A stretch of 64,000 nt of DNA from Dirofilaria immitis. Lineage: Eukaryota > Nematoda > Chromadorea > Rhabditida > Onchocercidae. Under the pieces are notes generated by a model that was not told the DNA's origin, did no database searches, and saw only the letters and a list, made by a program, of their open reading frames with translations. The stretch lies in NCBI GenBank assembly GCA_024305405.1, contig JAKNDB010000068.1, positions 2,473,501-2,537,500 on the forward strand, in the 5' to 3' direction. Both the position numbers and the translations under genes were made by a program. This document shows positions 1 to 64,000 of this stretch, piece after piece; positions within the stretch are counted from its first letter, which is position 1; each line of letters opens with the position of its first letter.

Positions 1-232
1 TTTTCATAAAATATAAACTGAAATTTGGGGACTTTAGCTGTAAATTTTCTATAGTGGTGCTTATTACTAAATCATCATAAGCGATTTCCAGTTCGACTTT
101 GTAATATTCTATGACTTATATTCTAAATGGCTTTCGTCGAAACATCCATCTGGAAGTTAATGCATTAATTAGGTTACAGCCGGTTGCACACCGCTGGTTG
201 CAAGTACCCTCTTAATATTCCAAAATTTTTAG

Positions 233-532
233 AGTTGCAAATCATGCTGATAAAAATCGGATGGAAATCCACAATTTGGCAATCATGTTTGGTCCATCTC
301 TGTTTAGCAGTGGTACTAATGAAATCAATGGTGATAGTAAAAAGAGAAGTAATTCGAAAAAGGGAAAGTTGTTAATAAAAAGTCAAAAGAAAAACCAACC
401 GGTGTGCAAAGTAATTCGCATCTTGCTTATAATATGATTATGCAGGGACAAACAGTAGAATATCTTTTAAAAGAATTTAAGCGATTTCCATCGATGCAGC
501 CGCAGCAACAGTCATCGATACATCGTAGGTAG
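233..532 (+). CDS. RhoGAP-domain protein, 3'-terminal exon (partial, one frame break)
   Basis: Terminal exon of a GTPase-activating protein for Rho-family GTPases. An acceptor (TTTTTAG, ending at 232) precedes the reading VANHADKNRMEIHNLAIMFG, continuing PSLF. This matches the RhoGAP block that normally reads NKM..HNLAIVFGPTL and packs under the GTPase-binding surface. The arginine-finger part must lie in exons upstream of the window. After a Lys/Ser-rich linker the frame is lost: the first frame has no sensible continuation past about 371, while the next frame reads on through MQGQTVEYLLKEFKRFP, the usual last RhoGAP helix, to a TAG at 530-532. One extra A in the five-A run at 357-361 would join them. 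Family call is good; subfamily unknown. The frame break is discussed in the findings. Confidence 0.75.
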
Positions 533-2511
533 TTTTGATTTATGCTGTGCCTTGATTTTCTTTTTTTTTCATTTCTTTAGTAAATCTAAATTTTAAGCAT
601 TCTAGGTGAAATAGAATCCTAAATAAGTGGCAAATTTTCTGAATAGTTATTTATTAGACAACTGATTTGAGATATTTCACATCGTTATCTGAGAATCTAA
701 CAGAATCTAACATATATTTCTTTCAGTTTTCTTTAGAAAATGTTTATATGTGACGGATTTTAAAATCAAGTTTTTTGGGATGTATGAATCTATTAGATCT
801 ATTCCAAAAATTTTTAAGACCTAAACAGTAAAGATGATGAGCTTTTCATATTGTTGCCTTTCGTAATCACTTCACCTCTCATTTCCTTTTGTGATTTCAT
901 TATTTATTTTTCTGAAATATTAATTTTAGCTGGGACATTTTTTATGCTATTTTTAAGATCAGTTATAATCTTTCTTGGTTATTTGTACATAGATATTTCA
1001 TGTATATTTTTTTAGAAATGTTTTATCATTTGTTCATTTACAATATTTACTTTAAATGATTAGTTTTTTTGAGGTAGTTATTTTAAACACTTATTTTTTT
1101 GCATTCCATCTTTTTGCTTATCATTCTATTATTAGACACTCGATATTTGTTTCTAAATTATATTCTATGGGTTATGGTTTGCCTTCTATATAGCTTATTG
1201 TGACATAATTTCAAGAAAATTCCACCCAAAAAAGTCGGAAATTACAGAAGAAGAATTCATGTATGGATTCACTACTCGTAGATTCTGTCGCAAAATTCTT
1301 CTAGGTCGGAAAACTCTCTTTCCTCATCCACCGCCTTTCTTTCTCTCTTTTGTTTTTTAAAAATTCTTGGTGAAACAGGTTGAAATTAAAAGAAAGGAAA
1401 GATTAAATGAATGAAGGAGTATTTTCTGGAAATATTGTGATATCTGTTTGGTTTTTTCTTTTTTAGTATTACATTAGAGAATTAGGAATAAGGTTTTATG
1501 TAGTTAAGTTACTAGTATAGTTTGCAATTCGTTCAGTACATTACGTCTTTCGATGTCTGAATCATACATATTATTTTGATGATGATGTAAAATTGGATCA
1601 TATTTTTCTTTCAAAATTTAAATTTTTCATTTTATTTTGCCTCTATTAGTTATTTATTGCATTTTATTCTTATTTTTATTGCAAATGGTTGTGATAGCAA
1701 AAAGTATGCTTTATGGATTGATTCCGCATGCATATTTAATTTTTGCTTGAATTTCAAACTCAGTTAATGTTTCTGGAAAGTTTTATAGCATATTTGAATT
1801 TAAATATGCTGTCTACAATATTTCTTACATTTATTACAAGTTATTTAATGTATTAAACATTTCAAGTTTCTTTGCTTTGTTAATATTTTTGGGTTTCAAA
1901 ACTTGTCTTTTTTCTCTAGAGTTTCTCCGGCGATAAGTTATTTTATTCTATGTTATTTAATTATTTGTTTTCCTTAAGGAAATTAAAATTTTGAAATAAG
2001 TGTCTTTGGTGTTTTTTTCAGTCACAGCTGATAAAACGGTTGAGCGGTCTTTGTACTATTTATTTGCGACGTTTAGACTGTAATTTAAATATATGAGGAT
2101 GATTATAGTAGTTTTTCTTTTGAAATATATATCACTTAAGTAGCAAGAGAGATATCTGTGTTGAAAGCTTGGAAAAGAGTTCTCGAACGATTGGAAGACT
2201 CAACAAAACTCGGAATAACATTTCAAATAATAGAGATGTTAATGATGTTGAATTTGTTTAAATATCAAACACTAGTGTATCATGAATTTAGGAAGATTCT
2301 ACTAAGACATATTCAGTGTTAGAGAAGTCCCGTTTTTGATCTTTTTAACTCACACATATTGAATTTATTAAGAAAAGAGAATTGAGCAGTGTTACACAAA
2401 TAATTGTTGCTTTTATGATATAAAAATGTGGCTGATCGTACGATAAAGGATAGAAAAGGTTTTTCTTTTATGGAATTAGTTAATGCGATATTAAATGGAT
2501 ATTACTGAACT
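533..2511. other. Intergenic, no gene seen
   Basis: AT-rich stretch between the RhoGAP stop and the METTL5 start codon. It presumably holds the RhoGAP 3' UTR and the METTL5 promoter and 5' UTR. No long ORF with splice-site support was found on either strand. Short open stretches near 2150-2280 have no recognisable motif. Confidence 0.5.
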
Positions 2512-4327
2512 ATGAAAAAGAAACATTTTGAATGGTTCCTGTCGCAGATTGAAACGTTTCAAAATCTCAAAGTTCAGCTTGAACAATATTCAACGAGTGT
2601 TGAACTTGCAGGTAAGCGTCACCTCTTAATTATCTCTTTTTGAGATATTAAATTATCAAAGAATTATTATCATTGGTTAGGTCTTTTTTTCATATCACAT
2701 GATAAGCTTTTTTTTCTAAGGAACATTCTGAGATATTATTTCACATTTATATATTATTTCACATTTACATATTTTGATAGATTTCCCAAGGTACCGTTTT
2801 CTAGAATACTGATTATCTTAATTCAAATTTTATAATATTTACAGCGATAGTTATGAATATATTCAGTAATACTTAACTAACAGATAGTTTAAAGTATTTC
2901 GAATCTTTCTTAAAATTTTTGATTTTAGTATTATCTTGACATGTAATTGAATTTCCTGTAAAAAGCTTATTCTGTTGAATGTATGAGTTAATTTTTATGT
3001 ATGATTTATTTCAAAAAAAAAAATGTAAAACATTGTATAATTATTATTACTAAAAATTTTCATGAAACATTTTTATTAATTTCAATTAATTCCAGTTTGG
3101 CTATATAAAAGAAAGTCAAAAGCTCTTATGTCTAAATTTTTATGGCTTCATAAATTATTTTTTTCTTTTGCTTTTTTCTAATTTTTTTCCAGAAGCAATA
3201 TTAAATACAGTCTCAGAAGAAGGATGTATTGACGGTTGCAATGTAGCAGATTTGGGTTGTGGTCCTGGTATACTGCTTCTGGGAGCAGTTAAACTCGGTG
3301 CAAGGTAGATATTTTAAATATCAGTGAAATTGACAACATATATAAAATACAGGAATCCTGTAAAATATTTCAAAAAGTTTAATTTTGGGATATGAATTAT
3401 GAAAATAAAATATTATTTCAACATTTACAGTTATGGATTAGGTGTTGAAATTGATGAAGAAGCAATTAGCATTTGTCAAAGTAATATTGAACGTTGTAAT
3501 TTGGAGAATAGTGTCGATGTAATTTGCTTAGATGTAACAAAAAATATCACTGCTTTAAAGCCAATCTTTGATACTGTTATTATGAATCCACCGTTCGGTA
3601 CCAAAAATAATGCAGGTGATTTTTTCATTCGAAATTTAAATATTCTTCCTTACTATCTTATTAGAAGTTATCTGATTGAATCTTTTAATATAATGCATGC
3701 TTTGTAGCGATTAATTAAGCGTATACGAAATATAGCCTAGCATCCATCTTTCAAAAATGGAGCTTACAGTATAATCTTCCCAATGCTATGTTCTTGTTTT
3801 TAATTTTATAGCTTTTCTTCAGATTTTTGAAAAGTCTTCATAAAATGAAATGATTACAATACATGGCATTTGTTAATTATTAATTTTACAATACTTTTAT
3901 TCTAAATTTTTGCTGTTACACTATATCAGAAGCATTATGTTAGCGATAGAAAAATAATTCTTTTGAAAAATTTAAAGATAGAATTTTTTATTCTTCTTTG
4001 TTACTAACGAAATATTAGAAAACGAATGATTAAATAAAACAATAAAATGAACTGATGATTTCAGGTATAGATTTGCATTTTGTTAAAGCCGGTTTATCGA
4101 TTCTAAAGAAAAACGGAAAACTTTTTCATTACATAAAAAGTAGTACAAGGCAATATATTACTAAATTTATTGCCCATAAATTACCTGGTATCAATGGTGA
4201 ATGTATCGCAGAACTTCGCTGGAATTTACCTGCAACATACACATATCATAGGCGAAAATCTGTGGACATAGAAGTTGATTTGTGGCAATTCTCTGTCGAT
4301 TCCAGAAATATTTCTACAGTTGAATGA
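2512..4327 (+). CDS. METTL5: METTL5-type rRNA N6-adenosine methyltransferase, complete
   Basis: Exons 2512-2611, 3193-3304, 3431-3615 and 4065-4327, all with GT-AG borders and matching phases, give 219 aa (human METTL5 is 209). Known METTL5, bound to TRMT112, methylates one adenosine of 18S rRNA. Visible motifs in order: N-terminal LEQYSTS (LEQYPT in the family), SAM-binding DLGCGPGILLLGAVKLGA, acidic GVEIDEEAI for the SAM ribose, catalytic NPPF within VIMNPPFGTKNN, then IKSSTR and a C-terminal RRKSVDIEVDL block typical of METTL5. The start ATG at 2512 is chosen because the ATG just upstream (2470) runs into a stop after 12 codons. No frame break is present, in contrast to several genes in this window. 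The protein acts in the nucleus/nucleolus or cytoplasm; there is no targeting signal. Confidence 0.93.
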
Positions 4328-4362
4328 TAACTTTTTTGTGCATTCTTTCTTGTAGGAATAGA

Positions 4363-4368
4363 AATAAA
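4363..4368 (+). terminator. Poly(A) signal of the METTL5 gene
   Basis: Canonical AATAAA 36 bases after the METTL5 stop codon. Placement suits a short nematode 3' UTR. Confidence 0.6.
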
Positions 4369-5003
4369 GATATGGAAGAAGAAAAATGGATTAGGATGGA
4401 TTACAAAAGATCACTTGTCTATTAAATGATAGGAATATACTTTTATTCGTGATTTATATTTAAAGAAATTTTTTTCTTCCTTATCAGTGTAGTAATTGCT
4501 CAGTAAATAAGCACTTATGCTCCTACTTAATTATTGCTAGTTATTCTTTTAAAATAAATCTTTGTTTGTTCAAAAAAATTGAAAAAATCAAATTATGATC
4601 TCTTATTTCTTAAGAAAAAGTTTTAAATAAACGTCCCTTCCCAAAATTTGGGTGCTTTTTTATTACTTAGTTATAAAAGGAATGTTTTAAAATCTTGTTG
4701 TAATTTTTTGAAATTTTTTAATATAAATATTGGATTGAAATTTGAGTACAAAAATTGAATGAAAATCCACGATGAAAATTGATAGTTTCATATATAGTCA
4801 ATTCAAAATAATTCTAAGGAAAAAGAAAAATGAGATGAATTTCTAAGTATCAATAATTTAAAACAGTTCCGAAGTATTCTATTCTGCAATTTCCAGTTAA
4901 AGCAATTATGCATACATATTATCATTAATTTAATGATAATAAACAAAATTGATTTGCTCTTTAAGAATCTCAATTTTAACTATTAATGATGATTCTTTGT
5001 GCA

Positions 5004-5377
5004 TTATTGCGAGCATTTTAATTGAACATGGGATCCTCGAATGTCAGACATAGATGCTTTGCTAGAATCCCCGGATAGCGAATTCAGATGGGAGATTTCA
5101 CAAACGAATAGTTCATCTTAATGAATCTTAATTATTTTATGGTAATTAATTACTGTCCGGGATGGATTTTATATTGAATATTACTGCTTATGAAGTTTTC
5201 TCGAATACTCATTTGATTGCAATTAGCAAAAGAAATTTTGTGAATATCAGTTGATATAATGCTTTTATCACTGAAAACAGTAGCATCATTTTTAATCGAT
5301 TTATCAAAAATTTGGTTTATTGATGAATTCATTTCGGATTTTCCAATCAATTGCATTAAATAAATTTCAATAAGAAA
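5004..5377 (-). CDS. Unassigned two-exon coding segment (3' end of an unknown protein or alternative tail)
   Basis: On the minus strand an acceptor CTTTTAG opens an exon 5377-5185 in phase 0 (FLIEIYLMQLIGKSEMNSSI...). It ends at a GTAATA donor in phase 1. A 68-nt intron leads to a second exon 5116-5004 beginning with the two bases needed to complete the codon. That exon reads SHLNSLSGDSSKASMSDIRG and stops at TAA (5006-5004). Frame, phase and composition agree, and base composition is richer in G/C than the flanks. No domain is recognised. It lies 1.3 kb beyond the stop of the Tudor gene on the same strand, so it could be an alternative 3' end of that gene or the end of a separate gene whose upstream exons I could not find. 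Confidence 0.4.
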
Positions 5378-6658
5378 CTAAAAGTTTTTAAACTAATCTT
5401 GGAGATAAGCAGGTCTCGAAGGTCACTTTGTATATTATCATATTCATCGAATTATCGTATTTATCAAATTCTTCTCTCTCATTAATATTTACAAATAATC
5501 CATTCATTTAGGCATTAGATATAGTTGTTGCTATATAGGATATCGAAAAATGAAATGAGCAGGAATGGATTTAATAAAGACTTAATTTTACAACTGTTCA
5601 CCCCTCGCCACAAATATCAAGTGATATTTTTTCAACAAATTTGAAATGATGATTAAATTATGACTTTAGCAAAGATTAGTAAATGAAATTAAGTAATATC
5701 AAAATTTCATAATTGAAAATACTATTTAAAACTTTAATCAAATTAGGATTTAGCAATGATTACTAAAATACTATTTAAAAATATTAGAAAAAATGATGGC
5801 ATAATTTTTTAATTTAATTTCGTGAAATATTTCGAACAATTTGTTAGCATCCTTTTGTCTTATTTTATTTGATGAATGATGAGCTAAATATTTTTCATTG
5901 ATATTTCAATTTTAATTACTGTATTTAATTGAGTAGTGATTCAATAATGCTTCATTCATGAAACATTACTGTATTTAATTAAATAATAATTCGATGATAC
6001 CTTATTCATATCGTATTACTGTATTTAATTAAATAATGATTAGATAATGCTTTATTGACAAAATATTACTGTAATTAATTGTAAATGAAAACTTTTATCA
6101 TATTTACTAAATTGTTTGTGTATATATGTTTACTTTCTTTCATTAAATATACTCGAAATATATTCATTTCATTTAGTTATTACAATTACCATTTCTAGCA
6201 ATTTTTTCTTCTTTCATTTTTGTAAAATTTTCATTTAAGTCGCAATATTTACTCAGCTGATATAAAAATAGAAATTACAGCATTTATAAATGATATCTCA
6301 TCAGTGATATATGAAATATGATAATTGTGATATGAATGAGAAAATAATCATTAACAAATAACTTTCTTTTCTTGAACTTTTTTTTTCGAGAAATAATTAG
6401 AAAACAAAATAAAAAATACGAAATGATATTATCAAATTTTCAATTTTATTAACAAATAATTCACATTTTTATATTACTATGAAGATTGATATTGATTATA
6501 AATGCCATTGATCAATCTTGAAACATGTCATCATTTTATCTTTCTGATATAATTTACTGATAATATTGATAAACATGCAATGTTACAATAATTAAATCTT
6601 GCTGCTATAAATTATAACTTTTTAAGTTTAATTAACGCAATCAACAAAAAATATATTA
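5378..6658. other. AT-rich spacer between Tudor gene and unassigned exons
   Basis: No supported gene. From about 5915 to 6075 a degenerate 55-65 bp repeat built on ATTACTGTATTTAATT followed by GATTCAATAATGCTT is present in about four copies. The 3' UTR of the Tudor gene must lie in the upper part. Confidence 0.45.
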
Positions 6659-9600
6659 TTATCTAGTTATGGATAAATCTTGCGTACTTTCATAAGTTGT
6701 AGTTGTTGTTGTCGAATGAAGAGATGTTATGCTTCTAGATCGATTAGTTTCTTGATCATTCTGATGATCCTCTTCAATCTCGATATGTTCATCGGATAAT
6801 ATATATTGTTTCGGCATTGATACTAAGTTTGGCTTCATTTTCAATCCATGTTCTATTGAATTTGATTGTTTCATTCGCATTTTTTCTGTATTAGATAAAT
6901 TTAGCATTTTTTCCAAACTTAGATAATTCGGAATTCCATTAAATTCGGTACTGATCGATGAAATTTCCGATAATTTTGAATCGATAACTTGTACATCTGC
7001 TCTAGGACAGTATTCGATTGATTGCTGAGAATTAGTTGATAAATCTGTGATTTCATTTTTTTGAACAAATCTATGAGAAATTGGTAAAAATGATGATTCA
7101 AAATCGATAGTATATTTTTTGATTCATTTGATATATCAGATATTTGATTTGTTAACGGCATTGTTGATGAAATTGATGTAGATTTTCCAGATTGATGATT
7201 AATTTGTATTTTTCCTTCAAATTGCCCCGATGATTTTGGTGTAAATTTGTTTTCAGTTTTTGAGGAAATCTTTCGATGATATTTTTAATTGTGATGTTGA
7301 TAGATTCTTTATGCTTTCTATCATTTCCGATTGCATTCTATTTTTACTTATAGAAGATTTTGAATGAATTTGTGTGCTATTCGTTCTTTCTGATTCCAAC
7401 GGAAACCATTTTTCCGTATCATTGATTCGTTGTGAACGAATCCATTCATCTGATGTACGATAATTACATGGATAGCTAGAAGAAAATGATTGATTTAAAA
7501 TAATTTCAATTTATTTGATTTATTATTTCTCATATTTCATCATCCACTTTTCTTTTCAGTTAACAAGATGAATAAGTAAATTTAAGAAGAATCTTGAATT
7601 CTTGAATTTAAATCTTGCGAATCTTAGAAACCTGATCATTCGAGAAGCCTTTAAGAGTTACTTTGTAGCTGTTTTCAAAAGCTATTTTATTAAAGATAAA
7701 TATTTTCGTAATTCTATCATATTCACTCTAATTTCGAATCTTTCGAATGATTTAAATTAATAAAGTTCTGATTGTGAAAACTTCTTACCTATAGGATGAT
7801 TTTGGAACGGTATTCAGGTAAGAAGGTATTTCGAAATCCGAAGAATGTACCGAATTTGCATATGAATATTTACTGTAAATATGTAAAATTCATTGTAAAA
7901 AAAAATACATCAAATTTCAAAGTTTCTACTATACACTTAACTTACATATATTTTTTCAAAATATTTAAATAAGTAAAATTACCTATGTAAAAATCAATAA
8001 TTATTTTAGGATAATTTGCGATTTATTTGCGAAAAATTTAAAAATCGATCAATTCAGATCATTTAAATTTACGTATTTCTTTCTCTTATATAAATTTGAA
8101 AAATTAAATACATTTATATCGAGAGTCAAGAGAAGCATTTTTATTTACTATGCATTAAATTTATCGATAAAGAATTTAATTTCAAGCAGTTATAAATTTA
8201 ACAAATAAATTAGAGTAAAATTTAATTAAATACGAAGTTCAAAAGTTCAATCTCGTAATTGCTAATGACTAATAACTCTTACTTTTGTTCTGTATTTATA
8301 TTTGGAGAATTATCAATTGTTTGAATGAATGATAATGATGGTTTATCACAAATTGAAAATGTTTGTGAAATGGAATTCGATTGTAAATTGTTCTGTTGAA
8401 GCGTTAAATTTTGCTCAGTACTATCATAGCTATCATTTATACTATTATCATTTGGTGCAGGATCACTTCTAACCCAAGCATGTGATAATCTTCGTGTTAA
8501 TGATATATTATCATCTCTGCTTGTAATTGATTTATCATCAGCATTAGGTATAACAATACTTCTGCAAAATTAATTTCACATTTTTAGCTAAAAGAAATAA
8601 ATAAAATAGAGCAAATGAAATAATCTGAAATTAAATTTGAATTGTAAATTTTAATTCCCAAATATTTAATAATAATTTAATTAATTGGCTAAATTAATCT
8701 ATTTACATCTTCAATTAGTAATTAAATCAATTAATTCATATACAAAAAATAATTTAATACTTAATATCTCTAACTACTAACCAAATTAATTATTCATATA
8801 TACAAATACGAAATAATTTAATACATTAAAAATTATAAGATGTAATTAAAAAGAAATAAAAAATCGAAAATTTTCGTTGCAAAAAAAAACATAAATTAAA
8901 ATTTTATTATTTAATTTGAAGGTAATTAAGAATGAAATAATAATTGAATTATTGCTTACCTGATCGTATTTTTTTCCTTCATTACTTCAGAACTGGAATT
9001 AGTCATTGTTGAATTCGAATTACTTGATGATGATACTTCTGAAAGCGTTTTATCAACACTTGACGTTACGATTTCTGTTTCATTTTTATGATTATTCTGA
9101 AAATGAAAGATAGAATTTTAGTATGTAAAATAAATTTATAATTTAAGTGATGTTATAAAGTATAATTTTAAATTAGATTTTTTTTTTTGGAAAAACTATC
9201 TTTAGAATCATTTATATTGATCGTATTATTGAATTGTAAAAGATAAAATAGTGAAATATTACGCCAAGATTCATTTATGATGAAAGTAAGAATACCGGAA
9301 GTTGCACAGAAACCTGAATTTTCTCATCGATACATATGCTAAAAAAAAAGAGATGATATCGAACCTTATGTAGATAATTTTTCATTTTTACATCTTCGTC
9401 TGAATCAGCAATATCACGTAGAGATGTAATACTGTTGCTAGTGGATGAATCTGAGTGATCATCATCATCATCATCGTCATCGTCATCGTCATCTTCAGTG
9501 TTTTCAGAATCGAAATTTTCCGAAAATACTTGAATTTCTTTTCTTGCTAAGATTACTATTTTCCATAGTATTATCGTGATTTTTCAGTATGCTTCGAGAA

Positions 9601-12600
9601 ATTTTTCGAGTATTATTGTCATCATTCATATCAATTGATGGTTTATCAAAATCAATAACTGAACGACCAGCATATTGACGAGATGATCTGAAAGAATTAT
9701 AACTGTTTATATCACAAATTTAAAAAACGATCTATCCAAAAATAATGATTTCTACCTATTATAATGATTATGATTAAGCTAACATCTTTTTATCAAGGCT
9801 AATCATTATCAAATATAAAGTTAAGTAATTAAACGATTAAATATTTCTTGTTGAAAATATAATTTCCAAACACGAAATAATGTTGGAAGAATTATATTTT
9901 AAATATACAATGATAAGATTGATAAATTGTTATATTAATAATATTTAAATGATTAACAGTGATAGTACAATGTTGATATCATAAGTTCAAACTTTGTTAA
10001 TACTAAATTATTGAAATGAACTTTTAGACATACCTTTTGTAAATTAATTAAATAAAATATCAATAAAACTTTAAAAAATTTTTTAAGTTCTTTTAAAATC
10101 TCATGCAGAAAAAAAAATAAAATTCTTTTTCTACAAATGATGTTTAAAGCTGAAATGGATCAAATCGAAAATCTTTTGAATTCGTACTTATCATGTTTAT
10201 CATTTTTTATCACATTATGATCAATATCATCTTTCAGACTACCATATGCCATCAAACCGATTATAGAACTTAAATCTTCCGCATTTAACTTGTCATTTTT
10301 AGGTCTCGATTCTTTTCCATTACTATTTTTCCAATAATTGCTATTTGTCAATTGACTTGTTGTTGTTTCATCTAACGTACTAATTTTTAACGATGAATCC
10401 GAAGGACTTGTCTGAAATATTTGATGCAATTTATTTGATAATAATAAATTAAAATTTCCCTATTATCAATTTTTTATCATATAAAAAGTTTTATATTTAA
10501 TTTCGAACAATTATTATGTTAAATTGTATTTTTTTTCAAATTGTAAATTATAGAAAATTAAAAAGAGAGGAAAAGTAATTAATTAAATTAACCATATGAC
10601 TATCATCTGTTGGTGCTTTTTATCTTTTCTTTTTTCCATCTTCTAAAAATTAGCAACTTTGTTTTTTTTTTTTTTTTAAAAAAGAAAAGTCGAAACAATT
10701 AGAAAAAATTGTTGAAAGATTAAAATAATTTATTATATTTATATTTAAAAATTATATTACAATTATTATTATTATTAATTTCATTTTTTTTTTTATAAAT
10801 AAAATTTGCATTTATAAAATTACAAATCAAAACAATCTCCCAAAATGTGTTAACATCAAAATATTTATAATAAAAAAAAGAAAAAAAAGAAGGAAAAAAA
10901 TTGCAAAATTATTATAAATGTCAAAGTTCGAATATTTCGTTTTTTTTTTTTTTCTTTCAATTAATGAAACTAGTAATATTATCATTGATTTAAAATTTTG
11001 TCTAATATTTTAACAAATATTTATATTGCTTTGCTTTAAATTTATTTTGTGAGAAAAAAAAAAGAAGAAATTAAATTAAACTTTTTAATAGATGATAAAA
11101 TTGATTTTTGTTTTCGACAAAATAAGATTAATAGAATGAAAATAGCAATTGATAGCAAACTTGTTAGAATGATAATATGTATAAATGAATTATTGGAATT
11201 TGTTGATGCTGCAAAAAAAAAAAAATATTTCACATTTTTTTTTTACATCGTTTTTTTCTTATTGAAATTATCAATATATTATCATATTTAATTTCAGCAA
11301 ATGTATTGTCATGAATTAATTTTGAAATTATCATTTAAATATTGTAAATTTCCAAAACAATTCATATAATATCAGCAATTATTATAAATTATTCCATTTT
11401 AACCCATTTGTTTGGTAAATTAATGAATGAAGTTTTATTTTAGTATTTCGATATGATAGTAAAAAAACACAAACAAACAAATAAACAAACAAACTTTTGG
11501 GATCAATAAAGTTTGCAGTATTTCGTAATTGATGTGAAGTTGTTTGTTGTAACGGATCGAAATACTAAAATAAGAAATGATATTAGAATTGGAATCAAAT
11601 GAAATGAAATGAAACGAAATGTTAATAATAATGCTAAAGCAATTTTTGTGTATTTTATGAAATTAAATTAAATGATAAAATATATTAAAGATACGATGGA
11701 ATCATTTTATATTTAAGTAATATTAAAAATAAACCTTTTTTTTCTATATTTTCTTAAGCTTTCTCCTTTAAGCTATATACTGTTAATTTAATTAATAATC
11801 GTATTAAAAGAATGTAATAGTAATAATAATAGTTAAATCATATTTTTATCAGTACTATTACAAATATAGCTCATCAATCTTTCAATCATTTTTTTCTAAA
11901 CAATTCCCAACTATCATAATCTATATGGATTAAATAACCGTAGTTTAAGTGAAAGGATCGTATTATTATTTAATTACAGTAATTGGTATCGCATGGGTAT
12001 ATTAAAAAATGGCTAAAGTGCAAAAAAGAAGATCGAGAAGAAAAATTTGGTGGTTGATAAATGAAAAGTAATACTTTTAAATAAGTGATCTTTATTGCCA
12101 TTTAATTCTATTTATTTCAAGTCATTAATTTAGGCAAGTGATAATTAAATAATCACATTGGATGATTTTAATAATTCAAATACAGTACCATCAGATGAAA
12201 ATCTCTTACTTTATCATTAACACCCTTTGATTTGTGATAATTTGCTGGTTCAGAATCATCTGAAATTTCACCATTGATCACATTTGATAACATCTGTTTA
12301 GATAACCTTTCAGGATTTGATTTCATTTTCTCTGTTTCAACTAGCAGTTGAAGTGTGGTTGCAGTCATTTCTTCACTGTTAAAAAACTAATATGATACGA
12401 TAAATAATAGATGTACAGTATTATCATATTCATTACTTTTATTTACTTACTAGTTTCAACTTATTAATATATGAATGATACAGTTTCTGTCATCAGATAC
12501 TCAAATAACGATTATCTAATGAAGTTAAATTGATTAAATAAGATTTTCAACAAAAGTTAATAATAATAATAATCAATAATACCAAATTTATTTTTAAAGA

Positions 12601-15399
12601 TTCGAAAGACGGCAAATCGTACCGTAATCATCCTATATCCACGCCATATTGTATTTATTTTACGCCCATGTAATACTGTATTCACCTTATTTCTATGCCA
12701 AAAAAGAAAGCACTCATCTTAGGCCCATATTCTATATTCATTTTATGTGTATGTTATACCATACTCACCTCACACTTATATCATACTGTATTCATCTAAT
12801 ATCCGTACTGTTACCACACAGTATTCACCTTATGCTCATACCACTATGAGAAAATTTAACTGCAACAGACAACCGTTTTTTTGGCAAACTTATCTATTCT
12901 TTTAAAATTATTCCAACATTTATTTCCTTCTCTATTTTCCCGGAGAAAAATCCTTCGCGCATTTCATTTTCCCTAATCTATCGTACTTATCCAACACAAA
13001 CTAAGAAACGACAACATTAGTATTATTGATTATTACTATTAATTATTATTATTACTAATTGTTATTATTATTATTATTGTTATTGTTATTATTGTTATTA
13101 TTATTATTACTGCTAATTATTATTACTACCAATTGGTTTTATTAATATCAATATTATTGTCATTATTGATATCATTATTATTGTTATTATTATTATTAAT
13201 AATATTATTATTGTTAGTTTAATAATCATTATTCACTCATTTTCCGTATTTTTAACTTAACTTTTACTTTTGCTAATATTTTTGTTCCTAATCTTTCTAA
13301 TACCAAACTTTTGACTTTTAACAAAAAGCCTTAATTTGAATTAGTCAATACAATCATTTCAAGATATGCTAATTAAATTCATCCTAATTAAATCGTCATA
13401 TTAACATATTTTTCTTATGTAATGTCAAAATAAATGTTTAATGCAAGAAATTCTTCTATCCAATGTTTTAGTAATGACATCGAATTTTTAGGGAAATATA
13501 ATGCCAAATAATTAGCTTACCTGCGAAGTAGTTTCTTTTAAAAGTATAATTTGAATTTCGAGACTTTTTCGTCGATTCTCATATCTTTGTCCTGAATTAT
13601 TTGATTTCATTTTCTCATTTTTTTGCCTATCATAATTTGATTTGTTTCATTTGAAAAAATTGATTGTAGTAAATTTTTATCATTATCATTGATATTATCA
13701 ATTGCTAAATTTAAATTGTTTTGTTCTGATTCAATTTAATAATCTTTCTTTCAGCATTACTTAGTTGAACATCACTACTGCTCTGTTGATTAATTATTCC
13801 CGAATAATTTAGATTTCCCATTCCTTCTGTTTTTCCAAATGGCTTTATCATCATATTCATTGAATGGTTAACATTGTTATCAGAACGAAGCATAACATCA
13901 TCATTTGTGTTATCATTGAGATTAACCATCAATCTTGATATAAATTTAATTATTGATTTAACATTAATAATTATTATCAAATAAGCTTATATTAAAATAA
14001 GCTAAATTATTTCTATGACACAATTATTTTTTAAAATGAAAAGTTAAAACCTTGAATTCTAAAAATAATTTTATTTATTATAATTGATTATAATACAATT
14101 AGGCTGTTTATTTTAATTGAAATTAATACTTAATTTTAAATTAATTTACGGAGCTTTAGTGAGTTAAAGTATAAATTTATTCAAATATATAAAATTAATC
14201 AATTACAATTAGATAAAGCAAATGTAATTATTTCAAATAAATTTAAGTAAACTTTTTTTTCAAACGATTTTTTTATTTGATTTTAATTGAACATTTTTTA
14301 TTAAATAATTTCCTTCGTTTTTTTCCATTTATAATATTTTTAATTTTAACATAAATATATATCGCAAAACTTGAAATATTATAATTTTTTCTAAAAAAAA
14401 AATATTCAAATACTTTTTAATAGATATTTTTAATTCGATAGCTTCATTCATCCAATACCATTTATTTTTCTCATCAATAACATATATAATTCCAGTAAAT
14501 GAATTATTCATTATTTGATTACCTATATATACATACATATATTCGTATTCCGTAAAATTAATTTCATTTTTGTTTTTGTTTTTTCCCAGTCAGTAAATTT
14601 GCAAATAATCTATTTATAGGACAGAATAATAATTCAAATAGATTTTTTTAATAAAAATAATCATACTAAAATTTAATACTAATATTAATTTTAGAAATTT
14701 CAAAATCGATTATTTAGCTTTGAAATTTTGGGAAAAAAATTGTGCAAAAAGGTTTTAGAATTTAATTAAAATTTGAAAAATTTCAAAACAATAAAGCAAT
14801 ATTTGCAAAAAGATATTTAGGAATAGAAAATAAATAAATAAATTAAAATTGGCAATATATTTTATTAGCAAATATTTTGAATTAATTTTCATTATATTTT
14901 AATATTAAATAATTGCATTAATCCAAATTAACAATACTTTAGTTATTAAATTCCAATTTTTAATACAAAGTTAAAAAATAAAAAAAAAAGTTTAATAAAC
15001 CTAATTGAATGATAACTTGCGCATTTGTTAAATATTTTCGAAATGCATCAAGCGACACTGAACCTGCTACACTATGTTTAAATTCCATTTGTATCGGAAA
15101 TGCTTGTGCTATAAAAAAAATAAATAAATAAATAATTTTTCTTTTTAATTCAAATTTTCATTATTTAATGATAATCACTGATAATCATAAGCATAGAGAT
15201 TAATCGTATATTTTGAATTGTGATATTTCGATAAAAATTAAATTGTAAATTTGAAATAAGAATCGATAGACGAAAATACACCGATCATATTTTTAAATTA
15301 ATATCCTAAGAGACATGATATTTTTAAATTATTAGTCTAAGGGAGATGATATCTTTAAATTAGTATCCTAAGAGAGATGATATTTTTAAATTATTATCC

Positions 15400-15442
<43 letters not shown>

Positions 15443-16014
15443 CAAATTAATTATACGATAAATAGCATTAATTAGTTAATATTAAACAAACCAGGTATAT
15501 GAGTTAAATTTTCCGGTATGCAATGAATTAGTTGCTTTGTTACAACATCCGTAAAACCAAAATCGACAAATCGTACCTTAAAAATAATAAAATATTTTTA
15601 CTTATAATTAAAGTATTTGAACAAAATGCTTAATTAATATTATCTTATATCACTTACATTTCTCTATCTGATACACTAAAATAATTTAATGAAATCATTG
15701 TTAAAAAAAAAGATTAGCAAAGAAATTAATAAGAAAAATGAATAACAATTTAATGAGAGACAAAAGATAGTTAAACGAATTGATATCAGAATTAATCAAA
15801 TTTTTAACGAATCTGAATCCTAAATTATCTTCTGACGAATCTGAAGGCTAATAATATAAATTTGGAAATTAATGTGCAATTTCTGATATTATTCACAATT
15901 TTTAGTAATTAAACATATTAGCTAAGGTATAAAATTTATTTCATTAATTTTTTTAATAAATAGTTAAATGATCGGAATAAAATTTAGGCAAACAAAACTA
16001 TCAATCAATCAATT

Positions 16015-16055
<41 letters not shown>

Positions 16056-18576
16056 GTCATTTATATTCGATGTAAAATTATGATAGTTGCAAAGATGAAA
16101 TATATTTAATTAATTTAAATGTTATATTTTAATTATCAATTATTATAAAATCAAATTTTCTCGATAAATATATTTAAATGAATAATAGAAGAAAATGAAA
16201 AATCCCGTTGAAAAATCAATACTTATAAATTATCTATTTAATATAAAAATAAAAGAATGTAATAAATTTTGTCAAATTTTAGGATTATCTCGAGAAAATG
16301 TCAAGAAATGAAAAGGTTTAAAACCAACATTTTTCTCGCCTTATATATTTTTGCTATCATTAACTTACAAGTATTAATGTTGGATCGATACGTTTGATAA
16401 TAAGTATACGGTAGTATTCATTTTGCAAGCCATATTTCATGATTCCGGCTGATCCTATAAAATTCTCTACATGATATTATTTTGTATCATTTTTTTCACA
16501 TTTATTATCAATTGATGTTTTATCTTTTATCATAACATTACTATTAGATGAAAATTATTTATCATTAAAAATTGATTGATCTGAAGAATTATTCAAATAA
16601 AAAATTATATAAGTTATGAAATTTAATATAATATTTATTTTGCTACCATTCGTTCATCTTCTAGGATTATTATCTCATTATCAATGATAAATTGTTGCAT
16701 AATTTTAAATTAGAATTAGATAACCTGAGATAGGATTTGATAATGATTTAGCATACTGATATATCTGTTGTAACTGTTTCTGCAATTTCGACATTAGAAG
16801 ATAAGCATTTGGCAGTTGTAGATGAACTGTAGTCCAAGCTGTAAACAATGAATTAATTAACAAATATGAGCAAATTGTTACAGTATACATGAAGAATAGT
16901 TACAGTACACCTAAAGAATAGTTACAGTACATATGAAGAATGGAATTAAATTATTGTAAATTTTTAATGAATAATTAATTATGAATGAAATAATTTACAT
17001 TCAACATATGTAACAACAGCATCCATATAATCATGAATAGCAGCTGGTAAGATTAATTTAGCGTATTGCCCTTGCATAATTTCACTTTCACTTGTACCTG
17101 GTAATCCTGAAATTATAAATCTACTCATATCTGGTAACCCTGAAATTATGAGTCTACTCGTATCTGGTAATCCTGAAATTGTAAATCTACTCGTATCTGG
17201 TAATCCTGAAACTATGAATCTACTCATATGTGGCAATCCTGAAATTACGAATAATTGAAAAAGAAATAAGAAAAAGAAAATTCCACAAAATATCATACTT
17301 TCCTACTGATATCATGATAATTTATGTGTTATTTATTTATTTGTTTTATCTATTATTATATCAGTGGAATTATCATATTATCGTAGGAAATGTCAATTTT
17401 TCAAAAATAAACCTTTCAAAAAAAAATAAAATAACGAATTCCGAGCAATAGATAATAAGCTATTAGGAATTTTACTCTCGAAGAAATCTTATATTCCTCT
17501 TTCCATCATTTTCTCGAAGAAAATTTGCTTATTTATATCTTATTTATTTTGAAATTGATAATGAGATCAGAAATAATTTTAACTATTTTATAATTATTAT
17601 CTATCCACAATAGATATATGACTAATCTAATTATCATTAGAATTGATTAGAAATTCATTTTACAAAAATATATTTCTTACCTAATTTTAATTGATAAAAA
17701 TTATGTTGCTCCATCATATATACGGCTAATTTGTATTGTTTTAGATATGATAAAATTTTATCTAAACTGTAATGGAAAATTTGAATTATTGAAATTTTGA
17801 TAAAATTTCAATGATAACATTTTTAATTGAAAATTTTTAATCAATATAATGATTAAATTTTTAATTATTTACTTTTATTTTATTCTTTCTCATTTCCTTT
17901 TTAATTTCTTCATTCTTATTTCTATTAATTAATTAATTGATTTATTAATTTCTATTAATTGATCGTTTTATTCAACTCTTTTCTTCACTGATCATAATTA
18001 TATTCCCAATATATATATCCTAGTTGATATCGAAAATTTAAAAATTTCAATTTATTTATTTTCTATATATTTACTAATGTGACAATCAATTTCTCTGAAT
18101 TTTCGACTAAAATTCAAAAATAAAATTATCAAAGGTAAATAATTCAATAGAATTCTTTTTATACGCTATATAGATTTAATCTAATTTATGATAAACGATA
18201 TACATAATTACTAAAATACGATTTCCATTTTTTATTTAACATTTTTTCATATATCAACAAAGAATTTATGAAGATCGAATGCACGAATCAGTAAACCAAC
18301 CGAACACTTTTTCTTGTTCTCTTTAAACTGATCTTTATTATTCATTTATTTAAACTTTTCCAATTTAAATATTTCATCAGGTAAATATGCAAAATTTCCC
18401 AAAGTATTTAGTTCTAATTTGAATTTCTCGAAATTAAAAGAGCTATTTTGTTGCTCGAGAGTTTTTAAACTTCGAATATGGAGAATAAAAATAAAAAATA
18501 AAGAAATTTCTAAATTTAGATCCTTTCACGATAATAAAATGGCATAGCGATTTTCACATCGATCCTTTTTCGCCAT
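6659..18576 (-). CDS. Extended-Tudor-domain protein with long disordered tail (several frame breaks)
   Basis: Exons read downward: 18576-18530 (start exon, less sure), 17766-17681, 17238-16999, 16838-16725, 16454-16369, 15576-15492, 15108-15001, 14522-14414, 13933-13521, 12375-12210, 10411-10188, 9687-9365, 9096-8960, 8561-8283, 7872-7789, 7475-6659. Tudor domains bind methylated Arg/Lys tails, usually of germ-granule or small-RNA proteins. The core is seen in exons 5-6: YYRILIIKRIDPTLILVRFVDFG, continuing FTDVV, then CIPENLTHIPAQAFPIQMEF, the strand and exit helix of an extended Tudor fold. WTTVHLQLPNAY before it and FTGIIYVIDE after it fit the SN-like flanks. The remaining ~700 residues are Ser/Asn/Lys/Asp-rich, including 12 Asp in a row. 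Frame is lost at least five times in the tail, and the exon 9 to exon 10 phase is unresolved. Tudor assignment is firm; the tail model and start are moderate. Confidence 0.75.
9459..9495 (-). repeat. GAT/GAC trinucleotide run encoding poly-Asp
   Basis: Imperfect (ATC/GTC)n on the plus strand, which reads as twelve consecutive Asp codons in exon 12 of the Tudor-protein gene. It is part of an acidic Ser/Asp patch. Such runs are common in disordered tails and are length-variable. Confidence 0.8.
12640..12850. repeat. Degenerate 25-30 bp minisatellite in Tudor-gene intron
   Basis: Loose repeats of the form CATATTCTATATTCACCTTATG/CTCATACC. They explain the open reading frame on the plus strand here, which I do not regard as a gene. 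Confidence 0.5.
13020..13220. repeat. ATT/TTA trinucleotide-rich tract
   Basis: About 200 bases of interrupted ATT/TTG triplets (TTATTATTATT, TTGTTATTATTG) inside the intron between exons 9 and 10 of the Tudor gene. Simple-sequence expansion, no coding value. Confidence 0.75.
15290..15436. repeat. 33-bp imperfect repeat followed by (GA)n
   Basis: Four imperfect copies of a unit containing CCTAAGAGAGATGATATTTTT end in a (GA)n run of about 32 bases (15404-15435). The whole lies in the intron between Tudor-core exons 6 and 7. Confidence 0.75.
15998..16056. repeat. (CAAT)n microsatellite
   Basis: Roughly 14 copies of the tetranucleotide CAAT with a few interruptions, in the intron between exons 5 and 6 of the Tudor gene. 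Confidence 0.85.
17100..17245 (-). repeat. 33-bp tandem array carrying five 3' splice sites (Tudor exon 3)
   Basis: On the minus strand the unit ATTTCAG/GATTACCAGA... recurs every 33 bases, with the potential first exon base at 17238, 17205, 17172, 17139 and 17106. Only the first copy has a long pyrimidine stretch before it. Translated from the first site the array reads as 11-residue repeats of the form SGLPDTSRFII, with no stop. Any of the five sites joins exon 2 in the same phase (G/GA), so products would differ by whole 11-residue units. Confidence 0.85.
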
Positions 18577-18858
18577 CTAGAGATACATGAAACGTTACAA
18601 ACCACAAACCACACCCACGCTTAACGATGGTTTATTAAAGTCTCGTGGTGTGATAAATAACAATGATTATTTTTGTGTTACCTCTGTTAAAACGTTTTGA
18701 AATTTTCACAGATCATCTATGTATGTTGTAGTCAACATTTATATAGATCAAATTTTTGTTGTCAAAAGAGTGCATAATTTTTCTTTCTGTTTTCTAATAA
18801 ATCGAATTTTAGCCATCATCGATAGAGTGCATTATATATGAATATTTCAAAGCAAAGG

Positions 18859-18864
18859 TTTATT
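18859..18864 (-). terminator. Probable poly(A) signal of the STARS-like gene
   Basis: AATAAA on the minus strand about 110 bases after the stop codon at 18973. Confidence 0.45.
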
Positions 18865-18972
18865 GCAAAAATAATTTAATTATTTACAAATTAAAAAGTA
18901 TATACTAACACCCGATTTTAAAACAAATTAAAATTTATAAAGAATTTATGAGATATCAGCCACAAAACCTGA

Positions 18973-21900
18973 TTAATTGAAATCAAATTCAGTACATGTA
19001 TCATCATTTTGATGTATTATCGGTAATAGCAATACAATTTTTGGATCACCAGATGGTTCAAGTTTTCGTATTTCTTCGATTGGTTTCAATAAACGTATAA
19101 TTTTATCATCATCTTGCCTTTGATATAACATTTCACCTTCAAAATCTACCAATTTGTATTTTCGAGCTCGAATTAACATTCCAACCAACTGTAACTATGA
19201 AATAAAGTTTATGATATTTTGTTGAAATTTCTAAATTTTATTTGCTTTTCCGGCAAATTGTTCAGATTGCGAATTATTTAATTATAGATTTTATGTTGAT
19301 CGTTTCTTTGCATTGCTCTTTTTTTTCCTTCAGCTTATCTTCTTCAGATATTCTTTAGTCTTTTCGAAACTTCTCTTTTTTTCCCTTTAATTTTTTTGCT
19401 TTTTTCTTCGAAGTTTCTTTTCTCGATTCGTTTAAAATCCTTTTCTCGATCTATTTCCGACTAAATTCCTATGAAATGGTTTTTGAAAAAAAAAAAAAGA
19501 ATGAGATGATTAATTTATATTTTTCAACAAGAATTTCTATGATTGCACTAAACATTACAAATTTCATTAACAGTATGAATTATATTTAAAAGTATGCTAT
19601 TCGCTTAAAATTACTAACTTAATGATTCATTATAGCTTATACAGTACAAAGTTTAAATTTGAAAAAAAAATTGATATTTTTCAAATTTACAATACATTTC
19701 AATTATTTAAATTCCATTTATGTATTATCAGTAATATTTATCATTTGAATATTTAATCATTTTTGGAATTGTCTTTTTTTTTGGAATTTCAATTTTAATT
19801 ATTTCATTTAAATTTATCAATACTTACTTTATCAGAATAATGCGCATAGATATAGAATAATGGGCCAAATTTAATGATTCTATTTGGTGGTTCACCTTCT
19901 GCATGTGTATTGATTATTTCACATAAAAATAATACTTCACGCATTATATAATCACCTGAAAAAAATTTTTCTTTTTTTTTTTTTTAAGCCATTTCAAATA
20001 TACATGTTCAATATATTAGGATATTTAAATGCTAGAAATAGTAATAAAATAAAGATTATAAAGATTATAGCATTAGTTATTAAATATCATATTTAAAGAA
20101 AAATTAAATATTCCGATTCCCTTTTTTTTTCGTCTACCTAAAATAAAAAATATGATATATGATAAGGAGAAATTTAAAAAATGATCAATAAATGCATACC
20201 TGCTTTAATACCACGTGCTTCTATTTTAGATCCTATGATATATAATAAGAAGAAATTTAAAAAATGATCAATAAATACATACCTGCTTTAATACCACGTG
20301 CTTCGGTTTTAGATCCATGCGTTGGTCGACCATAATCTTTAGCATTTGTATCATATTTAGGTATCATATATGTTGATGAAAATGGATTCCTAAAATTTAC
20401 AATCAAAAGATTATTCCAAAAAAAAAAAAAAAACGAAATTAAGAAAACAATCGATAAAGTAAAAAGTAAACATAAAATATTTTCGCATCGGTTAATTTTA
20501 GAAAAATAAAATTTAAACATATAATTTTAAATTAATATAATAATTAGCGAAAGAAAAAATAAACATAAACATATGTGATATGTAAATAAAAAAAAAAAGA
20601 AGAAAAGAAATCTTCAAATTTTGAAAATAAAAAAAAAAATAAATAAATTTAAAAAGATACTTGTCAAGTTTTTCCTTAGTTTCATTAGCAATATTATTGA
20701 ACATTTTAATTGTATCACGTGCGCTTTTACCCATCATACGTAAACTTGATTGACGCCTGCTTTCGTTGCTATATAATCTTTGTTGTTTTAAGCTTATATA
20801 TATATAAATATTTTTTTTTGATTTTGATTTGTTTACTTTCAAATATTAGTTCAAATATAAGCTTAAATATTAGGTTAAATTTATATGAATTTTGATAAAT
20901 ATTTGAAATTTAAAAAAACGAAAGTTTGATATGATTGAATGAAAGAAATATTTCGTAAAATTATTTTCACATGCATTCAATCATATTTTTTGATATCTTT
21001 AATCAATCAATTGTTAATTTTTGATATCTTTAATCAATCAATTGTTAATTTTGATATCTTTAATCGATCAATCATTATCAAATGATAGATGGATTAACAA
21101 AATTATTTTAGTCTTTAAAAATTACCTCTGAGAAATTTTTCGATTTCCATTAATTTCTCCACTATTATCCTCTTCATTAGTAATATCATGTTGTAATGAT
21201 GCAGATTTATTGCACAAACTATATGCATTAATATGATATTAAATAAATTATAAAAGGAAAATAATTTTTGAAAATTAAAATTTAAAAAAAATTTTAAATT
21301 CAATAAAACTAATCTATAAGTTCATTTTTATTTATTGATAACAATATATATATCAAAAGCTATTTTCTATAAACCTACCAAATAAAAAAAAAAAGAATTT
21401 AAATCTCGAATCTCGACGAATACCTTGTTTTACGTTTATCGCAATTATCAATTACCGATGATGCATTATTACTATCATCTTTATTACGGAAGAAATTAAT
21501 AGCACTGCGTGCGGTTTCACGTCTTCCAACACTTCGTAATTCCCAATTTCGAGTAATACTTGGCCTATATTGATGAAATTAAATTTGTATAAATGAAATT
21601 TAATTAAAGATCGTTATAGTATTAACAATGATTGATTTCATATTATTTAATCATTTAATCGAATCATTTTTTATAATTTATATGTTTTGACTTTTTCTTC
21701 GATCTCAATTTATCTCAATTCTTGAATCTCATTTATATAAGATTCAGCTAATAAAGGATACAAATTTTCTTATCATAAGAAAAATGATTCTTTCACATCC
21801 ATTCCAATACTTTATGTATTAAATGAAATTAGCTAAAATTTTTTTTGAAATTCCTAACTTATAATAAGCTATTTGTATTAATGTTTCTTTTTGCTTTTTC

Positions 21901-24900
21901 ATATTTAATAATTCAAATTCATTTCCAATTAATTCAATTCATTTATCTTTTCAATTATAATTAATTTTATGATTTTGCATAGTATTATAGTTTGAATGTT
22001 TTTATAAATTGCTATGAGTAAAAAGATTAATAAATTTTTGTTCATTTTATCAAATAATTTTTAATATAAAAATTAATTAACAAAAATTTATATTATCCCT
22101 TATTTTTTCCATACCACTTATTAACGAATGATTTTGCATTTGATCTTTTTTTTCTCTAAAAAATATTCATCGATCAAATATATCATCAGTTCATTGATCA
22201 AATATATCATCAGTTCATTGATCAAATATATCATCAGTTCATTGATCAAATATATCATCATTCATTCTATATTCATTCAAAAACATTCCATATTAATCCA
22301 AATATTAGAAGGAGAAAAATTTTTGAAATTTGAAGTGAATAAATTTTAGCATTTTCCATTTTTTCTCTAACAGCCAAAATAATATGAAATGAAATTGTAA
22401 AGAATATATTAATCGAAATTTGAAATTATATTTCGTTTGAAAATATTCAATATATTAAGTATGTTTTAATTAATTTCCGATTATTTTGAGTATTTTAGTA
22501 GAATAAAATGATTAAGAAATATTTTAGCATAGCTTATCATTTACAATAAGTTAAATTTCGAAATAATTCTCGACAATTATCAAAAGAAAAAGTAATAATT
22601 ATTTAATAAACAAAATGTTAGAGAGCATAACTTAATTTCCTATAAATTATAATACTCTGGACATTCATATTTGCTTTGTTATTTTTAAGATGAATTATTG
22701 ATATGCTACGATAGCATGCAATCATATCAATATAGAATATAAGAGGCGAAGAGATAATTTCAAACTTTTCCTTTTTTTCTTCCTCATCACGATTTCTCCC
22801 AATATTTCTCTCAGAATGATAACAAGAGTATAAAAAAAAAAAAGTATTTGAAAATAGTGTTAATTTTTTGATAGTAGTATGCGAAAGAAGTATAAGACAT
22901 ATCTTATCAGAAGAAGTTTTAAAAGATAATTTAAACATTTTAACTTTAGTTCGACGAAGAAATGAATCTCAAGAATTCTGCAATTATGAATTTTTTGATA
23001 TATACGACAAAAATTGTTGTTTACGAATTAATTCCCGTAGAATTCTTAAAAATAAATGAAAAATAGATGAAACTGATAAACATCCATTGATATTTTATTG
23101 TGTACAAATATTAAATGTGTAAAAGTTTCATTTTTTCTTTTTTAAATTTCAAAATTTTAGAAGAAAAAAATTTATATTAATTGAGATAAAATGAATAGCT
23201 TATAATTTATTAATGATTACTTATCATTTCATATTTATTTATTTTTAAGAATTAATTTGAAATGTATTATTGAATTTGTAAATTATCATCTACTAATATC
23301 ATCATTTATTCAGTGATAATGATGATACTTTACTTGGTACTAATTTATTGTATAATGCAAATCATTGGTTTTAATAAAACGAAATATTTCGAAAATTATC
23401 ATGAGTAGAAGTAAATTTATAAAAGCTTTGAAAAAAATGACAATGAAGAAAATGAAATCAGTTAAAAAATTGGAATGATAAGAAAATGAAAGTTAAAGGT
23501 CAATTAAAGTGACCTTTGAAAATCTAATTAATAAATTTAATAAAAAATATAAATAAATAAATAAACAGTTCGAGCACAAATACTTCGTTTAAGATATCAC
23601 TAGAAATATCAATTTTCTACAAAAAGAAACAAAACGAATGATCGTTATTAAAATATTAATAATTATATCATTTCAAGAATGATATTAATATGAAAGATAA
23701 ATTAGAAATATTCCAGGAATTCTCATAAATTTAATATAACATTTTAATAGCTGAAAATAATGATTAATATAAATTATCTCCAAATGATATGATATTGATC
23801 TGGAAAAAGAAAAATAATCACAAATGATAAACAATATATGAGTAATTTTGAGAACTATTTCGTTTTCTTTCTTTTTGCACTTTAAATTACATTCTTTTTC
23901 TCTCTCGAAATATGTTATTTAGATTGATAGCAAATAGTTGATCAGTACGGCTACAATTCTATTAATTTTTGTTATCATCAATTTCTTATCTATTATTATC
24001 ATGATAATTTTGATTTATTTCATTATCGCTCTAATTCGCTATTATTTGCTTATCAACAACAAATATAGTTAGTCATCAATTTGCTATCATTTGTTATCAT
24101 GATCCATATTGATAAGATGTACATGAAATAATTTGTTATCAAAATAATTTGTTTTATTATCTCACAAACGCTCGAATTATTTTTCATATTTTACAAAACA
24201 ACGATTTCTATTACAATATGCTAGAAAAATATGACGAAATAAAAGAATCAACGAAAAGAAATTTATTTTTTTTTGTTCAAAACAATTTTTCCCATTTCTT
24301 ACGATCGAGCAAAGCAAAGCAATCATTCATTTAAAAGAAATTGAAAGAAAAAATATTTGAAGAAAAATTTAAATTTGAAATATTTCATTTTCTTGCATTT
24401 TTTTGCTGATAAAATATTCCTTTTTTTTTTTATCATTTCAATCAGTTTAATTTAATGCAAAAAGAAAAATTTATTCACTGATATTTAAGCTTTTAATTGA
24501 AATATTTCTTATCAGCTGATGAATATCAATTTATTAAAGTAAAAATTAAATTAGAAATGTATGATGTTTAAGGGAAAAATTTGATCATGATAATGATTAA
24601 TATCATCAAACAATCTTGTTTTATATTTTTTTTTCCTATCCATCAAATATTTTACTATCCTATAAAATGATATAAAATTTTAAGACTATAGATAACTGAT
24701 ATAAAAACCATGATAAAATCAATGTTTATTCGTTTTAGAATAAGATAAAAGTAATAATATGTATGATATGCAACGAATAGAGAAAATGAAAAATCCAGAA
24801 TCAATTTTATAATCATGCTCTTTTTTCTTCATTTTTAACGATTTGAAAATTGATGAATATTTTATGCAAGCTATAATAATTCTTCAATCATATCATTAAT

Positions 24901-25346
24901 CAATTCTTCCGTAACAGGAGATGATGATAAATTGATTAAAACTTAAAATTTAATCAATTGATACAGATAATCATTTTATCGTGATTTTTAACTATCTTCA
25001 ATAATATCATTAATCAATGCTTCCGTAACAGGAGATGATGATAAATTGATTAAAACTTAAAATTTAATCAATTGATACAGATAATCATTTCATCATGATT
25101 TTGTTAATTCTACCCAAGAATCTAACAAATATATTTTATGATAATTTAAATAAACAAAAATAATGCCCAAAATTAAATAATATGGTGAAATTAATATAGC
25201 TACAAAAGAAATTATACGGTAGAATTAGTTAGTTATCAAACTTACCGGCCTAATTTCTGATCCATTTCATTGGTAGGGGTAATTTTATCAAATTTGTTAT
25301 TATCATCAATTGGCTCGATAGCATATGTTTGTTGCGCCAACTTCAT
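18973..25346 (-). CDS. STARS/ABRA-like actin-binding Rho-activating protein with costars domain
   Basis: Exons 25346-25246, 21564-21424, 21218-21126, 20768-20661, 20389-20283, 19955-19828 and 19194-18973 join in perfect phase to 299 aa with no frame break. Known STARS/ABRA proteins bind actin filaments and raise Rho/MRTF-SRF signalling in muscle; human ABRA is 381 aa. Visible: an Arg-rich, Ser-rich N-terminal half (RRQSSLRMMGKSARDTIKMF) for actin contact, then the family hallmark NPFSSTY...DYGRPTHGSKTEARG, then the C-terminal costars fold with IIKFGPLFYIYAHYSDK and MLIRARKYKLVDFEGEMLYQ, continuing RQDDDKIIRLL. The start is the first in-frame ATG of an exon with a good GTAAG donor. Exon 1 is separated by a 3.7-kb intron. 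An 83-bp duplication copies the exon 5 donor (separate entry). Family call is strong; orthology to ABRA itself is likely but not proven. Confidence 0.9.
20152..20317 (-). repeat. 83-bp tandem duplication copying an exon end and its 5' splice site
   Basis: Two near-identical 83-bp units, 20152-20234 and 20235-20317. The upper unit holds the true end of exon 5 (SKTEARGIKAG, donor GTATG at 20282). The lower unit repeats these bases (20200-20232, reading SKIEARGIKA) with its own GTATG donor, but now inside the intron. Read-through from the true exon meets a stop within nine codons, so the second donor can act only as a decoy or as part of a cryptic exon. Confidence 0.85.
22172..22266. repeat. 24-bp tandem repeat, four copies
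   Basis: Unit GATCAAATATATCATCAGTT plus CATT at 22172, 22196, 22220 and 22244; the fourth copy lacks one base. Inside intron 1 of the STARS-like gene. Confidence 0.85.
24881..25108. repeat. 114-bp direct repeat with internal hairpin, two copies
   Basis: Two copies starting at 24881 and 24995, about 95% alike by eye. Each carries the 11-base inverted repeat AATTGATTAAA/TTTAATCAATT separated by a short spacer. Lies in intron 1 of the STARS-like gene, 140 bases from exon 1. Confidence 0.8.
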
Positions 25347-25367
25347 CTATCGCTACTGAAATAATCT

Positions 25368-25452
25368 TAACTAGGATGATTTAACCAGAATGATTTAACC
25401 AGGATGATTTAACCAAGATGATTTAACCAGGATGATTTAACCAGGATGATTT
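25368..25452. repeat. 14-bp tandem repeat just upstream of the STARS-like start codon
   Basis: About six copies of AACCAGGATGATTT with single-base variants. The array begins some 20 bases before the ATG of the minus-strand STARS-like gene, hence in its 5' UTR or core promoter. Confidence 0.75.
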
Positions 25453-26025
25453 GTAAACGTTGTTGCTCCTCCTCTACTCCTTCCTTTTCTTTCAACACTT
25501 TCACAAGATCAAGCAGAAAAACGGCTATTTATGTTAGCATGTGCATGCATGTGTATCCATTCGTTTATCTGTCTGCTTATATATATTTGTCCATTTCTAT
25601 CTATGTCTGCTCTATAAAAACAAATCTTGCTTTTTTTTTTTTTTATTTTCATTTTGATGAATCTATGTGTAAAGGTGAAATGTTGCTATTAGGCCAGATA
25701 AACTTCTTTGAAAAGTTGGAAACAAAAAAAAAGAAAGAAAAAAGAAAGAAAGAGAGAGAGAGATAGAGAGAAAAGAAAAATCCAAGTTCATATTTCGATC
25801 ATCAATTATACCATCAATCAATCAATCAACGTGTAACATTTTTGATGAAACAAAACAAAAAATTGCTATAAAATTCGTATAAATTTCATAAAAAAAAAAA
25901 ATTTTTTCGAAATTAAAAAATATAAAAAGAAAGTTAAAAATTGAAAAATTTTTTTAAATTATTAAATTATTTAAAAAATAGAAATTCGAAAATAGAAATA
26001 TTCATCGATTCATCAATCTATACGT

Positions 26026-26482
26026 ATACATATATATATACGTTACCGTAATTTAAGACTAGATATATATACGTTAACGTGATTTAAGATTAGATATATA
26101 TGTTGACATAATTTTAGACATATATACGTTGGCGTGATTTAAGATTAGATATATATACGTTGACGTAATTTAAGATTAGATATATATACGTTGACGTAAT
26201 TTAAGATTAGATATATACGTTGACATAATTTAAGATTAGATATATATGTTGACATAATTTTAGACATATATACGTTGGCGTGATTTAAGATTAGATATAT
26301 ATACGTTGACGTAATTTAAGATTAGATATATATACGTTGACGTAATTTAAGATTAGATATATATACGTTGACATAATCTAAGATTAGATATATATACGTT
26401 GACGTGATTTAAGATTAGGTATATACGTTGACATAATTTAAGATTAGATATATATACGTTGACGTAATTTAAGATTAGATAT
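26026..26482. repeat. ~30-bp minisatellite with TGACGTAA-like core upstream of the STARS-like gene
   Basis: About fourteen copies of TATATACGTTGACGTAATTT plus AAGATTAGATA, with variants TGACATAA and GGCGTGAT. A block of about 147 bases is itself duplicated (from ~26092 and ~26239). Exact TGACGTAA, a bZIP/CRE-like octamer, occurs about five times. Position is 0.7-1.1 kb upstream of the STARS-like ATG. Confidence 0.8.
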
Positions 26483-28124
26483 TTCGAGAAATGAATAAGA
26501 AAAAAATAAATATGACGCATATTGGTAGGCAATTTAAGATGAAATATTGCTTGCAAGAAATAAAATTTCAAATTTATTTTTTCTTAAAAATAAAAAAAGA
26601 GAGGAAACATTTTTTTTTAACAAAACATTTGAAAGGTAAAAATGTTAATGTATCTTTTATAGAAATAGAAAACATCAAGAATATTAAAAATCACATATAT
26701 ATATATATATATATATGTATATCTATATAGTTTGATAGTCTGTCATTCATTATCAGTTTATCATAACAAATATTGATACTTCCATTTATCTAATTCTATT
26801 TTATGAAAATTTTACAGAAATTTTTTATCATAATAAATTTACAGATTGTTTAATCAGATAAGAAGCTATAATGATCCATGATATAAAATATGCATCCAAT
26901 GAGTTATCCTCCTGCACAAATTTCGTTATTAATACAACAAAAACAATAGATGTAATATTTGTATACTTTTATACTTAAATACTCAGAATCAATTTTAATA
27001 TAATCTAGTAAATTTCGTATGTCTGATATTCGTATATTTAAGAGCATAATGATAAACAAAAAAAAAAAGATCAGGAGCGATATATTTATATTCATATATT
27101 CGATACTGCATTAATATTAAGTATTTAAGTATGTAAATACTCGTACGTTGTTGTATTTACATGTGTTTATATTAGTATTCACATTAATATTTATTCATGC
27201 TATCATGATATCGATATTTATGTATTCGAAATATTTAAATAATTAAGAAGAGCATTAGCGGAAATATTTCTACATGTATTCTTGTACCACCTATACATCA
27301 TACCTATACATCTATACCTAAACATTAATTATTAATCGAAATAACGATTTGATAAAAATGATATATTTGATATATTCATTATGCATGTATGTACGTATTA
27401 ATAGTAAAAGAAATTCTCTCATCCTTCGATGGTTTTATAAGACATTGTTATTTAATATTTTAAGCAATATTTATTTAGTATTTTTAGTAAGTATATTTAA
27501 TATTTAGGTATTGAATATATTAGTAATATTATTCAAAAATTTGATTAATTTATGATTTGCATAATTTGAAGATTCTTTTATCGAAAAATTGAAAGGAATT
27601 TTTTTTTCATGAAGATAAACATGAATATTAAATTATTGATTCTTTTTTATTTTAGAAATTTCTATTAATATCCAATTTTTCTTTTTTCGAATATCGATAA
27701 TCAAAAATTTTTTTATAAATCTCAACAATCGAATTAAAAAAATATTATCATTCATATTTCGATCTTTTTCAGAGAGATTAATAGAAAAATGGGAATACCG
27801 AAATTTTCACTGTAAAATGTTGAATTTTATTCTGAATTTTACGATAAGGAGATTTTGCAAAATCATGAAAAACTCTCAACTATTCCACACTACTATGAAA
27901 AAGTATCATAAATTTGTTCGAGATTTGCTGTTGCGAAACGGCGGCATTTCATCGGCCATGAAATTTAAGTTGTTGTCCGATGATTCGAATTTCGGTTCGT
28001 GAAGAAGTTGACTTGTGGTGTTCTTTTCTTTTTTTGTTAGACGTGAAAAGGTAAGCGTGAAAGAGTGCGTGAAAGAGTGCGTGGAGTTTTTAATTGTCAA
28101 ACTTTTCCACAAGATTGCGTCGTC

Positions 28125-28132
28125 TCACGTGA
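28125..28132. promoter_or_regulatory. TCACGTGA palindrome (E-box, bHLH type)
   Basis: Perfect eight-base palindrome centred on CACGTG, 210 bases upstream of the orphan-gene start and in the G/C-richer block. A second CACGTGATAGA lies at 28848 in its first intron. Such sites are bound by bHLH-zip factors of the MYC/USF/TFEB kinds; function here is inferred only from position. Confidence 0.3.
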
Positions 28133-28333
28133 TAGAATGATATTTATTTGATATTGCTAGTTTTTAAAAAGTCTTAAATGATAAGTTCTTTAAGATTTTA
28201 ACGGGGTAGTTTATTATTTTTTTAAGCATTAATGACTGGCGTTATGTAGCACATGATGGTGACATAAATTCCACGTATAAATTTATGTATTACATATGAT
28301 AAATGGTTGTTGAGTACGATACGCGCAATTATA

Positions 28334-28345
28334 TGCATTTTCAGG
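28334..28345 (+). other. Probable trans-splice (SL) acceptor of the orphan gene
   Basis: TGCATTTTCAG followed one base later by the start ATG at 28346. A strong acceptor directly before a start codon, with no coding exon upstream, is the usual look of a nematode spliced-leader site. Confidence 0.5.
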
Positions 28346-31300
28346 ATGGAAGGGCTTAATCTGGAAGGTTTCATCTACGATTATTCACTTTTTCGAATAA
28401 TTTATTGTTCTCTAATTGGTAAAGTTTATATCAATGAAAGAACGGAAATAATTAACAAAGGCAGGAAGCCAAGCGTTGGAATGTGGTGCAAATTCAAGGC
28501 ATCTCGCGAGGTTTGGAATCCTGCTTTTTCAGTTTATCCCTTTATCTTTTTCTTTTTCTTCCCATCTTTTATGTTTTTCTTTCTAGTAAACTCGGTTTGT
28601 CTAAAATTATCTTTTTAATATAAAATTAGCAATATAGACTTGATTTTTTCTCATATGACTACATATATAATATCAAATTGAATTATCTATTTTTAGTAGC
28701 ATTTTTGAATTGATAATATATGTAATTAACAATTCCCATGGATATTTTCATGTTATAATTTTGATCGAATTGATAAAGAGTATGTAACGATTATAAAATT
28801 ATTTTTGAAATGAAAAGAAAATAATACGTGCTAAGAATAGTAACTGACACGTGATAGATTTGACCATCTGATATTATTGGTTTACATTTTTGTAAAAACT
28901 GGATCCATAATCTTTTCTTTTTTTCAGGAAAATGGGGAATGGTTTGCCCAAAAGATTTTATTAATGGCATATCCACGATTGAAATATGTTGCTGGAGAGA
29001 ATGAATGTATTGTTAAGGGTAAGCAAATAGTTGTTTCATGTGAAATACACATACAATACCATATAAATATAAAGTATTTTATGTATAATATTTATTTTTT
29101 CATATCCATTTTTTCTATTTTCTCACTACATCCAATTTAACGATTCTAGGAATAGCAGTTATTTGCAATATAAACGCTAATTTTGGTTACCTCTGGAATG
29201 ATTACATCGGATTGATTGCCATCGAAAAACAGATGATATATCAATTGAAACCATTAACTGCTGTTGAATTTCAGGCAGTGCCACTTCAGAAGTCTGGTAC
29301 ATCAGCCTACTTTACGGTATGGTTAAATATGTATTTCGACTGCAGAATTAATTTTGTCCATTCCAACAGATACTTATTTTTTGATTGCAGAAATCTAAGC
29401 TGGGGAATTTTTTAACATTACGTTTTAAGGTTTTCTTTTCAAGAAATTAAGTATTTCCGATTTAAAAATAAATTTTCTAAGATAAAAGTGATCTTCAAAA
29501 ATTTGATTTCCGTTTTATTGAGTAAAATAAGGAATTACTAGTAGATAATAAGCAGCTACTTTAAATATATTTGTCGTAAATACCGTAAATATAACTTTTT
29601 GTTAATACATCAAACGTATAAGAATAATTTATTCCTGAGTGCAGACATGTCAAGTGTTAGAATAAAAGACGTACTCATTGTAAGTACGGTGGATAACTTA
29701 TGCAAGTACAGTAAATTGCATTTTTAGGCTAAAGAAATCAATGCGGAATCGGAAAATATATTTCAATCCGAAGTTCTTATTTTCATGCAGAATGCTGAAA
29801 TAAAACCAGATGGTCGGGCCCATGTCTCCGGTAATTTTGAGATCTTGTAATGATTCGTAAGTGAAAAATGAAAAATTGTTTTTAAACTCATACAAGAATG
29901 ATATCTGTAGGACTGTAGCATAGCGATTTTTCCGTTCGTTGTTGATGGCAGTGAGATTCATATAATAAGGGTCCTTGAAACAATAAGTTTTTTTATAGAT
30001 ATAAATTTTATTTATGTTAGCAGCAACATGTACATAATAACAAAAATGTATAAAATTTTATTTTTGGGATGTGCTGTCACTTTATTGGATATAGCATATT
30101 CTACACCGCCCACTATCGGTTCATCGATGTCGATCCTTTATTACAAGGCATACAATGATAGTACTTCTGGTACTGGCATTTATGCAACCACTGATAGTGA
30201 TGTTGTTGCTGGAATTGTAAGTGAACTTATATCCAGTAAATTACTGTCTGTTAGTTTTGTTCTTACTAAGTAATTCATTCATTCTTTATGCAGAATATAC
30301 GCAGAAGTTATGTAGTAGGATGGAGAAAATAGATGACATTATATAATTTTATGCTTTTTGAATGTTAATCTGATAGATTTATTTGATAGAGAGACGGTTT
30401 CTTTACAACTAAACGATATTTCGAAACAGATGCTGAACACATAGAAGTTGAGCAGTTCACTGACGCTCATAAAGGTAAATAAGTATTGATAAAACGTGAA
30501 AAAGTTTATTGTTTACTCCAAAAATATGTGAGACGATATTTATTATTATCATAAGTAAAAATGTTTGTTTTTTTTTCTAGCATTTAAAATTTTACAGATT
30601 CCAATATGACGTGTGACCAGTCACCTGTTTTGGTAAGTTAGAGAATTTTTTTAGCAGATTACTATTTAATAATGGATTTAAGCAAGATTTAAATCTTATC
30701 GTGTAATTAAATATCCCAATACTGTTTATTTATTGCATATCAAAGCAGTAAAATATTTTCTTTTGCATTTTCAATGGTAAAAGAACTTTAATATGCATAC
30801 TTTACTTGAAATTGTATGTATAGACTTGTAGAGATTTATTTACAGATATATGCATATTTTTCTGATAATTAAGTCAGACACGTATAATTAAGTTATTTGT
30901 TATTTTGATAAATTTCATAAAATTAAGACTTAATTTTTTTCTAATAAAACTTCTCTTCTTTATAGAGCAAATTTGATTGAAAATTTCAAACTATTTAGAA
31001 TGGCCTAAATATTTTTTTGTTAGAATAATGAAGTATTCGATGTAGAAATTAATTTGTTCGAATCACCAACTGGCAGCATTGTGGAATTTCAGAAAAACGA
31101 CGAAAATAATGTTGGTTTAATTGTCATTAAGAAATTTTCTCTTATTTTTTATTCAGAAATACTTTACTATTTGCAATTATTAACTTGTGAAATATTCGTT
31201 CCTAATTTAGCAGTTGTTTTCTGTTAACAGTCCTTTTCTGAGTTCCAAAATTCGATTATTTAATTTGAATTTAATTGCTGATGCTAAAAACTATGCGCTG

Positions 31301-34300
31301 TCATTAATTTAGGATTCTTCAAAAATAGTTAATCCATTAGATGATAATAGCAGCTGTTCAATGGATCAGAATTTCGAGTCATGTTCATCACTTAATTCTG
31401 TTATTTTGCACGATGAATTAGATCCTGATGACAAATTTTCCTCTACTTCATTCGCTAAAGAGGTTTTGTTTCTAAACAATAACGTAATTTAGATTTTTGA
31501 TTATCTTCAGTTCTTTCTTTTTTGATTTAGTTGTACATACACTTAATTGAAGTAGCATAATGAACATTCGTTGGGATAGATTATTAACGCTTTCATTAAT
31601 ATGGATTCACTGGAATGTTTATCACTGATGGAGATGCTATAATTGTTATCCGTTATGTATATTGCAGGAAATGGTTAATAAAACGGTTGTGATTTGTAAG
31701 ACTGATTCCGAATTAGCCAGACCGTCGAAAGATTTTCCAACGGAGTCAGAAAAAGAATTCATGAAGTTAGATGAGGTAGTCAAATCGAAGTTAAAAAAAA
31801 CCATTCAACACTATATATCAAATTATTAGGACAAAAATTCTTGTTCGAAAAGAATTCAACCGCATTTTGTTTTATTGTTTCATTGTGATTATTATTCCCA
31901 CTTATCTCAATACAGCAGAAATACTTTACACAAATTTTCGCAGAAAAGAAATGTTAGAAATGATTTCCGAAAAGATTTGTTGACCATTCCTTTAAGATAT
32001 ATTTCGAATTCATTGACCATTTGCCATATAAAATAGAGGAAATAATACGAACTCATATTTCATTCTATTGCTATGCTTTTTATCTCATAATTTAGGAACC
32101 ACGACCGATCAGAATTATAATAATATTACATTGAGTGAAAAAAGCCATATTAATTCTATTCGTTCTGATGAACCATATTAGTTCTATTTTTCATTATATT
32201 TTTAAACTAGATATCTTCTGGCGATAATCTATTGTAGCTACCAAAACTAGGATTCTGTGAAAGACGTTTTAGGTTTGTCAATGAAATAATATAAAATGAT
32301 TATTAAAGGATAGGAATGCCCTGGAACATAATGACATAAATGGATTGATCCATCAATCTCAGAATAACAAAGAAACTAGTAAGGAAGGAATCCACGGTGA
32401 AGAAACTAGTAAGGAAGGATTCCATGGTGAATTGAAGTAAGTGAGAAATCTTTTGCTCTTAATTCTGTCCTAATTTTCTAACTTATATCGTCAAGTAAAA
32501 ATTGAATATTTGTATGAAAACTTTATTAATTGAATTTAAATAATTTCATATCAAAGATTTTGAGAATCTTAAAATGGATATTAGAGATATTTTTGACATC
32601 AAATTTATATTCAGACAATTTATCTCATTGCAAGCAACACATTTTCAGTAGATTTTTTTAAAAATTTTTGATTGTTAAAATTCAGTTCCAATATTTGATT
32701 GTTAATTTTAAATTAGTTTCATGCTTTCATACTTTGCTGTGAATGGATGTAAGAATAACTTTTATATATGAAAGCAATTGATTGTACAAGTTTCTTTTTC
32801 AGTAAATTTTTTTAGAGACCATTCAGAGGAGAGACATGCATCAGTGCGACATATGCAAAGCGTTAAGACTATGGGGTTGGTTTCGTTTTTGTATTTAATT
32901 TTTACGAATTCAAATGATGACAGAGTGTTATTATAGTCGAAAAAGAATTTTAAAAATTTGTCGAATATTTCATAAATTTTGAGTATTTCGAATGACTGAG
33001 ATTTTAAATTAATTTTGAGAATTTCAGATCTCTAATCTAAATTTTAATTTTTAACTTTTTGATCGTTTAGTTATATTAAAATTGAAAACTTGAAAAAAAT
33101 TGAAGAAGATCATGAGTAACGCAAAACATGATTTGCAGATGAAAGGTGATGTTAACTCGATTCCAACACCGTCTATCGTCAGCCAGTTAGTTGTATAAGG
33201 CTCTTTAAATTTTCTTTCATTTCCTTTCAAACAAGTATAATGGTATGTTTCATTTATCAAGCATAATTTTTTCAAAATTTTTTTGCAAGAACCTTCTGTT
33301 GTTTCAGGACCACGAGTAGGACGTCAGCAAATCCAGATGAAAATATCTTTACCGAAAAGGTATCGATTTTGTTGATATTTGCACTTTTCTGACTAGTGAA
33401 ACAAGCTAAATTTATAAAAATGTATTGCTTGCTGATTCTTAAATAAATAGAATTAAAATGTGAGGCAGAGACTTAATAAGCTGAAAAGAAAATCCGTGGT
33501 TTTTTTTTTGGTTCAATTCGCTGGTTTATTGGAACGATTAGTTTGAAGTTTTCATTGATGAAAGATTTTACCGAGTTTGCAGAAAAATACATAGTGAATT
33601 TTGTTAAAAAGATTTTTCTTTTCAGGAAATTGTCTTAATAATTTTAGGGGTTTTTAAACTTTTTGGTATAAGGTATATTTGCGTCTTTTACATTATATAT
33701 ATTATAACTTTTTTATCTTGTGTTTTCTTTTACATTTATAGTGTATAATAAATATCTGTTAAATACTGCTAATATTTCAGGCTTCGGATAAGTGGATTGT
33801 TGAAGTTGATAAACTTTGTATAAAAGTACTTTCAAATCCCCGCCTTCGTAATTTTGTAAGCGTGAATGAGAACGGTTTGTAATTTTAGTATATTTAGACT
33901 TTGCGATTAAGGAAAATAAAAAGTATGTGCCATAGTTCAATTCATTTGACTGTTTAAAAAATTTACAGCTGCATTTCAAATCGTAAACTGAATTTTTTTA
34001 GGGTTCAAGAATTCTATAAAAAGTTTAATTCTTCCATCGTTACATGTAAAATTTTTGTTTAGTGAAGCACTTTTGAATTACGGGATCTATTTAAATCAGT
34101 GATGGAATTTAATTTTGTTCTTTAAATTGTCCATTTCAATTGTCTACTTTATTTCTCTATAGGAAATGCTCTTCTTCGTGACATAATGTATTATCTGGAA
34201 TATCAAATGACAGTGGAAGAAGTGAGTGAAGAACTTGGAATTCCACTTTGGGAAGTGACGGTATGCTTTTGATAATTCAACTGAATGATATTTAACTTTT

Positions 34301-34983
34301 GTTCGTATATTATGGTGAATATTTGGCAGTCAAGGTCTCTGTTTTTATAAATTAAGTTATAATGTAATAGCTTTTTACCACTTTTTTGATTCTAAACAGT
34401 GTAACTTGAAATGATCCTATTGTTTGACTCTGCTTTATTATCTTTTTTTATTTTTGTTTTGTAGGCCAATTTATTCTTTAATAAAATAGTATTTAGGACA
34501 TTAGTTAAAAAAATAGTTAAAAATATAATGGGCTTAAAAAGTTTCTCATTTTTATTTCTCTTTAACGTGTGTTACTTCTCTTTTTATTATCATGAATACA
34601 CTATTTTAATGAAATTTGGGTTGTTATATTTTGATTATTTATACTATTTCTTCCGATTATTTTGCGCTTATTTTTGAAGTAAATTATTTGAATCTTAGGC
34701 TTTAAATGCAAAGGAAAATTTCATTTTTCTTTTCTTGATCAGAGTTCCAATGCTTATCTACTCCTGATATTGCTTTTATTGATCTGTAGTGCAGTGCAGA
34801 GCATTTACTATTTGTTTTAAACGCTAGAATTATAACAATTTGATGCTTTTCTTCTAGCCTGAGTGTTTTGATATTGTGTACGAAGAACGAGCTCTTCGAA
34901 TATGTCGAGAATTCATGAAAATGAGCGGCTTTGAACGAATTGCTGGCAGCAAAATTCCGAAGATACCGGAACAAACTAATTGA
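28346..34983 (+). CDS. Unrecognised 599-aa protein, 17 exons
   Basis: Exons 28346-28510, 28928-29018, 29150-29316, 29391-29429, 29728-29846, 30021-30216, 30390-30474, 30598-30632, 31024-31110, 31313-31462, 31668-31775, 32309-32436, 32816-32875, 33308-33359, 33781-33874, 34163-34260 and 34858-34983. Every junction is GT-AG and every phase matches, so the model is internally consistent without any frame correction. I do not recognise the family. Residues 1-260 look folded (for example GMWCKFKAS, FGYLWNDYIGLIAIEK), with one hydrophobic stretch near 205-225 (ILFLGCAVTLLDIAY). About 290-480 is acidic and Ser/Asn-rich, with a 10-residue direct repeat (ETSKEG-I/F-HGE). The last ~105 residues look helical; MTVEEVSEELGIPLWEV resembles a helix-turn-helix, which is inference. 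Exons 4 and 6 are the least certain. The first exon starts right after a likely SL acceptor. Confidence 0.7.
32360..32430 (+). repeat. 30-bp in-frame duplication in orphan-gene exon 12
   Basis: GAAACTAGTAAGGAAGGA...CA(C/T)GGTGAA occurs twice head to tail, encoding two copies of ETSKEGxHGE. Recent in-frame slippage in a disordered segment. Confidence 0.75.
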
Positions 34984-35693
34984 TTATTAGGAAGAAACAA
35001 AATCAGTATAGGTACGATAACTTTCATTTATTTCTCGTTCTTAAAGGTATATAATTTTATAAATATTATCAACATCATTCGAATTTTGTCATTTCTCATA
35101 GATGGATTGTAATAATTATTCCTTAGTGTTTTCATTTGTTTAATGCATATAATTTGTACCTTAGCAATAGTATCGACTAGTTTTACAGTTTTCTAAAATT
35201 GCTTATTATTCATCTTTCCTACTTAATTAAATATTTTCTTCACTTTTTATGTGTATTATATTTCTTCTTGGGATGAATGTGTGATTGTATTTTTACCACC
35301 TAAACTCATCATGAAATTCATAATTGTTCGTTTTAGCTGTATTTAATGATCTCCTAAAAAAATCAGGCGTGATTAATAAGCTCATATGCTTTTGTCATTT
35401 GTTATACCTGATGTACATAATATGTTTAATTGGGGAATTTTTCAAAATTCTTTGGTATTTATTCTTCTATTTATCAGAAAAATAATTAAGATTTCTGCGA
35501 TTTTTTTATGCTGAGATATATTTTTAAATAAATATTATCCTATAATAATTTAACATTTATTTATCGCTTTGTTTTTTGCTAGTAAATGATTATTTAATGT
35601 TCATGTTACCATTTATTATCGAAATTGATCCGTTTACAGCTTCAGGGAGAGTTGTTAAGCAATTCAGTTGCATTCATTTTACAGTTGTTTGAA

Positions 35694-35700
35694 TTTTCAG
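35694..35700 (+). other. Possible trans-splice acceptor of the promethin-like gene
   Basis: GAATTTTCAG ends at 35700, about 100 bases before the ATG at 35804, with no coding exon upstream. It could mark the 5' end of the mature mRNA. Confidence 0.35.
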
Positions 35701-35803
35701 CAAATTGAGAAATAAATAAGCTGAAGAGATAAATACTTTATGTGCTGATCGATAATCAGAAAGATCGATTTTGAATTTTACGCTATCTTCTCTTGTATTA
35801 TAC

Positions 35804-37411
35804 ATGAAAAAACTACTTTTCAATGAAATTGTAACATGCAAACAGAAATTAAAACATGAAGACGACGATCAATATTCAGTATTCTTGTTACTAAAATCTT
35901 TGCACTTAAGAAAATAATAATAACTTCTGGTAGTCTATTACCACAGTAATTGTTAAATTCTAAATTTCAGCTACTCGATTCATCAAGTAAAAGTGATCGA
36001 TTTGAGATAATCGAAGATTGGAATATGGACAAACCTAAACCAGTGAGTAATTTGAGTCCATTAAACTCATTTTATTATTGGCCTACTTAATAATATCTAT
36101 TTTTTCTCAATTTTCCTTTTTAGAATTTCTATTTAGTTAAGAACAAATCTTTATGTACTTTTTAAAAACTGTTTGTTGTACAAAGAAAGAATATTAATGA
36201 AAATAAGATTTTTTAGTCATGGACTATGTTGAATAGCAATTATCCATTACCTGGAAATGTTTAAGCTAATTTAGTCATGCTTAGCATTTGTAAAAGTTGT
36301 ACAATGATCTATCTGATTGTAATTTGAGGTTATTATTAATTGATTAAATTCAGCGAAAGTTATAGGGAAGACAGTATTTTATACTATGTCAAGTCCATAA
36401 CGCGTAATTTTCTTAATTTTTCTTAACGATATAGCTCGTTCCATTTATTTGGCAAAACATTTTTCTTTTCAATTTTCTGTAGGTCAAATTATTTCGAATT
36501 TGATCCATGACATAAACATCCTGATTTCTTATATATTTTTGTAAAATTGTCGATTTTCAAACAATTAACGATATAATACTCAATATAACATAAATTATTT
36601 ATAGCCTAATCATCTAGTAATTTAAAAATAAAGAAAATCTCATCAAATTATGCTACAACTTAATCTTCCTATCAATTTGATTATATTAGATTAAAGTTTC
36701 AATTCCTGTTAACTTTATCAGCATATTCTTTGCATCATTTATTCAAAATTGCAGCTTACAAAGATGTTAGCCGTTATTTTTGGCGATAATTTAGATTGGC
36801 GATTTACTATACTTATTAAAACGGTGATAATGTTTAATATTATTCCTGTGATATTGCTATTATTATATATTATCATATCGAGTATTGCTATTTACTCCTC
36901 AGCTTTTCTTGTACATCGTAAGTTCGTTTCATTTTTCAAAACATCTTTTAATTATTCATCTAGTACTTAAGCAATGTATTTTATAATATTGTCGTCTACA
37001 AAATTTTCATTGTAGTCACAGATGGAATTGGTTTTCGAAAAAATATTTACGATTCAAAAATATCTTGATTTAGCAATAATGATATAATTATTTAAAGCTT
37101 TCAATCAATCAACCGTGTTTTTAGATATCATCCACTGTGCTTACCTCTATATCCAAAATATGGCCCGTTAATTGAATTGCAAACAGCGAATTGATTTTAT
37201 CTTAATTTAAATTTCTTCGCATCATATTTTTCTTTCAGTTATTTCATTTCTTTTTGGATTGGTGATATTTACACCAGTTATATTATTTTCTTCAATAAGT
37301 GCACTTATCGTTGGCTTTATTATCATTACTTTACAACGGATTTTTATGAAGGAAGATATGCAACAGCTTTCAAGTTTTGCAAAATATCAAAAGCAAATGA
37401 AAATGGAATAA
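35804..37411 (+). CDS. Promethin/LDAF1-like hydrophobic-hairpin protein
   Basis: Exons 35804-35878, 35971-36042, 36755-36917 and 37239-37411 join in phase to 160 aa. Residues 1-50 are hydrophilic (LLDSSSKSDRFEIIEDW). Two long hydrophobic blocks follow: IIPVILLLLYIIISSIAIYS with a Pro near its start, then FLFGLVIFTPVILFSSISAL, ending in a short Lys-rich tail. Overall length and the order soluble head, Pro-containing hydrophobic hairpin, Gly-containing second block are like human LDAF1/promethin (161 aa), the partner of seipin at lipid-droplet birth sites in the ER. That call rests on architecture rather than a diagnostic motif; any small ER membrane protein is possible. It starts 820 bases after the orphan gene on the same strand, so an operon is conceivable but the gap is long. 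An AATAAA overlaps the stop codon (37407-37412). Confidence 0.6.
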
Positions 37412-37412
37412 A

Positions 37413-38469
37413 AATATTTTTCGATATTTCTATATCTCACTACATTGAAGGAGTCTTTTCTACAAGTAATTGTGAGACAATTCTTTTATTAGAAAAATCG
37501 CTTTATTATTGCTAATAGCAATAGTAAACTTATCAACATTTATCCAACATTATTGAATGGAATATGTATTGATTTCCAATTTCAATATGTGTTTTTTTTT
37601 GATATGTAAAATACATGAAATGATGTAAAGTTTAAGAAAGCGAAAAAAATCACAAAACGATATTTTATATTTGTTTTTTTTCCATTCTGATCCGATGTAA
37701 ATCAAAATTAGGTTTACAACATAGGCGACTAAAAAGCTATTCCGAATATTACAATAATTATAAATGAATTATTGGCTACTATGCAAATATATATTTACGG
37801 ATGTTTATAAATAACATTTTGTTCCACTAAATAATATACACTGAAAAGAAGGTTAAAAAAAAAAATGGCGTGCATACATACGTTTGTACAAAAGACGTAC
37901 GTGTTGTATTGACTAAACCTTTTTATACTTTACGTTAATGTCTAATTCATTCATTACATTTTTCTATGATAATATCTTTTCTTATCTATTTTCATTCCTT
38001 CTTTATCAATTCAAAATTATTTTTTTCCAATATTTAGCTAACTGCTTACATTTCTTATTGAAAAATAATCAATCATAATTTTTTTTCAATTGTAATTTAG
38101 AGGATCTTTTTTTGCAACCAATTAATTAGTCTATGACATGAAATAATCGATAGCTTAGTCTAGAAATAAGTTCGAGTAAATTAATAACTAAATGACTAGC
38201 ATCATAAACTTTTTTTCATGAAAAGTTGATGCTTGGTTATGTCTGGCATTCAATCGAATTGAATTCCAGAACATTTCATGTATAAATATATATATATATA
38301 TATGTATGTAGATAGATGAAAGATTTCTTTTAAATAATCATAAACAAAAGAAGAAAAGAAGATGTATATATATTTATATATATGTACACAAAAATAGTGC
38401 ACATTCTCTATACATAATAACAATATTGAAATTAAAATCCAACCGGGACTTATCGTTAAAATTAAAATT
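37413..38469. other. Convergent intergenic region
   Basis: Shared 3' flank of the promethin-like gene (+) and the adenylyl cyclase gene (-). Holds a short (TA)n at about 38286-38302 and no supported gene. The open frame on the plus strand at 38.4-38.65 kb is the shadow of the last cyclase exon. Confidence 0.6.
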
Positions 38470-54520
<16,051 letters not shown>

Positions 54521-55370
54521 TTTTTTTTTTTGTTTTCTATTTTTGATATCAAATATCAATCATATAGTTGCGATCATATCAAAAGGCCAACAGACTTAAT
54601 TATCCTTCGAATATATATTGATGAATATGTTTGAAAAAAAAACGAAAGAAAACAAATCATATCTGAAATATAAATAGAAATTTAAAACAAAAAATAATTA
54701 TCAATAATATTTTCATAAATTTAATAGGAAATGAAATATCGAAAAAATGAAGAATTAAAAATTATAATTATTATGAAGTAAGACGAATGAATGATAATAA
54801 TCATTATTATCATTATATCGTGATAAAATGATAATAATCATTATTATCATTATATCATGATAAAATGTAATAAAGGAAAAAATTTGTTGAAACTTTTTCA
54901 ATCAGCTTAGAATAGAATAAAAATTTTTGTTTTTTTGTTTTTATTAAAAGTTTTATATAAAATTTTTAATATTTTCTTTCGAAAAATTTTATTATTTTTG
55001 TTTTCTTTCTCTTCCACTTTTGTTTATTTATTTTTGAACGGAAAAATTAAAAAAATAAATAAATAAAAAATTCATATTATATTGAATAAATGAGAAAATA
55101 ATAATTCAAATGTAATTTATCCATTGATAACAAATAATTCTTATCAAATATCATTAATTATTGATTTTCATTGATTAATAATGATATTTAAAAATTAATA
55201 AAAATATTAGAAATAGAAAATTGCAAAAAATAAATAAGAATGCAATAAAACATTTCGTTAATATCGTAAAAGTTTAATTATCCAACAATATGTCGGCATT
55301 TGATAACAAAAATTTTAAAATATCCCACATCGATTATATCCTTCTTTTGAAACTTTTTATCACAGATACT

Positions 55371-55703
55371 GATACACATACATACATACACATTTAAACA
55401 TATACACATGCATACACACACATACACACACAGACACACACAAATACATATACAATATATATATTTATGTATACATATACAACACACACACGCAGACACT
55501 CATACACATGTACACACATATATACACACAAATATATATACAATATACACACATACACACACATACACATATACACAATATATATTTATATATACATACA
55601 CAACACACACACATGTTCATGTATTTTTGTTTTGATAAAAGTGAATTATTTCATAAGTACAAAAGTACATACTTTTTTTAGAAACTTATCACAGACATAC
55701 ACG

Positions 55704-55759
<56 letters not shown>

Positions 55760-55820
55760 CACACCACACCACACACACAAACCCACACACAGACACATAC
55801 ACACATATATGTTCATGTAT
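55371..55820. repeat. (CA)n-rich microsatellite region
   Basis: Interrupted ACAC/ATAC repeats from 55371 to 55612, then a nearly pure (AC)n of about 60 bases at 55697-55757 with a degenerate tail. A TTCATGTATT...TGTTTTGATAAA block is repeated after each half (55616 and 55811), so the region looks like a local duplication. The long His/Thr/Tyr and Cys/Val frames here are repeat artefacts. Confidence 0.9.
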
Positions 55821-56479
55821 TCTTTGTTTTGATAAATTTTGATAAAATTAAATTTAAATACTATTTTACAAAATGACAAATGATAAATAAAAGAAAAATG
55901 AAAAATCAAAATTTAGCAAACTAAAAATAAAACAAACAAAATAAAATAAACAAAAAAAATGGAAAAATAAAGCATTGCAAGTTATATCAAATGATAATAA
56001 TTAATGATAATGAGTGTATGCGCTGATAAGAAAATGATAAAAATAAAACAAAAAAAACGGATACCTAATTAACAGTTATTAATTAGTAAGTTCAAATTGG
56101 AATGTAAAGAATATAAATATTTAGTTTTCTAAATGAATATATTTATTGAATGAATAATAAAATGAATGAATGAATGATTGAATGAGAATGTTGGAATTTA
56201 GTTAATTAATAAATCAATATATTTGTTATCAGATGGTTATCTCATCTTTACATAAAATTTCCCGAAAATATTTTGATCGAAATATGTGAAGAAGAGGAAA
56301 TGAAAATATTTTTCTCTTAAGATAGTAATTATAGTTACATATCATACATATGGATGGATGGTTGATATATTTCATTGAATTGAATGAGCAAATTTAAATT
56401 ATATTTTGTTTATTTGAGAAAATTTAAATTTAAATTAATTTAATTCATTTCGATTTCTTATTGACCAAAATGAATTAAA

Positions 56480-56745
56480 ATTATCCGTAGAATAATTAAA
56501 ATATGAAATATAAATGGTATGAAATTATCAGTAAAATAATTGAAGTATGAAATATAAATAATATAAAATTATCAGCAAGATAATTAAAATATAAAATATA
56601 AATGGTATAAAATTATCAATAAAACAATTAAAGTATGAAATACGAATAGTATAAAATTATCAGTAAAATAATTAAAATATAAAATACAAATAGTATAAAA
56701 TTATCAATAAAATAATTGAAGTATGAAATATAAATGGTATAAAAT
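56480..56745. repeat. ~56-bp tandem repeat, about five copies
   Basis: Unit of the form ATAAAATTATCAGTAAAATA followed by ATTAAAGTATGAAATATAAATGGT. Upstream flank of the cyclase gene. Confidence 0.75.
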
Positions 56746-58179
56746 AAAAATAGTAGGAAAAAATAAAAAAATAAAATTATTAAAAAATAAATTAAAAGGT
56801 AAAAATTATTGGTAAAAAGTTAGTAAAGTATTCCATTTCCTGACATATCAATAATAGTATTAGTATGTAATCAGATTTTATCCAATAAACTGTAATTGCC
56901 TAACGATTTTAACATTATCATCATTGTTCCGATATCGTTGATAAGCAGTGATTAAACAATCTTATCGAACTTATCAACGGCAACAGGAACGAAATTATCG
57001 AAGAAATCACTTTTGCACAACTAATATAACTAATATAAATTTGAGTTGAATTATTATTTTTTTTCGATTTGTTTGCTAATATGTTATATACTTTAAATTA
57101 TGCCATATTGATAATATTTTTGATCGATATGATAATCTGATCAGTAACTGAATGACCTATTTATTGATTAGTATAAAAACTTTCATATAATGATTATATG
57201 TTAATAAAATATTAAATAATTCAAATCAACGGATAAGGAATGATGATGCATAGAAATGATAAATCAATAACGGATGATTAGTTTCTAATCAATAAATAAT
57301 ATTATTTATTTAAATCTATAAGCTTATTAAATTTATCAATTTATAAATTTTTTTCGTATAAATTAATTGGATAATTTGAAAAGTGTATATATTCTTTTAT
57401 CATCTCATATCATTTATCATATCGTTTTTAATTATTCTAATTTTGCACTCATTTATCCGTTCCTTGTATTTTATATATCTTATCATCCTAAAAATTAATT
57501 TATCTATTTATCAAAATAAAACATAAATTTTGGTTCTGTTTATAAAACAAAATCATTTAGTAAAAACTTATCAAACATTCATCCGCTATTCGTAACTCTA
57601 AATTCTTTCAATCAAATTTTAATTATAATTTCCATTTCCTTTAATATAATTCAAAAATCATTTTTATGCTAAAAAAGTTACAAAGTTTAAAATGAATAAT
57701 GGATAAATAATAAATAATGATTAATTGATAATAACTTTTTCTTACTTCTATTTCTATGATCTTATCATTTTTTTTCATTTTATCTATTCTCGTTTCTTGC
57801 TTTTATTATGATAATATTAAAGAAAGTTTATTTCGAGATCAATTAATTAGCTAAAATGTATTTTACATAGGATTTTCCATATGGAATCTTATTACAACGA
57901 TAGATACAACGATAGATAAAAAGTATATATAAATATATTCGAAGGAATTTTCGTTTTTTCGTAAATAAAAATCGAAAATGGAAATTTTAGTCTTAATCAA
58001 ACTATTCTCTCATTTGAATACTATAATTTAATTTATTTGATTTTTTCGTTTTTTTTTTGATTTATATTTAAACAAATTTTTCCTCTCTTATAATTTATTT
58101 TTTATTTTAATAAAAGAAAAAAATGTAACAATTGAATGGATCAATTTTTAAAGATTATTTTAGAAACAAAACAAATATC

Positions 58180-58590
58180 GATTAATTTAATTTTAGAAAC
58201 AAATAAATATCGATTAATTTATTTTTAGAAACAAATAAATACCGATTTAATTTGAACAATAAATATCGTTAATTTATTTGAAACAAATAAATATCGATTA
58301 ATTTATTTTTAGAAACAAATAAATACCGATTAATTTAATTTTAGAAACAAATAAATATCGATTAATTTAATTTTAGAAACAAATAAATATCGATTAATTT
58401 ATTTTTAGAAACAAATAAATATCGATTAATTTATTTTTAGAAACAAATAAATACCGATTTAATTTTAGAGACAAATAAATATCGATTAATTTATTTTTAG
58501 AAACAAATAAATATCGATTAATTTATTTTTAGAAACAAATAAATACCGATTAATTTAATTTTAGAAACAAATAAATATCGATTAATTTGT
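58180..58590. repeat. ~32-bp tandem repeat, about thirteen copies
   Basis: Unit AGAAACAAATAAATATCGAT plus TAATTTATTTTT, with TACCGAT variants interspersed in a semi-regular order, suggesting a higher-order repeat. Intergenic. Confidence 0.85.
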
Positions 58591-59403
58591 ACTTCACAGA
58601 TCATTCGAGAAAAATCATTACGATCAAAATTTTTTTGCATCTAAATGTCCTTTAATAGAAAATGTGTAATATGATTGATATACTTTTTTTTTTATTTCAA
58701 ATGATAAGATTTTTGCAAAAAATTATCAATTAAACATTTATTGATAATATATTACAAATGAAATTAATCAATAATTATTTACCATTATTTCAAAGAACTT
58801 AAAAAGGAAAAATTAGATGATAATATTAGGGAGAATTTTTCTAATTCATTGGAGACTATGCTAGAATAAATACATCATGACATATATCAAAAATGTCAAA
58901 AATCTATATATACTTCAATATGTGTATCAGAAATATCATAAATAATATAACGTATGATATGTACATATACCTTGATATGTAACAAAAATGTCGGATGTAT
59001 TGAGTTTTAGTTATTCATTCATTATCATTTAAACGAGAATAATCATAATCATATCAGCAATTTAGTCATTTCTTTTTAACCTTAATTTTTTTTTTTTTAG
59101 ATTAAAAACTATTCTATCTTTTATCATCGCAAAATGGAACAATTTCAATTTATTCAAATATAATGCACAAAAAAAAAAAAGTTAATTGAAAATTTACATT
59201 GCTATCCTTTTAAATTAGTATAAAATGTGGCCATAAATATATGCCATCGAAAAATTTTTCATCTCTTCTTTTATCCCTCAAATGTTACTCTTTCCCTTTT
59301 AAAAACTTTTTTTTCTTTAATATCAATCTAGAATCAAAACATTTACATTTTTTTCCTTTTTATATCACATCCTTTCTCTTTCTCCCTTTCTTTTACCCTT
59401 CTC

Positions 59404-59437
59404 TATCTTTCTCTCTCTCTCTCTCTCTCTCTTTGTC
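59404..59437. repeat. (TC)n microsatellite
   Basis: CTCT run of about 30 bases inside a pyrimidine-rich stretch (59260-59500); it explains the Ser/Leu open frame here. Confidence 0.85.
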
Positions 59438-61554
59438 AAATTCTCTGTCTTTTTTTATTTTGTTCAAATTTTCCTCTTCTTTTTTGTTTTTTTCTTCTCT
59501 GGAGATGTATGTCATTGAAGTAAAAAAAAAAAAAAAAAAAAGAAACTTCGATTGATTAATAATGCTCAAAAATTTAGGCATGTTTCATTTCATTGCCTTT
59601 CCTTCTTCTTTCATTTCCTTTTTAATTTATCATACTAAAATAATTTCTTTCTTTTTCTCTCTATTTCGCAACATATGTTTGAAAATAATGTTAAAGAAGA
59701 AATATAATATTTATTTTATTTTCTATCATTATTATTATCATTATCTTATCACTATCTCCTATCTCTATTATTAATATCATTATTATTAATAGTATTATGA
59801 TCATCATTATTAGAAAATGATTATTTATTATTAAACAAAATATGAATGATACTTTTTTCAAAAATAAATCAAACATATTGCTAAAAAGAAAAGAAAAGGT
59901 TAAGTTATTTCGATAAATTAATTAATAAAATGAAACAAAAAAAAAAAACTTAATACTTTTGCATTTTCATTGAATAAAAAAAAATCAAACCAATTGATTG
60001 ATTAATAAAAAAAATTTACAAATATTTTTTTTTCCCATTCCTATTTCTTATTAAATTTCTCTTTCTAATTGCAAGAAATATTCGCTAATGCATCATTGAA
60101 CAGTTTGTGAAATAAAAAAAAGTTTAATTTCCTTTTTTTTTTTAAGAAAAAGAAAAGGAAATAATTTTTGGAATAAAAAAGTCAAAGAAATATTCTGTTT
60201 TATATAAACGTGTAAATAAGTAAATATTTACAATAATAAACATAAATATCACATTTAAATATTTTCGATCATTTTGTATACAAAAAAAAAAAAAAAAATA
60301 AACATAAAAGATAACGATAAATGTAAACCATTAATGCTTCTTCATTTTTTTCATTTTAAAATTATGAATATTTGTTTGTGTTTCGTTGAAATGAAAAATA
60401 TTTTGAGAAATAGAAATTAATTGTGAAAGAAAATTCAAAAAAGAAAAAATAAACAAACAAAGAAACAAACAAATAAACAAACAAACAAACAAACCTTAAA
60501 AAGTTTAAATAAAATTAAAAATAAAAGAAAAAAGAAATTTTAAGAATTTTATTAGGAAAAAATTATTGAAATAAAATAAAAAAACTTTTTTTTCAATTTT
60601 TTATTCTATTTTTTTTTGTTTTAAAATAGCTAAATATTAATTTGCCTAAAGGCATTTATTTATTCATTCATTTACTATTTCCATTATTAATTTTTATTTG
60701 CAAAATTTCTCTCAAGGCCATTTTAAAAATTATTCTCTTTGATTACTTTTTTTTTTCGTTTTCTTCCATCATATATTTATTTGACTATAAGCATATGAAC
60801 CAATGAATGATATTATCAGTGAATAATATAAAAATGAAATTTAGAAATGAAATCTGTATTTAAATGAAATAAGCAAATAAATAATACGGACAGATAACTG
60901 GATTAATTTTATGAACAAAAATTGAAAAAAAAGAAATTGAATAGACAAATAAGCAAATTAATATAATTGTCTGGCTATAGAGAAAAAAGTAAAAAGAAAA
61001 GGATGAATAGAAAAATTTCATGCAATAAAATAATATACTTTTTCTAAATTTTATTTTTAAAATCTAAAAAAGAATGAAAAAGGATGAATACAGTAAAGAA
61101 TAAAATAAAACAAATTAAATTTTATTAGAAATAAAAAAAATTTGTTAAATGATAAAGCAAGAGTAATTAATCAAGCTGATAATTATGATAAATTTTCAGA
61201 TTTTAATCAAGTTAGCTACATTTGAATGTGAAAAATTTGATAATTATGAAAAATTTTTTTATCAATTTTTCATATTTAAATTACATTTGTGCCATTCGGG
61301 ATGATACTATCGAAGAAACTGATATATTTGATAAATACAAATATGTCGAATTCGTCGAGATATTTTGTATTGTAATAATTTGCACTATAAAGAATGTTTT
61401 ATGAAATATTTCTCAGACAAATGAATAATTTTATCCATATTGTCGTCTTTTGATTTGATAACCAAAAAAATCTTTGTTCTCTTATCTTCCGATCTATGCA
61501 GCAAACTTATTTAAATGATAACTGAAAGATCAAAGAACAAAACCCCGCACCACC

Positions 61555-61683
61555 ATGCCAAAAGACAACATTTGGACCAGTGATTTATTATACAAGATAG
61601 CCTTTGCAATCCCAATCTTTTTCTTCATAGTTCTCATGAGACACATTTTTGATAAGCAACAAAATGAAAACGTTATTTCTTGA
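61555..61683 (+). CDS. Candidate 42-aa single-pass membrane microprotein
   Basis: A single-exon ORF opens after an in-frame stop at 61519. It begins MPKDNIWTSDLLYKIAFAIP, continues IFFFIVLMRHIFDKQQNENV and ends IS with TGA at 61681-61683. The start lies in CACCACCATGCC, a strong initiation context and unusual in this A/T-rich region. Residues 11-29 form one hydrophobic helix flanked by a short N-terminal segment and a basic then polar tail, as in small mitochondrial or ER membrane subunits. AATAAA follows 48 bases after the stop (61731-61736). I recognise no family. Base composition rises above the flanks across the ORF and about 60 bases upstream. It could be chance, but start context, helix and poly(A) signal together argue for a gene. 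Confidence 0.5.
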   Translation: MPKDNIWTSDLLYKIAFAIPIFFFIVLMRHIFDKQQNENVIS

Positions 61684-61730
61684 ATCGATATATTGTCAAT
61701 TTATAATTCCAAGAGAAAAAAAAAGGTTGA

Positions 61731-61736
61731 AATAAA
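61731..61736 (+). terminator. Possible poly(A) signal of the microprotein gene
   Basis: AATAAA 48 bases after the stop of the 42-aa ORF. Confidence 0.35.
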
Positions 61737-64000
61737 AGTAAGCATTGTAAAATTCTATTCCCTAATATACTGCTTCTTCATTTCAATATTTGAATAATTC
61801 GCATTGAATATTTCATCAACAGTGAAAGAGAAAAAGGAAAAAGAGAGTGAATTCGAGAGAGAAAATTTGATTAAAAAAAACCTACTGATAATGAAAGAAT
61901 AAGAATGAGGTAAACAAAATTTAGCCTAACAGAGAATGGTTAATTGAACTAAATTATGCAGTGATTATAATTGATTGTTGAATGATATGATAATTTGCTA
62001 ATCTAACATTTAATTCTTCTCTTTCGCCTTTTGCCTTATGATAAATGATTTAGCATAATTGCAAAATTATCAGTTGAAACAAAAATTTAGAAAAGATTAA
62101 AGCTATTAACAAAATGTAATCATTTATAATTTGTAAATGATATTATTAAGAAAAAATTTTTAAATTATAAAATAATATTTTAAGCAATGATAAGTGATAA
62201 AAAAAACTAATTATTGATAATAAATTTCTTACGAATTAATAAGACAACTAAAATGAAGAAGCGAAAAAAAGTATTAATAAAAGGATTAAGTTAAATTACG
62301 GATAAAAATAGATAAATAAATGACTATAAAGTGATAAATATCTATTTATCATTTCAAATTCCCGCAAAAAAGATAAGAGCAAGTGAGATAATTAAGTAAA
62401 AATAAAAAGCAAAAAGTTAATAAAAAAATTTTAAAATAATTATAAATTCTTTTCATTTCATATTTTTAAATAATTTTTCATCTATTATTTCATCTAATTT
62501 TATTAGATAAAAGTTAATTTTCTATTAAAATTTCAGAAAAAAAGTGGGAAAAATTTTTAGTGCCATAATTTCAAAAATAAATGTTTCATCCGATTACGTT
62601 GAAATATTCGAATCAATCGGGGAAAAAGAATTTAGCGATTCGGTTAATCTTATCTGCAATTTGATATGATAAACCAGTAAAAGAATGATAAGGGATTTTT
62701 TTATTAAAACGAATTTAATACTATTGTAATTTAATTTGAATAATTACACGATAATAGACAAGAAAGGATTAAAAATGAAACAATTGATGTTTTTATCATT
62801 ATCATTATTTTAATCACAATTTTTTTCTTTCTTTATTAATATATATTATTTGAATCATTAAAATATTATCATTATTTTTATCATAATTTAATTAAAAACT
62901 TGATTGTTCTGATATCAATGAACTAATTTTACTATAATAATTTATCAAAGAACAAATTGTTTTTTCTTTTTTCTTAATTTGAATTATATTAATCAGAAAG
63001 ATGGAAGAAAATTATGATTACAATATTAAAATTCAATAACTCGATAACTTAATAAATTCGAATTCGATGAATTTATCAAATTATTCATTCGGAATAAATT
63101 GATATACTGTAGAATTTTTAGTACACAATTGATTGATCTATAGTTGATATTACTATAATTATCTATTAAATTGAATTTATTTATTACAATAATAGTTAGT
63201 CATTAAAATAATAAAAATTAAGGTAAAAGTAAATAAGCAGATTAAAAAAAAAAAAAAAGAAAAAGCCAAATCAATATTTGATGAGATAAATAATAATTAT
63301 GAATTGATTAATTGTTTTCATCATTATTAAAAATCAAATGAATAAACAAAAATAGAAACGAATCGATAATGTAAATAAATAGGAATAATTAAATTTAGAA
63401 GAAGAAGAAAAAATATTACTCAAAATTAAATTTAAATTAAAAAGTGTAACTTAAAATAATATAGGAATTAGAAAAGGAAGGAATAAAAATTATATCAAAT
63501 ATAATAAATTTCAATTTATATTTGATATATTATTTAAATCATTTGATGCATATGCAACAAATATATATTTTATAATTATTTGCTAAAGCGTAAATACTTT
63601 AAACAATTTAAATCAAATATTTTACTTTAATATCAATTTATTTCATATCAATTCAATATTATCATTTCATTTTTAGTTTTATAAAAAAAAAAAAAAAGAA
63701 TTCTAATTTTTTGCTTATCTATTTGCTATAAAAATTTCTCATAAATTATTTATCAAATAGTTTGTTTCAAATCAATAAAAAAAATATTTATTCATTTCAT
63801 ACTCATTTCTTTCTTCTATCATCTATCAAATGTTTAAAATTATTAATCATAATTTGTCAAAATTTCAACAACATTTATTTTGTGATATCATTAGGAATAC
63901 TAAAATTGATTATCGGATAATTGTTAATTAATCAGTTAATATTTTGATAATAAATATTTGTTATTCATGCATATATGATATTATTTAAAACTATAAATTA
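61737..64000. other. AT-rich flank, nothing recognised
   Basis: No ORF, splice-supported exon, RNA gene or notable tandem repeat was identified from here to the window end. Confidence 0.5.

Follow-up and report, generated by a model that had tools for sequence, protein, structure and literature searches.

A predicted Tudor-domain gene of the heartworm Dirofilaria immitis raises the question of which 3' splice site a donor is joined to when the end of its intron has been copied several times, in tandem and in frame. The gene lies in the window, the whole 64,000-nucleotide stretch of genomic DNA that was analyzed, and its predicted intron 2/exon 3 boundary is crossed by a minus-strand tandem array with a period of 33 bp (17098-17247; 4.5 copies, 87% matches, 0% indels, and a score of 230 in Tandem Repeats Finder). 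As a repeat, the array is far beyond chance, and a search of the 86.7-Mb assembly using positions 17090-17260 as the query returned its own locus as the sole match. The TTTCAG motif ends at positions 17239, 17206, 17173, 17140, and 17107 of the minus strand. The original prediction had placed five tandem in-frame acceptors in a Tudor gene; the array, the frame, and the PF00567 domain were all recovered in our analysis, and the exon starts that it listed (17238, 17205, 17172, 17139, and 17106) are the same as the recomputed positions (Table 1).

Each repeat unit holds both an intron end and an exon start; the boundary between the two is predicted, with its exon side backed by the proteins of related worms. 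The unit had been described as containing ATTTCAG as the intron end and GATTACCAGA as the exon start. Both elements are present, but ATTTCAG is found at only four of the five acceptors (GTTTCAG stands at 17206) and GATTACCAGA is exact in only two of the five copies, the remaining three exon starts being GATTGCCACA, GGTTACCAGA, and GATTACCAGG. In pairwise comparisons, the four full units are identical at 27 to 30 of 33 bases, with 8 variable columns, which agrees with the earlier statement that the units differ at several bases. Because the four units differ in this way, a misassembly artefact is unlikely.

Table 1. Predicted features of the Tudor-domain gene around the acceptor array (positions are those of the window)
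Feature	Position	Strand	Basis or remark
Putative exon 2 (...FYQLKL/G), AG/GTAAGA donor, phase 1	17681..17766	-	Open frame, splice consensus
Intron 2 to first acceptor, 442 nt (574 nt with fifth acceptor)	17239..17680	-	
Acceptor 1, ATTTCAG/G	17238..17245	-	Motif and score; sole site of the five preceded by a pyrimidine-rich stretch
Unit 1, would encode GLPHMSRFIVS	17206..17238	-	Translation
Acceptor 2, GTTTCAG/G (G at -7)	17205..17212	-	Motif and score
Unit 2, would encode GLPDTSRFTIS	17173..17205	-	Translation
Acceptor 3, ATTTCAG/G	17172..17179	-	Motif and score
Unit 3, would encode GLPDTSRLIIS	17140..17172	-	Translation
Acceptor 4, ATTTCAG/G	17139..17146	-	Motif and score
Unit 4, would encode GLPDMSRFIIS	17107..17139	-	Translation
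Acceptor 5, ATTTCAG/G	17106..17113	-	Motif and score; yields the join found in the O. flexuosa protein
Exon 3 proper (GLPGTSESEIMQGQYAKL...), opening 17-19 nt form the fifth, partial unit	16999..17106	-	Alignment with proteins of O. flexuosa, W. bancrofti, and Loa
Exon 4, Tudor domain	16725..16838	-	Domain match and relatives' proteins
Exon 5, Tudor domain	16369..16454	-	Domain match and relatives' proteins
Exon 6, Tudor domain	15492..15576	-	Domain match and relatives' proteins
Exon 7	15001..15108	-	Relatives' proteins
Exon 8 (GNQIMNNSFTG...)	14414..14522	-	Start by reading and homology; end is a guess

When exons 2 to 8 are joined, the predicted protein matches the Tudor domain (PF00567) at residues 54-167 with 54.4 bits against a cut-off of 23 (E=1.6e-14); solved structures under the name 'Maternal protein tudor' were matched weakly as well (best E=1.6e-5). 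Homologous proteins were found in three relatives, Onchocerca flexuosa (77% identity), Wuchereria bancrofti (69%), and Loa loa (72%). The alignments of all three begin at the (L)PGT(S/A)KSE stretch; exon 2 aligned with none of them. The partial O. flexuosa protein is the only one to read across the fifth-site join (VHDL-GLPGTSKSE); in the Loa model, PGTAKSE is preceded by NSGSS, and LPGTAKSE is where the W. bancrofti model starts. The repeat is absent from all three of these protein models, which reflect the join picked by the annotator and not the DNA. For the Tudor protein of Dirofilaria itself, no entry was found in protein searches covering lengths of ~149-474 and 272-866 residues, the second of which scored the 7995 candidates sharing the most words. 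Further downstream, in a poorly conserved part of the gene (13500-13960, minus strand), about two frame changes were seen relative to the W. bancrofti protein; assembly indels, unrecognised introns, or decay may account for them.

The sequences flanking the array bear on the origin of the unit. The 14 intron bases that immediately precede the array agree with the unit ends at 11 to 12 of 14 positions, and the first 17 exon bases after it agree with the unit starts at 12 to 15 of 17; the flank further upstream agrees with the units at 4 to 5 of 19. Since matching flanks are found on both sides, the unit appears to consist of an intron end (~14 nt) and an exon start (~17 nt), with ~2 extra bases at the joint. 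We propose a tandem duplication of a segment that spanned the intron 2/exon 3 boundary, followed by growth to four extra copies, and the duplication probably dates to the line leading to this Dirofilaria. Under such a history, acceptor 1 would have kept the upstream surroundings from before the duplication and acceptor 5 the downstream ones, and neither alone would be the ancestral site. The earlier view that the join at the fifth site looks ancestral is supported by one relative, O. flexuosa, whose partial protein reads across it.

Acceptor strength was gauged against a control set of 28 acceptors from chaperonin (PF00118) genes of the same genome, which were picked by frame, profile continuity, and donor, with the bases before the AG not used. 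A filtered set of 20 was obtained by dropping 8 sites (4 ambiguous, 3 with weak donors, and 1 with a poor fit), two of the dropped sites being TTTCAG sites. T occupies position -5 in 24 of the 28 controls, a nematode-type acceptor that each array copy fits. The five array sites outscore all 20 filtered controls and 27 of the 28 in the full set; when the five other acceptors of the Tudor gene are added, the array sites stand above 31 to 32 of 33. Their scores of 5.45-5.69 fall in the top 0.17-0.25% of the 4728 AGs in the window, while the remaining 35 of the 40 AGs in the intron and exon score <=0.11. Acceptor 2, at 5.47, is equal to the other array sites despite its G at -7. Pyrimidines make up 71% of positions -25 to -5 at site 1 and 43-48% at sites 2-5 (43% at acceptor 5). 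In the interval from -20 to -5, sites 2-5 have 44% pyrimidines, and 8 of the 28 controls lie at 44% or below, which argues that a pyrimidine-poor upstream stretch does not disable these sites. Judged by motif and score, the five predicted acceptors look competent.

This agrees with what has been described for Caenorhabditis elegans, in which UUUUCAG/R is bound by U2AF, a branch-point consensus is absent, and the U at -5 is the most conserved base apart from the AG (excerpt of PMC4889670). In a model proposed in the same excerpt, U2AF bound at the motif sets the branch point, after which any AG shortly downstream is usable. With the 33-nt spacing of the array, each acceptor has a U2AF-type motif of its own.

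Depending on whether acceptor 1, 2, 3, 4, or 5 is joined, exon 3 would be 240, 207, 174, 141, or 108 nt long, and 4, 3, 2, 1, or 0 eleven-residue repeats would be added before GLPGTSESE, ~25 residues N-terminal of the Tudor domain. The predicted translations of all five joins bear out the expectation that 11-residue repeats would be inserted between exon 2 and the Tudor domain, and a single open frame runs from every join, as had been foreseen (no stop and the frame kept at each acceptor). The chance that a copied junction is both in frame and open is ~0.25 (control intron ends were open in 62 of 84 frames, multiplied by 1/3); with about one in four expected by chance, frame and openness do not prove that the acceptors are used. 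No clear selection was visible among the four full units and 8 variable columns compared. By reading, silent changes account for 3 of the 8 variable columns; a stop would result from 4.8% of single changes in the units and none did produce one, and the acceptor core TTTCAGG is unchanged across the copies (p=0.11). Mini-introns within the array were also considered and rejected. The GTs in the four full units, in the contexts TGAGTAGAT, CGAGTAGAT, CGAGTAGAC, ATAGTTTCA, and AGGGTTACC, are poor donors by reading, and just 18 nt separate the GAGTAGAT-type GT from the next acceptor.

We tentatively favor, at somewhat less than an even chance, a history in which the junction was duplicated in tandem and acceptor 1 is now used for the most part, with acceptors 3-5 minor and acceptor 2 weaker. 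Nematode acceptors would need little beyond UUUCAG/R and no branch-point consensus, and for this reason every copy would be a competent 3' splice site. The spliceosome would mainly pick acceptor 1, the sole copy with the original pyrimidine-rich intron end, such that most of the protein would carry four 11-residue repeats in the linker ahead of the Tudor domain, while acceptors 3-5 would yield a minority of shorter in-frame isoforms. We propose that acceptor 2 is weaker because of its G at -7; in C. elegans, a G at this position lowered the use of one site, in competition, to 15% (excerpt of PMC2762039). Two features speak for acceptor 1: the pyrimidines upstream of it and a G+C content of the array that resembles that of an exon (34%, compared to 34% in exon 3 and 21% in the intron). 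The composition argument is weak, as exon 2 itself has only 20% G+C.

The main rival to acceptor 1 is acceptor 5; a coding repeat entered constitutively from acceptor 1, or an intronic repeat that is skipped to acceptor 5, would explain the array equally well. An effectively intronic array, in which the fifth acceptor serves nearly all transcripts, the ancestral protein is made, and the copies are a neutral minisatellite, is in our assessment somewhat unlikely. Two C. elegans constructs carried identical acceptors, and in both the downstream copy took 97% (excerpt of PMC2762039), a result that favors an intronic array and speaks against acceptor 1; the consensus TTTTCAG, according to the same excerpt, wins in either position. 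The three relatives' models without the repeat and the units without visible selection also fit an intronic array. For such an array, however, acceptor 5, with its 43% upstream pyrimidines, must beat four sites of approximately equal score, and all units of the array are open in frame, though chance would give this about one time in four.

Use of all or most of the five acceptors at appreciable levels, as the original prediction had it, would produce a ladder of proteins with 0 to 4 repeats in which repeat number sets the isoform mix. This would account for the near-equal scores of the five sites and for joins that are all in frame, and weaker, non-TTTTcag acceptors, among which these five would fall, have been suggested to be the ones open to alternative choice (excerpt of PMC2762039). 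We nevertheless regard a full ladder as unlikely, given that a single member of each identical pair took 97% in both C. elegans constructs (excerpt of PMC2762039). Slightly more doubtful still is the broader idea of a coding minisatellite whose unit bears its own acceptor, so that copy number would tune competing acceptors and protein lengths together and create a heritable isoform ladder. It is very improbable that the five sites are spliced-leader trans-splice acceptors, with exon 2 outside the gene and the leader attached at one or several of these positions: exon 2 lacks support from the proteins of all three relatives, units 1 and 4 as well as exon 3 contain in-frame ATGs, and trans-splice acceptors are the same in appearance as cis acceptors, but exon 2 ends in an AG/GTAAGA donor in matching phase, and the partial O. 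flexuosa protein has residues ahead of the join (VHDL-GLPGT).

A second copied junction was found 3 kb from the array, in the neighboring COSTARS gene. An 83-bp tandem duplication (78/83 identical; 20151-20316, minus strand) copies 33 nt of exon end together with the donor and the intron start, giving a possible extra in-frame 33-nt exon. The extra copy is absent from all 11 aligned proteins (11 aligned of 140 found), that of D. immitis included, in which the first exon copy joins directly to the next exon. Comparison of the gene with this D. immitis protein gave eight pieces. Four of them are at 100% identity, and in the rest the mismatches are confined to the ends of the pieces, beyond the exons, which places the window in D. 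immitis or an extremely close relation. Because the copied COSTARS junction is left out of the D. immitis protein, a copied junction need not be used; junction-crossing duplications occur in this region and can apparently be spliced past. In all, tandem repeats cover 10.9% of the window in 67 arrays (merged Tandem Repeats Finder rows). Two of these were noted by eye on account of their minus strands: a 51-bp, 6.6-copy array at 53129-53463 looks open in one frame, with a possible 17-residue repeat, and a 114-bp, 1.9-copy duplication at 24881-25102 includes a coding-like stretch.

Clusters of such acceptor motifs are not rare across the genome. TTTCAG/R occurs 59,306 times, compared to 16,207 for the reversed pattern (3.7-fold); pairs number 984 versus 120 (8.2-fold) and triples 112 versus 16 (7-fold). 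By our reasoning, the excess of triples would be ~3.7-fold if they arose through copying of single sites and ~49-fold through chance clustering. As the excess found lies between these values, it provides no evidence of selection. By reading, ~100 of the 112 places represent at least 49 distinct triple loci, of which 29, comprising 30 clusters, were examined. Among these 30 clusters (Tudor array included), only the Tudor array combines a uniform tandem structure with a period that is a multiple of three, an open frame throughout, and at least 30 open codons after it, a threshold that was set post hoc. Three other loci (L076, L078, and L081) are long arrays with TTTCAG/A in each unit, having periods of ~24, 28, and 31 bp and 9, 13, and 13 sites, respectively.

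The RdRp gene of potato is a known case of tandem duplication over the 3' end of an intron (excerpt of PMC4974935), and the multi-copy in-frame acceptor array is a variant of this type of event. In both cases, a recent tandem duplication over the 3' boundary of an intron copied the acceptor and the exon start. Potato RdRp differs in having one extra copy, and the new intron spliced there took its donor from the upstream exon, with RNA reads in support (excerpt of PMC4974935), whereas the heartworm array has four short extra copies and no good donor. Given copies without a good donor, the outcome would be extra acceptors or a coding repeat in place of the new intron of potato. Adjacent alternative 3' sites in C. 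elegans (Ragle et al. 2015, via excerpts of PMC4889670 and PMC8055015) likewise offer several acceptors per donor in a nematode. Those paired sites are close together, and the upstream member is without a U2AF65 binding site (excerpt of PMC4889670); the array has five duplication-made sites spaced at 33 nt, every one with a motif of its own, and TTTCAG/G is present at all five, the upstream ones included. With TASS, the array shares a choice among neighboring splice sites, a candidate choice only in the array; TASS lie just a few nucleotides apart, whereas the spacing here is the 33-nt repeat period (excerpt of PMC8055015). The human ABCA7 VNTR is a further case of tandem repeat length tied to splicing, but it is intronic and correlates with exon skipping (excerpt of PMC5954066), whereas in the array the repeat itself bears the splice site. 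The mainly open-licence literature covered yielded no description of an acceptor repeat that is both multi-copy and in frame.

With five near-identical acceptors, one donor, equal spacing, and one frame, the locus amounts to a natural experiment on the choice made by the spliceosome: whether the first site, the last site, or context decides for a spliceosome without branch-point or long pyrimidine-tract signals. The array also illustrates how a protein repeat may be born from intron sequence through a single kind of mutation.
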